Notes: generated from the sequence alone by a model not told the origin. Shown: positions 1 through 64,000, numbered from the stretch's first letter. The stretch: DNA of 64,000 nt from Gemmatimonadaceae bacterium (GCA_025934775.1 JAICWO010000020.1:1-64000); one strand, 5' to 3'. Program-made: numbers and translations.

Positions 1-120
1 ACGAACAGTTGGCACAATCGCTTCCGCGCCCTGCTGATCCGCTGGGAGGTGAAAGCGCGCAACTATCTCGCGCTTGTATACCTTGCGTCCGCGCTCATCG
101 CGCACCAACAATCATCCTGA
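1..120 (+). mobile_element. IS5-type transposase, C-terminal fragment (5' end outside window)
   Basis: Reading from base 1, frame 1 stays open for 39 codons to TGA at 118-120. The peptide contains HNRFRALLIRWEVKARNYLA followed by a hydrophobic end (LVYLASALIAH). This is the usual C-terminus of IS5/IS1182-like DDE transposases, where the W-E-K-x-x-x-N-Y-L pattern carries the last helix of the catalytic fold. The start and the DDE residues lie left of the window, so completeness cannot be judged. The call rests on motif memory over a short stretch. Confidence 0.72.
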
Positions 121-143
121 ATTTTGAGACCGGTTCTAAGGTG
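121..143 (+). repeat. Probable right terminal inverted repeat of the IS element
   Basis: Directly after the transposase stop is attttgagaccggttctaag. The position and the gagac...ttctaa pattern resemble IS5-family right ends. The left end is outside the window, so the inverted-repeat partner and target duplication cannot be checked. Confidence 0.45.
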
Positions 144-779
144 TGAGCACGGCATGATTGTGAGCGACGAGAGCGGCCCGGCGCAGCCGAGTGCCAGAGG
201 TTAGGCTCGTATGGACTCGAGCTTACAGCATTCCTTCATTCCCACTGACGGAATCCGTTTCTTGGAAACCGTGACTCTTTGGCTGATCCGGTGCCTGCCT
301 GCAACTCGGAAGCATTAAGTCGTGGGCCGGTGCGCTCCGGAGCGTCCGCGGCCACTCATATGATGAGTATTGCAGCCGCCCGCCATTACGGCTCACGTCC
401 GGCAGCGCAGGGCTGCTCACCACCGGCCGAGACTTGTTTACGGGCTTGCTTACGCGCCTGACGCCCGACCGACGCGCAGCAGATTGACCATGGCCTCTGT
501 TTGGCTTACGCGGCCCCGTGCAGGCGAAGTCAGCAGCGACATACGAGAATGCTCTAATGTTCAACCGCGCGCGCAGCATGACACGGCGCATAGATGAGGA
601 GATGCGCTTCGACCGATACCGAACGAGGCCAGGCGTATCCGAAGCGATCATTATTGGTAGGCGAGAGAGCACGGCGGTCGCCCCCACGGAACTTGCGATC
701 GTTCTTTGGTAATTGGTAAGTTGTCAACGGCTGTGCGCGATGAAGCGCCGTCCGCACGCGCCCCCCGCCACGCAGTCAC
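144..779. other. Intergenic, no supported gene
   Basis: Short open frames exist on both strands, but none has a recognisable domain, a good ribosome-binding site or the high third-position GC of the real genes. The stretch lies between the IS remnant and the large regulator and may hold the regulator's promoter. I see no clear sigma-70 boxes. Confidence 0.5.
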
Positions 780-3700
780 TTGACATCTCCGCTTCGCCTA
801 GACTTGATGGGCCGATGCATCGCGCATATCGGCCAACACCGGGTCGAGCCATCGTCTGAACTCGTCTTTGCGGCTGCTTTGCTGCTCGGCATCGATCGCG
901 GTCGAAGCTGGCGTCGCGCCGAATTTGGTGAAATTCTGTGGCCGCGAATCTCTGAACCTGTTCGTGCGACCCGGCTGCGATGGCTCCTCGCTAAGCTTCG
1001 CCGGCTTGGACTGCCGCTCGTGGCTGGGCGCGATGAGCTGCTGGTTTCGACTGAGAATGTCGTACTGGACACGGACAGTGTGGGCGATTCGCCATTGACG
1101 GGAATAGGCCCGATCCTTTCCAATTATTCCCCTGGGTTTTCGCATGCATTTGACGACTGGTTGGAAGCGCGCCGCGCCACTCTGACGTCACGTGCATTGG
1201 CTCCGCTGACTGCACGGCTTAGTGCCGCACTGTCCCGCTTCGACGACGGCGCAGTCCTTGACATCGGCTGCGCCATCCTCGCGCTTGACCCTGCCAACGA
1301 AAATGCCGCACTGGCCGTCGCGCAGACGCAGAGCAGAATGGGTGAGGTCGGCCACGCGCTTGCGGGTTTGGAGCGCTTTATTTCAGAATCGCCGCACGCC
1401 GGCGGCGACAGCCGTGTTGCCGCGGGGTTGTTGCTCGATCGATGCCGTCGTGCGATTGCGGCCGGCCGCAGCTCTACGGAAGCGGCGATAGTCGGTCGTG
1501 ATGCGGAGCTAGCGCATCTCGACGCGCATGTGAGCTCCGCCATAGCGGGACGAGGCGGCGGAATCGTCCTTGTGGGCGCGCCTGGAATGGGTAAGACCAC
1601 GATACTCCATGAAGTAGCGCGGCGGGCGAGCCTTCGTGGGATGCACATTGCCCGCGTGCGCTGCCAACGCGCAGACGTATCCCGCCCTCTCTCAGGGATC
1701 GTGGACGCTGTAGTGCACTTGCTTGAAATCCCCGGCGCAGCGGGTTGTCACCCAATCAATTTGGCGGCCCTTCGCAGGCTGAGCCAAACCACGACATCGC
1801 AGCGCACCGATCAAACTGATATTGACTCGCGCCAACGACGCACGAAGCCGACGACGGAAGCACCGCCCGCCGACTTGGTGCACGCGCTTATCGATCTGCT
1901 GGACGCGATTTCGTCAGAGTCTCCGCTGTTCGTCGCGATTGATGACGCACAGTGGATGACGCCAGATGCAGCATCCATCTTGGACAAAATCATGACGTGG
2001 AGCGCCTCGAGCGCGGTGATCTGGCTCTTCGCGATCCGCACTGGCCACGATGCTCGCGTGCCGCAGCACCTCCCACGCATCAGTCTCGAGCCGTTAGCTC
2101 CGGAAAGCTCGGAACAGCTGCTTGATGATTTCACCCGGAACCGCGGTACAGAGATCGAGGACCAAACCCGCAAGACCATCGTGGCACATGGAGCGGGAAC
2201 GCCGCTCTTCCTACTCGAGATTGCTAAGCAGTGGCTGAGGAGCGGACAGATCGAGGGTGTCCCCAGCTCACTCGTGCCATTAATCGACACAGCGCTGGGT
2301 CATTTGAGTGCCGACGCTCTACGAGTGTTGCAAAGCTCGGCCGTTCTCGGAACATACGCGACGCTTGAGCGCGTAGAGTCACTCGTACAGCTTCCTCGGC
2401 CGGCCTTCTACGAAGCGCTCTGGCTACTCGAGCAGTTCGGAATCCTCACATCCGATGCATCAGGAGTTCTGCACGGGCATTTATTGTGGGGCGAGAGCGC
2501 GCTCGCGCGTGGTTCACGAAGCGCTCGACGGGTCATGCATCGGCATGCCGCAGTACGGTTCGAGCAGGAGCTTGCCGAGGAACATCGTCACTTGTTGCTG
2601 TGGCAGGCGGCCCACCATTGGGAACTTGCTGGATGCGCACGAAAGGCCCGTCGCGCTCTTGTCGAAGGCGCAGCCTCATTGGCGCTTGCCGGCTTCCCCC
2701 TCGAATCTGCGCGGGCGTACGGACGTGCAGCGGAGGTCACGCCGAGTCATTCTGATCGCCTGCCACTTCTCCGTGATCGGATTCGTCTCCTGGTACGAGG
2801 TGGCGAGATCGCGTTGGCGCGCCAGGAAATTGCGGCCTACCAACTCGTTGCCCAGCAGGCAGAGCCAGGATATGATCGCCACAACGAACTGGAGCTACTC
2901 GACGGAACACTCCGACATTCCGAGTCGAAAGATTTCCTGACGTTCCTCACGAAAACCTTGGACTGCGCCAGAGATCCAGCCGCAACAACCGGTCATCGCA
3001 TCGCCGCCGCCAAGGAATGTTCTCGCGGTGGTCATTACGAAGACCCAGCGATTATCGCGGCGGCGTGGGAAGCAATTCGCGATCTCGCGCCGTCAACGTA
3101 TGAGGAGCGGAGGGACTACTCTATCGCGCGCTGGGAGTTTGAGCGTGCGTGCGGCGACATCCGCGCGTGTCTCGCACTCACCGAGGACAGGCTTGCCTGG
3201 GCCCAGCAGGCCGGGGATGCGCAACGCGTTCTAAACGAGCTTGGACACAAGGCCGAAGATCTGATGACGCTCGGTCAAATCGGCGACGCGCGCGCGCTTT
3301 ATGAGCAGCTTCTTCAGCGGGTGCGGGCGATTGCCGATCCCCGATTGGAGCTCTGGATCCATGATCGCCTCATGTGGCTGAGCTTCGAGTTCGAGGGCGC
3401 GGAGCTGAATCGCCGGCGCGTCGAGCAAGCGCGTCCGATATTCGCCGATATGCAACGCCGAGGCTATGCGGTAGGCACGGAGCAATTCCTCCGTGTTTAT
3501 GAGATTGAGTTGGCGATTGCCGAGGGACGAGGAGATGATGCTCTCTTGGCTCTTGGACCGATCACCGACACGCTACAGCTGAGTCCAGCGGTTCTCCGCC
3601 ACGCGTTCCTTGCGTGTCATTTGGCGGCCCAGCGCCTCACAGGGGCTCATCGTGAAACTGGTATGATCGTTGAGAGACTCATGCTAGCATTCACGTACCC

Positions 3701-3926
3701 ATCGCGGTATCTCGATCGGCCGGCGAAGCAGTTATCGATGCATCTGGTCGAAAGTGGCGGCCGAGCCGCAGCGGCCGCATTCGCGAGACACTATGTCAGG
3801 CATATTCGCCGGCAGCTCTACGCTCCGCCATCCATCGTGTTACAGCTTGCTCAAGAGCAGGCACCTGCGGATTCCGAATTCTCAGTTCCGGTCCTGCTGC
3901 TCACCTCGGAGTGCGAATTGCCGTGA
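780..3926 (+). CDS. BTAD/AAA-16 large ATPase transcriptional regulator with TPR-like C-terminus
   Basis: The 1048-residue product looks like a cytoplasmic STAND-type signal-transducing ATPase. Residues about 5-100 form an OmpR/SARP-like winged-helix region. Residues about 115-230 resemble the bacterial transcriptional activator domain. An AAA-16 ATPase follows, with Walker A GAPGMGKT at 266-273 and Walker B LFVAIDDA at 383-390. The C-terminal half (about 600-1048) is helical and TPR-like. No LuxR helix-turn-helix is visible at the C-terminus. The start is uncertain: TTG 780 keeps the first beta strand, while ATG 807 is the first ATG. No operon partner is adjacent. Third-position GC appears lower than in the core genes downstream, and an IS remnant lies upstream, so horizontal acquisition is plausible. 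The ligand and target genes are unknown. Confidence 0.8.
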   Translation: MTSPLRLDLMGRCIAHIGQHRVEPSSELVFAAALLLGIDRGRSWRRAEFGEILWPRISEPVRATRLRWLLAKLRRLGLPLVAGRDELLVSTENVVLDTDSVGDSPLTGIGPILSNYSPGFSHAFDDWLEARRATLTSRALAPLTARLSAALSRFDDGAVLDIGCAILALDPANENAALAVAQTQSRMGEVGHALAGLERFISESPHAGGDSRVAAGLLLDRCRRAIAAGRSSTEAAIVGRDAELAHLDAHVSSAIAGRGGGIVLVGAPGMGKTTILHEVARRASLRGMHIARVRCQRADVSRPLSGIVDAVVHLLEIPGAAGCHPINLAALRRLSQTTTSQRTDQTDIDSRQRRTKPTTEAPPADLVHALIDLLDAISSESPLFVAIDDAQWMTPDAASILDKIMTWSASSAVIWLFAIRTGHDARVPQHLPRISLEPLAPESSEQLLDDFTRNRGTEIEDQTRKTIVAHGAGTPLFLLEIAKQWLRSGQIEGVPSSLVPLIDTALGHLSADALRVLQSSAVLGTYATLERVESLVQLPRPAFYEALWLLEQFGILTSDASGVLHGHLLWGESALARGSRSARRVMHRHAAVRFEQELAEEHRHLLLWQAAHHWELAGCARKARRALVEGAASLALAGFPLESARAYGRAAEVTPSHSDRLPLLRDRIRLLVRGGEIALARQEIAAYQLVAQQAEPGYDRHNELELLDGTLRHSESKDFLTFLTKTLDCARDPAATTGHRIAAAKECSRGGHYEDPAIIAAAWEAIRDLAPSTYEERRDYSIARWEFERACGDIRACLALTEDRLAWAQQAGDAQRVLNELGHKAEDLMTLGQIGDARALYEQLLQRVRAIADPRLELWIHDRLMWLSFEFEGAELNRRRVEQARPIFADMQRRGYAVGTEQFLRVYEIELAIAEGRGDDALLALGPITDTLQLSPAVLRHAFLACHLAAQRLTGAHRETGMIVERLMLAFTYPSRYLDRPAKQLSMHLVESGGRAAAAAFARHYVRHIRRQLYAPPSIVLQLAQEQAPADSEFSVPVLLLTSECELP

Positions 3927-5067
3927 CGACCGAACTCGACCCGAGTGCACTGCCTTGCAACTGTTGCCGCGGCGGCAACCGACATGTACGTGTGGCATGG
4001 CGATTTCACCGCTTGATTTTCAAGCGCACGCGCCTAGCGATCGGCACACCCTTTGTCCTTGAATATGAGATTAGCAATTATCCGCGAGCATCTACGCCCC
4101 TCGACTGTGACTTGGAGCGAGGTTGGTGATGCGTCATGACTGATCGCGGAGCCAAGCACGTCGAATGCTGTGGCAGGCGCGACCAGCATGCCGTGGTTGC
4201 CAGGCGGCGCGGAGCGCAGGTTGAACCGATATCAGCGATTGCAGTCCGGGCGCCAATCTGTGCCCATCTCCGGATTGCATTGAGTGCTGGTACCTCGAGC
4301 ATTCTGGTCAACGACCGCCGGGAAGGTCGTGAGAACCTTCGTCGATCCTCGCGCGCAGTCGGAATGGCCTGAACACAGAGCAAATGCTGCGACACGCTGA
4401 GCTCAATGCCTTCCCTGTTCGCGTATGGCGATTGACTGAGTAGGCTGCCGACCTGAATAGCTCATGCGCAACATTGGTGGACGATTGTGCTACACCAGGT
4501 GCGAGACGGCCCTGGCGTGACCCCAACAATATTCGTGGATTCCATACGTCGGTTTGATCCCGCGTGACGACGATGATTTGCCCGGCGTAGCATGGGGGCG
4601 CACGCGACTCAGGATTGGCGTGCGCGGTGTGGATTGTCGCGAGCAGCAGCCAGAGTGCGGCCGCCATCTGTTCTCTCCCTCTCCTGGCCCGCGGATCACC
4701 GGCCTTTTGATGCGCCGGGTCGTCAGTTAGACTCTGCTAATGAGCGGCTCGCGGCGCGCCTTGGCCGCGCCGACGCCTATCAGAAGACGAGGACGATCCG
4801 GCCGAGCACCGTCATGATCTTGCCGCCAGCAGCATCCAATTGGTTGTGAGTCGCGGGAGCGCGGCGGCGGGATCAGTGATTCATCTGGTTAGTGGGTCAC
4901 CAGGGTGTGTATGAATTTCGTGATGCAGCGCACACGATGTGGAAAACGTCACAATTTCCTGGTGTAAATGACATGAACACACACTTGATGATGTCGGTGC
5001 ACGTGCCGATAGTTTGCGCAGAGGTAGACACAGCGGGCGCACTCTCGCCGACTCTAGGAGGTCGGGC
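3927..5067. other. 1.1-kb intergenic stretch without a convincing gene
   Basis: Base composition is visibly less GC-rich than the core. The best candidate is a 119-codon minus-strand frame (4308-4667). It begins with a plausible signal peptide (MAAALWLLLATIHTAHA) but loses protein-like character after about 60 residues, so it may be a decayed secreted-protein gene. Nothing else is recognisable. Confidence 0.4.
5056..5061 (+). promoter_or_regulatory. Strong Shine-Dalgarno that sets the TPR gene start
   Basis: AGGAGG lies 9 bases before ATG 5071, with an in-frame GTG at 5068. This argues against the upstream in-frame start at 5014. Confidence 0.75.
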
Positions 5068-5070
5068 GTG

Positions 5071-6306
5071 ATGGAATCTGAAGGAATGCTTCGGCACCTC
5101 GCGTTCTTCGAGGAGCTGAGCCGTATGGATGAGGCCGATCCGACCTGGCGCTCGGTTAGCGCTGGGCTCGTGGTGATGCGGCTGGTGGATAATTGGATCG
5201 AAGACGGTGCCGTTGCGACGCGTGTGGATTCGTGGGCGATCAGCGGGGCGCGGGAGGCGGTCGCGCAGGTCCCCGCCACTTCCCCAATTCGACGGATTCT
5301 CACGTCGGTGCTCGACATCACCACCGAGACGAGCGCGGCCGACTTGCACGCGCTCGTTCCACGACTCATGGCCTACGGCCAGGCCCTTGAGTACGATGGC
5401 AAGTGGACTCTCGCCGCAGACGTGTACGGAACAATCACCGCGCATATCCACCCGGTCGAAGATGCCGACCTGGCCATCGCGGCTCATCTGCAGCTCGCGT
5501 TCTCGTTGCGAATAATTGGCGAATACGACGCCGCCGTGACGGCATACGAACGCTGCTCTGCGCTCGCCGACGAAGCCAACGACCTCTTGGGCGTTCTCCG
5601 CGGCCGACTCGGTGTCGCCAAGATCGTCGCGGTGAGAGGAAACCTGCCGAGAGCCGAGTCAATGCTCGACGATACCATCAGCAGGGCTGCAGCGCACGGA
5701 TTGAACGAGCTGCACTCGATCGCGCTTATCGACCGCGCATACATCGCCGGTGTCACGGATCAGCACGAGCGCGCCATTCGTTTCTCCTACGAAGCGCTCG
5801 AGCTCACGAACACGCCGAGAACCCGCGACATCATCTTGAACAACATCGCCACGGCGTTCCGCTATCTCGGGTTATCTGCCGCGGCGCGCGACGCGTATCT
5901 CGTGCTCGCAGTGACAGGTGCGGAGCAATACGTTCGTTGGTTGGCTGAGCTCAACTTGATGGAACTCGCGGCGCAGGACGGCGTCGATCTGCAATTCGAC
6001 AAATACCGGCGCGAGCTCGAGTCCGTGGATCTCACGCCGCAGCTGCGGGTGACGTACTTGCTGCACGTTGGCCGCGGGTACCACTCGCTCGGGCGCGCGG
6101 AGGAGGGTATCCCCTACTTGGAACGCGCGATCGAGATGGCAGACAAGTACAAGCTCAACCAAATGGCGTTCGAGGCGGAAGCCGCGCTTCGCGACGCGCA
6201 GGTTGGACACACGACGAAGAAATACACGACCAGTGCGCCTCCCGCCGGCATCCGCGACGTCATCGATGCCGTTCACGAAATGCGGTCAGTAGCGGGAGTT
6301 GGCTGA
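5071..6306 (+). CDS. TPR-repeat protein of unknown function
   Basis: This 411-residue soluble, largely helical protein has no signal peptide. From about residue 115 on, helix pairs follow a tetratricopeptide pattern, for example AIAAHLQLAFSLRIIGEYDA, LLGVLRGRLGVAKIVAVRGN and LLHVGRGYHSLGRAEEGIPY. Such proteins are usually scaffolds or peptide-binding sensors. The N-terminal ~100 residues match no family I recognise. The start is chosen from the AGGAGG at 5056. It is monocistronic and ends just before a perfect hairpin. It could be the detached sensor half of a regulator like the ATPase upstream, but nothing in the sequence proves that. Confidence 0.7.
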   Translation: MESEGMLRHLAFFEELSRMDEADPTWRSVSAGLVVMRLVDNWIEDGAVATRVDSWAISGAREAVAQVPATSPIRRILTSVLDITTETSAADLHALVPRLMAYGQALEYDGKWTLAADVYGTITAHIHPVEDADLAIAAHLQLAFSLRIIGEYDAAVTAYERCSALADEANDLLGVLRGRLGVAKIVAVRGNLPRAESMLDDTISRAAAHGLNELHSIALIDRAYIAGVTDQHERAIRFSYEALELTNTPRTRDIILNNIATAFRYLGLSAAARDAYLVLAVTGAEQYVRWLAELNLMELAAQDGVDLQFDKYRRELESVDLTPQLRVTYLLHVGRGYHSLGRAEEGIPYLERAIEMADKYKLNQMAFEAEAALRDAQVGHTTKKYTTSAPPAGIRDVIDAVHEMRSVAGVG

Positions 6307-6313
6307 AAATCAA

Positions 6314-6337
6314 GAGGACCGGCGCGCGCCGGTCCTC
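6314..6337. terminator. Bidirectional hairpin between convergent genes
   Basis: A perfect 24-base palindrome (gaggaccggcgc and its complement) lies 8 bases after the TPR stop and 25 bases before the end of the opposing lipoprotein gene. There is no T-run, so it may be a weak or Rho-assisted terminator for both strands. Confidence 0.55.
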
Positions 6338-6361
6338 AAGAAATTCGAGCGGCGATTGGGA

Positions 6362-6547
6362 TCAGCAGGTGAAACCTGTCCCCTGTGAGTAACCGCTCCT
6401 GCAGGTCGAGTCCGTAACTGCATCACGATGCGCCGACTGCGGAGCAACCCGCGACGACGTCGGCTCGGTGACCGAACCATCAGAACACGCAATGAACGCA
6501 AAGGAGGAAAGAACGAGCGCAAGGAGGGCGACAGGGCGGCGAGACAT
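6362..6547 (-). CDS. Small secreted lipoprotein, hypothetical
   Basis: The 61-residue product MSRRPVALLALVLSSFAFIAC... has a basic n-region, a hydrophobic core and a lipobox ending in FIAC, so it should be a diacylated lipoprotein. The mature part is only about 40 residues, Ser/Thr-rich, and contains two further cysteines near the C-terminus (TCRSGY and the terminal FTC) that could form a disulfide. ATG at 6547 is preferred over the in-frame ATG at 6562 because GGAG lies 9-10 bases upstream of it. Function unknown. Confidence 0.55.
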   Translation of the reverse strand: MSRRPVALLALVLSSFAFIACSDGSVTEPTSSRVAPQSAHRDAVTDSTCRSGYSQGTGFTC

Positions 6548-6663
6548 AGGGGCGATCTCCATCTAGGCGGGACACCGTGCGGTGTGTTTTCTTGGCGGGA
6601 AACAACTGCACGGCAGTCTACCGTCGCGGCTCGTGACGTAAACTCGCATTTTGTGTCAGGTTA

Positions 6664-7491
6664 TTGCGGTTTCATGTCACCGGTGCCCGATACTCCCGTT
6701 ACGTGGACGTCGTCGCGTATCTCCCTCGGCTGCTCCTGTCACACCTCTCCATCGTCCTCGGAGCGGAGCACTCCCTGAGAGCGGCCTCCAGTTGGGCCGA
6801 CCTCCAGGTCATCGTCCAGCGCGATCCCCCCGACCTCGTCGTCGCCGATCCCGCGGCCGGTGGCTCCGTCGAAGTCGAGACGCTCGAGCACCTGCGCCGA
6901 CAGTTTCCGTCGCTACCGGTGGTCGTCTACACCTTGCTCGCTCCCTCGAGCATGAAGGCGATCGTCCGGCTCGCGAAGTCCGGCGTCGAACACGTGGTCC
7001 TGAGCCGGTTCGATGACGAGCCGCGCCGCTTCAGGGAACTGCTGGAGAGCATCCCCGCCTACGCACTGGGCGACCGGATGCTGCAGGAGCTGAGAGCCTC
7101 GCTCGCGCGGCTTCCAGTCACGGTGGTCCGGGCGGTCGATCAGCTCTTTCGCTCGCCCGAGCGCTTCAAGAACGCGCAGGACCTCGCGAATGCCGCGGGG
7201 ATGAATTTGAGGACGCTGTACCGCAATCTCGAACCCGCCGAGCTGTACTCGGCGCGAACTCTGGTGGTGTCGGCCCGGTTGTTACGAGCCTACGCCTATC
7301 TGCAGGACCCTGGTCGGTCGATCAAGGATGTGGCAGCCAAAGCCGGTTATCACTCGCCGTGGCAACTCTCGCAGCAGATGCGCGAGCTCACGGGAAAGAC
7401 CACCGAACAGGTGCGGCATGAAGTCACTGGCCAGGCGCTCGTCACGATGCTCGCCGAGCACGTGAAGCGCAGGAGACGGAAGGAAGAATGA
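6664..7491 (+). CDS. AraC-type helix-turn-helix regulator with degenerate receiver-like N-terminus
   Basis: The 275-residue protein ends in an AraC-family DNA-binding region. SIKDVAAKAGYHSPWQLSQQ (about 219-238) is the second helix-turn-helix, and DLANAAGMNLRTLYRNL lies in the first. Residues about 15-115 look like a receiver-type alpha/beta fold (DLVVADPAAGG, LPVVVYTLL) but lack the acidic pair and clear phospho-Asp chemistry, so this is probably a pseudo-receiver. The TTG start at 6664 is weak; later starts are possible. Its stop overlaps the start of the next gene by 4 bases, implying translational coupling to a single-domain response regulator. Target genes unknown. Confidence 0.72.
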   Translation: MRFHVTGARYSRYVDVVAYLPRLLLSHLSIVLGAEHSLRAASSWADLQVIVQRDPPDLVVADPAAGGSVEVETLEHLRRQFPSLPVVVYTLLAPSSMKAIVRLAKSGVEHVVLSRFDDEPRRFRELLESIPAYALGDRMLQELRASLARLPVTVVRAVDQLFRSPERFKNAQDLANAAGMNLRTLYRNLEPAELYSARTLVVSARLLRAYAYLQDPGRSIKDVAAKAGYHSPWQLSQQMRELTGKTTEQVRHEVTGQALVTMLAEHVKRRRRKEE

Positions 7492-7961
7492 CGTGGCAGG
7501 TCCTACCCGGCGGCGTCGGGCCGCAGGCATCACGGGCGACGAGCCCACAGACGAAGGAGCCGGCGGTGCTCGGCAAGCAAGTGCGGGTGCTCGTCGTGGA
7601 CGACGAGCCGTCAATCTGCAAGGCACTCGTGATGGCGCTCTCCCGCGCCGGCTACGACACGGTTGCCGCACAGACTGGCGAAGCCGCGCTCGCGATCCTG
7701 CGCACCGAGCACGTGGACGTGATGCTCATCGACCTCCGCATCCCCGACATGCGCGGCGACGTCATCTTCGAGGTGGCGATCGGCCATCAGCCCCATCTGC
7801 GCTACCAGACGCTGTTCATGACCGGCGACATCACCGAGCGCGCGCACAAGCTCATTGGCGTCTGCAAATGCCACTTCCTGCGGAAGCCGTTCGACCTCCG
7901 CGACATGTTCGACGCGGTCGCGGCGCTCGCGCCGCGGATGGAGCACGACGCGGCGGGGTGA
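7488..7961 (+). CDS. Single-domain response regulator
   Basis: The 157-residue protein has a ~30-residue unstructured N-terminus followed by a complete CheY-like receiver domain: acidic pair D38-D39 (VVDDEP), phospho-acceptor D82 (LIDLRIPD), conserved T112 (FMTGD) and K133 (LRKPFD). No output domain follows, so it would act by protein-protein contact or as a phosphotransfer intermediate. ATGA overlap with the AraC-like gene suggests the two form a functional unit. No kinase is adjacent. An intrinsic terminator follows. Confidence 0.85.
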   Translation: MTWQVLPGGVGPQASRATSPQTKEPAVLGKQVRVLVVDDEPSICKALVMALSRAGYDTVAAQTGEAALAILRTEHVDVMLIDLRIPDMRGDVIFEVAIGHQPHLRYQTLFMTGDITERAHKLIGVCKCHFLRKPFDLRDMFDAVAALAPRMEHDAAG

Positions 7962-7988
7962 GGCGAGTCGAGCGTTCTGGTGAGACAG

Positions 7989-8015
7989 AGAGACCGGGGT
8001 GACCGGTCTCTTTTT
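7989..8015 (+). terminator. Rho-independent terminator
   Basis: Nine-base-pair stem agagaccgg/ccggtctct with loop ggtga, followed by a T-run (8012-8015). It lies 27 bases after the response-regulator stop. Confidence 0.85.
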
Positions 8016-8106
8016 GTCGTTTTGATGATTGATGTGAGTTTCTGGTGACGAGCTCCGCGCCTGAGCGACTAGCATGCTGCGCAATTCAGCTCGCGAGCGC
8101 CGCTCA

Positions 8107-8352
8107 ATGCCGACGATCCGGGGCATCATCGGTCCGTATCGATTCTACTTCTACAGTTTCGATTGTATCGAGCCGATGCACGTGCACGTCGAGCGTGACA
8201 ACGCCATCTGCAAGTTCTGGTTGGGCCCAGTCGCGTTGGCCGCGAACGACGGATTCGGCGCACCGGACCTCTCACGCGTTCGACGCATTATCATTATGAA
8301 TCGGGACCGCATCACGGAGGCCTGGCGTGGGCACTGCGGCGGCAGGAAATAG
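8107..8352 (+). CDS. DUF4160 protein, putative toxin-antitoxin component
   Basis: The 81-residue protein begins MPTIRGIIGPYRFYFYSFDC and contains EPMHVHVERDNAICKFWLGP and IIIMNRDRITEAW, the family pattern of DUF4160. ATG 8107 is chosen because the family begins with this M-P-T-I; an in-frame ATG at 8074 would add 11 residues. DUF4160 genes are usually followed directly by a DUF2442 gene, as here, and such pairs have been proposed as toxin-antitoxin modules. The biochemical role is not established. Confidence 0.85.
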   Translation: MPTIRGIIGPYRFYFYSFDCIEPMHVHVERDNAICKFWLGPVALAANDGFGAPDLSRVRRIIIMNRDRITEAWRGHCGGRK

Positions 8353-8596
8353 AGCGCGAATCACAACCGTCCACGTAGTCGATCAACGAATCGTCGCCGA
8401 GCTCGATGACGGACGCGCCGTCAGCGTACCGCTCGAGTGGTCATGGCGACTCGCGCGCGCGACGCCGCAGCAACGCGGCAACTACCGGCTGTTGGGATCC
8501 GGCCAAGGCGTCCATTGGCCGGACGTCGACGAGGACATCAGCCTGGAGTCGATGCTCGCCGGCCGGCAATCGCGCCCAGAGCCCGGCGAGCGCTGA
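8327..8596 (+). CDS. DUF2442 protein, partner of DUF4160
   Basis: The 89-residue protein has the DUF2442 pattern: a short beta-rich core DQRIVAELDDGRAVSVPLEW, then QQRGNYRLLGSGQGVHWPDV and DEDISLESMLAG near the C-terminus. It begins with GTG and overlaps the DUF4160 gene by 26 bases, so the two are co-translated. In related pairs this is thought to be the DNA-binding or neutralising partner; that is inference from the family. Confidence 0.85.
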   Translation: MGTAAAGNRARITTVHVVDQRIVAELDDGRAVSVPLEWSWRLARATPQQRGNYRLLGSGQGVHWPDVDEDISLESMLAGRQSRPEPGER

Positions 8597-8603
8597 CTTG
8601 CCG

Positions 8604-8925
8604 CTACTTCGTGGACGCCGCCGAGTCGACGTCGACCGCGAAACAGCCCCAATCATCGCGAGCTGTCGCGACCACCAGCCACTGACCGGCCGTGGGAAAA
8701 TCGACGTTGGTCGCATAGCCGTACATCCGTCCGCCCGGCCCGGCGCCGTGCACGAGACCCGGGAGCGAGAGCCGAAGCGAGTCCGGCGGGTCATCCAGAC
8801 GATGCGCGCGGAAATCCCGCGCCCTCCGCTTCCGCCTGAGCGACGTTCAGCGGAATCGTTTGCGCGACCGAGACGCGCGTGACGGCGACCAAGCCTGCGA
8901 TTGCGAGGAGATTGACGTAGCGCAC
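8604..8925 (-). pseudogene. Secreted protein gene with an apparent frameshift
   Basis: From GTG 8925, with GGAGG 5 bases upstream (8931-8935), the frame encodes a good signal peptide (VRYVNLLAIAGLVAVTRVSV-AQ) and about 20 mature residues, then stops near 8791. The neighbouring frame, shifted by one base, continues with protein-like sequence to TAG 8604-8606: DDPPDSLRLSLPGLVHG, GRMYGYATNVDFPTAGQWLV, ATARDDWGCFAVDVD. Its GC-rich third positions match real genes here. The two parts join naturally near 8800. Either the gene is broken or there is a base error. The family is unknown. It follows the next minus-strand gene by about 40 bases. Confidence 0.5.
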
Positions 8926-8965
8926 CGGAGCCTCCACACGTGTTGAGCCCAGATCCGAGACGAGA

Positions 8966-9514
8966 CTACCACCCAAAATCTCCAGCCTGAAACGACACGG
9001 TGATCGCCACGTAGTGCGCGCGCCCCGTTCCGTCGACCCCTGAGAGGGTGGCACCAACACCAATCACGGTCCAATTCGCGTGCGCACCCGCTTCGTACGC
9101 GAGCGCACCCTGCGACGGAAACCTGAGGTCGCCGCACGCGTCACAACTCTCGACGGGCGTCGCACGGGCGAGACCGGCCGTCGCGGTGAAAAATGTGTGC
9201 CGCCCGCTCGTGCGGACGCCGGCCATCAGCGCGACGTCGTTCACGCCAGCGCCGACCCACTTCGCCGTGCCGGCAGCGCGCGCCGTGATCACGAAGCTCC
9301 GCGTCGAGTAGTTGGCGCTCCCGTTCGCCGCGATCGCGTAGCTGTTCCCCACCCCGATACCGCCGGAGAGCCACGCCGCATGATGCCACGCGGTGTCGGG
9401 CTGCGCGCTCTGAGCGCCGGCGCGCTGTGACACTCCCGTGAAGATCATGATGACCGCGACGATCACGAGCGCCACGCTGCCTCCTCCGATACGCGAATTG
9501 TAATGCGCCCGCAC
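8966..9514 (-). CDS. Secreted hypothetical protein, probably small envelope or beta-rich protein
   Basis: The 182-residue product has an N-terminal hydrophobic segment (SVALVIVAVIMIFTGVSQRA) and likely cleavage after AGA-QSAQ. The mature part is Gly/Ala/Thr-rich with alternating residues (SGGIGVGNSYAIAANGSANY, LSGVDGTGRAHYVAITVSF), as in outer-membrane beta proteins, and ends in an aromatic residue. CDACGD near residue 125 has two cysteines. It starts with GTG and is divergent from the MNT-HEPN gene. Function unknown. Confidence 0.6.
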   Translation of the reverse strand: MRAHYNSRIGGGSVALVIVAVIMIFTGVSQRAGAQSAQPDTAWHHAAWLSGGIGVGNSYAIAANGSANYSTRSFVITARAAGTAKWVGAGVNDVALMAGVRTSGRHTFFTATAGLARATPVESCDACGDLRFPSQGALAYEAGAHANWTVIGVGATLSGVDGTGRAHYVAITVSFQAGDFGW

Positions 9515-9550
9515 GCGTCGGCCCGATGCTGGACGATCCCGTCGCCCCGC

Positions 9551-9556
9551 TATACT
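9551..9556 (+). promoter_or_regulatory. -10-like TATACT box next to the MNT-HEPN start
   Basis: TATACT ends 8 bases before ATG 9565, so transcription would begin at or next to the start codon, as expected for a leaderless mRNA. No Shine-Dalgarno is seen before that ATG and no good -35 box is visible. Confidence 0.45.
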
Positions 9557-9564
9557 CTCGGCGC

Positions 9565-10305
9565 ATGCCGACGCGCAACGAAGATCCGCTGCTCGACGAA
9601 ATCGTTCGCGTGATCGTGGACGGTTTGCGTCCGGTGCGCGTGATGCTTTTCGGCAGCCGCGCGCGGGGGGATCACCACGAGGAGAGCGACTACGATCTGA
9701 TCGTCGTCACGGACGAAGCGATGTCGCGCGCCGTGGCGGAGCACGAGATTCGTGAGCGGATCCACGGTCACGGCTATCCGGTCGACGTGATCCTCTTCTC
9801 GCCCGCGGAATACGAGCGCAAACGGACAGACGTGGGCACACTGGCGTACGCCAGCGAGGCGGATGGCGTAGCGCTCTACGAGCGCGCGCCGCTGCCGCCG
9901 GTGCGCCGTGTGCACGAGAGCTCGAGCGAACCGCCGGAGTCGCTCGCCGAGTGGATGCGGCGCGCGGAGAGCGACTACCTGGCGATGGAAGCGCTCGCCA
10001 AGCTGGGCAGCCACCACGACGCGATATGTCTTCACGCGCACCAGTCCGCTGAGAAATTCCTAAAGGCCGCGCTCGTTCGCCGCCACGTGCGACCGCCGCG
10101 GACCCACGTGCTGCGCGCGCTTCTCGCGCGCTCGGATTCCGCGCTCTCGGACCACGTACGTTGTCGCGACGCGTGCAAGCTCCTCGACGATTTGTGGCCG
10201 AAGTCGAGATACCCCGGCAATCCCGAGCCAACCGCCGGCGAGACGCATGCCGCCATCGCCGCGGCCCAACTCGTCCGAGATCTCGTGCTCCCGCGACTCG
10301 GCTAG
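9565..10305 (+). CDS. Fused nucleotidyltransferase (MNT)-HEPN protein
   Basis: The 246-residue protein joins two domains usually encoded by separate toxin-antitoxin genes. Residues 1-100 are a minimal nucleotidyltransferase: G30-S31 (LFGSRARGD), D42 and D44 (SDYDLIVV), and a third carboxylate D74 (VDVILF). Residues about 125-246 are a HEPN helical domain (HHDAICLHAHQSAEKFLKAA) with a possible R-x4-H motif, RPPRTH. In MNT-HEPN systems the HEPN part is an RNase and the MNT part adenylylates it to neutralise it. A fusion would be a self-contained unit, or may have another role. ATG 9565 is preferred to 9526. Confidence 0.85.
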   Translation: MPTRNEDPLLDEIVRVIVDGLRPVRVMLFGSRARGDHHEESDYDLIVVTDEAMSRAVAEHEIRERIHGHGYPVDVILFSPAEYERKRTDVGTLAYASEADGVALYERAPLPPVRRVHESSSEPPESLAEWMRRAESDYLAMEALAKLGSHHDAICLHAHQSAEKFLKAALVRRHVRPPRTHVLRALLARSDSALSDHVRCRDACKLLDDLWPKSRYPGNPEPTAGETHAAIAAAQLVRDLVLPRLG

Positions 10306-10432
10306 CCCTCGCAATCACGCGTGCGGGTGCCACGGACCTTTGGTGTCCCTCATGCGTATTCGCTAGCACGATCCGACGCCGACCCACCCAGGCCCGCGGC
10401 GGCAGCACGCTCATTTCCGGCTCGGGACCCGC

Positions 10433-13093
10433 ATGTCGTGCTTACCGCTCGTCATCGTGTCGTTGTGGGTATTGGCTTTTGCGCGCGTTGGCGCGCAGCG
10501 TCCCACCGCGGCGGCGGCGCCGCGCGTCACCGCCGCCGCGCGCCGGACCGGCCCGATCGAGATCGACGGCAAGCTCACCGACAGCGCGTGGGCGAGCGCG
10601 CCGGCCTCCGACGAATTCGTCCAGAGCTATCCGAAGCCGAACGCGCCGGCCACCGATCCCACGATCGTCCGCGTGCTCTACGACGACGACGCGCTCTACG
10701 TGGGCGTGCGCATGTTCGATTCGCACCCGGACTCGATCGTCGGGCAGCTCACGCGCCGAGATCCGACGTCGATCTACTCCGATTACGTCTACGTCATCGT
10801 CGACAGCTATCACGACCGCCGCACCGCGTTCGCGTTCGGCGTGAATCCACTCGGCGTACAGCGCGACCTCCTCCTCTACAACGACAACGCGCAGGATCAG
10901 AACTGGGACGCGGTCTGGGAATCCGCGGCGACGGTCGACTCGCTCGGGTGGTCCGCCGAATTTCGAATTCCGTTCTCGCAGCTCCGCTTCGGCGGTTCGA
11001 CCGACACGACGCGCGTGTGGGGCTTCGAAGTATTTCGCGACGTCGCGCGGCGGAACGAGCGCGACTCCTGGGCGCCTTGGGATCCCGCGCTCAACGCGGT
11101 CGTCTCACGGTTCGGCGATCTGGACGGTCTCGCGGGTGTGCGCTCGCGCACGCACGCCGAGCTGGTGCCATACGTGAGCAGCAAGGTCACGAGCACGCGC
11201 GCGCAGGCCGGCGATCCGTTTCATCGCGGCACCGACGCGCAGCCGTCGGTCGGCGCCGACTTCAAAGTGTCGCTGCCCAAGGGGCTCACGCTCACCGGCG
11301 CGGTGAACCCGGACTTCGGGCAGGTGGAGGTCGATCCCGCGGTCGTGAACCTGAGTGCCTACGAGACGTTCTTCCCCGAGAAGCGGCCTTTCTTCGTGGA
11401 AGGGTCGGGGATCTTCGCCTTCGGCCAGACGAGGAACTATAACGCTTCTGAGTTTCAACAATACTTCTACTCGCGCCGCATCGGCCGGCCGCCCACGCGC
11501 ACGCTCCCGGCCGCGTACGTCGACGCGCCCGATGCGACGACGATCGCCGGCGCGGCGAAGCTCTCGGGGAAAGTGGGCGCGTGGACCGTGGGCGCGCTCG
11601 ACGCCGTCACGCCGGTGCAGGACGCCCGCTTTCGCGACAGCGCGGACGGCATCACCCAATCCGCGCCCGTCGAGCCGCTTGCCAACTATTTCGTTGGCCG
11701 AGTGAAGCGCGATTTCCGGCAGGGGCACACGAGCATCGGCGCGATGCTGACGGCAACGCACCGCGATCTGAGCGACAGCGCGTTCGCGCCGCTGCTCCAC
11801 GATCGCGCGATGTTCGGCGGCGTGGATTTCGAGCACGGCTGGGATCACAACTCCTGGTATCTGACCGGGTACGCCGCGGGAACGCAGGTCGCGGGCGCAG
11901 CGGGCGCGAACGGCTCCATCGCGGCGACCGAGCGCTCGAGCGCACACTACTTCCAGCGGCCGGATGCGCCGTATCTCCACTTGGACACGACGGCCGCCGC
12001 GCTCACCGGCGGCACCGCCGAGATCGCACTGCAGCACACGGGCGATCTCGCCGGATCCATCGATTTCAAGACCGTCTCGCCCGGTTTCGAGATCAACGAT
12101 CTCGGCTTCCAGAATCGCGCCGACTACCACGCGCTGGCGTGGCTCGCCGGATACCAATCGTTCAAGGCAGACCGCGTGTTCCGGACCCGCTCGATCGGCG
12201 TGTACGGCAATGACGAGTGGAACTACGGCGGCACGATGTTCTGGAACTCGCTCAGCGGGTTCGCCGACGGCTCGTTCCTGAATTTCTGGTTCCTCGACCT
12301 GACCTCGACGATCGCGCAGCCGGTGCTGAGCGATCGGCTCACGCGTGGCGGACCGCTCGCGCGCGTCCCGGGCACCATCACGAGCAACATGATCGTCGGG
12401 TCCGACGGGCGCCGCATGATCTCCGTGCAGTCGAGCAATTCGATCGAACACGACAGCTTCGGCGGCGGCAACTACTACGTGAATACGACAGCCCTCACGG
12501 TCCGTCCGGCATCGAACGTCTCGATCTCCGTCGGGCCGACGCTCACGCGACTCACGTCGAGCAATCAGTACATCGAAGCGGTGGCCGATCCGACGGCCGC
12601 CGCGACCTATGCCAACCGCTACGTCTTCGCCCGCCTGCACCAGACGACGCTGAGCGCCGACACGCGCGTCGATTGGACGTTCACGCCCACGCTCTCGCTC
12701 CAGATCTACGCGCAGCCGTTCGTCTCGGCCGGCCGATTCACCGAGTTCAAGCAGCTCGACCGGCCATCGACGGCGGACTACGGAGTGTACGGCGCCACCG
12801 AAGGCACGATCGCGGCGACGGCGAGCGGCTACACCATCGACCCGGACGCCGCCGGTCCAGCCTCGTCATTCGAGATCTCGAACCCAGACTTCAACGTCCG
12901 CAGCCTGCGCGGGAACGCGGTGCTCCGCTGGCAATACCACCCCGGCTCGGCGCTGTTCGTCGTCTGGCAGCAGCAGCGATCCGGCTCCGTGCCGGTCGGC
13001 ACGTTCGATCTGAGCCGCGACGTGGGCGCGATCTTCCGCGAGCCGGTGACGAATGTGGTGCTGGTGAAGGTGACGTACTGGCTCTCCGAGTGA
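10433..13093 (+). CDS. CBM9-like/DUF5916 outer-membrane protein
   Basis: The 886-residue exported protein has a signal peptide at residues 1-22 (ends FARVGAQ). Next is a carbohydrate-binding-family-9-like domain (about 40-215; GPIEIDGKLTDSAWASAP, YDDDALYVGVRM), then a DUF5916 region ending in many amphipathic beta strands typical of an outer-membrane barrel. The tail FREPVTNVVLVKVTYWLSE ends in an aromatic-containing strand. Family members are often annotated as hydrolases, but the substrate is unknown. VNLSAYETFFPEKRPFFVEG is the family hallmark after the first domain. It stands alone, converging on the AhpD-like gene across a long inverted repeat. Confidence 0.85.
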   Translation: MSCLPLVIVSLWVLAFARVGAQRPTAAAAPRVTAAARRTGPIEIDGKLTDSAWASAPASDEFVQSYPKPNAPATDPTIVRVLYDDDALYVGVRMFDSHPDSIVGQLTRRDPTSIYSDYVYVIVDSYHDRRTAFAFGVNPLGVQRDLLLYNDNAQDQNWDAVWESAATVDSLGWSAEFRIPFSQLRFGGSTDTTRVWGFEVFRDVARRNERDSWAPWDPALNAVVSRFGDLDGLAGVRSRTHAELVPYVSSKVTSTRAQAGDPFHRGTDAQPSVGADFKVSLPKGLTLTGAVNPDFGQVEVDPAVVNLSAYETFFPEKRPFFVEGSGIFAFGQTRNYNASEFQQYFYSRRIGRPPTRTLPAAYVDAPDATTIAGAAKLSGKVGAWTVGALDAVTPVQDARFRDSADGITQSAPVEPLANYFVGRVKRDFRQGHTSIGAMLTATHRDLSDSAFAPLLHDRAMFGGVDFEHGWDHNSWYLTGYAAGTQVAGAAGANGSIAATERSSAHYFQRPDAPYLHLDTTAAALTGGTAEIALQHTGDLAGSIDFKTVSPGFEINDLGFQNRADYHALAWLAGYQSFKADRVFRTRSIGVYGNDEWNYGGTMFWNSLSGFADGSFLNFWFLDLTSTIAQPVLSDRLTRGGPLARVPGTITSNMIVGSDGRRMISVQSSNSIEHDSFGGGNYYVNTTALTVRPASNVSISVGPTLTRLTSSNQYIEAVADPTAAATYANRYVFARLHQTTLSADTRVDWTFTPTLSLQIYAQPFVSAGRFTEFKQLDRPSTADYGVYGATEGTIAATASGYTIDPDAAGPASSFEISNPDFNVRSLRGNAVLRWQYHPGSALFVVWQQQRSGSVPVGTFDLSRDVGAIFREPVTNVVLVKVTYWLSE

Positions 13094-13139
13094 CGGCGCG
13101 TACGACGCCGGGAGGCGTCGAGGGGGCCGGTCGAGATCT

Positions 13140-13278
13140 CGACGTGGAGGCCGAGACCAGTTTCGAGATCGTGAGAGTCGAGACGCGAGGTGTGAGTGAG
13201 ATTGTGAATCGCGCACTTTGACTCGCGTCTCGAGTCTCGCGTCTCGCAATCTCGAAACTGGTCTCGCCGTCCACGTCG
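13140..13278. repeat. Long imperfect inverted repeat between convergent genes
   Basis: The left arm (about 13140-13176) contains gagaccagtttcgagat. The right arm (about 13242-13278) carries its complement atctcgaaactggtctc, and both arms extend to cgacgtgga/tccacgtcg. The arms match over ~37 bases with few mismatches. Further self-complementary gtcgagacgcgag/ctcgcgtctcgag lies inside. It could be a bidirectional terminator or a small non-autonomous element. Confidence 0.75.
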
Positions 13279-13320
13279 CGATGCCCGTCCGCTGAGCCGG
13301 ACTCAGTGCGGTGTGTCCTG

Positions 13321-13710
13321 TCAGCGCTTTTTGGTGAGCTCGGTCCAGCGATCTGCCGCTCGCCTGAGATGCGGAATCACGATCGACCCGCCGACGATCA
13401 ACCCGATCGACATCGACTCGAGCACCGCGTCGCGCGACACGCCTTCTTCGGCGCAGCGGACGAGGTGGTACGTCACGCAGTCGTCGCAGCGGAGGACGAG
13501 CGACGCGACGAGGCCGAGGAGCTCCTTCGTCTTCACGTCGAGCGCGCCGGCTTCGTAGGCGCGGCCGTCGAGGGCGAAGAAGCGGTTGATGACGAGGTTG
13601 TTCTCGCCGAGGATCTCGGCGTTCATCCGCTCGCGGAAGGCGCGGAATTCGGCGAGGGCGGCCGCGGCGTCGCCGGCCGCGGCGGCGTGATCGTGTATCG
13701 GTTCACTCAT
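13321..13710 (-). CDS. AhpD-like carboxymuconolactone decarboxylase family protein
   Basis: The 129-residue all-helical protein carries the family signature CDDCVTYHLVRCAEEG (about 75-90), a redox-active CxxC with a nearby histidine as in AhpD-type alkylhydroperoxidases. LGENNLVINRFFALDGRAYE and LDVKTKELLGLVASLVL precede it as expected. It probably acts in the cytoplasm on peroxides or as a thiol reductase partner; the substrate is unknown. The gene ends in TGA at 13321. A TPR protein gene lies just upstream on the same strand. Confidence 0.85.
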   Translation of the reverse strand: MSEPIHDHAAAAGDAAAALAEFRAFRERMNAEILGENNLVINRFFALDGRAYEAGALDVKTKELLGLVASLVLRCDDCVTYHLVRCAEEGVSRDAVLESMSIGLIVGGSIVIPHLRRAADRWTELTKKR

Positions 13711-13735
13711 ACCAGAATGCTCGTGGTGCGCTCCA

Positions 13736-14353
13736 TCACTGCTTCCAGGCGCGGAGCGTCTTTAGCGTTTGCTCGAGCGCGAGCCGCTGCGCAGTTTGCG
13801 TCGACTCGGCGAGCAGTCCTTCGTAGGTGGAGACCGCGAGCTTCAGCGCGACCGGGTCGTGCTCGTCGTTCGCGAGGCTCGTGGCGTTGTCGGCGAGGGC
13901 GGCGCGCGCGAGCTGGTCCTGCGGAAAGCGCTGCGTCACCTCGAGCCAGCGGTCCACGCGCTTCCGGAGGTCGGACTCGGCGAGCGCCCAGAGGTGCCAG
14001 GCGCCGCGGTTGGCCGGGTCGATCGACATCGCGCGGGTGGCGAGCTGGTTGACCGCCTCGGGTCCGCGGCCGGCGAGCCAGTACGCGTTCGCCAGCACCA
14101 CCATGGACTGGGCGTCGTCCGGCAGATCGGCGACGATGCGCTCGAACAGTGGAATCACGACTTCGGGCATCTCGCGGAAATCCTGCGCCGCAGCCTTGAG
14201 CAGGTCGGGCGCGGTGCGCTTCGCGAGCGCGCGGAGCTGGTCGAGGAGCAGGCCCAGATCGCCGGATCGATGGTACGATTCGACGTAGACGGCGAGCTCG
14301 CGGGACGGGTCGTAGAAGGGACTTGCCAAGGGGGGAGGCGAGGCTGGGGACAC
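13736..14353 (-). CDS. TPR-like helical protein, hypothetical
   Basis: The 205-residue soluble protein has TPR-style helix pairs. Examples are SMVVLANAYWLAGRGPEAVN followed by MSIDPANRGAWHLWALAESD, and VALKLAVSTYEGLLAESTQT. There is no signal peptide or membrane segment. It starts with GTG at 14353 and is 25 bases upstream of the AhpD-like gene, so co-transcription is likely. The role is unknown. Confidence 0.65.
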   Translation of the reverse strand: MSPASPPPLASPFYDPSRELAVYVESYHRSGDLGLLLDQLRALAKRTAPDLLKAAAQDFREMPEVVIPLFERIVADLPDDAQSMVVLANAYWLAGRGPEAVNQLATRAMSIDPANRGAWHLWALAESDLRKRVDRWLEVTQRFPQDQLARAALADNATSLANDEHDPVALKLAVSTYEGLLAESTQTAQRLALEQTLKTLRAWKQ

Positions 14354-14823
14354 CCCATAACGTAGAGACCCGGCACGAACTTCGCAGCGCGGGGTACCAG
14401 CAAGGAACCGGAATCGGCGAATTCAGGGTTGCGCCAAATGCTGCAAGTGGCGATACTCTTGGCGTCCGCCGGCTCGACCGCGACGTCGTCCTTCAGGCTC
14501 GTGCGTCAGGGTCCCCCGGTTCCTCGCCGATTGAGCGACCAGGGCCAGACGTCGAAAGCCGCGCCGTAGCGCCAGCATCGTTGGAAGCGCGTGAGGTGTC
14601 CGCGCCCCGACGGTACCGACAGCAGAGCACGCGTCGCGTCGTTTTTTATCCCGTCATACACAGCGTTTCATCGCAATCGCGTTTTACGCGAGCGATCCGA
14701 CGAGCGTACGTCCGTGGTGCGTCAGTGAGCGTGATGTAAAACCACGGCCGCTCGGGAAGATGCAGGGCCCGCAACATACACGGGCAATCGCAATCGATAT
14801 CACCATTTGACCCACACAATCGC
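14354..14823. other. Intergenic upstream of rho, no gene seen
   Basis: This 470-base region separates the divergent TPR gene and rho. Frames in it lack domains. It probably holds both promoters and a long rho leader; rho is often autoregulated by attenuation in its leader. No attenuator structure is clear by eye. Confidence 0.4.
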
Positions 14824-16515
14824 ATGACCGAAAGTCGACGCCCACCGCGGCGCGGACGTGGTGGCAGGCGTCCGTCCAACCGGACTGGCGCGGACACCGG
14901 CGACAATCCGTATCTCGAGGATGCCGAGGGCGCGAGCGCGCCGGAGACGGACACCGCACCCACAGTCGAAGCGCCGCCGGAGCCTCGCGCCGAGTCGCGA
15001 CCGGAACCACGGGCGGACGATTCGAACAGCGCCCCACCCCCCCCACCACCACCACGCCCGTCGAACGAGACCGGCGGCGGGAACTCGCCCGACGGCGGCG
15101 AATATACGGGCGGCGGCGACACCAACCCGCGGATGAACGGCGGACAGAATTACGGCGGCCAGCAGCCGCAAGGCTATCGCGAGCGATCCGATCGCGGTGA
15201 TCGGCCAGACCGCGGTGATCGGCCAGACCGCGGAGAGCGGGGAGATCGTGGTGACCGCGGCGATCGGGGCGATCGCGGCGACTTCCACGATCGACGCAAT
15301 GGACGCCGGCACCGCCGCGGCAGAGGGCGCGGTCCACGCCGGGAGAATCCGGCTGGCGCGGTCGCGCAGCAACCGCCGCAGCCGACGCAGGTCACGCCGA
15401 CCGGCGAGATGCACGGCTGGTTCGACGCGGCGCGCGACGCCGGCTTCGTTCGCCGCGCGGCGAACAGCTATCTCGCCGAGCAAGGCGATGCGTACGTCCC
15501 GCCGCAGGTGGTGCGTCAGTTCGCCCTCCGCCGCGCCGATCTGATCGACGCGACGATCGGCTACGACCAGCGCGGCCGTCCCACGGTCTGCGAGATTCGG
15601 ACGATCAACGGCGAGGATCCCCAGATCGCCGCCAAGCGTCCGGAGTTCAACTCACTCCCGGCGTCCTACCCCGAGCGCAAGCTGTTCCTCGAGACGGGCC
15701 GTCCGGCGAAGGGGGGTCCCGAGCTCACGCGGCGCGCGATCGACCTCATCGCGCCGATCGGCTACGGCCAGCGCGCACTGATCGTGGCGCCCGCCCGCGC
15801 CGGCAAGACGACGCTGCTCCACGCGATCACCGAAGGTGTCGCGGTGAATCATCCGAACGCGGCGCTGCTCATTCTCCTCGTGGACGAACGTCCGGAGGAA
15901 GTGAGCGAAGCGATCTCGTGGGGCGTGGGCGAAGTGATCTCTTCGAGCTTCGACCAGCCCGCGCAGCGGCACGTGGAAGTGACGGAGATGGTCCTCAACC
16001 GCGCGCACCGACTGGTGGAAGGCGGTAAGGACGTGGTAATCGTGCTCGACTCGCTCACGCGCATGGCGCGCGCGCACAACACCGCGGAACGCGGCACGGG
16101 GCGCACGCTCTCGGGCGGACTGGATGCGACGGCGATGGCCAAGCCGAAAGCCTTCTTCGGCTCGGCGCGCTCCATTCCAGAGACGTCCGGTGGCGGCTCG
16201 CTCACGATCATCGCGACGGCGCTCGTCGAGACCGGCTCGCGGATGGACGACGTGATCTTCGAGGAGTTCAAGGGCACGGGCAACTGCGAGATCAAGCTCG
16301 ATCGCGGCTTGGCCGAAAAGCGCATCTATCCGGCGATCGACATCGCGACGAGCGGCACGCGTCGCGAGGAGAAGCTGTTCCGTCCGGATCAGATCGACAG
16401 CGTGTACACGCTCCGGCGCGGTCTGAGCCAGATGCCGCCGCAGTCGGCGATGGAGTGGCTGATCAAGCGGATCGCGGCGACGGTGAGCAATGACGCGTTG
16501 TTGGCGGGGCTTTGA
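14824..16515 (+). CDS. rho: Transcription termination factor Rho with long disordered N-terminus
   Basis: The 563-residue protein is a hexameric RNA-dependent ATPase that releases stalled RNA polymerase. The C-terminal ~370 residues are standard Rho: an RNA-binding region (about 195-285; HGWFDAARDAGFVRRAANSY, ADLIDATIGY), P-loop APARAGKTT at 322-330, Walker B VVIVLDSLTRMARAHN, and FFGSARSIPETSGGGSLTII. The first ~190 residues are unusual: Pro/Glu/Arg-rich, a run of seven prolines, then tandem D-R-G-D/D-R-P-D repeats at about 122-153 and an RGR-rich basic segment. Such insertions occur in high-GC Rho proteins and may add RNA binding or phase separation. No neighbour is co-transcribed. Confidence 0.95.
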   Translation: MTESRRPPRRGRGGRRPSNRTGADTGDNPYLEDAEGASAPETDTAPTVEAPPEPRAESRPEPRADDSNSAPPPPPPPRPSNETGGGNSPDGGEYTGGGDTNPRMNGGQNYGGQQPQGYRERSDRGDRPDRGDRPDRGERGDRGDRGDRGDRGDFHDRRNGRRHRRGRGRGPRRENPAGAVAQQPPQPTQVTPTGEMHGWFDAARDAGFVRRAANSYLAEQGDAYVPPQVVRQFALRRADLIDATIGYDQRGRPTVCEIRTINGEDPQIAAKRPEFNSLPASYPERKLFLETGRPAKGGPELTRRAIDLIAPIGYGQRALIVAPARAGKTTLLHAITEGVAVNHPNAALLILLVDERPEEVSEAISWGVGEVISSSFDQPAQRHVEVTEMVLNRAHRLVEGGKDVVIVLDSLTRMARAHNTAERGTGRTLSGGLDATAMAKPKAFFGSARSIPETSGGGSLTIIATALVETGSRMDDVIFEEFKGTGNCEIKLDRGLAEKRIYPAIDIATSGTRREEKLFRPDQIDSVYTLRRGLSQMPPQSAMEWLIKRIAATVSNDALLAGL

Positions 16516-16556
16516 GGGGAGCGTGGGGGGTCGCTGCGCTGTAGGGTCGCTGCGCT

Positions 16557-16684
16557 GTAGGGTCGCGTCGGCCTATCGGCCTCGCTGATGTACGGCCTGC
16601 GGCCGTGTCACCACGTCACGCCGTTTCAGTCGCCGAAGGCGACGCACTCCAGCGAGGGCCCGGTATGGCCCGAGGCGACCCTAC
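16557..16684. repeat. Palindromic dispersed repeat, copy 1
   Basis: The 128-base element starts gtagggtcgcgtcgg and ends cgaggcgaccctac, so its ends are inverted. Nested inverted pairs lie inside (cctcgctg/cagcgagg, cgccgaaggcg, tacggcctgcggccgt). It is closely similar along its length to the element at 23704-23836. Extra gtagggtcgc and gcgaccctac-type units sit on both flanks (16541-16550 and about 16705-16713). Confidence 0.9.
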
Positions 16685-16809
16685 AGGCGGCGCTGTGCGC
16701 CGCCGACCCTACAGGCGCGCACTCGCGCGCCGGCCAGCGAGCGCGGCAGTATCGCGCGAGCGGTACACGCAGTTGAGGCGGTCTAGCCTTTGCTTCACCA
16801 CAGACCGTC

Positions 16810-19038
16810 ATGCGCCGCCTGAACTTCCTGCGGGCGCTCGCGCTGGCGGCTCTGGTCCCTGCCGCCAACGCGCAGAATACCCGCAACCAACAACGCGAAG
16901 CGCCTGAAGTCCGAAAGCTCACCGTCTCCGGGGTCAAGCATGTCGACTTGCATGACCTCGAGAGCAGTCTTTCGACTCAGGCCTCAAAGTGCAGAAGCCT
17001 CATCATCGAGCCCTTCTGCCTCATCTCGCATTCGCCCACGTTCGTCGACCGCCACTACTTCGACCAACTGGAGTTCGAGCGCGACGTGCTGCGCATCCGC
17101 CTCTATTACTGGAAACGCGGATGGCGCGATGTCACCGTCGACACGAGCGTCACCAAGAGCGGGACGCGCCAGGTGCACGTCGCATTCAAGGTGCACGAGA
17201 ACGAACCGACCACCATTCGCAAGATCGCGATCGTCTACGACTCGACGTTGATGAGCGATCGCACGCGGAACCGGCTCACGCTCCTCCACGCCAAGGATCC
17301 GCTCGATCTCGTGATGCTCGACTCCATGCGGCTGCTGTTCCAGAACCAGCTCTGGGACCAGGGCTTCGGGGACGCGGTGGTCGACACCATCGTGCGCGTC
17401 GACTCGATCGCGCGGCTGGGCGACGTCACGCTCACGCTCACGCCCAACCGCCGCACCACCATCGGCCGCATCGACATCGGCGGCAACCAGCGCGTCAGCG
17501 ACAAGACGATCCTCGACGCGATCACCTTCCGGACCGGCGATCTCTACCGGCAGAGCTCCGTACTCGAGAGCCAACGCAATCTCTACGAGTCGGATCTCTT
17601 TCGGCTCGTGGCGATCGATGTCCCGCCGCAATTCGACAGCGTGAAGAACGTCAACATCGACGTCACCGAGGCGCCGCTGCACTCGGCGCGCGTCGGACCG
17701 GGGCTCAACAACATCGACTTCCTGCAGTTCCAGACGCACTACACGAGCTACAATCTGTTCGGGGGCGCGCGGCGGCTCGACGTCGACGCCGTCGTCGGCA
17801 ATCTGCTCGCGCCCTCGCTCCAGGGACGCGGCTTCTTCCGGAACGTTGGCGCCGACGTTCCGGACAGCAACGTCGCGCCGTATCTCGCGCCCACGTACAA
17901 CGCGAGCATCGCGTTCAGCCAGCCGTCGTTCCTCAGCCGGCCCGCCGACGCCGCCGGCTTCAGCGCGTTCACGCACCGCTCGATCAATCCCGGCGTGTTC
18001 ATCGACCGTGGGTTCGGCGGCACGGCGACGCTCACGCATCAACTCGCGATCCGCGCGCCGCTCAGCATCAACTACCGGTACGAGATCAACCGCGTGCAGG
18101 CGAGCGACGTCTACTTCTGCGTGAACTACGGCGTGTGCGACACGCTCACCATCGGAACGCTGCGATCGCACCAATCGCTTTCCCCGCTGACCCTCACGGG
18201 ATTCATCGATCGTTCCGATGTTCCGTTCGAGCCGACCAAGGGCTACGTCGCGCGGCTCGACTTCGAGCATGCGTCGGCGCTCACGGGCTCCGACTACCGC
18301 TACAACCGCGCGTTCCTCGACGTCTCGGCATACACCCATCGTTCCGGCTCGCCGCGCTACGCGTACTCGGCGCATCTGCGCATGGGATGGGTGCGTTCGC
18401 TCGCCGGCGGCGCCGATGCCGGCGTGCTGCATCCGCGCAAGCGATTCTACGCCGGAGGCGCGAACTCCGTGCGCGGCTTCGCCGAGAACATGTTGGGGCC
18501 GCGGATTCTCACGATCGACGACTCGACGCTGATCAAGGCGCGAAGTCTGCCAGGCGGCACCTGCGCCCTGACGACGACCGCGGTACAGTTCTGCGACCCG
18601 AACTCGCCGACTTTAAAGAACACTGATTTCCTCCCGCAGCCGCTCGGCGGCACGTCGCTGCTCGAGGGGAGCGTGGAGGCCCGGTTTCCGCTGCCACTGG
18701 GACAGACGCTTCGCAACTTCGAGGGCGCGGTGTTCATCGACGGGGGCGTCGTCGGCTCGGCGCCGATCCACGGCTTCCAGACGCTCGGCAACATCGTGAA
18801 GGGGCAGAGCGCGGTGACGCCGGGCTTCGGCATTCGCTACATCTCCCCGGTCGGACCAATTCGTATCGATTTCGGCATAAATCCGAGCCGCACCGAGAAG
18901 CTCGACGTCGTCACCGCCGTGCCGGACAGCACCGGGCGCGTGCACATCACGCCGCTCACCGCGCAGCGCGTGTACTCGCCCGGCCGCACGCTGCTCGATC
19001 GCCTCGTGCTGCACTTCTCGATCGGAGAGGCGTATTGA
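16810..19038 (+). CDS. Omp85-family outer-membrane assembly protein (TamA/BamA-like)
   Basis: The 742-residue exported protein has a signal peptide (cleavage near AANA-QNT). N-terminal POTRA repeats follow (PEVRKLTVSGVKHVDLHDLE; IGRIDIGGNQRVSDKTILDA; TGDLYRQSSVLESQRNLYES), then a 16-strand-type barrel with the Omp85 signature KRFYAGGANSVRGFAENMLG and the C-terminal GFGIRYISPVGPIRIDFG. It inserts or exports outer-membrane proteins. Its stop overlaps the next ATG (TGATG), and the partner is TamB-like, so TamA is the best functional assignment, though the barrel sequence alone does not separate TamA from BamA. The palindromic repeat lies upstream. Confidence 0.88.
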   Translation: MRRLNFLRALALAALVPAANAQNTRNQQREAPEVRKLTVSGVKHVDLHDLESSLSTQASKCRSLIIEPFCLISHSPTFVDRHYFDQLEFERDVLRIRLYYWKRGWRDVTVDTSVTKSGTRQVHVAFKVHENEPTTIRKIAIVYDSTLMSDRTRNRLTLLHAKDPLDLVMLDSMRLLFQNQLWDQGFGDAVVDTIVRVDSIARLGDVTLTLTPNRRTTIGRIDIGGNQRVSDKTILDAITFRTGDLYRQSSVLESQRNLYESDLFRLVAIDVPPQFDSVKNVNIDVTEAPLHSARVGPGLNNIDFLQFQTHYTSYNLFGGARRLDVDAVVGNLLAPSLQGRGFFRNVGADVPDSNVAPYLAPTYNASIAFSQPSFLSRPADAAGFSAFTHRSINPGVFIDRGFGGTATLTHQLAIRAPLSINYRYEINRVQASDVYFCVNYGVCDTLTIGTLRSHQSLSPLTLTGFIDRSDVPFEPTKGYVARLDFEHASALTGSDYRYNRAFLDVSAYTHRSGSPRYAYSAHLRMGWVRSLAGGADAGVLHPRKRFYAGGANSVRGFAENMLGPRILTIDDSTLIKARSLPGGTCALTTTAVQFCDPNSPTLKNTDFLPQPLGGTSLLEGSVEARFPLPLGQTLRNFEGAVFIDGGVVGSAPIHGFQTLGNIVKGQSAVTPGFGIRYISPVGPIRIDFGINPSRTEKLDVVTAVPDSTGRVHITPLTAQRVYSPGRTLLDRLVLHFSIGEAY

Positions 19039-22000
19039 TGGAGCGGGGCGACGTCCCGAACCCGGAGCGTTCACCCGCGCCGCCGCCATCCGGTCGGCCG
19101 AACGTCGTGATCGTCACGCGAAACGACGAGGCGCTCAACTGGCGGCGCGGCATCCTCGTCGGCGCTTCGATGATCTCGTGTCTGATTCTCATCGTCATGA
19201 TCGCCGTGCTCGTGCTCACGGGCACCGATTGGGGACGCGAGCGCGTGCGGCGCTATGCCGTGGGCTGGCTCAACGGAAACATTCACGGCCACGCGACCAT
19301 CGGCCGGCTCTCCGGCAATCTGCTCGTCGGCATGACGGTGCACAACTTCACGATCACCGACAGTGCGGGCGAGCCGTTCGTCGCGGTGAAGTCGTTCACC
19401 GCCGACTACTCGGTCATGTCGCTCCTGCGCAAGCACCTCTGGTTCGAGAATGCGGTCGCGATCGAGCCGCTGATCGTGCTCGATCGCAAGCCACAGGGAA
19501 AATGGAACTGGCAGCTCATCTTTCCGCCCAACCCAACGCCGGCGCCGGTCTCCACCGGCCCGAGCTGGACGGATTGGATTCGCTTCACTAACGCCGCCGT
19601 GGTGAACGGACAACTCATCGTGCGCACGCCGTGGTCGCCGGCGAAAGGGCTCACCGGCCGGGCGCGCGACAGCGTCGTGCGGGAAGCGCTCGGCGGCGGC
19701 ACGCGGCTCATGATCACGCGCGCACCGGGCGGATTTCAGAAGACCGTGCAGCTCGACTCCGTGACCGCGAAGCTTCCGCTGCTCCGCCTCACGCAGCCGG
19801 GGCAGCAGTATCGCCTCGCCGAGGTCTCGACGCTGGCGATGGACGCGTTTCCATTCCGCGCACCGAGCGCGGTGGTGCGCGACCTCAAGGGCATCTTTCG
19901 CTTCGACAACGATTCGGCCTGGTGGAACGACGCGTACGTCACGCTCCCGCGCTCGCGCGCCTCGGGGAGCGGCCGGTACACGTTCAGCAGCGGCGACATG
20001 GCGCTCACGGTGCACAGCGATCCCGCCGACTTCACCGATTTGCGATGGGTCTACCCACGCCTGCCTGCCGGGCACGGCAAGCTCGATCTCAATCTGAGCT
20101 GGGTCGGCGCGGTGCAGGATTATCTGATCTATAATGCGAACATTCAGATGGCGAACGCCCGCGCCACGGGCTCGTTCGGCATCACGTTGGGCGACACGAT
20201 CACGATCCACGGAACCAACGTGGCGTTCCGCGGGGTCGACACGCGTCAGCTCGAGCAGCTCATCCCCGGCTTCAAGTCGCCGCGGCGCGGCACCGTTGCC
20301 GGCCAGGTGCGGGCGCGCGGCGGACGGAACGCGCTGCTCGTCAACGGCGCCGTGGCGTTCGACGACCAGCGGGCGGGCGTGAGCAATCTCGCGGCGATCG
20401 GCGAAGTGGGCTTTCCCGGCAAGGGGGTGCGCGCGCGCAACCTCCACGTGCGGACGTACCCGATTCAGGTCGCGATGGCGAAGAGCTGGTATCCGTCGCT
20501 GCCGATCGGCGGCACGGCCAACGTGAACCTGATGGTGAACGGCAACACGAGCACGTCGCTCGCGATGAGCGGGAGCGTGGTGCACGACGATCGCGGCCAA
20601 CACTCGGCACTCACGGGGCGCGCGCTCGTGCAGCTCTCGGGTGGACAGCGCGTCGACGTCAACGCGGTCGCCGAGCCCGTGTCGCTGGTCGAAGTCGGGC
20701 GATTCTTCCCCGCCGCGGGATTGCAGGGATTTGCGTCCGGTCCGGTCAGCGCGACGGGTACGCTCCGCGACCTGCGTGTGGACGTCAACCTGCGGCTGCC
20801 GGAGAATGGACGCTTCGCCGCACGGGGCACGCTCGATCTCGCGAGCAAGACGAAGTCGTACGACATCGCCTCGACACTCAACACGGTGAACCTGCGGTCG
20901 GTGGACACCAAGGCGCCGATCACGTCACTCACCGCACGCGCGACCGTGCGCGGCAGCGGAACACAGTTGGCGACGATGCGCGCCACGATCGCCGCGGACC
21001 TGGGCACGTCGCGCTGGGACAGCATCGCCGTCGACACCGTCTCGCTGCGCGGCCGGCTCGCGGACGGACTCGCCGAGCTCCAACGACTCTATGTGGCCGG
21101 CGCGCACACGATGGCGAGCGTCTCGGGCAGCTTCGGGCTGACGCACGACCGCAGCGGCACGCTCACGTACTCGGTGAACGTCGACTCGCTCGGCGCGTTC
21201 AACCGGTGGATTCCGCGCGCTGCCGGCTCGACGACGCCGGTCGCGCCGCGCCCGCAGCGCATCGCGCGCGCGGTCGCGCGGGCCCGAGCGGATTCGGCGC
21301 GGATCGCGCGCGCGAGCGAGATGCAGCGCATGATCACGGGCGCTCCCGGCCCGCGGCTCGACGTGCACGCGCCGACGCCGGTGCCGAGCGATACGCTCTC
21401 CGGCGAGGCGTACGCGGCGGGCACGCTGAGCGGCAACATTTATGATTTTAGCATTCAAGGACGCGCGGCGGGCAAGAACGTCGTGGCGCGCGGCAACTTC
21501 GTGCACCAATTCCAGGCCGAGTACGTCTGGACCAACGCGCGGACGCCGGGCGCCAAGCTCGCGGTCGGGCTCGAGGCCGACAGTCTCAGCGTGATGGGCT
21601 TCGGCTTCGACACGGCGAGCGTGCGCGTCACCTACGCGTCGTCCGGCGGCCACGTGGAGCTGATCACGCGCCAGGGCGACAACCGCGAGTACGGCCTGCG
21701 CGGCGACTACGCGCTGTATACGGATCGCAAGGAGCTGCGTCTCGCCGACATGACCTTCCGCTTCGACACGGCGTACTGGTCAATGCCGCATCCGAGCTCG
21801 GTGATCTGGGGCGGCCCCGGGCTGCGCGTGGTCGATTTCGAGCTGCGGAATCGCGGCAACGGCCGCGTGTACGCGAACGGCCTGCTGCCGACGAGCGGCT
21901 CGGCCGACTTCGAGCTGGCGGTCGACAATTTTCCCGTCTCGAACATCCTCGACATCGCGCAGAGCGACGTGAGCGCGACCGGCACGCTCACGCTCGCCGG

Positions 22001-23693
22001 CGACATGCGCGGCACGCTGAGCGATCCGACGTTCCGCGGGGCGTTCGGTCTCCTGCGGGGAACGTACAACGGCACCGCCGTGCCCGACCTGCACGGCACG
22101 TTCGGCTACGCCGACGAGGAGCTCGTCACGCACGTGGACGCGCTGCGCAACGGCGGCGCGCCGATGACGCGCGTCGACGGGCACATCCCGATCAATCTCG
22201 CGTTCACGGGCGTCACCGGCAGCCGGCTTCTTCCCGCGCCGATGGCCGTGGACCTCGTGGCCGATTCGCTGCCGCTCGAGCTGATCCCGCAGTTTACAGA
22301 TCTCGTATCGAACCTGCACGGCCACGCATACGGCCAGGTCTCGATGCGCGGCACGCTGAAGCGTCCAACGCTCGTCGGCGCGCTGGCGTGGCGGAAGGGC
22401 TCGGTGATGATCAACTCGACCGGCGCGACGATCAACGACATCGGCGCGACGATCCGCATGGCGAACGACACCGTGTACGTGGACTCGATCGCCGGCTCGG
22501 CGAAAGGGCCGGTGCGGGTCCGCGGCACGCTTGCCGTGGGGAACTGGCGCGAGCCCGCGTTCAATCTCTATCTCGTCTCCAAGGGCGCCGAGCTGCTCGA
22601 CAACGACTGGGGCGCGCTCCGGATCGACGCGGGCCTCGCGCTCACCGGTCCGTTCAGCGGCCCGTATCTCAGCGGCGCGGCGACGATCACGCAGGGCGTG
22701 GTCTACGCGCCCGAGCCCACCGGACGCCACCTGATCGGAGCGGGCGATCCCGCGCTCTTCAACGTGCTCGACACCGCGATGGCGGGCGATCGCGCGCTCT
22801 TTCCGCCGGCATCACCGCTGATCGCCAACATGCGCATGGACGTGTCGCTCAACGTCCGGCGCGACACGTGGGTGCGCAATCGCGAAGCCAACGTCGAGAT
22901 CTACACCGACGACCCCGTACACATTCATGAGGAGCAGCAGGCGTTCTCGCTCGTCGGCGTGGTGACGACCGATCGCGGCGAGTACACGTTCATGAGCAAG
23001 CGCTTCGAGATCCAACGCGGCTCGGCGATGTTCATCGGCAGCCCGGATCTCAATCCGACGCTGCAGATCACCGGCGAATATCAGGTCCAGATTCCCAGCC
23101 GCGGCGCGCTCAACATCAGCGTCATCGTCGGCGGCACACTGCGCAAACCGTCGCTCACGCTCGGCAGCGACGCGCAGCCGCCCAAGACGCAGTCGGAGCT
23201 GTTGAGTCTTCTCGCATTCGGCCAGTCGACGACGTCGCTCCTCGCGTTCACCAACTCGAGCATCGCCGGCTCGGCGGCGACGGGCGATCTGTTCGGCGTC
23301 GGCGCACAGGTCGCGGTGCAGCGCCTGGCGGGCGTGGCGGTGGGGGTGGCGGTGCAGCAGGTGGAGATGCAAGCCGGCCGCGCGTTCGGCACCGACGTCT
23401 TCGACATCACGCCAGGCGACAATCCACTCGCCGGCGGCTCGCGCGCGATCGGCAATTTCTTCACGCAGACCAAGATCGAAGCCGGCAAGTACGTGAACAC
23501 GCGCACGTTCGTGAGCGCGCAGGAGCAAGCGAGCCACTTCGGCGCATCGATCGAGCACCGCACGGCGGACGGCTGGCATTTCGACGCGAGCATCGAGCCG
23601 AGGATCTTGCTGCTGGAGCCGCGGCTGAACAGTCAGCCGATCAGGAAGACGCAGGCGTATGGTGGATTTGTGTTGCGGGAGTGGCGGTTTTGA
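19038..23693 (+). CDS. tamB: TamB-like translocation/assembly module protein (AsmA/DUF490 family)
   Basis: The 1551-residue protein is anchored by one N-terminal membrane helix (GILVGASMISCLILIVMIAV) and fills the periplasm with beta-taco repeats. It probably bridges the inner membrane and an Omp85 partner for protein or lipid transport. The C-terminal DUF490 domain is clear: RFEIQRGSAMFIGSPDLNPT, GALNISVIVGGTLRKPSLTL, SELLSLLAFGQSTTSLLA. Length is typical for the family. ATG 19038 shares one base with the preceding stop, a classic coupled start. The alternate TTG at 19035 is ignored. An internal Ala/Arg-rich insert (about 745-790) breaks the repeat pattern. Confidence 0.92.
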   Translation: MERGDVPNPERSPAPPPSGRPNVVIVTRNDEALNWRRGILVGASMISCLILIVMIAVLVLTGTDWGRERVRRYAVGWLNGNIHGHATIGRLSGNLLVGMTVHNFTITDSAGEPFVAVKSFTADYSVMSLLRKHLWFENAVAIEPLIVLDRKPQGKWNWQLIFPPNPTPAPVSTGPSWTDWIRFTNAAVVNGQLIVRTPWSPAKGLTGRARDSVVREALGGGTRLMITRAPGGFQKTVQLDSVTAKLPLLRLTQPGQQYRLAEVSTLAMDAFPFRAPSAVVRDLKGIFRFDNDSAWWNDAYVTLPRSRASGSGRYTFSSGDMALTVHSDPADFTDLRWVYPRLPAGHGKLDLNLSWVGAVQDYLIYNANIQMANARATGSFGITLGDTITIHGTNVAFRGVDTRQLEQLIPGFKSPRRGTVAGQVRARGGRNALLVNGAVAFDDQRAGVSNLAAIGEVGFPGKGVRARNLHVRTYPIQVAMAKSWYPSLPIGGTANVNLMVNGNTSTSLAMSGSVVHDDRGQHSALTGRALVQLSGGQRVDVNAVAEPVSLVEVGRFFPAAGLQGFASGPVSATGTLRDLRVDVNLRLPENGRFAARGTLDLASKTKSYDIASTLNTVNLRSVDTKAPITSLTARATVRGSGTQLATMRATIAADLGTSRWDSIAVDTVSLRGRLADGLAELQRLYVAGAHTMASVSGSFGLTHDRSGTLTYSVNVDSLGAFNRWIPRAAGSTTPVAPRPQRIARAVARARADSARIARASEMQRMITGAPGPRLDVHAPTPVPSDTLSGEAYAAGTLSGNIYDFSIQGRAAGKNVVARGNFVHQFQAEYVWTNARTPGAKLAVGLEADSLSVMGFGFDTASVRVTYASSGGHVELITRQGDNREYGLRGDYALYTDRKELRLADMTFRFDTAYWSMPHPSSVIWGGPGLRVVDFELRNRGNGRVYANGLLPTSGSADFELAVDNFPVSNILDIAQSDVSATGTLTLAGDMRGTLSDPTFRGAFGLLRGTYNGTAVPDLHGTFGYADEELVTHVDALRNGGAPMTRVDGHIPINLAFTGVTGSRLLPAPMAVDLVADSLPLELIPQFTDLVSNLHGHAYGQVSMRGTLKRPTLVGALAWRKGSVMINSTGATINDIGATIRMANDTVYVDSIAGSAKGPVRVRGTLAVGNWREPAFNLYLVSKGAELLDNDWGALRIDAGLALTGPFSGPYLSGAATITQGVVYAPEPTGRHLIGAGDPALFNVLDTAMAGDRALFPPASPLIANMRMDVSLNVRRDTWVRNREANVEIYTDDPVHIHEEQQAFSLVGVVTTDRGEYTFMSKRFEIQRGSAMFIGSPDLNPTLQITGEYQVQIPSRGALNISVIVGGTLRKPSLTLGSDAQPPKTQSELLSLLAFGQSTTSLLAFTNSSIAGSAATGDLFGVGAQVAVQRLAGVAVGVAVQQVEMQAGRAFGTDVFDITPGDNPLAGGSRAIGNFFTQTKIEAGKYVNTRTFVSAQEQASHFGASIEHRTADGWHFDASIEPRILLLEPRLNSQPIRKTQAYGGFVLREWRF

Positions 23694-23703
23694 TGGTGCG
23701 CCT

Positions 23704-23836
23704 GTAGGGTCGCATCGGCGGCCGCGCCGCCTCGCTGATGTACGGCCTTCGGCCGTGTCACGGCGTCACGCCGTTTCCGTCGCCGGAGGCGACGTACTGC
23801 AGCGAGGGGCCCGGTACGGGCCCGATGCGACCCTAC
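23704..23836. repeat. Palindromic dispersed repeat, copy 2
   Basis: The element starts gtagggtcgcatcgg and ends ccgatgcgaccctac, so its ends form a 15-base perfect inverted repeat. Most of the rest matches copy 1 at 16557-16684, including ctcgctgatgtacggcct, ggccgtgtcac and cgtcacgccgttt. Extra gcgaccctacag units follow (23842-23853, 23871-23880). It lies between the convergent tamB and dipeptidase genes. Confidence 0.9.
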
Positions 23837-23876
23837 AGCGCAGCGACCCTACAGGCGGCGCGAAGCGCGGCCGACC

Positions 23877-25253
23877 CTACGCCCGACCCAACTCCTCCCA
23901 CAGCCCAGCCATCGCCCGCATCCCCTTCTCATAATTTTCGACGCTCATCCACTCGTTCGGCGCGTGCGCGTTCTCGCCGGGGAGCCCGAACCCGACCAGC
24001 AGCACCGGCGTGCCGAGTATTCTTTGAAAATCGCCGACGACCGGGATCGATCCGCCTTCGCCCGTGACCACCGGCTCCTTGTCGAACGCCGCGCGTAACG
24101 CGCGGCGCGCCGCGTCGAACAGCGGGCCGTCGAGATCCGCGCGCCACGGACGGCCGCCATGCAGTTGCGTCACCGTCACCTGCACGCCGGGCGGCGACAC
24201 GCTTGCGACGTGCGCGCGCATCAGCTTCTCGATCTCGTCGGGCGTCTGATCCGGCACGAGACGGCAGCTCACCTTGGCCATCGCCTTCGCGGGCAGCACC
24301 GTCTTCGCGCCTTCGCCGGTGTAGCCGCTGAGGAGACCGTTCACCTCGCACGTCGGGCGCATCCAGACGCGCTCGAGCGTCGAGTATCCTTTTTCGCCGA
24401 AGAGGCTCGGGCTTCCCGTCTCCTCGCGAAAATGCTCGTCGTCGAACGGAAGCGCGCGGATTTCATCGCGAGCCTTCGCGCCCCAATCGCGCACCTTGTC
24501 GTAGAAGCCGGGGATCGCGATGTGGCCGTCGGCATCGTGCATCGTGGCGAGGATGCGCGCGAGCGCCATGGCCGGGTTCATCACCGCGCCGCCGTAGCTG
24601 CCGGAGTGCAGATCGCCCGCCGGCCCCTGCACGTTGATCTCGAAGTACGCGAGGCCGCGGAGCGACGACAGAATCGACGGCAGTCCGGGCGCGAACATCG
24701 CCGAGTCGGAGATGACGACCGAATCGCACGTGAGCAAATCCTCATGCGACGCGATGAACTGCTCGAGGTTCTCGCTCCCGACCTCTTCCTCGCCTTCGGC
24801 GAGCACGATCACGTTCATCGGGAGCGTGCCGCGCGTGGCGAGGTGCGCCTCGAGCGCCTTGATGTGGAGGTAGAGCTGCCCTTTGTCGTCGACCGAGCCG
24901 CGCGCGAAAATCTTCCCGTCGCGAATCGTCGGCTCGAACGGCGGACTGTCCCACAGCTCGAGGGGCTCCGCGGGCTGCACGTCGTAGTGGCCGTAGATGA
25001 GCACCGTCTGCGCGCCCGGCTTCGCCTGTCGCCATTCGCCGACGACGATCGGATGTCCTTTCGTGGGATGGATCGTGGCCGTCAGCCCGATCGCGCGCAT
25101 GGAATTCGCCACCCAGTCCGCGGCGCGCGCGGTATCGGCGTTGTGCTCCGATCGCGCGCTGACGCTCGGAATGCGAAGCAGATCGAATAGCTCGTCACGA
25201 GCGCGGTTCTGATTTGCGGCGAAGTACGACTCCAGATCTTTGGCGAGAGGCAT
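23877..25253 (-). CDS. M20-family dipeptidase/deacylase
   Basis: The 458-residue cytoplasmic zinc peptidase belongs to the M20 (CNDP/ArgE-like) family. Visible metal and catalytic residues are H89 and D91 in IYGHYDVQPAEP, the SVDDKGQ pair (D122/D123), the EGEEEVGS cluster (153-160) and the C-terminal NAHAPNEW histidine. The lid/dimerisation domain lies at about 190-330 (GDLHSGSYGGAVMNPA). It probably hydrolyses dipeptides or acylated amino acids. ATG 25253 gives the family N-terminus (MPLAKDLESYF); a longer in-frame start at 25406 would add an implausible Arg-rich tail. The stop lies just beyond the repeat element. Confidence 0.9.
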   Translation of the reverse strand: MPLAKDLESYFAANQNRARDELFDLLRIPSVSARSEHNADTARAADWVANSMRAIGLTATIHPTKGHPIVVGEWRQAKPGAQTVLIYGHYDVQPAEPLELWDSPPFEPTIRDGKIFARGSVDDKGQLYLHIKALEAHLATRGTLPMNVIVLAEGEEEVGSENLEQFIASHEDLLTCDSVVISDSAMFAPGLPSILSSLRGLAYFEINVQGPAGDLHSGSYGGAVMNPAMALARILATMHDADGHIAIPGFYDKVRDWGAKARDEIRALPFDDEHFREETGSPSLFGEKGYSTLERVWMRPTCEVNGLLSGYTGEGAKTVLPAKAMAKVSCRLVPDQTPDEIEKLMRAHVASVSPPGVQVTVTQLHGGRPWRADLDGPLFDAARRALRAAFDKEPVVTGEGGSIPVVGDFQRILGTPVLLVGFGLPGENAHAPNEWMSVENYEKGMRAMAGLWEELGRA

Positions 25254-25504
25254 GTCGTGAGTGGTGAGTGATGGTTGCAATCTCCAGCGAACCGGGGCCG
25301 CGCTCCAGTGGCTGGCGGTGGCTGGCAGTCGCTGGCGCGCCGGCGCGGCGCGTGAACTCGCCGCCGTTCCGCGGAGTTGATGAAGTCGAGAGCGCCTCGC
25401 GCCCACGTCCGATAGCCGCGTTTCGGATGCCGGCCCGTCGTATACAAACTGCTCCCACGCCTCGCGGCGGCCCGGCTAAACGCCTATCGTTAAGGACCTA
25501 TGCC

Positions 25505-26092
25505 ATGGATTCAGCACACGCGGGTGGGAACGGGCGGCTCCGGAACGACGCGACGCGCACGGTTGGCGGCCTGCGGCCGAGCCCGACGGTGACCACTCGG
25601 TCCGGCGAAGACGGCGGCGGCGTCCAAGCGGAGATCGCGCAGCGACGCCCATTCCACTCGGTGAAAGCCGAGGTGTCGGTCAGCATTCTGCGAACCGCCG
25701 CTCTCATCGAGCGGCATTTTGCGCAGGTGGTCTCGCGCGCGGGAGTCACGACGCAGCAGTACAACGTGCTGCGGATCCTGCGCGGCGCCGGCCCGGACGG
25801 ACTGCCGACGCTCGTGATCCGCGATCGCATGATCCACGAGGCGCCCGGCATCACGCGTCTGCTCGACAAGCTCGAGGCATCGGGGCTCGCGCGGCGCGAA
25901 CGCGCATCGCCGGATCGGCGACAGGTATTTTGCTATATCACGGATAAGGGCTTGTCGGTGCTCAACGAGCTCGAGGAAGAGATGCGGGACGCTGACGACG
26001 TCGCCGCCGGCGATCTCACAGAGGACGAGATGCGCACGCTCGTCAAACTGCTCGAGCGCGTGCGTCAGGGGCACCGCGGCCGCGAACGGTAG
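25505..26092 (+). CDS. MarR-family transcriptional regulator
   Basis: The 195-residue protein has a ~60-residue low-complexity N-terminus and then a MarR winged helix: ILRTAALIERHFAQVVSRAG, TQQYNVLRILRGAGPDGLPT, the recognition region IHEAPGITRLLDKLEASGLA and wing RRERASPDRRQVFCYIT. MarR proteins are dimeric repressors of stress or efflux genes that respond to small ligands. ATG 25505 is preferred because aagga lies about 9 bases upstream; a much longer in-frame start at 25268 overlaps the divergent dipeptidase promoter region. A glyoxalase-fold protein follows 20 bases downstream and may be its target. Confidence 0.85.
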   Translation: MDSAHAGGNGRLRNDATRTVGGLRPSPTVTTRSGEDGGGVQAEIAQRRPFHSVKAEVSVSILRTAALIERHFAQVVSRAGVTTQQYNVLRILRGAGPDGLPTLVIRDRMIHEAPGITRLLDKLEASGLARRERASPDRRQVFCYITDKGLSVLNELEEEMRDADDVAAGDLTEDEMRTLVKLLERVRQGHRGRER

Positions 26093-26111
26093 CGTACGCT
26101 GGGAGGCGAGG

Positions 26112-26510
26112 ATGGCGAGCGTGCAGGTGCGGTACATCGTCCACGACGTGGACAGCGCGATCGAGTTCTACACGAAGCACCTCGGCTTCACGCTCGTCAT
26201 GCACCCGGCGCCTCCGTTCGCGATGCTGTCGCGCGGCGAACTGCGTCTGGTCCTCAGCGCGCCGAACGCGATGGGCGGCGGCGGTCAGCCGATGCCCGAC
26301 GGCACCACGCCGGAGCCCGGCGGCTGGAATCGATTCGCGATTCAGGTCGACGACATCGAGACGACCGTCGAATCGCTTCGCGCGGCGGGGGCGCATTTCC
26401 GCAATGCTATCGTGACCGGCGTTGGCGGAAAGCAGATCATACTCGACGATCCGTCCGGCAATCCGATCGAATTATTCCAGCCGATTCGTGACGAGGCGCG
26501 GCTTCGGTAG
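26112..26510 (+). CDS. VOC (glyoxalase/bleomycin-resistance) family protein
   Basis: The 132-residue protein has paired beta-alpha-beta modules: VQVRYIVHDVDSAIEFYTKH, a central loop GGGGQPMPDG, then NRFAIQVDDIETTVESLRAA and LDDPSGNPIELFQP. Family members bind divalent metals and act as isomerases, dioxygenases or drug-binding proteins; the substrate here is unknown. GGGAGG ends 6 bases before ATG. It follows the marR gene closely and probably shares its transcript. Confidence 0.85.
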   Translation: MASVQVRYIVHDVDSAIEFYTKHLGFTLVMHPAPPFAMLSRGELRLVLSAPNAMGGGGQPMPDGTTPEPGGWNRFAIQVDDIETTVESLRAAGAHFRNAIVTGVGGKQIILDDPSGNPIELFQPIRDEARLR

Positions 26511-26576
26511 CACGTGCGCCGGGCTCGTCCGGAGATGAGCATGGCGGCCGCGAAACGGTCATGATAGTCTAATTCC

Positions 26577-27536
26577 ATGGCGACCGCCGCTCATCTCGAG
26601 GAGCTCCGCCCCGCGCTCACCGGACACTGCTACCGCATGCTCGGCTCCGTGCTGGACGCGGAGGACGCGGTGCAGGAAGCGATGCTCCGGGCGTGGAAGA
26701 GCATCGACGGATTCAAGGAGCAGTCGTCGCTCAAGACGTGGCTCTATCGCATCGCGACGAACGTCTGCCTCGACACGCTGGCGGCGTCGAACCGTCCGCG
26801 CATCCGACCGACCGAGCGTGCGGAGTGGAAGGGCGAGGTGCGCGAGGACATGGCGTTCTCGCAGCGGTCGCGCGAGGAGTTCGTCGAGCCGGTGCCGGAT
26901 GCCGCCGTGCTTCCCGCCGTCGAGAGCTGCGACCCTGAGGAACGGGCGATTCTGCGCGAGAGCGTGCGACTGGCGTTCGTCGCGGCGCTCCAGTATCTGC
27001 CGCCGCGACAGCGTGCGGCCCTGCTCCTCACCCAGGTGCTCAACTGGTCCGCCTCGGAAACGGCGGCGTGCCTCGAGATGACCGTACCGGCGGTGAACAG
27101 CGCGCTGCAGCGCGCTCGTGCCACGCTCGACGCGCGAAACCCGTCGGTGATGCCGCGCGAGCTCTCGGCGGAGCAGGAGCGGCTCGCGGCGCGGTACTGC
27201 GAAGCATTCGAGAAGTATGATGTCGAAGCGCTCGCGAGGCTGTTGCACGACGACGCCACGCTGTCGATGCCGCCCTACGCGCTCTGGCTGCAGGGCCACG
27301 CGTCGATCGCCAAGTGGATGCTCAGCTTCGGCATCGGGTGCAAGGGCTCGAGGCTCGTGCCCGTCGAGGCGAGCGGCGGCACGCCGGCCTGGGCGCAATA
27401 CCGCGACGCGGGCGTGACGCCGTGGGCCGTGCTCATGCTGGACATTCGCGGCGACAAGATCGCCGGCATGACTTCGTACCTCGACGTCGAGACGCTCTTC
27501 CCGCGCTTTGGCGTTCCGATGCGGCTCGTCAGCTAA
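26577..27536 (+). CDS. ECF sigma factor of the SigG-like type with C-terminal SnoaL-like domain
   Basis: The 319-residue protein has sigma region 2 at the N-terminus (GHCYRMLGSVLDAEDAVQEA, SSLKTWLYRIATNVCLDTLA). Region 4 lies at about 140-185 (ALQYLPPRQRAALLLTQVLN, MTVPAVNSALQRARATLDAR). The ~120-residue C-terminal domain is NTF2/SnoaL-like (FEKYDVEALARLLHDDATLS). Such ECF groups lack a membrane anti-sigma factor and use the extra domain for self-control. A box TAGTCT lies 6 bases before ATG and no Shine-Dalgarno is visible. VOC and DoxX-like genes around it are probable regulon members, as in actinobacterial ECF loci of this type. Exact ECF group is unconfirmed. Confidence 0.88.
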   Translation: MATAAHLEELRPALTGHCYRMLGSVLDAEDAVQEAMLRAWKSIDGFKEQSSLKTWLYRIATNVCLDTLAASNRPRIRPTERAEWKGEVREDMAFSQRSREEFVEPVPDAAVLPAVESCDPEERAILRESVRLAFVAALQYLPPRQRAALLLTQVLNWSASETAACLEMTVPAVNSALQRARATLDARNPSVMPRELSAEQERLAARYCEAFEKYDVEALARLLHDDATLSMPPYALWLQGHASIAKWMLSFGIGCKGSRLVPVEASGGTPAWAQYRDAGVTPWAVLMLDIRGDKIAGMTSYLDVETLFPRFGVPMRLVS

Positions 27537-27558
27537 CCAGCGTCCGTGGAACGATTTG

Positions 27559-27590
27559 CGGTCCCGCCGGAAATATTTTCGGCGGGACCG
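27559..27590 (+). terminator. Hairpin after the sigma factor gene
   Basis: Perfect 11-base-pair stem cggtcccgccg/cggcgggaccg with AT-rich loop, 23 bases after the stop. Only a short tttt follows, so termination may be partial. Confidence 0.6.
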
Positions 27591-27644
27591 ATGAGTTTTG
27601 GGGCCGCCGCCCGTCTAAGCAGGTGTACTCAATAGGAGGCCACG

Positions 27645-28094
27645 ATGTCCGCTTCGCTGATCGATTCCAATTCCTTTCCGGCCACGGCGCCGGCGGACCA
27701 CTCCGCCGCCGCGCGCTGGTTCGGCCGAATCGCGACGACGATCGTCCTGCTGTTCGCCGTGATGGATTTCGCGACGAAGCTCGCGCTCGCCAAGCCATCC
27801 GTCGACGGCACGATCCAACTGGGATACCAGCTGCATCACGTGCAATTGATCGGCGCGCTCGCGCTCGTCTGCACGATCCTCTACGTCATTCCGCGCACCG
27901 CGGTGCTCGGCGCGGTACTGTGGACCGCGTATCTCGGCGGCGCGGTCGCGTCGAACGTCCGCATCGACGCGCCGCTCTTCACGCACACGCTCTTTCCCGT
28001 CTACTACGCGGCGCTCCTCTGGGCGGCGTTGTACGTACGCGACCCGCGCGTCCGCGCGATGCTCGCGCCGCGTCCCCGCCCGCGCGCCGGCTGA
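27645..28094 (+). CDS. DoxX-like integral membrane protein
   Basis: The 149-residue protein has four membrane segments: ARWFGRIATTIVLLFAVMDF, LHHVQLIGALALVCTILYVI, AVLGAVLWTAYLGGAVASNV and FPVYYAALLWAALYVRD. This matches the DoxX-like 4-TM family, which is often linked to redox stress. AGGAGG lies 6-7 bases before ATG. The gene sits between the sigma factor and two VOC genes, suggesting one stress-response cluster. The biochemical role of the family is not settled. Confidence 0.75.
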   Translation: MSASLIDSNSFPATAPADHSAAARWFGRIATTIVLLFAVMDFATKLALAKPSVDGTIQLGYQLHHVQLIGALALVCTILYVIPRTAVLGAVLWTAYLGGAVASNVRIDAPLFTHTLFPVYYAALLWAALYVRDPRVRAMLAPRPRPRAG

Positions 28095-28129
28095 TCATTT
28101 CACAACACTCATTTGAGGATTCACACATC

Positions 28130-28606
28130 ATGCCCGTCACACATCAACAGCCGGCCGGTACACCCACGATCACGAACGCGCGCAACAGGGCCCGCACGCC
28201 GCACAAGCTGTTCGTCAACGTTCCCGTGAACGACATCCAGGCGACGATCAGGTTCTTCGAGGCGCTCGGCTTCAACTTCAGCCCGCAGTTCACGGACGCG
28301 ACGGCGACGTCGATGCCCGTGGGCGAGGACGCGTATTTGATGTTCCTCACGAAGGAGCGGTTTGCCGGCTTCGCGAAGGCGCCCGTCGGCGACCCGAAGC
28401 AGGCGACCAGCCACCTGCTCACGATCAGCGTGAACAGCCGCGAGGAAGTGGACGAGACCGTGAAGAAAGCGATCGCGGCGGGCGGCTCGACCACGGACGA
28501 GCCGGAGGATCACGGCTTCATGTACGACTGGAGCTTCCGCGATCTCGACGGACACGCATGGGGCGTGTTCTGGATGGATCCGAGCGCAATTCCGGCGGAC
28601 GCGTGA
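28130..28606 (+). CDS. VOC family protein (glyoxalase-like lactoylglutathione-lyase type)
   Basis: The 158-residue protein has a ~24-residue lead and then a VOC fold: KLFVNVPVNDIQATIRFFEA, MPVGEDAYLMFLTKERFAGF and the C-terminal DHGFMYDWSFRDLDGHAWGV. GAGG lies about 8 bases before ATG 28130. It is 36 bases after the DoxX-like gene and 1 base before the next VOC gene, so the three are probably one operon. Substrate unknown. Confidence 0.85.
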   Translation: MPVTHQQPAGTPTITNARNRARTPHKLFVNVPVNDIQATIRFFEALGFNFSPQFTDATATSMPVGEDAYLMFLTKERFAGFAKAPVGDPKQATSHLLTISVNSREEVDETVKKAIAAGGSTTDEPEDHGFMYDWSFRDLDGHAWGVFWMDPSAIPADA

Positions 28607-28607
28607 T

Positions 28608-29012
28608 ATGAAGCTCTATACGCAACTCAACTTCGGCGGCAACTGCGAAGCCGCGTTCCGGTTCTACGAGCAGCACCTGGGCGGCAAAATCGAAATGATC
28701 GCCCGGCAGAATGAAGCACCCGGCGCATCGCCCGACGCGAGCGACGCGGTGATGCACGCGCGTATGCGGTTAGGCGACACGATCCTGATGGGGAACGACG
28801 TGCCGCCGGCGCGCTTCCAGCCGATGCGCAGCGCGTATCTCTTTCTCTCGGTCGATTCGACGGAGGAAGCGGAGCGCGTGTACAAGGTGCTCTCCGACGG
28901 CGCGGATGTCTTCATGCCGCTCGACGAGACGTTCTTCGCGACGCGATTCGGGATGCTGCGCGATCGGTTCGGCGTGTCGTGGTCGATCGCGCACCCGAAG
29001 GCGATGGGGTGA
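28608..29012 (+). CDS. PhnB-like VOC protein
   Basis: The 134-residue protein begins MKLYTQLNFGGNCEAAFRFY and continues EQHLGGKIEMI, MHARMRLGDTILMGND and MLRDRFGVSWSIAHP. This is the PhnB/3-demethylubiquinone-methyltransferase-like branch of the glyoxalase fold. Despite the name, these proteins are not methyltransferases and their substrate is generally unknown. It starts 1 base after the preceding stop (tgatatg) and is the last gene of the operon, followed by a strong terminator. Confidence 0.87.
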   Translation: MKLYTQLNFGGNCEAAFRFYEQHLGGKIEMIARQNEAPGASPDASDAVMHARMRLGDTILMGNDVPPARFQPMRSAYLFLSVDSTEEAERVYKVLSDGADVFMPLDETFFATRFGMLRDRFGVSWSIAHPKAMG

Positions 29013-29035
29013 TGCCGGAGACGGGGGGAAAGCAA

Positions 29036-29071
29036 ACGGCGCCAGTCGAGAGACTGGCGCCGTTTTGTTTT
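29036..29071. terminator. Strong intrinsic terminator (hairpin copy A)
   Basis: Twelve-base-pair stem acggcgccagtc/gactggcgccgt with loop gaga, followed by tttgtttt. It ends the VOC operon and, from the other side (tttgcttt), the convergent BrnT antitoxin transcript. The stem is identical to that at 29649-29678. Confidence 0.9.
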
Positions 29072-29091
29072 GCGCCCACTCACCGCGGGCA

Positions 29092-29316
29092 TCAGGCGCG
29101 CCGGGATTTCTTTCGGGACTTGATCAAGCCTCGGAGTGCTTCGTTCACCGAATCAGCATTCGGAAACTCTGCGGCGACATCTGGAGCAAGCAGCACGAGA
29201 TTGGTGCCTCCCTCGACAGCGGCGGCGTATTTACCTCGGAGACCGTTGGAGAAGTCGTACTCGGAGCGCATGCGCTCGCTGACTGCCGGTCGTCTTGCGC
29301 TACTCGCCTTCTTCAT
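29092..29316 (-). CDS. Antitoxin of a BrnT-type toxin-antitoxin pair
   Basis: The 74-residue basic protein contains MRSEYDFSNGLRGKYAAAVE, LVLLAPDVAAEFPNADSVNE and ALRGLIKSRKKSRR. This is the common pattern of small CopG/BrnA-like antitoxins found next to BrnT. Start MKKASS (29316) overlaps the toxin 3' end by 17 bases; MRMKK at 29322 is an alternative. The antitoxin would bind the toxin and repress the shared promoter; this is inferred from the family. Confidence 0.75.
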   Translation of the reverse strand: MKKASSARRPAVSERMRSEYDFSNGLRGKYAAAVEGGTNLVLLAPDVAAEFPNADSVNEALRGLIKSRKKSRRA

Positions 29317-29581
29317 ACGCATTCCGTTCCCGACGGTTGGCGGGTCGAGCACTGATGATGCGGATGGCCGCGCCGCGCTCGACATGCGCCACGACCACGA
29401 GACGACCGCGGCGAGTCCGGCCGATCAACACGTACCGCGTCTCGTCTGTAGAATGATCCGGGTCCGCGATGGTGATCGACGGTGGATCCGAGAACGACGT
29501 CGCGGCCTCCATAAAGCTAACGCCATGCTTCTTCAAATTGGAAACGCTCTTGGCTGCGTTCCATGCGAACAGGAGCGGCAT
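29300..29581 (-). CDS. brnT: BrnT-family ribonuclease toxin
   Basis: The 93-residue protein matches BrnT along its length: FAWNAAKSVSNLKKHGVSFM, EAATSFSDPPS, DHSTDETRYVLIGRTRRGRL, VVVAHVERGAAIRIISARPA and RRERNAYE. BrnT is an RelE-fold RNase that blocks translation and is neutralised by its partner. The toxin gene comes first, as is usual for brnTA, and overlaps the antitoxin gene. Two copies of one hairpin terminator insulate the pair from neighbours. Confidence 0.9.
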   Translation of the reverse strand: MPLLFAWNAAKSVSNLKKHGVSFMEAATSFSDPPSITIADPDHSTDETRYVLIGRTRRGRLVVVAHVERGAAIRIISARPANRRERNAYEEGE

Positions 29582-29648
29582 CCCGGCACGATGCGCCGAG
29601 CCGCGGCTTGACGCGTCACCACATTCCTTCGGGCCGCATCATAAGCAA

Positions 29649-29678
29649 AACGGCGCCAGTCTCTCGACTGGCGCCGTT
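29649..29678 (-). terminator. Intrinsic terminator (hairpin copy B, inverted copy of A)
   Basis: Stem acggcgccagtc/gactggcgccgt with loop tctc. On the minus strand it reads with loop gaga followed by a T-rich tttgctt tract, so it is copy A inverted. It ends the LVIVD lipoprotein transcript coming from the right. Confidence 0.85.
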
Positions 29679-29700
29679 TGCCTCTTCACCCACGCTCAGC

Positions 29701-31878
29701 TCACATCGCCTTCGCGAGATCGCCGATCGACTGCTCGAGCCACTGCACGCGCTGCGGATCGGACGAGCCGTTGCGATACCCGGCGACCGTCTTCGCCAGC
29801 GAGTCGAGCGCGCCGCTGCGCGCCGAGCCGCTCGCCGCTTCCGCCCCCTCGAGCCCCTTGCGCACCGCCGCCACCTGCTCGGCGCTCAAGCCGTGCCACC
29901 GCTCGAGCTGATCGGTGTACGCGCGCGACAGCGCGAACGACGCCGGCCAGACGTACTGCGGCTGATCCTGCACGTTCTCGAAGTCGAGCTTCACCGACTT
30001 CGCGGCGTCGATCTCGTTCTGCGAGATCGCGGCGCTCGGCTTCAGGTCGAACACGTCGAGGCCGCGCTCGATCTCGGACCCGTAGATGTGGCCGTTGTAC
30101 CAGTACACGGACCAGTAGCCGCCGCTCATCAGCCGGCCGTCGGCGTTGGGGCCGCGGTCGAAGAAGCCGATCTCGTGCGGGTGCTTGGGATCCGTCCACT
30201 CGAACATCGAGAGGCCGCCCTGATACCACGCCTGGACCATGATCGTGCGGCCGGGGATCGGGATCAGCGAGCCGTTGTGCGCGACGCAGTTCTCCCACTG
30301 GGTCTGCGGCGCGGGCAGCTTGTAATAGTTCTGGAATACCATTTTCCCATTTACAATCTTGAAAATGGCGTCGGCGCCCCAGTCCTTCGGATCCTGGGCG
30401 CGGCAGTACGGCGCGCCGCCGCCGCCCCACTCGTCCGAGAACAGCACCATCGAGCCGTCGTTGCTGAACGTGGCCGAGTGCCAGAACGAAAAGTTCGAAT
30501 CGGCCACGGCCGCGATCCGCCTGGGGTTCGGCGTGTCGTGGATGTCGAGCAGGAGGCCCATGCCGGCGCACGCGCCGCCCGCGAGCCCGACCGCCGGATA
30601 CACGGTGATGTCGTGGCACTGCGTCAGCGTCCGCGGCGCGAACGGCGACGCGACGCCGTACTCCTTCGCGAGCGCGTTGACCTTGCTCTTGTACGAGTCT
30701 GAATCGTTCGCCGTTCCCTGCTGCTCGATCGTACCGAGGGCTTCGACGGCGTGCTGGAAGTTCACGCGCGCCGAATCTTCCTTGGTCACGGGCGGGCCGC
30801 CGCGACCGCGTCCCGCGAATCCGCCGCGGCCGCGCGCCGCGGGCTCGCCGCAGTTCACCGGCGGACCACCGCGACCGCGACCGCCGCCCGGCGTCACGCC
30901 GTACTTCTCGGCGAGCTGCGCGATCGACGCCTTGCACTGCGCGGAATCCGCGGCCGTCGGACTCGCCGGCAGCTTGGGCAGCGCGGCGACCGCGTCGTTG
31001 AACTCCTCGCGCATCCGATTCGCCGCCGTGTCGGCCGGCGATGCGCCGTGGCTCGTGCCGTAGAGCAGCGCCTCGCCCGTCGTCGGATCCTGGAAGATCG
31101 CTGGCGACGTCACGACCGCCGCCTGCTCCGGATGCGCGAGCGGAACCTTGATCACCTCGATGCGGAAGTTCGAGTTGTTCGGGTCCCAGGGGTTGTCGTT
31201 GCAGCGCGCGAGCTCTTCCGACGGACGAATCGCCGAAGTGCCGGAGATGTAGACGTAGATGTTGTTCGGATCGCGTGGGTCATGCACGACCGTGTGCGTG
31301 TGCGAGCCGCGGCACGTCTGCACGTTGGCGATGTACTTCGGATGATCGATGTCGCTGATGTCGAAAATGCGCAGCCCGCGAATACGCTCGGCGCTCACCG
31401 GATCGCGCGGGGCCTGCGTGCCACAGTCGAGGCGCGCGGTCGGCGCTTCGGCGGAGACGAACAGCAGGTTCTTCCAGACGGAGACGTCGCTCTGCGACGC
31501 CGGGCAGACCTTGGAATCGCGGAGGCGCGGATGTGCCGGATCGGACACGTCCCAGATCTGGAAGCCGTTGTAGTTGCCCTGAATCACGTTCGAGCCGTAG
31601 AACGCGATGTCGGAGTTCGTGACGCCGGCAAAACCCTGCGGCGGCGGCGTGTGCGAGACCTTCGTGAGATTCCAGATCGCCTCGCCGGCGTCCTGGAGCC
31701 CGGCCTTGAGGCCAACGCGCGGGTCGGGCGACGGCGCGGTGACGAGCGGCGCCGACATGTCGACGCCCTGCTGCATGGGGCCGATCGACGTCGCGCCAGT
31801 CTGCGCGGTATGCGCGCAGGCCGCGGCGAGCATCGAAGCCGCGATCGCTGCGGCGGTGGTGGAGTACTTCCGTATCAT
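29701..31878 (-). CDS. LVIVD-repeat lipoprotein with Gly-Arg-rich insert
   Basis: The 725-residue exported protein starts MIRKYSTTAAAIAASMLAAAC, with a lipobox at LAAAC, so it should be membrane-anchored. It has LVIVD-type beta-propeller repeats: NGFQIWDVSDPAHPRLRDSK, GLRIFDISDIDHPKYIANVQ, MFEWTDPKHPHEIGFFDRGP. An unusual insert at about 340-390 is rich in G-R-G-G-P-P repeats with one Cys and a helical spacer repeated on each side (AEKYGV and AKEYGV), suggesting a duplicated linker. ATG 31878 is chosen; the frame remains open upstream through a repeat. A DUF305 gene lies directly upstream on the same strand, a known pairing. Role unknown. Confidence 0.82.
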   Translation of the reverse strand: MIRKYSTTAAAIAASMLAAACAHTAQTGATSIGPMQQGVDMSAPLVTAPSPDPRVGLKAGLQDAGEAIWNLTKVSHTPPPQGFAGVTNSDIAFYGSNVIQGNYNGFQIWDVSDPAHPRLRDSKVCPASQSDVSVWKNLLFVSAEAPTARLDCGTQAPRDPVSAERIRGLRIFDISDIDHPKYIANVQTCRGSHTHTVVHDPRDPNNIYVYISGTSAIRPSEELARCNDNPWDPNNSNFRIEVIKVPLAHPEQAAVVTSPAIFQDPTTGEALLYGTSHGASPADTAANRMREEFNDAVAALPKLPASPTAADSAQCKASIAQLAEKYGVTPGGGRGRGGPPVNCGEPAARGRGGFAGRGRGGPPVTKEDSARVNFQHAVEALGTIEQQGTANDSDSYKSKVNALAKEYGVASPFAPRTLTQCHDITVYPAVGLAGGACAGMGLLLDIHDTPNPRRIAAVADSNFSFWHSATFSNDGSMVLFSDEWGGGGAPYCRAQDPKDWGADAIFKIVNGKMVFQNYYKLPAPQTQWENCVAHNGSLIPIPGRTIMVQAWYQGGLSMFEWTDPKHPHEIGFFDRGPNADGRLMSGGYWSVYWYNGHIYGSEIERGLDVFDLKPSAAISQNEIDAAKSVKLDFENVQDQPQYVWPASFALSRAYTDQLERWHGLSAEQVAAVRKGLEGAEAASGSARSGALDSLAKTVAGYRNGSSDPQRVQWLEQSIGDLAKAM

Positions 31879-31901
31879 GAAGTGAGTACCGGTGAAGGTT
31901 G

Positions 31902-32007
31902 TGTCATTCCGAGCAAGCGAGCGGAGCGAGCGCGTCGAGGAATCTCGGCGCGTTGCGCCGCCCAGATTCCTCGACTTCGCCGCTTCGCGGCTTCGCTCGG
32001 AATGACA
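31902..32007. repeat. Palindromic dispersed repeat (GTCATTCCGAGC type)
   Basis: The 106-base element begins tgtcattccgagc and ends gctcggaatgaca; inner arms cgaggaatctcgg/cagattcctcg also pair. It fills the 134-base spacer between the DUF305 and LVIVD genes. Related sequence (gagatccctcgac...ctcgggatgaca) occurs at 49201-49252. Confidence 0.85.
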
Positions 32008-32012
32008 TGAGG

Positions 32013-32663
32013 CTACTTGCTCGGCAACGCCGCCAACATCTGCTCCATGCGGTCGATCTCGGTGCTCTGATCGACCTGCACGTCGTTCGCGAACTTGAAT
32101 ACGATCTCGTCCTGCCCCGCGCCGGGCGTGTTGAAGAGCGTCGTCACCATCTGAATCGCGCCCTTGTGGTGCTGGATCATGTCGTTGAGAAACAGGCGGT
32201 CGAAGTCGACGCCGCGCGCGGAGTCGAGCTGCGCCATCTGCGCCGCGGTGAGCATGCCCGGCATCATCATGAACTGCTCGGTGCCGCCCATGCTCATCTT
32301 CATCCCGCGCGGGTCGGGCTCGGGCACGGGCTGATTGCGCTCCTCGAGCCACTGGCTCATGAGGCCGATCTCCGCCGTCTGGCCGAGGGCGATGCGGCCG
32401 CAGAAGGTCGCGAGCGATTTGCTCGCGCCGTGCGACGCGCACCAGCCGGCCATCTTCACCGCTTGCGCGTGGTGGCCGATCATGCCGGACATGAAGTCAA
32501 TGTCGGCGCCGGTGTACGGACGGCGAATGCTGTCTGTGCGCGCCTGCTCGATGCCGCTCTGCAACGGACTGCCTTGCTGCGCGGCCGCGGCATGCGCGGG
32601 GCTCATCACGGCGAGCAGCGCGATCGCTGCGCCCGCGACGAGGCGAAGGGGGGGTTGGACCAT
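32013..32663 (-). CDS. DUF305 secreted protein
   Basis: The 216-residue protein has a signal peptide (VAGAAIALLAVMSPAHA-AAA) and two ferritin-like DUF305 helices with His-His pairs: DIDFMSGMIGHHAQAVKMAG and LFLNDMIQHHKGAIQMV. MMMPGM and a Met-rich MKMSMGG stretch suggest metal contact, perhaps copper. DUF305 is frequently found beside LVIVD proteins, as here. It acts in the periplasm; function is not established. Confidence 0.88.
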   Translation of the reverse strand: MVQPPLRLVAGAAIALLAVMSPAHAAAAQQGSPLQSGIEQARTDSIRRPYTGADIDFMSGMIGHHAQAVKMAGWCASHGASKSLATFCGRIALGQTAEIGLMSQWLEERNQPVPEPDPRGMKMSMGGTEQFMMMPGMLTAAQMAQLDSARGVDFDRLFLNDMIQHHKGAIQMVTTLFNTPGAGQDEIVFKFANDVQVDQSTEIDRMEQMLAALPSK

Positions 32664-33020
32664 GTGGTGCTCCCGGGTCGGGTCAGGAGGTCAAGCCGCG
32701 AAATTACCCCCCGTCACGCCGGAGAGGTAGTCCCAGTTTAGGGTTGGCATTCCTGAGGCCGGTCGGGGCGGCGCCTGGGGATGTTATCGCGGGGGACGCG
32801 GGGGGCGCGGGGGGAACGGCGGGGTGTGGCGTGGAGGGAGAGTGCGCGGGACAGGCACGCTTGGGGGTGTGCGAGTGTGCACCAATGAACGTTCGGTCGC
32901 GTGCTTTTCTATAAATTAGAATAGTAATTTTATTATAACGACCGCCCCAGTCCCCGCGCGACGCCCGCCTTTTCTCCGCGTTCGCCGCGCCCCCCGCGGT
33001 GCAATCCAACCCGATCCACC
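32664..33020. other. Intergenic with AT-rich island, no gene
   Basis: The region lies between two minus-strand genes. An AT-rich patch (about 32905-32938; ctataaattagaatag) stands out in otherwise GC-rich DNA and, on the minus strand, includes ttataataaaa, which could be a -10 region for the DUF305 gene some 250 bases away. No coding frame is convincing. Confidence 0.4.
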
Positions 33021-34577
33021 CTACCGCCCGGATCTGACCCACCGCCCCCGCCACCGGATCATCAACCACAGATCGCGCACCCCGACCACCCCGTCCCCGC
33101 GCCTGAGCGCCACGCGATCCACACGCATCGAGCTATAAAAGAACGGGAGCAGTTTCTTGATCGGCTCCGGCAGGTCCGCCGTCGTCTCGAGCGTGTCGAG
33201 CACGAGCAGGAGATTGTCGTTCTCGTGCGCCTGCTCCGGAAACTTGGGCCAGAGCTCGTACTGATTGACTCGTCCCGACAGGTTCGTGGCGAACGTGACG
33301 GGATGCGAGGGGTCGTTGAACGCCAGCTCCGACGCTTCCTGATAGCGGTCGCCCGCGAGCCAGGTGACGACGTGCGTCTGCGCGCTCGCCTGCCGCGCGA
33401 TGTTCGACGCGTGGAGCGTCACATCGCGCCAGCCGTAGGCGCGGGCAACGGGATCACGCGACGGCTTCACCGGGAGGATCGGCACGACGGCCTGCACGTA
33501 GATCACCGCCGACATCACGGCGGCCAACACCACGCCGCCGACGAACCAGCGCTCGCCGTTCCGACCGAAGCGTGTCGCGCCGAGAAGCGCGATCGCCGGG
33601 ATGTACGCGGGCGACGGCCAGTTGGGCTCGACGCGCTGGCGAACGCCGCTCCACACGAAAAAGACGAACGTCACCGCCGCCACCATCGCGAGCGCGAACT
33701 CGGCGCCCGAGGCGCGGCGCGACAGCGCGCGAACCGTCGCGATCGCCAGCAGCACGAAAAGAATCGGCGAGGCGAGCCCCGCCTGGCCGCCGAAGAAATC
33801 GCCCTCGTGCTTGAACGCGGCGACGACCGCCGAACCCTTGGCGGCGCTCAGGCCATGATGAATCTGAAATACGAACGAGATCCAGCCGTGGTGCGCGTTC
33901 CAGAGAAGCACCGGCATGAAGAGCAGCGCCGCGACGACGCACGCCACGTACGGACCCGGCTCGCGGAGCCGCATGCGCAGATCCCGCCGCAGCGCAATGG
34001 CGAGCACCACGGCGACGGGCACGAAGATGGACGTGTACTTGGAGCAGAAGGCGAGGCCGAGCGCGATGCCGGCGAACGTCCACCAGGCGAGCGAATCGCG
34101 TGAGCGCGGCGCGGACTGCATCGCGCGCACGACGCCGTACAGCGCGACGGCTTCCGCCGCGAGCACGGGCGAGTCCGGCGTGGCGAGGAGGAGGCCGGCC
34201 GCCGCGAGTGGGAGCACGGTCATCACGATCGCCGCGCGCAGCGCGCCGGCATTGCCCGCGAGCCGGCGCGCTATGGCAATGGTTGCCAGAGCGGCAACCC
34301 ACCCTGCAATCACGGGCCCGAGCCGCACCGCGGCGGGCGTCGCCGCCCCGCCGAACGGACCAAGCACGACGTCGCCAAAGCGAATGAGCAGCGCGATGCC
34401 GGCCGGGTGATCGAAGTAGCCCGGTGCGAGGTGCCGCGACCACTCCCAGTAGTATGTCTCGTCGGGAAACGCGGGAATGAACGCCGCGAAGATCATCCGC
34501 AGCGCCGCGGCGGCCGTCACGATGACGACCGCGAGGAACCAGCGTCGATCGCGCGGCGGTGCGTCCGGCGCGGTCAC
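33021..34577 (-). CDS. GT39-type membrane glycosyltransferase (ArnT/PMT-like)
   Basis: The 518-residue protein has a cytoplasmic start, one N-terminal helix and the GT-C loop FPDETYYWEWSRHLAPGYFD, whose D-E pair is the catalytic site of ArnT/PMT enzymes that use polyprenyl-phosphate sugars. About ten further membrane helices follow (for example VAALLFMPVLLWNAHHGWIS), then a soluble periplasmic tail (about 420-518). GTG 34577 overlaps the stop of the upstream PHP gene (GTGA). The PHP partner may process a related intermediate, but substrate and acceptor are unknown. Confidence 0.85.
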   Translation of the reverse strand: MTAPDAPPRDRRWFLAVVIVTAAAALRMIFAAFIPAFPDETYYWEWSRHLAPGYFDHPAGIALLIRFGDVVLGPFGGAATPAAVRLGPVIAGWVAALATIAIARRLAGNAGALRAAIVMTVLPLAAAGLLLATPDSPVLAAEAVALYGVVRAMQSAPRSRDSLAWWTFAGIALGLAFCSKYTSIFVPVAVVLAIALRRDLRMRLREPGPYVACVVAALLFMPVLLWNAHHGWISFVFQIHHGLSAAKGSAVVAAFKHEGDFFGGQAGLASPILFVLLAIATVRALSRRASGAEFALAMVAAVTFVFFVWSGVRQRVEPNWPSPAYIPAIALLGATRFGRNGERWFVGGVVLAAVMSAVIYVQAVVPILPVKPSRDPVARAYGWRDVTLHASNIARQASAQTHVVTWLAGDRYQEASELAFNDPSHPVTFATNLSGRVNQYELWPKFPEQAHENDNLLLVLDTLETTADLPEPIKKLLPFFYSSMRVDRVALRRGDGVVGVRDLWLMIRWRGRWVRSGR

Positions 34578-35881
34578 GCGGGCGCGGCGCGCCTCGCGCG
34601 GTACCCGCGGATCACGCGCGCGACGATCACGATCACCCACGTCCAGATCAGCCACATCACGCGCTCGTCGGGCGAGAGCGTCGTCATCATCCGCCACACG
34701 ATCAGCGGCGCGGCGAACGCGAGCGCCGCGGGGTTGGTTCCGTTCGCGATCCGGCGCTCCACGGTGCGCGTGGCGTCGTGCCGTCCGACGCGCAGGATCT
34801 GCTCGACCACGCGCATGAGCGAATCGGTTTCCATACCGCGCCAATCCGGGATGCGGAGCATCGTCCAGCCGGGCGCCGCGCGGCCGTAGCCATGATTGTC
34901 CGAGCCCGTGACGAGCGCGAGGTTGAGACTGTCGGCGAGATGCACGATGCGGGCGTGATCGCGCCTTCCCTGCGTGAGACCGCGCGGTGATCCGTCGACG
35001 ATCTCGATCGCGCTCACACCGGGCGATCCCTGCCCGGTCGACGCCGGCACTCTGTCGAGATTGGCCGGCACCGTCTCGATCACGACCGGTGTGGTCGCCG
35101 GAATGAGACTCGCCAGCGCGAGCGACTGCGGGTCCACCGTCTTGAGGTCGGGCGACGTGAGCCCCTGATACCGGCGGCCGGCATTTAGAATATTGACATG
35201 CTCACCTTTATATATCGCCTCGAGGCCTTGGAGCAGCATCGTGCCTTCGCCCGCCTGCCCCGGGTTGGCGGCGATTCCGCGCTCGGCGCCCTCATACGTC
35301 GCGTGATCGGTGATGTACGCGAAGTCGTACCCCGCACTCCGATGCCACTCGCGCACCTTGTCCTCGCTCCAGCCCGAGCGGCCGTCGTGCGAGTACTGCG
35401 TATGTGAGTGGAAATCGGCGATCACGACCGTCGGGTCCGATGCGACGAGCTGCGCCATCGGCCGCGGGACGAGCGCCATCACCGCGTAGACCACGACGAT
35501 GCAGGCGAGGAACACGAGCGCCGAGATCGACTCGCGCGCGATGGTCGTCTGGCGCCGCCGTGCACGCCAGCCGCGCACGATCGCGTAGATCGCGAGTGCC
35601 CAGAGGAGCACCGCGATGTGCTGGCCGATCGTGAGCAGCGTCAGCGTGTCGAGGACGTTCGACGCGGGTGCGATCGAGAGATAGCCGGCCGAGAGCTCGA
35701 GGCTGGCTTCACCGACCGAGGCAAAGGTGGCGGCGTCGCGCACCGGCGGCACGACGAACGCGGCCGTGATGAGGACGAGGAGGGAGATCGCGATCGCGAG
35801 CCACGGAACGCGGCGCCGATACCAGACGAGCGGTGGCGCGGGGTGCGTCGGCTCTTTGGCGGGAGAGTGGTGTCGAGGCAA
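34574..35881 (-). CDS. Membrane-anchored PHP-domain phosphoesterase
   Basis: The 435-residue protein has two or more N-terminal membrane segments (WLAIAISLLVLITAAFVVP; IAVLLWALAIYAIVRGW; ISALVFLACIVVVYAVMALV) and then a PHP domain. The metal-binding start IADFHSHTQYSHDGRSGW is clear, with further candidates DFAYITDHATYEG and VTGSDNHGYG. A C-terminal membrane helix (VMWLIWTWVIVIVARVI) closes the protein. PHP domains hydrolyse phosphoesters with metal ions. It is co-translated with the GT39 gene and divergent from the YyaL-like gene. Confidence 0.82.
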   Translation of the reverse strand: MPRHHSPAKEPTHPAPPLVWYRRRVPWLAIAISLLVLITAAFVVPPVRDAATFASVGEASLELSAGYLSIAPASNVLDTLTLLTIGQHIAVLLWALAIYAIVRGWRARRRQTTIARESISALVFLACIVVVYAVMALVPRPMAQLVASDPTVVIADFHSHTQYSHDGRSGWSEDKVREWHRSAGYDFAYITDHATYEGAERGIAANPGQAGEGTMLLQGLEAIYKGEHVNILNAGRRYQGLTSPDLKTVDPQSLALASLIPATTPVVIETVPANLDRVPASTGQGSPGVSAIEIVDGSPRGLTQGRRDHARIVHLADSLNLALVTGSDNHGYGRAAPGWTMLRIPDWRGMETDSLMRVVEQILRVGRHDATRTVERRIANGTNPAALAFAAPLIVWRMMTTLSPDERVMWLIWTWVIVIVARVIRGYRARRAAPA

Positions 35882-35886
35882 CGCGG

Positions 35887-35892
35887 TATACT
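35887..35892 (+). promoter_or_regulatory. -10-like TATACT box
   Basis: TATACT lies in the 53-base divergent spacer, 42 bases upstream of ATG 35935. No convincing -35 is visible. Confidence 0.35.
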
Positions 35893-35934
35893 TTGGGTGA
35901 CAGCGGAAACTGACGATCCAGCTCGGTTCTCACA

Positions 35935-37957
<2,023 letters not shown>

Positions 37958-37980
<23 letters not shown>

Positions 37981-40078
37981 TCGGCAGGTCGCGCACGCGG
38001 ACGCCCGTGGCGTGATACACGGCGTTCGCGATCGCGCCCGCGACGCCGGTCATCCCGATCTCGCCCAGACCTTTGACGCCGAGCGGATTGACGTGTGGAT
38101 CGTCCTCCTCGACGAAGCTCACGTCGATCTCCGGCACGTCGGCGTTGACCGGCAGGTGATACTCGTCCAGCTCCGCGTTCACGTACCGGCCGCTGCGCCG
38201 GTCAATGTGCGTGTCCTCGAGCAGCGCCGCGCCGATGCCGTACACGATCCCGCCGATGATCTGGCTGCGCGCGGTCTTCGGGTTGAGAATTCTGCCGCCG
38301 GAATACGCGCCCGCCGCACGCCGCACGCGCACCATGCCGAGCTCCGCGTCGACCGCGACCTCGACGAACAGCGCGCCGAAGGCGTGCATCGAGTACTGTT
38401 CCCTCTCTTTTCCGGGCTTCGACTCCGAGCGCACTTCCACGGCTTCGGTCACTCGCGCCGTGGCGGGATTGTCGAACCCGAGCTGACGCAACTTCTCGCG
38501 CAGCTCGCGCGCGGCGACGAGCACCGCGGAGCCCGTGCTCGTCGCGGTCATCGAGCCGGCGGAGATTGGATTCTGCGGCAGGTCGGTGTCGCCGTGCGTG
38601 AAGCGCACACGCTCGATCGGCAGGTCGAGCGCGTCGGCGGCGATCTGCTGCATGATCGTGATCGTGCCCGTTCCGATCTCGTGCGTCGCGGCGCGAATCT
38701 CCACGAGACCGTCCGGCGTCATGCGTGCGATCGCCGACGCGGGCATGCGTTTCATCGGATACGTCGCCGTCGCCATGCCCCAACCGATCAACCAGTCACC
38801 GTCGCGCATCGACCGCGGGTTCGGCGGACGCTTCGCCCAACCAAACCGCTCGGCGGCGACGCGGTAACACTCGCGCAGCGACTTGCTCGACCACGGTTTG
38901 TGCTCCTCCGGATCCTCCTCGGCGTAGTTGCGCAGTCGGAGCTCGAAGGGATCGATGTCGAGACGTGCGGCCAGCTCGTCCATCGCCGACTCGAGCGCGA
39001 AGGTGCCCGACGCTTCGCCCGGCGCGCGATTGAACGTCGGCGTGCCGGTGTTCAGGCGGACGAGGTGCTGGCTCGTCTCTTGATTGTCACAGCGATACAG
39101 CATCCGCGTGGCGAGCGTCGACGGCTCGAGCCACTCTTCGATCTTCGACGTGCTCGAGGTGGTGACGTGGCGCATCGCGGTGAGCTGGCCATCCCGGCCG
39201 CCGGCGATCTCGAAGTGCTGCACCGTGTGTGGGCGCGCGCCCACGGGGCCGAACATCTGTCGTCGCGTCAGCACGAGCTTGACCGGCCGGCCGACGTGCT
39301 TGGCGGCCATTGCGGCGAGCGGCACGTGCGACCACGCGGCGCCCTTGGATCCGAACGCGCCGCCAGTGAAGCGCGAGACGACGCGAACCGCCTCTTCAGA
39401 AATTCCTAACGTCTTCGCGAGCACGCGCCGCACGCCGTACACGAATTGGGTCGAGTCGTACACCGTGAGCCGATCGCCCTCCCACATGGCGATGGTCGCA
39501 TGCGGCTCGATGGGATTGTGCGTCTCGACCGGCGTGCGGTACACCACGTCGAGCCGCGCCGCGGCCTGGCGCAGCGCCGCGGACACGTCGCCCCGACAGG
39601 TCGACGCGGGATCCCGGCCGAGAATCTTTCTGGTGTAGGGATACGATTTCGCGAGCGACGCCTCCATGTCGACATCTATGGGAGCGGCTTCGTACTCGTA
39701 TCGCACCAACGACGCGGCGTAGCGCGCCTGCTCGAAGCTGTCGGCAACGGCAACGCCGATCGGTTGGCCGTTGTAGTGCACGTCGTAGTCTTGCAGCAGC
39801 GAGAGCATGCGGCCGGCGGGCGGACTGAACGCCGCGCGTCCCTTCTCGGGAAGCGGCATCGCGTTGTCGGCCGTGATGATCGCGAGCACTCCGTCCGCGG
39901 CTTCCGCCTCGCGCGCATCGATGCGCGTGATGCGACCCGCGCCAATCGTGCTCTGAATCATCACCGCGTACGCGAGGTGGTCGATCGGCACCTCGGCGGT
40001 GAACTTCGCCTGGCCCGTCACCTTGAGCCGGCCATCGAGGCGCGTGAGCGGCGCGCCGATGTGGCCCGGCTCGGTCAT
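37958..40078 (-). CDS. Molybdenum-cofactor-binding subunit of a PaoC/xanthine-dehydrogenase-type oxidoreductase
   Basis: The 706-residue subunit begins [20 protein letters not shown] and shows [20 protein letters not shown] (moco binding), [20 protein letters not shown] and the C-terminal [20 protein letters not shown], containing the GE of the catalytic glutamate (KGLGEIG). It oxidises aldehydes or purine-like substrates with water. No Tat signal is seen on this subunit. ATG 40078 overlaps the stop of the FAD gene (ATGA); a longer frame upstream is rejected as Arg-rich noise. Third gene of a three-gene operon (2Fe-2S, FAD, Mo). Confidence 0.92.
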
Positions 40079-41061
40079 GCGATCGCCGCCGCGCGCGTGA
40101 GCGCACGAATCAGCGTGCGCTTCGCGAGCTCGATCTTGAACGCGTTGTGCTCGCGCGCCACCGCGCCGGAGAGCGCCAGCTCGGCAGCGCGACCGAACGC
40201 GGCGCCGTCGGCGCTCGTGTTCTCGAGCGCCGACTCGGCATCCGGTACGCGCCATGGCTTCGTCGCGACGCCCCCCAGCGCGATCCGCGCTGCGCGAATC
40301 ACGCCGTCGCGGACGTCGAGCGCCACCGCCGCCGACGCGAGCGTGAATGCGTACGACGCGCGATCTCGCACCTTGATGTAGAGCGATCGCTTGGCGAATG
40401 GCAGCGGCGGCACGTCGACCGAGACGATCAACTCGCCGTGCTCGAGTCGCGTTTCACGGTCAGGGCGATCGTGCGGCATGAGGTGAAAGTCGACGAGTGG
40501 AATCGTGCGCTCGCCGCCCGCACCGCGCACGCGGACGATCGCATCCAGCGCCGCGAGCGCGACGGCCATGTCCGACGGATGCGTCGCGATACACTGCTCG
40601 CTCGTTCCCAACACCGCGTGAATGCGGTTGATGCCGTGCAGCGCGGAGCACCCGCTGCCAGGCTCTCGCTTGTTGCACGCGTTCGCGACGTCGCGGAAGT
40701 ATTGGCAGCGCGCACGCTGGAGCAGATTGCCTCCGGTAGTCGCCATGTTGCGGAGCTGCGGCGACGCACCCGCGAGCAGCGCTTGCGACAACACCGGGTA
40801 ACGCTCGCGCACGAGTGGATGATTCGCGAGATCGCTGTTGCGCACCATCGCGCCGATCCGCAGGCCACCGCCGTCGATCTCCTCCACGGTCGTGAGCGAA
40901 AGCTGATTGATGTCGACGACGCGCGCCGGCCGCTCGACATCGTGCTTCATCAAGTCGACCAGCGTCGTGCCGCCGGCGAGAAAGCGCGCGTCGGGATTCG
41001 CGCCGAGGAGCGCGATCGCGTCCTGTTCGCTCGCCGCCGACTCGAATTGGAACGGATACAC
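40075..41061 (-). CDS. FAD-binding subunit, PaoB-like, with extra cysteines
   Basis: The 328-residue protein has the CO-dehydrogenase flavoprotein fold: FLAGGTTLVDLMKHDVERPA, LRNMATTGGNLLQRARCQYF. Cysteines 119, 129, 138 and 157 lie in a loop that in E. coli PaoB/YagS holds a 4Fe-4S cluster, so this is the PaoB branch rather than the simple XdhB branch. It relays electrons between the 2Fe-2S subunit and an external acceptor. GTG 41061 follows immediately after the stop of the 2Fe-2S gene. Confidence 0.9.
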   Translation of the reverse strand: MYPFQFESAASEQDAIALLGANPDARFLAGGTTLVDLMKHDVERPARVVDINQLSLTTVEEIDGGGLRIGAMVRNSDLANHPLVRERYPVLSQALLAGASPQLRNMATTGGNLLQRARCQYFRDVANACNKREPGSGCSALHGINRIHAVLGTSEQCIATHPSDMAVALAALDAIVRVRGAGGERTIPLVDFHLMPHDRPDRETRLEHGELIVSVDVPPLPFAKRSLYIKVRDRASYAFTLASAAVALDVRDGVIRAARIALGGVATKPWRVPDAESALENTSADGAAFGRAAELALSGAVAREHNAFKIELAKRTLIRALTRAAAIA

Positions 41062-41553
41062 TCAGCGCGCCCCGGCGGCCGCGCCGCGCGATTGCCTCAC
41101 CTGCTGGATCGCGGCGACGATGTTCGGGTACGCGCCGCAGCGACAGATGTTGCCGCTCATCATCTCGCGCACGTCATCGTCCGACTCGCCGACGGGTTCG
41201 TCGAGCAATGCGACGGCGGACATGATCTGGCCCGGCGTGCAATAGCCGCACTGAAAGCCGTCGCACTCGAGAAACGCCTGCTGCATGGGGTGCAGCGTCT
41301 CGTCATCGGCCAAGGCTTCGATCGTCGTGACCGCGCGTCCGTTCGCCGATGCCGCGAGCGTCAGGCACGAGAGCACGCGCCGCCCGTCGACGTGCACGGT
41401 GCAGGCGCCGCACTGGCCGACGTCGCACCCTTTCTTGGTGCCAGTCAGCCGGAGATGCTCGCGGAGCGCGTCGAGCAGCGTAGTGCGCGGATCGAGCGAG
41501 AGCTCGCGCACAACGCCGTTGATGTGCAATGCGATCAGAATCGTGCTTGGCAT
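41062..41553 (-). CDS. 2Fe-2S subunit, PaoA/XdhC-type
   Basis: The 163-residue protein carries the two-cluster pattern of molybdenum hydroxylases: plant-type ferredoxin cluster at C43, C48, C51 and C63 ([18 protein letters not shown]), then the helical cluster C102/C105 (CGYCTPG) and C137/C139 (CRCG). No Tat signal is visible, unlike periplasmic PaoA. ATG 41553 is chosen; an in-frame GTG at 41562 is possible. First gene of the operon. No maturation factor (PaoD/XdhC chaperone) is nearby. Confidence 0.92.
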
Positions 41554-41624
41554 GCGGCGCACGCTGCCGCACGTTGCGGACCAGCCGAGCGGGCGCGGCT
41601 GTTACCGCGCAGTCGTGCGGCGAC

Positions 41625-43025
41625 CTACTCCGCGCTCGCGTCGACGCTTGGGAGATACACGGTGAACGCGCTGCCGACGCCTGGCTCGCTCTCGACCTCG
41701 ACGTGACCGCCGGATTGCTTCACGATGCCGTACGCGGTCGAGAGACCCAGCCCAGTGCCGCGGCCGGGTTCCTTGGTGGTGAAGAACGGCTCGAAGATCT
41801 GCGCGAGCGTCTGCGCATTCATGCCCGTGCCTGTGTCGCGCACAATAATCGTCGCGTACTCGCCGGGCGCGACGTCCGGGTCGTCGCGCGACGCGCTCGC
41901 GCCCAACTCGGCGCTCCCCGTCTCGATCGTCAGGGTGCCGCCCTCGGGCATCGCGTCGGCCGCGTTGATCGCAAGATTCATCACGACCTGCTCGAGCTGA
42001 CCCGGATCGACGCGAACCAGCGGCACGTCGGGGGAGAGATGCGTCGCGACGCTGATGTTGCCGAGGACGAGGCGCCGCGTGAGCGTCTCGACGCCGCGCA
42101 GCACGTCGTTCGGATTGACGACTCGCGGCTCGAGCGCCTGCCGGCGGCTGAACGCGAGGAGCTGCCGCGTGAGCTTCGCCGCACGAGTCGTGGCGCCGCG
42201 GATCTCGGCGATCGCATCGCGTGCCTCGCCGGCCTTTGCTTCGACGAGAAGCAGCTCGGCGTAGCTGCTGATCACCGTGAGCAGATTATTGAAGTCGTGC
42301 GCGATGCCGCCGGCCAGCCGGCCCACGGCTTCCATCTTCTGCGCCTGGCGAAGCTGTGCCTCCAGCCGCCGCGACTCCGTGACGTCCGCCGCGACGGCGC
42401 CGATCGCGAACAGCTCGCCGTCGCGCGTCATGATGGGATAGAAGCTGGCGATGATGTGCCGCACGGTCCTTCCAGGACCGGGCGTCGGATGATCGAACTC
42501 GGCGCCGAGCACCGGCTCGCCGGTGGCGAGTACGCTGCGGAGAAGCGGCTCGACGTGGCCGGCGATGCGATCGTCGATTTCCCCCACCGTGGCGCCGATG
42601 TAGTCCTCGGGCGCGAGTCCGTGCAGCTCGGCAATGCGCTCGTTCACGCGCAGGAATCGAAGGTCGCGATCGAGGAACGCGAATCCGACCGGCGCGTTCT
42701 CGAGCGCGGAGTCGAGCAGGCCGGCGAGCTGCGCTTTCTGTCGCGCGTGCGTGAGCGCGTCGGCGGCTTGCCGCTCGAGCTGCTGACGCTGCTCGTCGAG
42801 CGCGAGCGCCTGCCGCACGATGTGCCGCATGAACGCCGAGAGCGCGACGAGGACGAGCAGCACCTCGGCGCAGACGAGCACGATCGGCACGAGGTGGGCG
42901 GTCAGTGCCACCGTGACCGCGATCGCCATCAGCGCCGCGGCACTCATCCAAGCGTAGCGTCGGAGCTCGGCGGCCACGCTGTGCGACGCGTCGCGCCGGC
43001 TCATCGATGAGTTCCGTTCGACCAT
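41625..43025 (-). CDS. PAS-domain sensor histidine kinase, membrane-bound
   Basis: The 466-residue protein has two N-terminal membrane helices (about 25-70) with almost no periplasmic loop. A PAS domain follows (about 100-220; ENAPVGFAFLDRDLRFLRVN). The HisKA region has the phospho-accepting H243 (GGIAHDFNNLL), and the ATPase domain shows N box NLAINAADAM, G1 DTGTGM and G2 GRGTGLGLS. The HDFNN form is typical of the group that pairs with a separate receiver. No response regulator is adjacent. It senses an intracellular or membrane signal. Confidence 0.92.
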   Translation of the reverse strand: MVERNSSMSRRDASHSVAAELRRYAWMSAAALMAIAVTVALTAHLVPIVLVCAEVLLVLVALSAFMRHIVRQALALDEQRQQLERQAADALTHARQKAQLAGLLDSALENAPVGFAFLDRDLRFLRVNERIAELHGLAPEDYIGATVGEIDDRIAGHVEPLLRSVLATGEPVLGAEFDHPTPGPGRTVRHIIASFYPIMTRDGELFAIGAVAADVTESRRLEAQLRQAQKMEAVGRLAGGIAHDFNNLLTVISSYAELLLVEAKAGEARDAIAEIRGATTRAAKLTRQLLAFSRRQALEPRVVNPNDVLRGVETLTRRLVLGNISVATHLSPDVPLVRVDPGQLEQVVMNLAINAADAMPEGGTLTIETGSAELGASASRDDPDVAPGEYATIIVRDTGTGMNAQTLAQIFEPFFTTKEPGRGTGLGLSTAYGIVKQSGGHVEVESEPGVGSAFTVYLPSVDASAE

Positions 43026-43071
43026 CGCGCGGAGTGTAACGCATGCGACACTCCGCCGGCTAGGCGGTCCG

Positions 43072-43093
43072 GACGTTTATCGCGATAAACGTC
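43072..43093. promoter_or_regulatory. Perfect 22-base palindrome upstream of the histidine kinase gene
   Basis: gacgtttatcgcgataaacg plus tc is perfectly self-complementary and AT-rich in its arms. It lies 47 bases upstream of the kinase start and could be an operator for a dimeric regulator. Alternatively it forms a hairpin ending the upstream lipoprotein transcript. Confidence 0.5.
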
Positions 43094-43117
43094 TGCACTT
43101 ACGCGAACTTAGATTAG

Positions 43118-43142
43118 AAGCCGTTAATCTTCTTACGGCTGA
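43118..43142 (-). terminator. Possible hairpin terminator after the LolA-like gene
   Basis: On the minus strand gccgtaagaagattaacggc folds with a 5-base-pair stem and a 10-base loop just after the stop at 43145. It is weak. Confidence 0.35.
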
Positions 43143-43144
43143 GC

Positions 43145-43960
43145 TCAGTGCGGCGCGGCAGCCCAATGCGACGGATCGAACAGCGTCGGCGACAGCTCGA
43201 CGTTCGCGCGCACGTTGGAATACTCCTCGAGCACGCGACGCCGGCCGTTGACGAGCTGTTCCACCCGCTCGGCGACCCACCCGCCGCCCGCGGGAACGAA
43301 TCGATCGAAACGCGTGTCGCTCAGCCCCTGCCGCGTGTGCTCCAGCAGCCGCACGAACATGAGACGATCGCGATCGACCCAGAATTGTTTGCTCGTCGTG
43401 TCGCCCGCTGTGGCGCCGATCACATAGACCGGCCGCCCTTCCCACGTGGTCTCGTGGAATCGGCCCAGGTCGAAGCCGAGGCGGCGCAGCTCCGCTTCGG
43501 TATGCGCGGAGCTCTGGTCGTAGGCATCGAACGCCAGGACGAGCAGCTCGTTGATGCCGGTGTCCGCCCGAACGAGCTTTCCATTAGAGAACGTGAATAC
43601 GCTGTCGCGCGCGAACAGGATGCCGTTCCCCTGCGCCGGATTGCCGATGTCGATGCGGAGCTCGCCCGGAGGACGCGCCGCCTCGTACCAGGTCTGCACG
43701 CTCTCGGTGCCGCTGGGAAGCGTGACCGTGGTGCGCTGGGTGAAGGTCACGGTGTGAAACCAGTCGTCCGCGTAGCGCGTGTGCATCGCCCGAATCAGCG
43801 ACGCGCCGCTCGAGATTCCGGCGCGCGGCGGAGCCGCGGGACGGCGCGCGGGCGCCGGCGTCGGCGCGGGCCCGCCGCGATGGCAGCCTGCCGCGAAAAG
43901 AAACAGCCCCGCGGCAACGAGACGCGGGGCAATGGTGGTACGACGGTCGAGAGCGATCAT
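43145..43960 (-). CDS. Lipoprotein, probably LolA/outer-membrane-sorting-like
   Basis: The 271-residue protein has a signal peptide with lipobox FAAGC (VAAGLFLFAAGCHRG) and then a Pro/Ala-rich linker. The mature domain is beta-rich: DDWFHTVTFTQRTTVTLPSG, TWYEAARPPGELRIDIGNPA, LFARDSVFTFSNGKL, SKQFWVDRDRLMFVRLLEHT. This resembles the concave beta sheet of LolA/LppX-like lipid carriers. ATG 43960 lies two bases after the stop of the response-regulator gene, making it the third gene of a kinase-regulator-lipoprotein operon. Role inferred, not shown. Confidence 0.65.
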   Translation of the reverse strand: MIALDRRTTIAPRLVAAGLFLFAAGCHRGGPAPTPAPARRPAAPPRAGISSGASLIRAMHTRYADDWFHTVTFTQRTTVTLPSGTESVQTWYEAARPPGELRIDIGNPAQGNGILFARDSVFTFSNGKLVRADTGINELLVLAFDAYDQSSAHTEAELRRLGFDLGRFHETTWEGRPVYVIGATAGDTTSKQFWVDRDRLMFVRLLEHTRQGLSDTRFDRFVPAGGGWVAERVEQLVNGRRRVLEEYSNVRANVELSPTLFDPSHWAAAPH

Positions 43961-43962
43961 GT

Positions 43963-44709
43963 TCAAGGCTCGAGTCGGTAGCCCGCTTTCCACACGGTGA
44001 GAATGTGGTGCGGTTGCGAGGGGTCATCTTCGAGCTTCCTGCGCAACTCCGCGATGTGGATGTCGACCGTGCGCGTCATCACTTCCACACGGTAGCCCCA
44101 CACCTCGCGCAGCAGCTCGACGCGCGACGCCACAGCACCGCGGCGACGCACGAGCGCCAGCAACAAATCAAACTCCTTGGGGCTGAGTGCAACTGCAGTG
44201 CCCTCTTTCGTGACGGTTCGCGATGCCGGATTGATCTCAACCGAGCCGAACCGTTCCATCTGGTCCGCCGACGCGCCGCGCTGCTCCGAGATCCGCGAGC
44301 GTCGAAGCAGCGCCCCAACCCGCGCGAGCAGCTCCAGCACGCCGCACGGCTTCGTGACGTAGTCGTCGGCGCCCAGGCGGAAGCCGAGGACCTTGTCCGC
44401 CTCCTCGCCGCGCGCGGTGAGGATGAGCACCGGCACGTCGGATCCGCCGTCGCGCAGCAGCTTGAGCACGCGATAGCCGTCCATGCCGGGCAGCATGAGG
44501 TCGAGCATCACGAGATCGGGCTTCCACTCGCGCGCGCGCTCGAGTCCCCGCTCGCCATCCTCGGCGACTTGCACGTCGTAGCCTTCGATTTCGAGCCCCG
44601 TGCGCAGTCCGTACGCCAGATCGGGATTGTCTTCGACGATGAGGATGCGCGCCATGATCACTGCGTCCGGCGTGGGCTGTGGGATGTCCAGTGCTGATCC
44701 GTACGTCAT
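43963..44709 (-). CDS. OmpR-family response regulator
   Basis: The 248-residue protein has a receiver domain with the acidic pair in ILIVEDN, phospho-acceptor D70 (LVMLDLMLPG) and K120 (DDYVTKP). A winged-helix DNA-binding domain follows (ALSPKEFDLLLALVRRRGAV; MTRTVDIHIAELRRKLEDDP; HILTVWKAGYRLEP). ATG 44709 overlaps the kinase stop (ATGA) and has GAGG upstream; MARILIV at 44655 is an alternative start. It is the cognate regulator of the adjacent kinase. Confidence 0.93.
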   Translation of the reverse strand: MTYGSALDIPQPTPDAVIMARILIVEDNPDLAYGLRTGLEIEGYDVQVAEDGERGLERAREWKPDLVMLDLMLPGMDGYRVLKLLRDGGSDVPVLILTARGEEADKVLGFRLGADDYVTKPCGVLELLARVGALLRRSRISEQRGASADQMERFGSVEINPASRTVTKEGTAVALSPKEFDLLLALVRRRGAVASRVELLREVWGYRVEVMTRTVDIHIAELRRKLEDDPSQPHHILTVWKAGYRLEP

Positions 44710-46520
44710 GTGACTGCCTCGAGTTGCGACTTGGATTTCGGTTCATGCGCGGATGCCGGAGGCTCCGCGCCGGCTTCACTGATCGGCAACTCCACCACGA
44801 TGCGCGCCCCGCCGCCGGGCGACCCTTCGGCGCGCGTGCGGCCGCCGTGCATCACCACGAGCTCGCGCACCACCGAGAGCCCGATGCCGCTGCCTCCCGT
44901 CGCTGCCTCGGCATCGCGCGAGAGCCGCACGTACGGCTCCCAGACGCGTACGCGATCGGCGTGCGGAATCCCGGGCCCCTGGTCCTCGACCCAGAAACGC
45001 GCCACGCCATTCCCCAGTTCCGAACCGACCGTGATCGTCTGGCCAGGCGGGCCGTATTTCACCGCGTTGTCGAGGAGATTCAGCAGCACTTGGCGTAATG
45101 CGTCGCGATCGAGCGCGGTGCTCGCGTTCGAGTCGAGCGTCGCGACCACCGTCATCTGCCGCGCCCGCGCGAGCGGGGAGAAGAGCTCGATCGCGTCGGC
45201 GATCTCGCGATCGAGATCGGCCCGCGCGAGCGAGAGCCGGTTGGTCCCTTTCTCGCTCCGCGAGAAGTTGAGCACGTTCTCAACGAGGTACGTGAGTCGC
45301 CGCGCTTCCTGGTCGATGATCCCCGCCGACCGCGTGCGCTCGTCCTCGCTGCGGAGCTTCCCCATCTTGAGCAGCTCGGCGAACCAGCGGATCTGGGCGA
45401 GCGGCGTGCGGAGCTCGTGCGACACGCCCGAGACGAACTCGGTGCGCAGCCGCGCGAGCGCCTGCTGGCGGCGGAGCTGGAGCAGCGCGAGCGTGAGCAG
45501 CCCCGCGGCGATCACGAACAGCACCACGATCACCGGCAAGCGCGAGCTCGGCAGGCCGCCGACCACCAGCTGGTCGGCGAAATCGCTGCGCAAGCTCACG
45601 CGCATGATCAACCGGCCAAAGTTGGCCTCGATCGTATCGACCGCGCTGTACGTGGGCGCCGCCCAGCCGGGCGACTTGTACACCTCGCGCCCGTCGAGCG
45701 TCGTGACGGAGACCGAGAGAATCGAGTCGGGCGACAGGCCTCTGACGAGCGACGGTGGGAGCAGCGCGCTCTGATGCCCGTTCCCGCCCCGAATGTTCTC
45801 GAACGCCGGTGAGAGAAACGGCTTCGGATCGGTCGCGTAGCCGTACAACGCGACCGGCTGGAGATCGTTCGCGTTGCGCGCGACCACGAAGACGAGCAGC
45901 ACCGGCTCGCCGCGGCGCTTCGCGAACAGCATCGCGTACGAGTCGTTCGTGACCACCGCGGTCAGATTGCGCAGCGGGCCGAACGGCCCATCGGCTTCGC
46001 CGAACGCGAGCACCTGCGGCTCGCGCGGCCGAGGCATCGCTTTGACGTAGCGGACCATGGTATCGCGCGCCCACGCGAGATCGGCGTCGGCGAGATCGGT
46101 CTCGGTGGTGCGGAGCGTCCCGTCCGTCCAGTCGTAGCGGAAGAAGTAGTGCACTCCGGACATGCAGTGACACCAGCTCACCATGTCGCGCGCGACGTCC
46201 TGTACTTCTTCCGGCGCCAGCAGCGAGTGCTGGAGATCGGCCGGATCCACGTGCGAAGCCTGCCAGCTCAGCGACGTCACCATCTGCGTGAGCAGCGCGT
46301 TCTGCGACTGCTGGGTGAGCTGCCAATCCGCGAAGCGCGCATAGTCGCGGAGGGCGCCCTCGGCGGTGCGGCGCTGCGACCGCGCGGCATCCCACGCCTG
46401 GTATGCGAGCACCGCTGCGACGACGAGAGCGAGGATCAGCAGCGCAACGGTGCCGATCAGGCGGGGAGAGCGACGCATCGTCCGAAATGAACGGTTCGGC
46501 CGCGGCGTCAGCCAGCCCAC
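44706..46520 (-). CDS. Two-TM sensor histidine kinase with periplasmic domain
   Basis: The 604-residue protein has membrane helices at about 22-40 and 328-348, enclosing a ~290-residue periplasmic sensor of unknown fold. The sensor contains a CHC pair (C117/C119) in MVSWCHCMSGVHYFFRYD, which could bind metal. The kinase core has H368 (SGVSHELRTPLAQ), NLLDNAVKYG, DQGPGIP and GGSGIGLSVV. No HAMP domain is evident. First gene of the operon with the OmpR regulator and lipoprotein. Ligand unknown. Confidence 0.92.
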   Translation of the reverse strand: MGWLTPRPNRSFRTMRRSPRLIGTVALLILALVVAAVLAYQAWDAARSQRRTAEGALRDYARFADWQLTQQSQNALLTQMVTSLSWQASHVDPADLQHSLLAPEEVQDVARDMVSWCHCMSGVHYFFRYDWTDGTLRTTETDLADADLAWARDTMVRYVKAMPRPREPQVLAFGEADGPFGPLRNLTAVVTNDSYAMLFAKRRGEPVLLVFVVARNANDLQPVALYGYATDPKPFLSPAFENIRGGNGHQSALLPPSLVRGLSPDSILSVSVTTLDGREVYKSPGWAAPTYSAVDTIEANFGRLIMRVSLRSDFADQLVVGGLPSSRLPVIVVLFVIAAGLLTLALLQLRRQQALARLRTEFVSGVSHELRTPLAQIRWFAELLKMGKLRSEDERTRSAGIIDQEARRLTYLVENVLNFSRSEKGTNRLSLARADLDREIADAIELFSPLARARQMTVVATLDSNASTALDRDALRQVLLNLLDNAVKYGPPGQTITVGSELGNGVARFWVEDQGPGIPHADRVRVWEPYVRLSRDAEAATGGSGIGLSVVRELVVMHGGRTRAEGSPGGGARIVVELPISEAGAEPPASAHEPKSKSQLEAVT

Positions 46521-46586
46521 TTACCGATTCCTTGCACGCCGCCGCCCGGGCGTCGCCCCGGAATCCGACTTGCAATTGAAAGCGAT

Positions 46587-46603
46587 ATGCGAAATATTTG
46601 CAT
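46587..46603. promoter_or_regulatory. Near-palindromic operator candidate for the Xre-RES pair
   Basis: atgcgaaatatttgcat is almost self-complementary, with an AAATATTT core. It sits 3 bases before ATG 46607. A -35-like ttgcaa (46571-46576) with a 17-base spacer to aatatt overlaps it. Autorepression by the Xre antitoxin is the likely use. Confidence 0.5.
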
Positions 46604-46606
46604 CTG

Positions 46607-46984
46607 ATGACCGCGCCCATCTTCGCCGCCCCGCGCCCGGACCCCGGGCCCGTGCTCGCCAAAGCCGTCCTCGCCGCGGCGGGCCGGCTCGGGCTCAAGT
46701 ATCGGCAACTCGGCGCGGTGATCGGCTCGAGCGAGGCGTCGATCTCGCGGCTGCAGCACGGGCGCGGACTCGACCCCGCGAGCAAGGAAGGCGAGCTCGC
46801 GCTGCTCTTTCTCCGGCTCTACCGCAGCCTGGACGCGCTCGTCGGCGGCGACGACGCGGCCGCACGCGACTGGCTGACTTCAGAGAATACTCATATCGGC
46901 GGCATCCCCGCCGATCGCATCCGCACCGTCGAGGGACTCGTCGATGTTGTCCAGTATCTGGACGCGATGCGCGGGCGCCTCTGA
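46607..46984 (+). CDS. MbcA/ParS/Xre-type antitoxin
   Basis: The 125-residue protein has an N-terminal Xre-like helix-turn-helix (YRQLGAVIGSSEASISRLQH). The MbcA/ParS toxin-binding region follows (LALLFLRLYRSLDALVGGDD, AARDWLTSENTHIGGIPADR, VEGLVDVVQYLDAMRG). This is the standard partner of RES toxins. ATG 46607 is used; a TTG at 46598 is upstream. It overlaps the toxin gene by 41 bases. Confidence 0.88.
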   Translation: MTAPIFAAPRPDPGPVLAKAVLAAAGRLGLKYRQLGAVIGSSEASISRLQHGRGLDPASKEGELALLFLRLYRSLDALVGGDDAAARDWLTSENTHIGGIPADRIRTVEGLVDVVQYLDAMRGRL

Positions 46985-47699
46985 GCGCCGCCCGCTCCGC
47001 CTCACCGCGTGGCGCGTCGTCGAGGCCCAGCACCAGGTCTCCACGCGCAAGCTCGTCGATTCCGTCGACGAGCAGATCGTCCTCGAGGAGCTGATCGACG
47101 CCGTGAAGCCGCTCGATCCCACGCGGGGACGGCTCCACTACCTGCTCTCGACGCCATTCCGCTACCCGCCGCTCGCGCACGGATCGCGCTTTGGCGCGCG
47201 CCACGAGCGCGGCATCTGGTACGGATCGGAGACGCGGCGCACCGCGTTCGCCGAGGTGGCGTACTACCGCCTGCTCTTTCTCGAGGGCACGCGCGCCACG
47301 TTTCAATCGCTCACGTCACAGCTCACCGCGTTCACCGTTCGCGCCCGCAGCGCACATGGCGTCGATCTGGCCGCACCGCCGTTCGATGCGCACCGCCGCG
47401 CGATCGCGTCGCCGCTGCGCTACGGTCCCACCCAGGCGCTCGGCGCCGCGATGCGCGCCGATAGCGTCGAGCTGTTTCGGTATCCGTCGGCGCGCGATGC
47501 ACGCGGCGGCGCGAACGTCGGCGCGTTCACGCCCACGGTGTTCGGCACGGCGAAGCCGCGCGGTCTGGAGACCTGGCACTGCACGGCCACGCGCCGCCGC
47601 GTGGAGCTGGCCAGCCGCGACTATTTCGCCCGTGAGACGTTCGTCTTTCCGCGCGAGGAATTCCTGGTCGGAGGCGTGCTGCCGTCGCCGGCCGTGTGA
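46944..47699 (+). CDS. RES-domain toxin (NAD+-degrading family)
   Basis: The 251-residue protein has an extended N-terminus and the RES core: RYPPLAHGSRFGARHERGIW, YGSETRRTAFAEVAYYRL, with the R-E-S-type conserved Arg (RFG), Glu (FAE) and a later Ser. RES toxins of Xre-RES pairs act as NAD+ phosphorylases or glycohydrolases and stop growth by depleting NAD+. The start ATG 46944 lies inside the antitoxin gene. Length exceeds short RES toxins because of ~50 extra N-terminal residues. Confidence 0.87.
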   Translation: MLSSIWTRCAGASERRPLRLTAWRVVEAQHQVSTRKLVDSVDEQIVLEELIDAVKPLDPTRGRLHYLLSTPFRYPPLAHGSRFGARHERGIWYGSETRRTAFAEVAYYRLLFLEGTRATFQSLTSQLTAFTVRARSAHGVDLAAPPFDAHRRAIASPLRYGPTQALGAAMRADSVELFRYPSARDARGGANVGAFTPTVFGTAKPRGLETWHCTATRRRVELASRDYFARETFVFPREEFLVGGVLPSPAV

Positions 47700-47761
47700 A
47701 GCGGGCAGGTGAATTGCAGTGGCTGGTGGCGAACTCGCCATGGATCTTTGCAGGTTTCGGC

Positions 47762-48391
47762 ATGCCGGCCATCTACGACATCTCGCTTCCCGTTCACAAC
47801 GGTGGGTTAACCTATCCCGGCAACCCGCCGATCGAAATCGAATTACAGCAGTCGATCGCGAAAGGCGCGGGTGCGAACGTGTCGGCGCTCCGATTCGGGT
47901 CGCACACCGGAACGCACGTCGACGCGCCCAAGCACTTCTTCGACGACGGCATCGGCGTCGACGTGCTTCCGCTCGACGTGCTGATGGGACCCGCGGTGCT
48001 CGTCGCCGTCGCCGACGATGTGATGGCCGTGGGCGAAGCGGAGCTTCGGATGCACGAGCTCACCGGCCACACGCGTATTCTCATTCGGACGCGGAACTCG
48101 CGCTTCATCCGCGAGCCGGATTTTCATCGCGACTACACGTACCTCGCTCCGGACGGCGCCGAGTATCTCGCGGCGATTGGAATGAAGCTGGTGGCGGTCG
48201 ACTATCTGTCGATCGAGCAGTTTCATTCCGGACATCATCGCACCCATCGCACGCTGCTGGGCAACGGCATCATCATCGTAGAAGGCGTGGACCTCTCGGC
48301 GCCGCCCATGGGGCCGTACGAGCTGCGCGTGCTGCCGCTTCGCTTGGCCGGCCTCGACGGCGCGCCCGCACGCGCGGTGCTCATCGGCTGA
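47762..48391 (+). CDS. Cyclase-family metal hydrolase (kynurenine-formamidase-like)
   Basis: The 209-residue protein contains the family metal motif HTGTHVDAP (48-56), DISLPVHNGGLTYPGN at the start and a distal HHRTHRTLLGNGIIIVEGVD. These Mn/Zn enzymes hydrolyse amides such as N-formylkynurenine or close ring systems. There is no kynurenine pathway nearby, so the substrate is open. ATG 47762 is the family start; the frame remains open for 22 codons upstream. It shares one base with the next gene (TGATG). Confidence 0.87.
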   Translation: MPAIYDISLPVHNGGLTYPGNPPIEIELQQSIAKGAGANVSALRFGSHTGTHVDAPKHFFDDGIGVDVLPLDVLMGPAVLVAVADDVMAVGEAELRMHELTGHTRILIRTRNSRFIREPDFHRDYTYLAPDGAEYLAAIGMKLVAVDYLSIEQFHSGHHRTHRTLLGNGIIIVEGVDLSAPPMGPYELRVLPLRLAGLDGAPARAVLIG

Positions 48392-48999
48392 TGCCGGATA
48401 TTGCGCTCGTGCTGTTCGACATTGGCGGTGTGCTCGGGAGCAACGGCTGGGACCGCGAGCAGCGCGCGGCCGCCATTGAACGCTTCGGCCTCGACGCCGA
48501 GGATTTTCAGTACCGTCACGAGGAGACCGTTGGCGCGCTCGAGGCGGGCCAGATCTCGCTCGACGAGTATCTGGACGTCGCGGTCTTCTGCGAGGCGCGG
48601 AACTTCACGCGCGACGAGTTTCGGCGTTTCATGTTCGCGCAGAGCGAGCCGTGGCCCGACAGCATCGCCGTCGCGCGCGACCTCGCGCGCACCGGCGTGC
48701 GGATGGCGACGCTCAACAATGAGAGCGAGGAGCTGAACGAATATCGCATCGACCACTTCGGGCTCTGCGACGTCTTTCCCACGTTCTTCACGTCCTGCTG
48801 GCTCGGCGTGCGCAAGCCGACGCACGAGATCTACGCGCGCGTGCTCGGGATGACGCAGTCCGAGCCCGGCGAGACGCTGTTCGTCGACGATCGCGCACAG
48901 AACCTCCGCCCCGCGGCGGCGCTGGGAATGAACACGATTCGGTACGAGTCGGCGGCTCAGTTACGGAGCGGACTCGAGGCGCATGGATTGCTCCGCTAG
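48391..48999 (+). CDS. HAD-superfamily hydrolase, subfamily IA
   Basis: The 202-residue protein has motif I at VLFDIGGVLG (nucleophile D10; the usual second Asp is Gly, as in many IA members), motif II ATLNNES, motif III Lys in GVRKPTHEIY and motif IV LFVDDRAQNL. A helical cap lies at about 20-80. It is likely a phosphatase or dehalogenase with unknown substrate, translationally coupled to the cyclase gene. Confidence 0.87.
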   Translation: MPDIALVLFDIGGVLGSNGWDREQRAAAIERFGLDAEDFQYRHEETVGALEAGQISLDEYLDVAVFCEARNFTRDEFRRFMFAQSEPWPDSIAVARDLARTGVRMATLNNESEELNEYRIDHFGLCDVFPTFFTSCWLGVRKPTHEIYARVLGMTQSEPGETLFVDDRAQNLRPAAALGMNTIRYESAAQLRSGLEAHGLLR

Positions 49000-49157
49000 G
49001 GCGACCGTTCGGGGCCGCCCCGGTGCTCGAGTGTGTCGCGCGGGTGTGCTGGATGCGCGCGCATCGGCTTGGAATAGATGGAACTACTAATTAGCGAAAT
49101 AGAATGAGGCAAACGCAGTCATGTGCTTGGTTTGTGCGGCCGGAGCTCGCAACGATC

Positions 49158-49208
49158 TCTCGGCTCGTGGCGCGGGTGACCGTCGGCCACTCGCGCCACG
49201 AGCCGAGA
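49158..49208. repeat. Perfect 17-base-pair hairpin
   Basis: tctcggctcgtggcgcg at 49158-49174 pairs with cgcgccacgagccgaga at 49192-49208 around a 17-base loop. It merges with the cctcgac...gggatgaca repeat to its right. Confidence 0.85.
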
Positions 49209-49220
49209 TCCCTCGACTCC

Positions 49221-49403
49221 CTCGCTGCGCTCGGTCGCTCGGGATGACAGTGGGGGGAATCGCGGTGCTCGGTCGCTCGGGATGACAGTGGGGGAATCGC
49301 GGTGCTCGGTCGCTCGGGATGACAGTGGGGGGAATCGCGGTGCTCGGTCGCTCGGGATGGCGGTGGGGGGGAGAATCGCGTGATCGGCCGCTCGGGATGA
49401 CAT
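49221..49403. repeat. Tandem array, ~38-base unit, five copies
   Basis: The unit gctcggtcgctcgggatgac followed by agtgggggaatcgcggt begins near 49229, 49267, 49304, 49342 and (diverged) 49382, with spacings of 38, 37, 38 and 40 bases. It is built from the right arm of the GTCATTCCGAGC-type palindrome seen at 31902. Confidence 0.9.
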
Positions 49404-49420
49404 GAACCTCCACCGCACAC

Positions 49421-49541
49421 CACTCTCCACTCTCCACTCTCCACTCTCCACTCTCCACTCTCATCTCTCCACTCTCCACTCTCCACTCTCCACTCTCATC
49501 TCTCATCTCTCATCTCTCCAACCTCCAACCTCCAACCTCCG
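49421..49541. repeat. Heptamer microsatellite tract (actctcc / atctctc / aacctcc)
   Basis: About 17 heptamer-like units run without interruption: several actctcc copies, then atctctc copies, then three aacctcc. One strand is therefore almost purely C/T with spaced A. The tract ends 6 bases before the gnd ATG, replacing any Shine-Dalgarno. Confidence 0.92.
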
Positions 49542-49546
49542 CTGTT

Positions 49547-50449
49547 ATGCAACTCGCGATGATTGGTCTCGGCCGCATGGGCGGCAACATGGTCGAGCGC
49601 TTGATGCGGCACGGGCACTCGCTCGTTGCCTTCGACCGCAGCTCGGACGCGGTCGACAAGTACGTCCAGATGGGCGCGACCGGCGCGGACGATCTGAAGA
49701 AAGTCGTTGCCGCGCTGCGCGCGCCGCGCATCGTCTGGATCATGGTGCCCGCGGGTGATCCCACGCAGCAGACCGTCGACACGCTCGCCTCGCTGCTCTC
49801 GCCCGGCGACATCATCATCGACGGCGGCAACTCCAACTTCCACGACACCATGCGGCGCGGGCAGGAGCTCGCGGCGAAGAAGATCGCGTTCATCGACTGC
49901 GGCACGAGCGGCGGCGTCTGGGGATTGGAGAACGGCTACTGTCTCATGGTCGGCGGCAGCGACGAGGCGGTGAAGCACTGCGAGCCGATATTCACCGCAC
50001 TCGCGCCGGAGAAAGGCTACGCGCACGTCGGACCGACGGGCGCCGGCCACTACGTGAAGATGGTGCACAACGGGATCGAGTACGGCCTGCTCCAGGCGTA
50101 CGCCGAAGGGTACGAGATCCTGCACGCGTCCAAGCAGTTCCCGCAACTCGATCTCGAGCAGATCGCGAACGTCTGGCAGTACGGCAGCGTCGTCCGCTCG
50201 TGGCTCAACGAGCTCGCGGCGTCCGCGTTCTCGCGCGACGCGTCGCTCGCCGACATCAAGGGGTGGGTCGCCGACAGCGGCGAAGGGCGCTGGACCGTGC
50301 AGGAGGCGATCGACCTCGACGTGCCGGCCCCGGTGATCACGCTCTCCCTTCAGGCGCGCTTCCGGTCGCGCCAGACCGACTCGTTCGGCGCCAAGGTCAT
50401 CGCCGCCCTGCGCAATGAATTCGGCGGCCACGCCGTGAAACGCTCATGA
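49547..50449 (+). CDS. gnd: 6-phosphogluconate dehydrogenase, short (GndA-like) form
   Basis: The 300-residue enzyme oxidatively decarboxylates 6-phosphogluconate to ribulose 5-phosphate. Visible are the Rossmann GLGRMG (7-12), DGGNSNFHDT, the substrate-site CGTSGGVWGLENGYCLMVGG, the catalytic Lys in GHYVKMVHNGIEYG, and the C-terminal LSLQARFRSRQTDSFGAKV. The ~300-residue length marks the short, often NAD-preferring type. It overlaps zwf by ATGA, so both steps of the oxidative pentose phosphate pathway are co-translated. The repeat tract abuts its start. Confidence 0.95.
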   Translation: MQLAMIGLGRMGGNMVERLMRHGHSLVAFDRSSDAVDKYVQMGATGADDLKKVVAALRAPRIVWIMVPAGDPTQQTVDTLASLLSPGDIIIDGGNSNFHDTMRRGQELAAKKIAFIDCGTSGGVWGLENGYCLMVGGSDEAVKHCEPIFTALAPEKGYAHVGPTGAGHYVKMVHNGIEYGLLQAYAEGYEILHASKQFPQLDLEQIANVWQYGSVVRSWLNELAASAFSRDASLADIKGWVADSGEGRWTVQEAIDLDVPAPVITLSLQARFRSRQTDSFGAKVIAALRNEFGGHAVKRS

Positions 50450-52029
50450 GCAATCCCATCGTCTCTCCGCGCCCCGCCACGGTCGTGCGGGCGGCGGTCC
50501 GCGACCGCGCCGACCCGTGCACGATGGTCATCCTCGGCGCCCTCGGCGACCTGAGCAGCCGCAAGCTGCTGCCGGCGATATACCAGTTGATGAAAGAGCA
50601 TTTAGTCAACGAAGACTTCCTCGTGCTCGGCGTCGGCCGCGACGACGCGCAGACGGACGACGACTTCCGCGCGCACATGCGGCAGGCGCTCAACGAGTCG
50701 GACGAGATCCACGGCATCGACGACGAGCTCTGGGAGGAGCTCTGCAAGCGCCTCCATTTCGTCTCCGCCGACCTCACGAGCGCCGACGATTACCAGAAGA
50801 TCGCCGCCTGCCTGGAGCTGATCGAGCGGAAGCGCGCGCCGGAGCACCGCAACCGGCTGTTCTACCTCGCCGTGCCGCCGAGCATCTTCGAGCCGATCGT
50901 GCGCAACCTGTCCAAGAGCGGCCTCGCGCCGCGCACGCGGGTCGCCGACGAACGGCCGTGGACACGCGTGGTCATCGAGAAGCCCTTCGGCCGCAGCCTC
51001 GAGGACGCGCAGCGCCTCAACGACCTGGTGCTCGGCCTGTTCGCCGAGCACCAGACGTACCGCATCGATCACTACCTGGGGAAGGAGACGGTCCAGAACG
51101 TCCTCGTCCTCCGGTTCGCGAACTCGATCTTCGAGCCGATCTGGAACCGGCAGTGGATCCATCACGTGCAGATCACGGCGGCGGAGGAAGTCGGCGTCGG
51201 CGAGCGCGGCAAGTACTACGAGGAAGCGGGCGTGGTGCGCGACATGTTCCAGAACCACCTGCTCCAGCTCCTCTCGCTGACCGCGATGGAGCCGCCGGCG
51301 CAGATGAGCGCGAACTCCGTGCGCGACGAGAAGGTGAAAGTGCTCAAGTCCATCCGCTGGCTCACGCCGGAAACGATCCCGGACAACGCCGTGCGCGCGC
51401 AGTATACCGCCGGCACGATCGACGGCGAGCACGTGCCCGGCTATCACGAGGAGAAGGACGTCTCCCCCGACTCGCTCGTGCCGACGTTCGCCGCGGTGCG
51501 ATTGTTCGTCGACAACTGGCGCTGGAACGGCGTGCCGTTCTACCTGCGCTCCGGCAAACGGATGGCGAAACGCGAGTCGGAGATCGCCGTTCAATTCCGC
51601 TCGCCGCCCCACATGATGTTCGGCCAGCAGACGCGCGAGTCGCTTCGAGCCAACACGCTCGTCATGCGCGTGCAGCCGAACGAAGGCGTCGCGCTCGATT
51701 TCGAGGTCAAGGTGCCGGGCGCGGCGGTGGCGCTCACGTCGAACATCGAGATCGCGCCGGTCGACATGGAGTTCGACTACGCGCAAGCGTTCGGCGAGGT
51801 CTCCGCGCCGGCGTACGAGACGCTGCTCCTCGACGTGATGATCGGCGAGGCCACGCTCTTCACCCGCAGCGACGAGGTCGAGGCGGCCTGGCGAGTTGTT
51901 GATCCTTTAATTCAATATTGGGAAAGCAACAAGCCGCGGCGCATGCCGACCTACGCCGCCGGGAGCTGGGGCCCGCGCGAGGCCGACGAGCTGATCGAGG
52001 AAGACGGGGTGGAGTGGCGCGACGGGTGA
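50446..52029 (+). CDS. zwf: Glucose-6-phosphate 1-dehydrogenase
   Basis: The 527-residue enzyme oxidises glucose 6-phosphate to the 6-phosphogluconolactone using NAD(P)+. The dinucleotide motif is GALGDLSSRK (31-40; the usual ASGDL has Leu for Ser). The active-site motif RIDHYLGKE lies at 206-214, and RVVIEKPFGRSLEDA precedes it. Length and C-terminal domain are normal. Second gene of the gnd-zwf operon. No pgl (lactonase) gene is adjacent. Confidence 0.96.
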   Translation: MSNPIVSPRPATVVRAAVRDRADPCTMVILGALGDLSSRKLLPAIYQLMKEHLVNEDFLVLGVGRDDAQTDDDFRAHMRQALNESDEIHGIDDELWEELCKRLHFVSADLTSADDYQKIAACLELIERKRAPEHRNRLFYLAVPPSIFEPIVRNLSKSGLAPRTRVADERPWTRVVIEKPFGRSLEDAQRLNDLVLGLFAEHQTYRIDHYLGKETVQNVLVLRFANSIFEPIWNRQWIHHVQITAAEEVGVGERGKYYEEAGVVRDMFQNHLLQLLSLTAMEPPAQMSANSVRDEKVKVLKSIRWLTPETIPDNAVRAQYTAGTIDGEHVPGYHEEKDVSPDSLVPTFAAVRLFVDNWRWNGVPFYLRSGKRMAKRESEIAVQFRSPPHMMFGQQTRESLRANTLVMRVQPNEGVALDFEVKVPGAAVALTSNIEIAPVDMEFDYAQAFGEVSAPAYETLLLDVMIGEATLFTRSDEVEAAWRVVDPLIQYWESNKPRRMPTYAAGSWGPREADELIEEDGVEWRDG

Positions 52030-52033
52030 GGCC

Positions 52034-52057
52034 AAACATTAGAGCGCGTTAATGTTT
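52034..52057 (+). terminator. Low-GC hairpin after zwf
   Basis: aaacatta/taatgttt arms around an 8-base loop lie 4 bases after the zwf stop. There is no strong T-run. Confidence 0.45.
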
Positions 52058-52215
52058 CGCGCGGTCGATTCCGGTCTTGACGTGCGAACCGGGCGGTGTA
52101 GTCTGATCGTCACCTCGCCTACCCTGCGGAATCGCGGGTCCGCAGACGCTTCTCACGCCGCCGCGAACCATCCGTCGTGCCCTCCTCCACACAAAGCGAC
52201 GCGCTCGACCGCCAA

Positions 52216-52779
52216 TCAGGCGCCCAGGAGGCGCTTCAACCAGTCGTCGGCGATCACGTCGATGACCAGGTGCACGCGCGCGTCCGCGCCGTCGTTCCGG
52301 ACGGCGTGCGGATCGGAGAGGCGCAGGTACCAGCACTCCCCTTCACCCATGCGCACGGGCCGCTGATTCAGCATGAAGGTGACGCCCGGGTTGGTCGCGA
52401 CGGGAACGTGCAGGCGCGCAAAGCCCGACTCGACGTCCAGATCATGGTCCCGATGCTCGAGAATGACCGAGCCGGGGTCGAGCCGCATGAGACGGACGGA
52501 TTGCAACGGGCAGGAGAAGGCGCCGAGCACCTCGCGAAAGTAGGCGCACGCATCGAGCACCGGCGTGTCGCTAAACTCCGTGCACCCCGGGTCGGAGTAG
52601 ATCGCCTGCACCGGGTGCGTCGCGTAGGCCGGGCCACGCAGCGCGATGGCGGACCAGGTGCCCTCATAATTCCGTTTCACGAAGTGGTCGGTCCAGCCGA
52701 TCTCCTCGGCGACCGCAAGATCGGCGCGCAGGCGTTTGGGGTCGAAGTCGAGCGGGAGGCGAACGGCGTCGGGGATCAT
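52216..52779 (-). CDS. Aspartyl/asparaginyl beta-hydroxylase-like 2OG-Fe(II) oxygenase
   Basis: The 187-residue protein matches the AspH domain: KRNYEGTWSAIALRG, MRLDPGSVILEHRDHDLDVE, HVPVATNPGVTFMLNQRPVR, MGEGECWYLRLSDPHAVRND and VHLVIDVIADDWL. Metal ligands are probably H109 and H158, with R168 for 2-oxoglutarate and D111 near the iron. AspH proteins hydroxylate Asp or Asn side chains, usually on proteins or peptides. It is divergent from a sulfotransferase gene and near two tail-collar genes; the target could be local. No signal peptide. Confidence 0.85.
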   Translation of the reverse strand: MIPDAVRLPLDFDPKRLRADLAVAEEIGWTDHFVKRNYEGTWSAIALRGPAYATHPVQAIYSDPGCTEFSDTPVLDACAYFREVLGAFSCPLQSVRLMRLDPGSVILEHRDHDLDVESGFARLHVPVATNPGVTFMLNQRPVRMGEGECWYLRLSDPHAVRNDGADARVHLVIDVIADDWLKRLLGA

Positions 52780-52862
52780 GCGCCGGAGTTTCGTCGCTCG
52801 CGCGCCGCGGCGTCAAGGCGCGCGCGGCGCACGCATCTCGTGCGGCTCGGGCGGGCGGCGCG

Positions 52863-53885
52863 ATGACCGAGCGGCGTGTGCCGAGTCGCATCGTCTGGAC
52901 GGATCGCGGACCCGAGGTCGAGTGGCTCGCGACCGACGGCCGGCGGCACGAAGAGCCGTTCTTCGAGCAGACGCTGCGTGCGCTCTCGCGGCTCGAGGTC
53001 AATCGGCGACAGGCTCTGCGACGGACGCCGATCGAGGAGCTCGCGGCTGACGTCGAGGCGCGCACGCCGGCCGCTTTCATCTTTCACGTGTCGCGCTGCG
53101 GCTCCACGCTCCTGTGCCAGATGCTCGCCTCGCTCGAGGACAGCGTCGTGGTGTCGGAGGCGCCGGTATTGGATGACGTGCTCCGCGGCCGACGGGATGA
53201 TCCGAGCATCGATCCCGACGATCGCGTCGCGTGGCTCCGCGGCGCGGTGAGCGCACTGCTCGGCGGAGTGCCGGGAGCGCGGCGCGCGTTCGTCAAGCTC
53301 GACGCGTGGCACATCTTCGAGCTGGCGACCGTCCGCCGGGCATTCCCCGTGACGCCATTCGTGTTCGTATTCCGCGATCCGATCGAAGTGCTCGTGTCGC
53401 TGTCGCGGATGCCGAGCCTGGCGCTCGTGCGGGACACGGTGACCGCCGAACAGCTCGACCTGCCGACGAGCGTTCGCGACTCGCTCAGTCGCGAGGAGCT
53501 CGCCGCCGCGGTAGTGGGCGCGATCTACCGTGCGGCGCACCGTCATCGCGACGATCTGGTACCCATCGCGTACGATCAGCTTCCGGCGCTCGCGTGGCGT
53601 GCGATGCCGGGGTGCGCATTCACCGAACGCGAGATCGATCGCATGCGAGCGGCGGCTGAACGCGATGCGAAAGATCCGTCGCGCGCGTTCGAGCGCGACA
53701 CGGCGGAGAAGCGCCGGTCCATCTCGTCGACACTCAGCGCGGCACACGAGCGCTGGAGCAGTGATCCGTACGCGGCTTGGCTCGCCGCGGTCGCGCGCGA
53801 GCCGCGGGGACGCGTCGTCGGATCTGCCGCCGCCGGGGAGCTTCGCCCCGCGGCTGAAGTACCCTTCGCGCGGGTCCACGCGTGA
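52863..53885 (+). CDS. Sulfotransferase-fold protein 1
   Basis: The 340-residue protein has the PAPS 5'-phosphosulfate-binding loop in FHVSRCGSTLLCQMLASLED and a 3'-phosphate-binding stretch PFVFVFRDPIEVLVSLSRMP. It belongs to a divergent bacterial branch distinct from the two YPKSGNTW proteins at 59-61 kb. The N-terminal ~70 residues (SRIVWTDRGPEVEWLATDGR) may be an extra module. It transfers sulfate to a hydroxyl or amine; the acceptor is unknown. It precedes the two tail-collar genes on the same strand by 42 bases. Confidence 0.78.
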   Translation: MTERRVPSRIVWTDRGPEVEWLATDGRRHEEPFFEQTLRALSRLEVNRRQALRRTPIEELAADVEARTPAAFIFHVSRCGSTLLCQMLASLEDSVVVSEAPVLDDVLRGRRDDPSIDPDDRVAWLRGAVSALLGGVPGARRAFVKLDAWHIFELATVRRAFPVTPFVFVFRDPIEVLVSLSRMPSLALVRDTVTAEQLDLPTSVRDSLSREELAAAVVGAIYRAAHRHRDDLVPIAYDQLPALAWRAMPGCAFTEREIDRMRAAAERDAKDPSRAFERDTAEKRRSISSTLSAAHERWSSDPYAAWLAAVAREPRGRVVGSAAAGELRPAAEVPFARVHA

Positions 53886-53926
53886 TTCGCGCCGCATCCA
53901 CCATCCTTCTCCACATGAGGTGAACC

Positions 53927-54532
53927 GTGGAAGTATTCATCGGAACGATCCTGGGGTTCGGGTTCAACTTCGCTCCGCGGGGCTGGGCGCTCTGTCAGGG
54001 GCAGACGCTTTCGATCGCGCAGAACCAGGCGCTGTTCGCGTTGCTCGGCACCACCTACGGCGGCAATGGTGTGAGCACCTTCCAGCTTCCGGACCTTCGC
54101 GGCCGCCTGGCTGTCGGTCAGGGGCAGGCACCCGGGCTGCAGTCGTACAACCTCGGCCAAGTGGGCGGCGTCGAGCACGTGTCGCTCACCCAGCAGCAGA
54201 TGCCCTTGCACACGCACACGGCGAACGCGACCTCGAACTCCACGTCGACGTCCACCTCGACGTTGAACGCGGCGACCGCCCAGGGCTCGGTCGCGCTGCC
54301 AGGAGGCCACGCGCTCTCGGGCGCCAATGGGACGCTGATCTACAAGCCGGTCACGGCGGGCCAGACCGTCCCGATGGCACCGGAATCGGTGGGGACGACC
54401 ACCACCACGACGACGAATACCACGGTGACGGTCGCGCCGGCCGGTGCGGGTTTGCCGGTGTCCATACAGCAGCCGTACCTCTGCATCAACTACAGCATCG
54501 CATTGCTCGGAATCTTTCCCAGCCGCAACTAA
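53927..54532 (+). CDS. Phage-tail-collar (microcystin-dependent-protein-like) protein 1
   Basis: The 201-residue protein has an N-terminal collar fold: GTILGFGFNFAPRGWALCQG, GNGVSTFQLPDLRGRLAVGQ. Then come SLTQQQMPLHTHTA, a Ser/Thr/Asn-rich low-complexity arm and the C-terminal QPYLCINYSIALLGIFPSRN. Such proteins resemble tips of tail fibres and often occur as two or three tandem genes unrelated to prophages. GTG start, with gaggtg upstream. No signal peptide. Confidence 0.88.
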   Translation: MEVFIGTILGFGFNFAPRGWALCQGQTLSIAQNQALFALLGTTYGGNGVSTFQLPDLRGRLAVGQGQAPGLQSYNLGQVGGVEHVSLTQQQMPLHTHTANATSNSTSTSTSTLNAATAQGSVALPGGHALSGANGTLIYKPVTAGQTVPMAPESVGTTTTTTTNTTVTVAPAGAGLPVSIQQPYLCINYSIALLGIFPSRN

Positions 54533-54595
54533 GTCTTCGCTCCGCGCCCGCTGTTCGAGATGGGCGCTCTCTTCGCATCTCACATGAGGTGACAC

Positions 54596-55201
54596 GTGGA
54601 AGCATTCCTCGGAACCATCCTCGGGTTCGGTTTCAACTTCAACCCGTCGGGCTGGCAGCTCTGTCAGGGTCAGACGCTCCCGATTTCGCAGAACACCGCG
54701 CTGTTCGCGTTGCTCGGTACGAATTTCGGCGGCAACGGTCAAACGACGTTCCAGCTTCCGGACCTGCGGGGCCGCACGCCGATCGGTCAGGGCCAGGGAC
54801 TTGGGCTTCAGTCGTTCGCGATCGGCGAAGTTGGCGGCACGGAGAACGTGTCGCTGACGCAATCGCAGTTGCCCCAGCACACGCATGCCGCCACGGGGAC
54901 GTCGACGTCGACGTCGACGTCGACGTCGACGCTGAACGCGGCGACTGCCCAGGGCTCGGTCGCGCTGCCGGGAGGCCACGCGCTCTCGGGCGCCAATGGG
55001 ACCCTGATCTATAAGCCGGTCGCGGCGGGCCAGACCGTCGCGATGGCGCCGGAATCGGTGGGGACGACCACCACCACGACCACGAACACCACGGTAACCG
55101 TGGCGGCGACCGGCGGGAGCTCGCCCGTCCCCATCCTCCAGCCGTACCTCTGCATCAACTATTCGATCTGCCTCACCGGGATCTTCCCCTCCCGCAACTG
55201 A
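54596..55201 (+). CDS. Phage-tail-collar (microcystin-dependent-protein-like) protein 2
   Basis: The 201-residue paralogue of the preceding gene has the same length and the same GTG start preceded by gaggtg. N-terminus: GTILGFGFNFNPSGWQLCQG. The middle Ser/Thr arm is encoded by a run of tcgacg units (54900-54931). From about STLNAATAQGSVALPGG to TTNTTVTVA the two proteins are almost identical, also at the DNA level, whereas the N-terminal collar and the end differ. This suggests recent gene conversion. Function unknown; likely an extracellular or assembly tip. Confidence 0.88.
   Translation: MEAFLGTILGFGFNFNPSGWQLCQGQTLPISQNTALFALLGTNFGGNGQTTFQLPDLRGRTPIGQGQGLGLQSFAIGEVGGTENVSLTQSQLPQHTHAATGTSTSTSTSTSTLNAATAQGSVALPGGHALSGANGTLIYKPVAAGQTVAMAPESVGTTTTTTTNTTVTVAATGGSSPVPILQPYLCINYSICLTGIFPSRN
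54900..54931 (+). repeat. Hexanucleotide tcgacg tract inside tail-collar gene 2
   Basis: The run (gtcgac)n encodes a Ser-Thr alternation (STSTSTSTST). Copy-number change by slippage would keep frame, so arm length could vary. Gene 1 has a shorter, degenerate version at the same place. Confidence 0.85.
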
Positions 55202-55209
55202 GCCGTACT

Positions 55210-55244
55210 CCGGTGCGCGGCGCCGGCTCGGCGCCGCGCACCGG
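55210..55244. terminator. GC-rich hairpin after tail-collar gene 2
   Basis: Perfect 15-base-pair stem ccggtgcgcggcgcc/ggcgccgcgcaccgg with loop ggctc, 8 bases after the stop. An AT-rich stretch (55246-55275) with the next GTG follows and may be the promoter of the next gene. Confidence 0.75.
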
Positions 55245-55275
55245 AAGCTAATATCAATTCGTTAATTACATAATT

Positions 55276-56436
55276 GTGACGCCCCTTCGCATTGGCGTGT
55301 TGCTGCCCGTCTCGCGGATGTTCCCGCGAGTGGATCAGGACTTTCTGGGCGGGCTCAGGGCGGGGCTCGGCGAGGCCGCCGCGGCGTGCGAGCTCACGCT
55401 GGAGCCCGGCGGACCCGCCGCCGATCCGCGGATCGTCACCGACAAGCTCCAGCGGCTGCTGCTTCAGCATCGGCCGCACGTCGTGGTCGGGATCGTGGGC
55501 TCCGCGATGCTCCGTCACGTTCACGCGCTGTTCAGCGACGCCCGCGTTCCATTCGTCGTGAACAATCTCGGCGCCGAACCGCTGCTCGACGGCGGTGCGC
55601 CGAACGAGTACGTGTTTCACAATTCTTTCAATCTCTGGCAGTCGATGTACGCCCTCGGATCCTGGGCGGCGCGGACGCTCGGCCGGCGTGCCGCGCTCGC
55701 GAGCGGCTTCCACGACTCTGGCTACGGCATCGTCCCGGCCTTCTGGAGCGGGTTCTGCGACGCCGGCGGGGGTGAGATCGTGGCGACCGAAGTCACGAAT
55801 CGCGATAGCTCCGAGGAAGATCCGTCCGTCGCGCTCCAACGCTTGGCCGACGCGAAGCCGGACCTCATCGTCGGGTTGTACGCCGGCCGGTCCGCGCTGT
55901 CGTTCATGCAGAGCTACGACGCGCTCGGGCTCGCGCCCACGCTGCCGCTCATCTCGAGCGCCTTCTTGATGCACCGCCAATGGCTCGGTGCAATGGGCGA
56001 TACTGCGATCGGCGTGCGCACGGCGTTCTCGTGGGATCGCGATGCCCGGCGAGACGAGGATCGCGCCTTCCACGCCGCCTGCGCGGCCGCCGAGTTGCCG
56101 GACCCTGACGTGTTCGCGCTGCTCGGCTACGAGACGGGAAAGGCGCTCGCCGACGCCGCCGCGCGATGTGGCGACAAGCCGTCCGGCGACGCGGTCCGCG
56201 AGGCGCTGCCGCTCGCCGTCATCACCTCGCCTCGGGGGGAGTTCTCATTCGACGCGAGCACGGGCGAAGTGCCGACGAAGGACTATTTGCTCGAGGTGCA
56301 GCGCGGCGAAGATGGCGCCGCGCGTCTGGCGACGGTCGGTACGCTCGATCTGCCGGAGCGATACGCGGCGGAGTATGCGGCCTATCGCGCCCAAGAGGTG
56401 CGGACAGGCTGGACCAACGCGTACATGATCACCTGA
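55276..56436 (+). CDS. Periplasmic-binding-fold protein without signal peptide (branched-chain type)
   Basis: The 386-residue protein has the type I binding fold of Leu/Ile/Val-binding proteins: LRIGVLLPVSRMFPRVDQDF, PHVVVGIVGSAMLRHVHALF, ALASGFHDSGYGIVPAFWSG, DLIVGLYAGRSALSFMQSYD and the C-terminal FDASTGEVPTKDYLLEVQRG. It starts MTPLRIG with no signal peptide, so it is predicted to be cytoplasmic, and no permease or ATPase gene is nearby. It may be an intracellular sensor. It follows the collar genes and converges with the AAA-VWA operon with an 8-base overlap. Confidence 0.8.
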   Translation: MTPLRIGVLLPVSRMFPRVDQDFLGGLRAGLGEAAAACELTLEPGGPAADPRIVTDKLQRLLLQHRPHVVVGIVGSAMLRHVHALFSDARVPFVVNNLGAEPLLDGGAPNEYVFHNSFNLWQSMYALGSWAARTLGRRAALASGFHDSGYGIVPAFWSGFCDAGGGEIVATEVTNRDSSEEDPSVALQRLADAKPDLIVGLYAGRSALSFMQSYDALGLAPTLPLISSAFLMHRQWLGAMGDTAIGVRTAFSWDRDARRDEDRAFHAACAAAELPDPDVFALLGYETGKALADAAARCGDKPSGDAVREALPLAVITSPRGEFSFDASTGEVPTKDYLLEVQRGEDGAARLATVGTLDLPERYAAEYAAYRAQEVRTGWTNAYMIT

Positions 56437-58075
56437 CCGCGCGTCGCGCGGGCTTCCGCGGCTGCGCCGGTGCCGCGAAGAACGCGGTGAGCGACCGGCT
56501 CAGAGCGGCGGCGAGATCGTCGGCGCTCGCGATGGACGCAGCGCGCGAGTAGAACCGCCGCACGTCGTGTCCGACGCCGATCGCCGCGATCTCGACGGGC
56601 GAGCGCATGTCGATGTCGTCGGCGACGGCGCGCAGATGGCGCGCGAGGTACGCACGTCCATTCGCCTGCTCGGTTGCTTCGTCGTGCGGCTCACCGTCGG
56701 AGACGACGAGCAGCAGCTTGCGGGGCTCCGCCCGCCGGCGCAGACGCGCGTGCGCCCACTGCACCGCCTCGCCATCGATGTTTTCCTTGAGGAGCTCGTC
56801 GCGCAGGACGAGGCCGAGGCCATGGCGCGCTCGCCGCCACGGAACGTCGGCACTCTTGAGCACGATGTGCTCGAGCGGCGCCAGTCGCCCGGGATTGGCC
56901 GGTGCGCCGGCTGCGAGCCACTCCGCCCGCGCGTGGCCGCCATCCCAGTCGCGCGTCGTGAAGCCAAGCACCTCGCACACGATACCGCAGCGCTCGAGCG
57001 CCTGAATCATGAGCTCGACGGTCAGCGCCGCGATGAGGATCGGACGGCCCCGCATCGATCCGGAACAGTCGACGAGCAGCGTGACGGCCGCGCGAGGGAG
57101 ACGGCTCTCGGCCTCCGCCTTGAAGGGCCGCGCATCGCCGGGCGCCGCGATCAAACCGGCCAGGCGCCGGCCGTCGAGCACGCCCTCGTCCAGATCGAAG
57201 CGCCACGAGCGCGCCTGCCGCGCCATGAGCATTCTTCGAAGCCGGTTGGCGAGGCGCGTGGCCGCGAGCCGAGTCTCGCCCAGCTCGGCGTCGAGTCGCG
57301 CGCGCAGTGTGGCCAGTTCGCTGGGCCGCGCGAGCGAGGCCGCATCGACCACGCGATCGTGCGCCGTCGTGTATGCGTGATAGCTCGTAGAATGGTTTTC
57401 GGGAGCGCGCGTCGCTCGCGCGGCGCCGCCGGCCGCGGCGTGCACCCTACGATTGAACCGGTCGCCGCGTGCCTGAACCGAGGTCGTTCCCGCGCCATGT
57501 TGCGCGACACGCGCCTCTCCGGCGCTCGACACTGATGCGGCGGCACGCGCCATCGCCGCCGCGGCCCACGGATGCGCCGCGGCGGCGTGCGCCCACTGCG
57601 CCGCCGTCGCGGCGAATGCCGGCTGAACCACAACGAGTGGAGCGAGCGCGGAGAGCCCCGGACGCAGCGCCGCCGGCATGGCGGCGGCGACCCGCGTCAC
57701 GCCCGACGCGATCGTGGCCGGCGGGCCGCGGTTGGCGAGTGCCTCGAAGGCCAGCCATTGCATGAGCGTTTGCTCATCGGCCACGTCGGCGAGGAGATTC
57801 GTCGCCACGCCGGGGAGCCATGCGGCGCCGAGCGCGTCGAGACGGGCGGCCTCCAGCGCATCGTAGATCTGTGCGGCCACCGCCGTGCGCGGACGCGCGG
57901 CAGCGTGGCACGGGCCGTCATGCCAGCGCGCCCGAACGGCGGCTCTGTCGCCGGCGGCGCGAAGAGCGACGCGCGTCGCGGACGGCGGCGCCGGGACCTT
58001 CACCACATGGCCGGCGAGTGCGCGTGCGCAGGCCGCGACTGCCGCCTCGAGCGATCGCGGCGAACGCTCAGACAC
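56429..58075 (-). CDS. CobT-like von Willebrand factor A protein (orphan chelatase-type)
   Basis: The 548-residue protein has a C-terminal VWA domain with MIDAS motif [11 protein letters not shown] and [39 protein letters not shown]-type ending ([19 protein letters not shown]). The Ala/Arg-rich N-terminal half resembles the CobT linker region. In aerobic cobalamin synthesis, CobS and CobT drive cobalt insertion by CobN, but no cobN or other cob gene is here, so the pair may serve another target, like MoxR-VWA chaperones. GTG 58075 overlaps the CobS-like stop by 8 bases. Confidence 0.78.
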
Positions 58076-59048
58076 GATCGCGCGCGGCGGGCACCTCGGC
58101 CGTGCACTCCTCGCCAAAGCAGCGCTGATAGTATTCCGCCACGATTGCCTGCTCGGCCTCGTCGCACCGGTTGAGGAACGTGAGCCGGAACGCGCGCGGT
58201 ACGTCCCCGAGTAGCAACGCGTTCTGCGCCCACGTGATCACGGTCCGCGGCGACATCACCGTCGAGAGCTCGCCCTGCGTGAAGCCGCGCCGCGTGAGCG
58301 CGGCGACGCGCACCATGGCGTCCACACGTGCGCGGCCCGCGTCATCGTCGTACTCGGGACAGCGCGCGAGCACGATGGCCGCTTCACGATCGGGCTCGAG
58401 ATAGTTGAGCGTAGCCACGATGCTCCAGCGATCCAACTGCCCCTGATTCAACGGCTGCGTGCCGTGGTAGAGTCCCGTCGCGTCGCCGAGTCCCACCGTG
58501 TTCGCCGTCGCGAACAACCGGAACGCGGGATGTGGGGTGAGCACGCGCCGCTGGTCGAGCAGCGTGAGACGTCCGTCGACCTCGAGCACGCGCTGGATCA
58601 CGAAGAGCACATCGGGACGGCCGGCGTCGTACTCGTCGAACACGAGCGCACAGGGATGCTCGAGCGCCCAGGTGAGCATGCCGGGCTGGAACTCCGTGAC
58701 CTGCCGTCCGTCGTGCACGACGATGGCGTCCTTTCCGATCAAGTCCATCCGACTCACGTGGCCGTCCAGGTTCACCCGAACGCAGGGCCAGTTGAGACGC
58801 GCGGCGACTTGCTCGACGTGGGTCGACTTTCCAGTTCCGTGATAGCCCTGGACGAGCACGCGGCGGTTGTGCGCAAAGCCCAGGAGGAGCGCGAGCGTGG
58901 TCTCGGGATCGAAGACGTAGCTCGGATCGATCGGCGGGACGTGTTCGTCTGGCGCCGAGAACGCCGGTACCTGGAGATCGATCGAAAGTCCGAACACCTC
59001 GCGCGCGCTGACGATTCGATCGGGGAGACTGCCGTTGGATTCAGCCAT
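58068..59048 (-). CDS. CobS-like AAA+ ATPase (MoxR-related)
   Basis: The 326-residue AAA+ protein has Walker [10 protein letters not shown] (68-76), Walker B LVFDEYDA (135-142), sensor-1 region [20 protein letters not shown] and [20 protein letters not shown]. The [20 protein letters not shown] stretch is typical of cobaltochelatase CobS. It starts 6 bases after the stop of a sulfotransferase gene and is coupled to the CobT-like gene. This order (sulfotransferase, AAA, VWA) is unusual and points away from cobalamin synthesis. Confidence 0.85.
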
Positions 59049-59054
59049 GCGTGC

Positions 59055-60017
59055 TCATCGGACGCTGGACGTGTGCACCGATTCGCCGGCGAGGGCCGAC
59101 TGCGTGCAAGCGGCGTCCGACGGCGGCAGCTCGTAGCCGAGGCGGCGCATCATCGGCGCGTGCGCTGCCTCGATGCGGGCAATCTGGTCATCGGTCAACT
59201 CATCGCGCCAGCCGTCGGCGACGCCGCGGCGAAAGAAGTTGCCATTCGCGTGCGGCCTGGGCGCCTCACCGAATCCCTTTTCGCGCTCCTGGCGTTGCAG
59301 CTCCTTGAAATCGGCGAATCGGACGGCGCGCTCGATCTGCTCGTCGGTCGCGTCGTGGCCGGCGAAATCGAGCACACGTCGCAACTCGTCGGCGGTGTTG
59401 GATTGCAGGTCCTCATAGCGAACGACCGCGACCGGAAGGTCCCGCTGGTCGAGCCAACTCGCCGTGTGTCCAGTCCACCCGGGAAGCTGCTGTCGGAGTT
59501 GGTTGTAGAAGCGGCCCGGCGCTCCGCAGAACGACGCGTTGACGTCCTGCATGAACGCGATCGCCTGATCGATGCTGAGGCCCAAGTGACTCGCGAGCGA
59601 TGGCGCGACACCGCGCGGGTCGCGAACGACGAGGATCGCGCCATCCGCGGCCTCGCTTCCGCCGAGGAGCGCGTCGCCGTCGGCCGTGAACGTGTACGCA
59701 TCGTGCACCTTGATGAACTGCGCTGACGCGGAGATGTCTCCGTCCTCCTCGTCGCCGGCAGAGTTGCGCATCGCGCGGTAGAGCAGCGGACGGATGCGAT
59801 CGGATTCGTCGTACGTCAGCAGCGCGGAATCGATGAGCGACAGTCGCTCGAATGGGGCGCGTGCGCTGGCCATGCCGCCATCGAAACGCACGTCGTTGAT
59901 GTCGATGGGCGTGTCGCCGCCAGCGGACAGATTTGCGATCAACATGCGCATCCACGTATTGCCGGACTTGGGATAGGACGCGAGCCAAATGACGCGCACG
60001 GATATGCCTGGGTTCAT
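59055..60017 (-). CDS. Sulfotransferase 2 (YPKSGNTW type)
   Basis: The 320-residue protein has the PAPS-binding YPKSGNTW at 15-22 and the 3'-phosphate motif GAILVVRDPRGVAPSLASH. LPVAVVRYEDLQSNTADELR, FKELQRQEREKGF and the C-terminal NFFRRGVADGWRDELTDDQI follow, as in cytosolic sulfotransferases. It is homologous along its length to the divergent gene at 60212. First gene of the operon with the CobS/CobT-like pair. Acceptor unknown. Confidence 0.9.
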   Translation of the reverse strand: MNPGISVRVIWLASYPKSGNTWMRMLIANLSAGGDTPIDINDVRFDGGMASARAPFERLSLIDSALLTYDESDRIRPLLYRAMRNSAGDEEDGDISASAQFIKVHDAYTFTADGDALLGGSEAADGAILVVRDPRGVAPSLASHLGLSIDQAIAFMQDVNASFCGAPGRFYNQLRQQLPGWTGHTASWLDQRDLPVAVVRYEDLQSNTADELRRVLDFAGHDATDEQIERAVRFADFKELQRQEREKGFGEAPRPHANGNFFRRGVADGWRDELTDDQIARIEAAHAPMMRRLGYELPPSDAACTQSALAGESVHTSSVR

Positions 60018-60211
60018 CCTCCGGGCCCCTCGAGGGCGTGGTGTGATACGATACTAGCACCGGTTTCGTCGGACGGCGACCGAAATCGATCCGTCGCCGT
60101 TGACGCATCGGCGGCCAGACGCGTACACTTGCAGTCCATTGCGTTCGCGGAGCGTGGCGGTCCGTCATCCCATCGCCGCGAACAGCGACGAGCAGCCGAG
60201 TGGAGTATTCC

Positions 60212-61144
60212 GTGACGCGCACCGTCTGGCTCGCCTCATACCCCAAATCCGGGAACACGTGGGTTCGGATCTTACTGGCGAACCTGGACGCGGGGGAGGC
60301 GGCCCCCGTCGACATCAACGACTTGCCGACAGATGGCGCCATCGCGAGCGCGCGCGAGCCATTCGATGATCTGCTGTTGATCGAGTCGTCCGTGCTGACG
60401 CACGATGAATCGGAAGCGCTGCGCCCGCGCGTGTACGATGCCATGGCCAGTGGATTCCGGTACGGCGACGACGAACCGTCCAACACTGACGGAATCCGCT
60501 TCGCCAAGGTACACGACGCATACACGGCGACGCGAAACGGCGAACCCGTGCTCGGTGGTAGCCGGGCCGCAGCCGGGGCGATCGTCATCGTTCGCGACCC
60601 GCGCGACATCGTGCCGTCGCTCGCGCATCACCTGGGCATTACGATGAACGCGGCGATCGATCGCCTGAGCGACAGTCATGCGACCTCCAACGGCGCGACC
60701 TCCATGCTGCCGCAGCAGCTCCGGCAGCGGCTCCTGGGTTGGAGCGAGCACGTCGAGAGTTGGATCGCACAGACCGACATTCCGGTGCACGTACTCCGCT
60801 ACGAAGATCTGCAAAGAGATACGCCGGCGGCATTCGCCGGCGCGCTGGCGTTCGCCGGTCGCCGGGCAGCGCCGGCCGACATCGCGCGTGCGGTGGAGTG
60901 CTCTCGCTTCGAGACCCTTCGTCGACTCGAGGAGGCCAACGGATTCCACGAGGCGCCGCGATCGCGCTCGGGCGCGAGGTTCTTTCGTCGCGGTACGACG
61001 GGTGCCTGGCGAGACGAGCTCACGCCGGCACAGATCGCACGCATTGAGGATGCGCATGCCGCGATGATGATGCGCGTGGGCTATGATCTGCTCGATCATC
61101 AGCGGCACGGCGCGGCTTACCCTACCGAGAGCGCACGGTCATGA
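60212..61144 (+). CDS. Sulfotransferase 3 (YPKSGNTW type)
   Basis: The 310-residue paralogue of sulfotransferase 2 has YPKSGNTWVRILLANLDAGE, AIVIVRDPRDIVPSLAHHLG, VHVLRYEDLQRDTPAAFAGA and RFFRRGTTGAWRDELTPAQI. GTG 60212 is chosen because ggag lies 6 bases upstream (60202-60205); an in-frame GTG at 60200 would add four residues. The gene is divergent from its paralogue and overlaps the next gene by ATGA, coupling it to a putative dioxygenase. Confidence 0.9.
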   Translation: MTRTVWLASYPKSGNTWVRILLANLDAGEAAPVDINDLPTDGAIASAREPFDDLLLIESSVLTHDESEALRPRVYDAMASGFRYGDDEPSNTDGIRFAKVHDAYTATRNGEPVLGGSRAAAGAIVIVRDPRDIVPSLAHHLGITMNAAIDRLSDSHATSNGATSMLPQQLRQRLLGWSEHVESWIAQTDIPVHVLRYEDLQRDTPAAFAGALAFAGRRAAPADIARAVECSRFETLRRLEEANGFHEAPRSRSGARFFRRGTTGAWRDELTPAQIARIEDAHAAMMMRVGYDLLDHQRHGAAYPTESARS

Positions 61145-61695
61145 CGCACGAATATCCCTTCCTCGTCCGAGGCGCCGCCGACGCGCCGTTCCTCGCGCAC
61201 GTCGACGGACTGATCGATGAGAACATCGCGAACTTTCAACCCAATGGCTCGCACAAGAGGTTCTGGAGCTTCACCGACGGCGGTGATTCGATCATTCAAC
61301 GCAAGAAGCTCGAGCTCATTGAGCATTTCGGAATTGTGAACTGGATTGGCGACACCCACACGCACGACTTCATCGGTATGATCGACGAGGGTGGGGTGAT
61401 CCGGCCGCACACGGATCCCAACCTGGATGGCCGGCTGCACGTGCGGATCAACGTGATCGTACGCATGCCGGACAGCGGCTGCGTTCCACTGCTCGACGAC
61501 ATTCCGATAGACGTCGGACTCGGCGACGCCTGGTTGTGCTTCTCGGGGCGATGCTGTCATGCCACGACACCGGTGTCCGGAACGCACAGCCGGAGCGCCC
61601 TCAGCTACGGGCTGCAAGTGGAGCAGAGTGCGATTTTCCCGCTTCTCGCCACATATCTCGCGTGGAGGTCACACGCGTCGATGGCGCTCAGATGA
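61141..61695 (+). CDS. Putative AspH-like/2OG-Fe(II) dioxygenase
   Basis: The 184-residue protein has an H-x-D...H...R set: H90-T-D92 (VIRPHTDPNLDGR), H140 (CCHATTPVSG) and R151 (SRSALSYGLQV), as in 2-oxoglutarate-dependent oxygenases. LHVRINVIVRMPDSG matches the small AspH-like/jelly-roll class. It may hydroxylate a peptide side chain. It is co-translated with sulfotransferase 3; hydroxylation followed by sulfation is an attractive order of events but unproven. Its end overlaps the convergent B2 gene by 8 bases. Confidence 0.72.
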   Translation: MTHEYPFLVRGAADAPFLAHVDGLIDENIANFQPNGSHKRFWSFTDGGDSIIQRKKLELIEHFGIVNWIGDTHTHDFIGMIDEGGVIRPHTDPNLDGRLHVRINVIVRMPDSGCVPLLDDIPIDVGLGDAWLCFSGRCCHATTPVSGTHSRSALSYGLQVEQSAIFPLLATYLAWRSHASMALR

Positions 61696-62179
61696 AGCGC
61701 GCGATTTCCACCATATCGGCCGGAATCGGATAGCCGGTCACTTCGACGCCGGCTGCTTCGAGCCAGGCATGGGCATCCAGCGCATCGGAGCTGGTGGGGC
61801 CGGCGGCGCCGAAGTGCACGACGCCGCGTACACCGCGCCGCCGGAGCATGGCGTGCGCGGCCAGCGCTTGGGTGAGACACACCGCGCGGAACGGGAGGTG
61901 GCGTGCCGCGGCCCTTACCGCCCAAGCCACATCGCGCGCCATTGCCGGCATTGATGGGTCAGCCGCCGCGGGATCGCCGCCCGGTCGGTCCTTCAGCCCG
62001 TCCGCTGGCGAAACGAATCCGCCGAGCCGGCGGGCGGTGCGTGAGAATGGGATGAGTCGGGCTTCTGCGCGCGCGACGAGCAGCGAGAGCGCGGCTTCGA
62101 CGAGCAGCGCTCGACGCCGCGCGGGCAGGTCGAAGAAGCGATGGACGAGCCGGCGAGTCCGTCCCCGCGTCGAGATCAT
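61688..62179 (-). CDS. Lasso-peptide B2-like leader protease (McjB C-terminal family)
   Basis: The 163-residue protein is a transglutaminase-like cysteine protease of the McjB C-terminal (PF13471) type. Catalytic Cys is C101 (PFRAVCLTQALAAHAMLRRR) and His is H137 (SDALDAHAWLEAAGVEVTGY). In lasso pathways B2 cuts off the precursor leader. It is the third of three adjacent minus-strand genes: kinase, PqqD, B2. Length matches standalone B2 proteins. Confidence 0.88.
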   Translation of the reverse strand: MISTRGRTRRLVHRFFDLPARRRALLVEAALSLLVARAEARLIPFSRTARRLGGFVSPADGLKDRPGGDPAAADPSMPAMARDVAWAVRAAARHLPFRAVCLTQALAAHAMLRRRGVRGVVHFGAAGPTSSDALDAHAWLEAAGVEVTGYPIPADMVEIARFI

Positions 62180-62209
62180 CGCTAGCTGTGCAGGCGTGTG
62201 CCGATCCGC

Positions 62210-62479
62210 TCAGGCGGCGTCGACATCGATGGCACCGCGCGCCTTCAGCTCGTCGAGAAAGGCGGCGACTTCCGTGCGACAGACGTCGGGAGCGACGTCG
62301 AATTCCTCGAGCAATCGAACGCAGATCTCATCAACCGGCGTTGGCGACGAGATCAGTTCCCAGATCCGGGCCCCGACCGCATTGAGCCCTATGTAGTTGC
62401 CCTTCTCGGCGCTCATCATCACGATCTCATCGCCTACTTGCGCCGACAGCCAATCACCTTGCCGACGTACCAGCATCAT
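62210..62479 (-). CDS. PqqD-family RiPP recognition element (lasso B1-like)
   Basis: The 89-residue PqqD-fold protein contains DEIVMMSAEKGNYIGLNAVG, ARIWELISSPTPVDEICVRL and TEVAAFLDELKARGAIDV. In RiPP pathways this winged-helix-like domain binds the leader peptide and delivers it to the processing enzymes. It overlaps the kinase gene by ATGA (62476-62479) and lies 30 bases before B2. Confidence 0.9.
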   Translation of the reverse strand: MMLVRRQGDWLSAQVGDEIVMMSAEKGNYIGLNAVGARIWELISSPTPVDEICVRLLEEFDVAPDVCRTEVAAFLDELKARGAIDVDAA

Positions 62480-63408
62480 GTTGCTCCTTGTAGCAGCCGG
62501 ATTTCGCTCCAGTGCCTCCGAAGGTTCGCGATCGATTGCGGTAACTCGGCGAACGCCAGCGGCCGCGTGAGGTGGTATACGTTCCCGGAACGCGCGACCG
62601 CCGTCGCCACCCGAAAATACTGTTCACGCTGTCGCATGCGCTCCACGAGCACGCCGCGATAGGCATGGCGGCGGACCGCGTTCGCGCCGTCGAGCACGCT
62701 CATTCGCTGAATGCCCGCCGCGTGCGGCGGACGCGCTTCGCGGAGCGCGTAGACGGCGGCGATGGGGAGCGGCGCCTCCACGGCGCCGCCGTGCTCCACA
62801 TAATACTTCTCTAATTCACGCCGGACCCGCACTCTCGAGCGCGGCGCGAGTTGGAGCTGGTCGATCGTTTGCGCCCAGAGCTTGAGTTGGCGCCCATCGG
62901 AGTGGACGATCGGCTCACCGTCGCCTCGCAGCGTGATTCGGCAGAGATCGTCCGCCACGCACGGTTGTCCGCCCTGGCCGAGCGCCGCCGCCATCGTCGA
63001 CTTGCCAGCGCCCGACTTGCCGCAGAAGAGCACCGCTTTGCCGTTCACGGCAACCGCACTGGCGTGCAGGACGACCTGACCGCGTTGGTGGAGCAGAATG
63101 CCGAGGACCGTCCCGAGGAGGAAGATCGCTACGTCGTCGCGCGGCATGTGCGGCTCGGGCTCGCAGACGATCGACCGGCCGCCGAGGAGGAGAAACCGAG
63201 CGACGCCTGGAATCCGGAGCAGGAATTTTTCGCCGTCGATGGCCCACGTCGGACCGGTCAGCGCCGCGTCATCGAGAGCTAGCGGGACATCACCGAAGCG
63301 GATGGCGACGTCGGTCGGCCCGCGCGCGGACTCGACGTTGAGCAACCCTGGTAGAGGCACCTCGCTGTCGACCGACAATCCGGACACTTGGTACACGCGA
63401 GTCATCAT
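62476..63408 (-). CDS. HPr-kinase-like protein, probable lasso-peptide kinase
   Basis: The 310-residue protein has an HPrK-type P-loop GKSGAGKST at 130-138, the family LHASAVAVNG (H115) before it and CVADDLCRI (D153-D154) after it. It lacks the canonical N-terminal HPrK domain and PTS context. Stand-alone kinases of this kind phosphorylate the C-terminal residue of lasso peptides in some Gram-positive clusters. It is the first gene of the PqqD-B2 operon. Phosphorylation of the local precursor (which ends in Ser) is a reasonable inference. Confidence 0.85.
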   Translation of the reverse strand: MMTRVYQVSGLSVDSEVPLPGLLNVESARGPTDVAIRFGDVPLALDDAALTGPTWAIDGEKFLLRIPGVARFLLLGGRSIVCEPEPHMPRDDVAIFLLGTVLGILLHQRGQVVLHASAVAVNGKAVLFCGKSGAGKSTMAAALGQGGQPCVADDLCRITLRGDGEPIVHSDGRQLKLWAQTIDQLQLAPRSRVRVRRELEKYYVEHGGAVEAPLPIAAVYALREARPPHAAGIQRMSVLDGANAVRRHAYRGVLVERMRQREQYFRVATAVARSGNVYHLTRPLAFAELPQSIANLRRHWSEIRLLQGAT

Positions 63409-63552
63409 GATCGGCGTAATCTACGATCCGTCGCGTGCTGCGCTACGCCGCGTACGAAGTCCGTGAGTTGCATTGTGTGAAGCGCAACGGAGATCGATTA
63501 GGAACCGAACTGGACGGACGTGATGCGCGTCACATCCGACCGGTCTTCTCGC

Positions 63553-63581
63553 TTGACCCGTTCATGTTGCGTCCGTATCAT
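63553..63581 (+). promoter_or_regulatory. Sigma-70-type promoter of the candidate precursor gene
   Basis: TTGACC (63553-63558) and TATCAT (63576-63581) are separated by exactly 17 bases. The expected start is near 63588, about 30 bases before the GTG at 63621. Confidence 0.6.
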
Positions 63582-63620
63582 CTTCACTGACTTTCTAGTC
63601 CCCTAACTTCCGGAGGTCCC

Positions 63621-63812
63621 GTGAACGAGGTGCATCGCGACACGGTTGAGAATCGGCAGACAGTCACCGAGGAAGAGCGCGGACATGGCGCACGGCGACC
63701 CTGGGTCACGCCACACGTCGTCCTCTCCGAAGTTCGGCAGTTCACGGCGAGACACCATTCGTACCGCGAGGTCACGTACCACACTGCAGGGGCCTCATAC
63801 GGTCCGTCGTGA
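63621..63812 (+). CDS. Candidate lasso-peptide precursor
   Basis: The 63-residue peptide has a charged leader and then RRPWVTPHVVLSE (26-37). W28, P31 and V33 resemble the Y-x-x-P-x-L leader motif bound by PqqD-like B1 proteins. Thr42 would be the usual -2 Thr before a core starting at Arg44 with Glu50 at position 7, giving a 7-residue ring; the tail is rich in Tyr and ends YGPS. GGAGG lies 4 bases before GTG. No similar short gene was found on the minus strand. The core boundary is uncertain. Confidence 0.65.
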   Translation: MNEVHRDTVENRQTVTEEERGHGARRPWVTPHVVLSEVRQFTARHHSYREVTYHTAGASYGPS

Positions 63813-63840
63813 GTTCCATACGCTGCCGCCGCCTCCGGCA

Positions 63841-63999
63841 CTATGAGGTGCGATTCCAGCCGTGAAACCACTCGATGTAGCGTGCGGCAAGGAAGCCGGA
63901 AATCGCCATCTGCGTGTCCTGCTCCCATCCTGAGTTGTGATCATCTGCGCCGCGCGCCGCGAGTAAACCGCGAATCTTGGCAAAGTCAAAGTAGGACGC
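63841..63999 (-). CDS. C-terminal 52 residues of an unidentified protein; possible lasso cyclase (5' end outside window)
   Basis: Reading the minus strand from base 63999, one frame is open for 52 codons to TAG at 63841-63843. It contains ASYFDFAKIRGLLAARGADD and ISGFLAARYIEWFHGWNRTS with GC-rich third positions, so it looks coding. Since a lasso pathway needs an asparagine-synthetase-like cyclase and none occurs elsewhere here, this is the natural candidate. The fragment is too short to show the ATP-binding motif. It converges on the precursor gene, 28 bases away. Confidence 0.4.
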   Translation of the reverse strand, partial: ASYFDFAKIRGLLAARGADDHNSGWEQDTQMAISGFLAARYIEWFHGWNRTS

Positions 64000-64000
64000 C

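Follow-up and report, generated by a model that had tools for sequence, protein, structure and literature searches.

A genomic island in a Gemmatimonadaceae bacterium carrying a predicted lasso peptide gene cluster with an HPrK-like kinase and sulfotransferases

Gene content of the locus

The window, a stretch of 64,000 nucleotides, is the first part (positions 1-64000) of a contig of 81,621 bases, and coordinates above 64000 continue the numbering of the window. The features of the locus are listed in Table 1. A preliminary description of the window had placed a lasso-type RiPP locus at 61688-64000, in which genes for a kinase, a PqqD/RRE protein, and a B2 protein lie together on the minus strand. 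All three genes were confirmed by profile scores or fold, and the ATGA overlap described for the first two was exact. The genes were thus as stated, but the extent of the locus was far larger, because they belong to a 23.8-kb insertion (approximately 52.0-75.8 kb) that contains the lasso genes, two SULT-type sulfotransferases (ST1 and ST2), a third sulfotransferase-like protein (ST3), PAPS genes, and hydroxylase-like and collar genes.

Table 1. Positions and profile matches of the features in and next to the window
Feature	Position	Strand	Remarks
Left part of 23.8-kb insertion	52030-64000		Between zwf (ends 52029) and RNase R (75839, beyond window)
AspH, Asp/Asn beta-hydroxylase-like	52216-52779	-	PF05118, 50.4 bits
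ST3, third sulfotransferase-like protein	52863-53885	+	PF13469, 31.9 bits
Phage-tail-collar-domain protein 1	53927-54532	+	PF07484, 97.4 bits
Phage-tail-collar-domain protein 2	54596-55201	+	PF07484, 94.3 bits
ST1, sulfotransferase, SULT type	59055-60017	-	PF00685, 77.5 bits; PDB SULT1A1, E 3e-14
ST2, sulfotransferase	60200-61144	+	PF00685, 72.8 bits; 53% identical to ST1
Putative 2OG/Fe dioxygenase-like protein	61141-61695	+	ATGA-coupled to ST2; HTD...H...R pattern in sequence only
B2, leader peptidase, 163 aa	61688-62179	-	NF033537 lasso_biosyn_B2, 76.3 bits (cut-off 33)
B1, PqqD-like RiPP recognition element, 89 aa	62210-62479	-	PF05402, 78 bits (cut-off 23.4)
K, HPrK/PEPCK-superfamily kinase, 310 aa	62476-63408	-	ATGA overlap with B1 at 62476-62479
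Predicted sigma70-like promoter of precursor	63553-63581	+	TTGACC-17-TATCAT; consensus match only
A, predicted lasso precursor, 63 aa, GTG start	63621-63812	+	Leader ...ARRPWVTPHVVLSEVRQFTA, predicted core RHHSYREVTYHTAGASYGPS
C, cyclase, asparagine-synthetase-like, 644 aa	63841-65775, past window end at 64000	-	Asn_synthase PF00733, 89.7 bits, above cut-off
Nucleotidyltransferase-like domain (apparently degenerate) fused to methyltransferase	65772-67328		Upstream of C, ATGA overlap with C
MFS gene	74500-75825		Island's only one

The cyclase gene, which the preliminary description had expected to the right of the window, was found there in convergent orientation to the precursor gene and 28 bp from the stop codon of the latter. 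When the contig was followed rightward beyond the window, the lasso gene set A, B1, B2, and C was complete, and the presence of these genes with K supports the earlier proposal that this is a lasso-type RiPP locus served by its own HPrK-like kinase. B2, B1, and C each scored highest against lasso-specific NCBIfam models. The top match of B1 was the lasso PqqD model, with a score under the model's own cut-off. The top match of C was the lasso isopeptide cyclase model NF033535, with 334.6 bits against the model's own cut-off of 525; therefore, its assignment as a lasso cyclase rests on ranking and context. C101 and H137 of B2 were invariant in an alignment of 26 rows, and the SGGxDS motif of C was conserved in its alignment.

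As for the other genes of the island, AspH showed 53-61% identity to its counterparts in nine alphaproteobacterial lasso cassettes, and the divergent AspH/ST3 pair recurred in alphaproteobacterial (Sphingomonadales) cassettes. For the putative dioxygenase-like protein, no relative was found in Pfam, in the PDB, or in the phylum, and a single-sequence structure model (pLDDT 31) was of no use. Beyond the nucleotidyltransferase-methyltransferase fusion, the gene order is a GNAT gene, a gene for a full NTP_transf_5 protein, a CysN/C fusion, and CysD. Inspection of the ORFs revealed no dedicated ABC exporter, either in the island or in two alphaproteobacterial cassettes that are complete.

Precursor peptide and predicted ring

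The preliminary description had pointed to a 63-residue candidate precursor with its own promoter. GGAGG precedes its GTG start codon, and the promoter search yielded one site in 3 kb against 0.4 expected. A family of small ORFs was found by tblastn matches and ORF listing just past the cyclase gene, on the opposite strand, in many alphaproteobacterial loci; their leaders share the pattern R-x-W-x-T-P-x-V-I-x-S. An HMM was built from 20 leader segments only, with the window precursor and all C-termini left out, and 7,331 small ORFs were searched. This leader-only HMM recovered precursor A with an E value of 9e-6 as the sole confident match in the window, in agreement with the earlier proposal. 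The precursor was kept beside B1, B2, and C genes in about 20 other genomes, which is the conservation that the preliminary description had suggested looking for.

All 28 distinct matches of the leader HMM at E<1e-3 end in Ser. In addition, Asp/Glu residues of the precursor family were concentrated 18-22 residues past the leader Pro. An acidic residue was present at P+18 to P+21 in 20 of the 21 non-redundant precursors, whose ORFs had been chosen without regard to the position of acidic residues, compared with 5.3 in shuffled sequences (maximum of 13 in 20,000 trials). This position is where the lasso acceptor should lie, and it would fit rings of seven to nine residues. The acceptor Glu of precursor A is at P+19, as in the family. 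The leader-HMM match, the C-terminal Ser, and the acid-position statistics together rule out that the precursor is a chance ORF.

Precursor A has the leader W and P of the [Y/W]xxP motif, T as the T-like residue at −2, and E7 as the Asp/Glu at core positions 7-9. Its cleavage region reads TA followed by RHHSYREVTYHTAGASYGPS, and the closest relatives by cyclase (loci L035, L052, L036, and L038) have T/S at −2, Lys at position 1, an acid at position 7 or 8, and a G-P-S end. These features make R1-E7 the likeliest ring, and it is fairly likely that the core RHHSYREVTYHTAGASYGPS forms a seven-residue ring between R1 and E7 with a 13-residue tail ending in G-P-S. Arg is unusual at position 1 of a lasso core. 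Cleavage one residue earlier, giving the core ARHHSYREVTYHTAGASYGPS and an eight-residue ring A1-E8, is a possible but distinctly weaker alternative: YGS-type Sphingomonadales precursors fit A1-D8/9 in the register of A1-E8, whereas T/S at −2, Lys1, and the acid at 7 or 8 of the four closest cyclase relatives match R1-E7. The calculated macrolactam masses are 2257.041 Da for R1-E7 and 2328.078 Da for A1-E8; phosphate would add 79.966 Da, sulfate 79.957 Da, and the two together 159.923 Da, with 0.0095 Da between the phosphorylated and the sulfated form. Sulfate is readily lost in CID.

Sulfotransferases and kinase

The 5'-PSB, the 3'-PB, and the catalytic KxH of SULT enzymes were conserved in an alignment of 37 rows (SYPKSGNTW, K103xH105, R132/S140, and R263xG265). 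A linkage test was started from the sulfotransferase and not from the lasso genes, using 200 Sphingomonadaceae-type genomes from the family to which the Sphingomonas genome of locus L050 belongs. Twenty matches in 18 genomes were obtained, and 19 loci were examined since the twentieth match was L050 itself. B1 and cyclase-like genes were present within the same 20 kb at every one of the 19 loci, and an HPrK-like gene at 18. Collar genes were near the sulfotransferase at 10 loci and AspH at seven. Thus, the linkage test from the sulfotransferase side rules out that the sulfotransferase is an accidental neighbor. From the lasso side, a sulfotransferase was found in 18 of the 21 named lasso loci, the three others being short contigs. 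In several operons, the sulfotransferase gene adjoins K or shares a few bases with its neighbors, as in the order K-ST-C of L035. This partnership of kinase and sulfotransferase is the striking feature of the locus and had been missed by the preliminary description.

The island carries a CysN/C fusion and CysD, and the APS kinase of the island is the only one of the genome. No genuine APS kinase was found in five other genomes of the genus (one 21-bit match was obtained, and two of these genomes are 79-90% complete). An APS kinase was present in 10 of 10 alphaproteobacterial cassette genomes, a count that says little because such an enzyme is probably usual in these bacteria. On the basis of gene content and linkage, it is reasonably probable that one or more of the sulfotransferases sulfate a side-chain hydroxyl of the peptide with PAPS supplied from the island. 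Sulfation at a conserved Tyr was considered as well and is unsupported because no Tyr is conserved among the cores.

Alternatively, the sulfotransferases and PAPS genes could act on something other than the lasso peptide (for example the collar proteins, a small molecule, or a surface glycan), and the peptide would still be made and phosphorylated. Across the cores, neither Tyr nor any other sulfate acceptor was conserved except the C-terminal Ser, the expected target of the kinase. Collar genes accompany 10 of the 19 sulfotransferase loci, and another genome of the same genus (G144) has three collar genes and a GNAT gene without lasso genes. However, the sulfotransferase also occurs where collar genes are absent, it was found in all but three of the 21 named loci, and it abuts K or overlaps its operon neighbors, as in L035. 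Another substrate is judged rather unlikely, and sulfation of the peptide is the preferred reading.

The kinase K scored 28 bits against the Pfam HPr kinase model, just under the cut-off of 33.3, and matched PDB sequences with a phmmer E value of 0.04. An AlphaFold2 model built with 17 sequences (pLDDT 91.8, pTM 0.89) aligned with PEPCK over 266 residues (Z 18.5) and with HPrK/P chains at E values of about 1e-5. The model supports the placement of K in the PEPCK/HPr-kinase fold superfamily, and the predicted fold is closer to PEPCK than to HPrK. HPrK and PEPCK are related kinases. In an alignment of 41 rows, H115, K136, D153, and D154 of K each showed at least 95% conservation. They match the published His-Lys-Asp-Asp residues, which matter in lasso kinases (PMC9266682). 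Published lasso kinases modify the precursor while it is linear, and in paeninodin, ThcoA, and SyanA they target its C-terminal Ser (PMC9266682).

The preliminary description had proposed the C-terminal Ser as the phosphosite, and the C-terminal Ser of all 28 confident family members supports this proposal. The lasso peptide is probably phosphorylated on this residue. It is improbable that the kinase uses another residue, for example Ser4 in the ring: BsfK phosphorylates Ser3 in the core and ring of BsfA and not the C-terminal residue (PMC10368454), but BsfA ends in Asp, whereas the confident precursors of the present family end in Ser without exception, as do those of the paeninodin, ThcoK, and SyanK systems (PMC9266682).

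Origin of the island and proposed pathway

The gap between zwf and RNase R is 23-998 bp in each of the five congeneric genomes, with the same neighbors on both sides, compared with 23.8 kb here. The GC3 values of B1, B2, the kinase, and the cyclase were 0.73-0.79 and those of the sulfotransferase and nucleotidyltransferase genes were 0.74-0.82, while most flanking genes had values of 0.80-0.92. In the cyclase tree, the window protein was placed in an alphaproteobacterial clade (SH-aLRT 99 for 9 rows and 100 for 24 rows), and the other cyclases from its phylum fell elsewhere. The position of the cyclase, the shared AspH/ST3 pair, and the empty site point to horizontal transfer. Acquisition of the cluster by this route is well supported by these comparisons, and an unsampled intermediate may have been involved. 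Vertical inheritance within the phylum is ruled out by the nesting of the cyclase in alphaproteobacteria and the empty site in the five congeners. Neither a tRNA nor a direct repeat of 11 bp or longer was found at the borders of the island. An M28 peptidase of the island was 69% identical to the product of a Gemmatirosa kalamazoonensis plasmid gene, the only match in 72,556 plasmids. The top-listed match of a gene outside the island (41625-43025) was also from Gemmatirosa, and on these matches the host is placed, with probability, in the Gemmatimonadota.

A kinase-bearing lasso locus had been thought notable in this lineage. It is not unique, since the phylum includes at least three further genomes with B1-B2-C-kinase loci, two of them with recognizable precursors. 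Kinase-tailored lasso clusters are already known (PMC8498205), with published peptides from Bacillota, Sphingobium, and Bradymonas (PMC9266682, PMC10368454), whereas the conserved pairing of kinase and sulfotransferase appears to be new. The paeninodin (pade) and SyanK/ThcoK clusters share A, B1, B2, C, a His-Lys-Asp-Asp HPrK-like kinase, and a Ser-ending precursor with the present locus (PMC9266682), which adds sulfotransferases and PAPS genes, hydroxylase-like genes, the nucleotidyltransferase-methyltransferase fusion, and collar genes. The Bradymonas bsf cluster likewise has split B1/B2, a cyclase, a kinase, and nucleotidyltransferase genes; in contrast, only bsf has an ABC transporter, Ile at −2, a C-terminal Asp, and a phosphorylated Ser3 (PMC10368454), while in the present locus Thr occupies −2, the precursor ends in Ser, and an ABC transporter was not seen. 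A putative sulfotransferase gene without reported function stands at the start of some Bacillota lasso clusters (PMC8498205). In the alphaproteobacterial family studied here, by comparison, the sulfotransferase is near-universal, and in this island it is accompanied by PAPS genes. The canucin cluster also contains a 2OG hydroxylase gene, canE (PMC9266682); in the present locus, AspH is a protein of the Asp_Arg_Hydrox family.

Within the open-access literature, to which the search was limited, no description of a sulfated lasso peptide turned up, so that priority is uncertain. In a 2026 review of many lasso modifications, a text search with sulfation terms gave no result for lasso peptides (PMC13352647). 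Likewise, no report linking lasso peptides with tail-collar proteins was found in the open-access literature.

Taken together, the locus is very probably a complete lasso cluster of an alphaproteobacterial kinase-plus-sulfotransferase family on a genomic island, whose peptide would be phosphorylated and probably sulfated. In the proposed pathway, B1 would bind the RRPWVTPxV part of the leader and present the precursor to the kinase and the sulfotransferase(s). While the precursor is still linear, K would phosphorylate its C-terminal Ser; sulfation of a side-chain hydroxyl by the sulfotransferase(s) would draw on PAPS from the island CysNC/CysD. B2 would then remove the leader by cutting after T(−2)A(−1), and C would close the ring by linking the R1 amino group with the E7 side chain. 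We infer the order of these steps, like every chemical step, from the genes. An unthreaded macrolactam or another RiPP class, for which "lasso" would be the wrong name, is very unlikely: topology is not readable from sequence and the NF033535 score of the cyclase is under the cut-off, but lasso-specific models were the best for B2, B1, and C, and the acceptor position suits rings of seven to nine residues.

We give about even weight to the broader proposal that this locus and its alphaproteobacterial relatives constitute a lasso family bearing both phosphate and sulfate, with sulfation as constant as phosphorylation. In that case, sulfated lasso peptides would be represented here for the first time, and the island would provide a PAPS supply that the genus otherwise lacks. 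The island is a good test case, having its own PAPS genes, a known empty site, one clear acceptor, and a predictable peptide mass. Kinase and sulfotransferase are kept together in dozens of genomes, with no obvious exporter and often near collar genes, and this family points to a charged peptide that may have a function other than ordinary secreted antibiosis.

Coupled genes at the lasso locus

The gene of the dioxygenase-like protein is translationally coupled to that of the SULT-type sulfotransferase ST2. Pfam and PDB searches with this protein returned no match, and no relatives were detected among 395 genomes of the phylum. The nucleotidyltransferase-methyltransferase fusion gene is coupled to the cyclase gene by ATGA, and its nucleotidyltransferase-like domain looks catalytically degraded.

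Features of the island and related loci (L-handles, fetched loci)
Feature	Position	Strand	Remarks
184-aa protein, 2OG-dioxygenase-like HxD...H...R	window 61141-61695	+	sequence pattern
Nucleotidyltransferase-like domain + methyltransferase fusion	contig 65772-67328 (L003:5772-7328)	-	
Lasso precursor ORF	L074:5224-5388	+	kinase-bearing lasso locus, same phylum
Lasso precursor ORF	L076:12746-12976	-	kinase-bearing lasso locus, same phylum
Phage-tail-collar genes	window 53927-55201		tandem, in island
Periplasmic-binding-protein gene + CobS/CobT-like ATPase/VWA pair	window 55276-59048		within island
Short conserved gene	L086:17762-18085		
Collar-GNAT alongside lasso cassette	window, L041, L043-L046, L048-L051, L053, L085-L087		

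Companion genes of lasso cassettes

Two or three tandem phage-tail-collar genes and a GNAT gene accompany many cassettes of this lasso family, at which a short conserved gene often joins them. At the congener locus L072, the collar-GNAT module occurs on its own, adjoining a region of long repetitive ORFs. The periplasmic-binding-protein gene and CobS/CobT-like pair, flanked by the collar and sulfotransferase genes, did not turn up in the alphaproteobacterial cassettes.

Relatives within the phylum

The L074 and L076 precursors both end in Ser, one of them in GIYGPS, and both carry T(-2) and Asp8. No sulfotransferase relative was detected at either locus. Two further genomes of the phylum (L083 and L084) carry AspH relatives (~40%) close to HPrK-like genes, in L083 also near a PqqD-like gene. 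This proximity suggests that the association of the AspH-type hydroxylase with HPrK/PqqD systems reaches wider.
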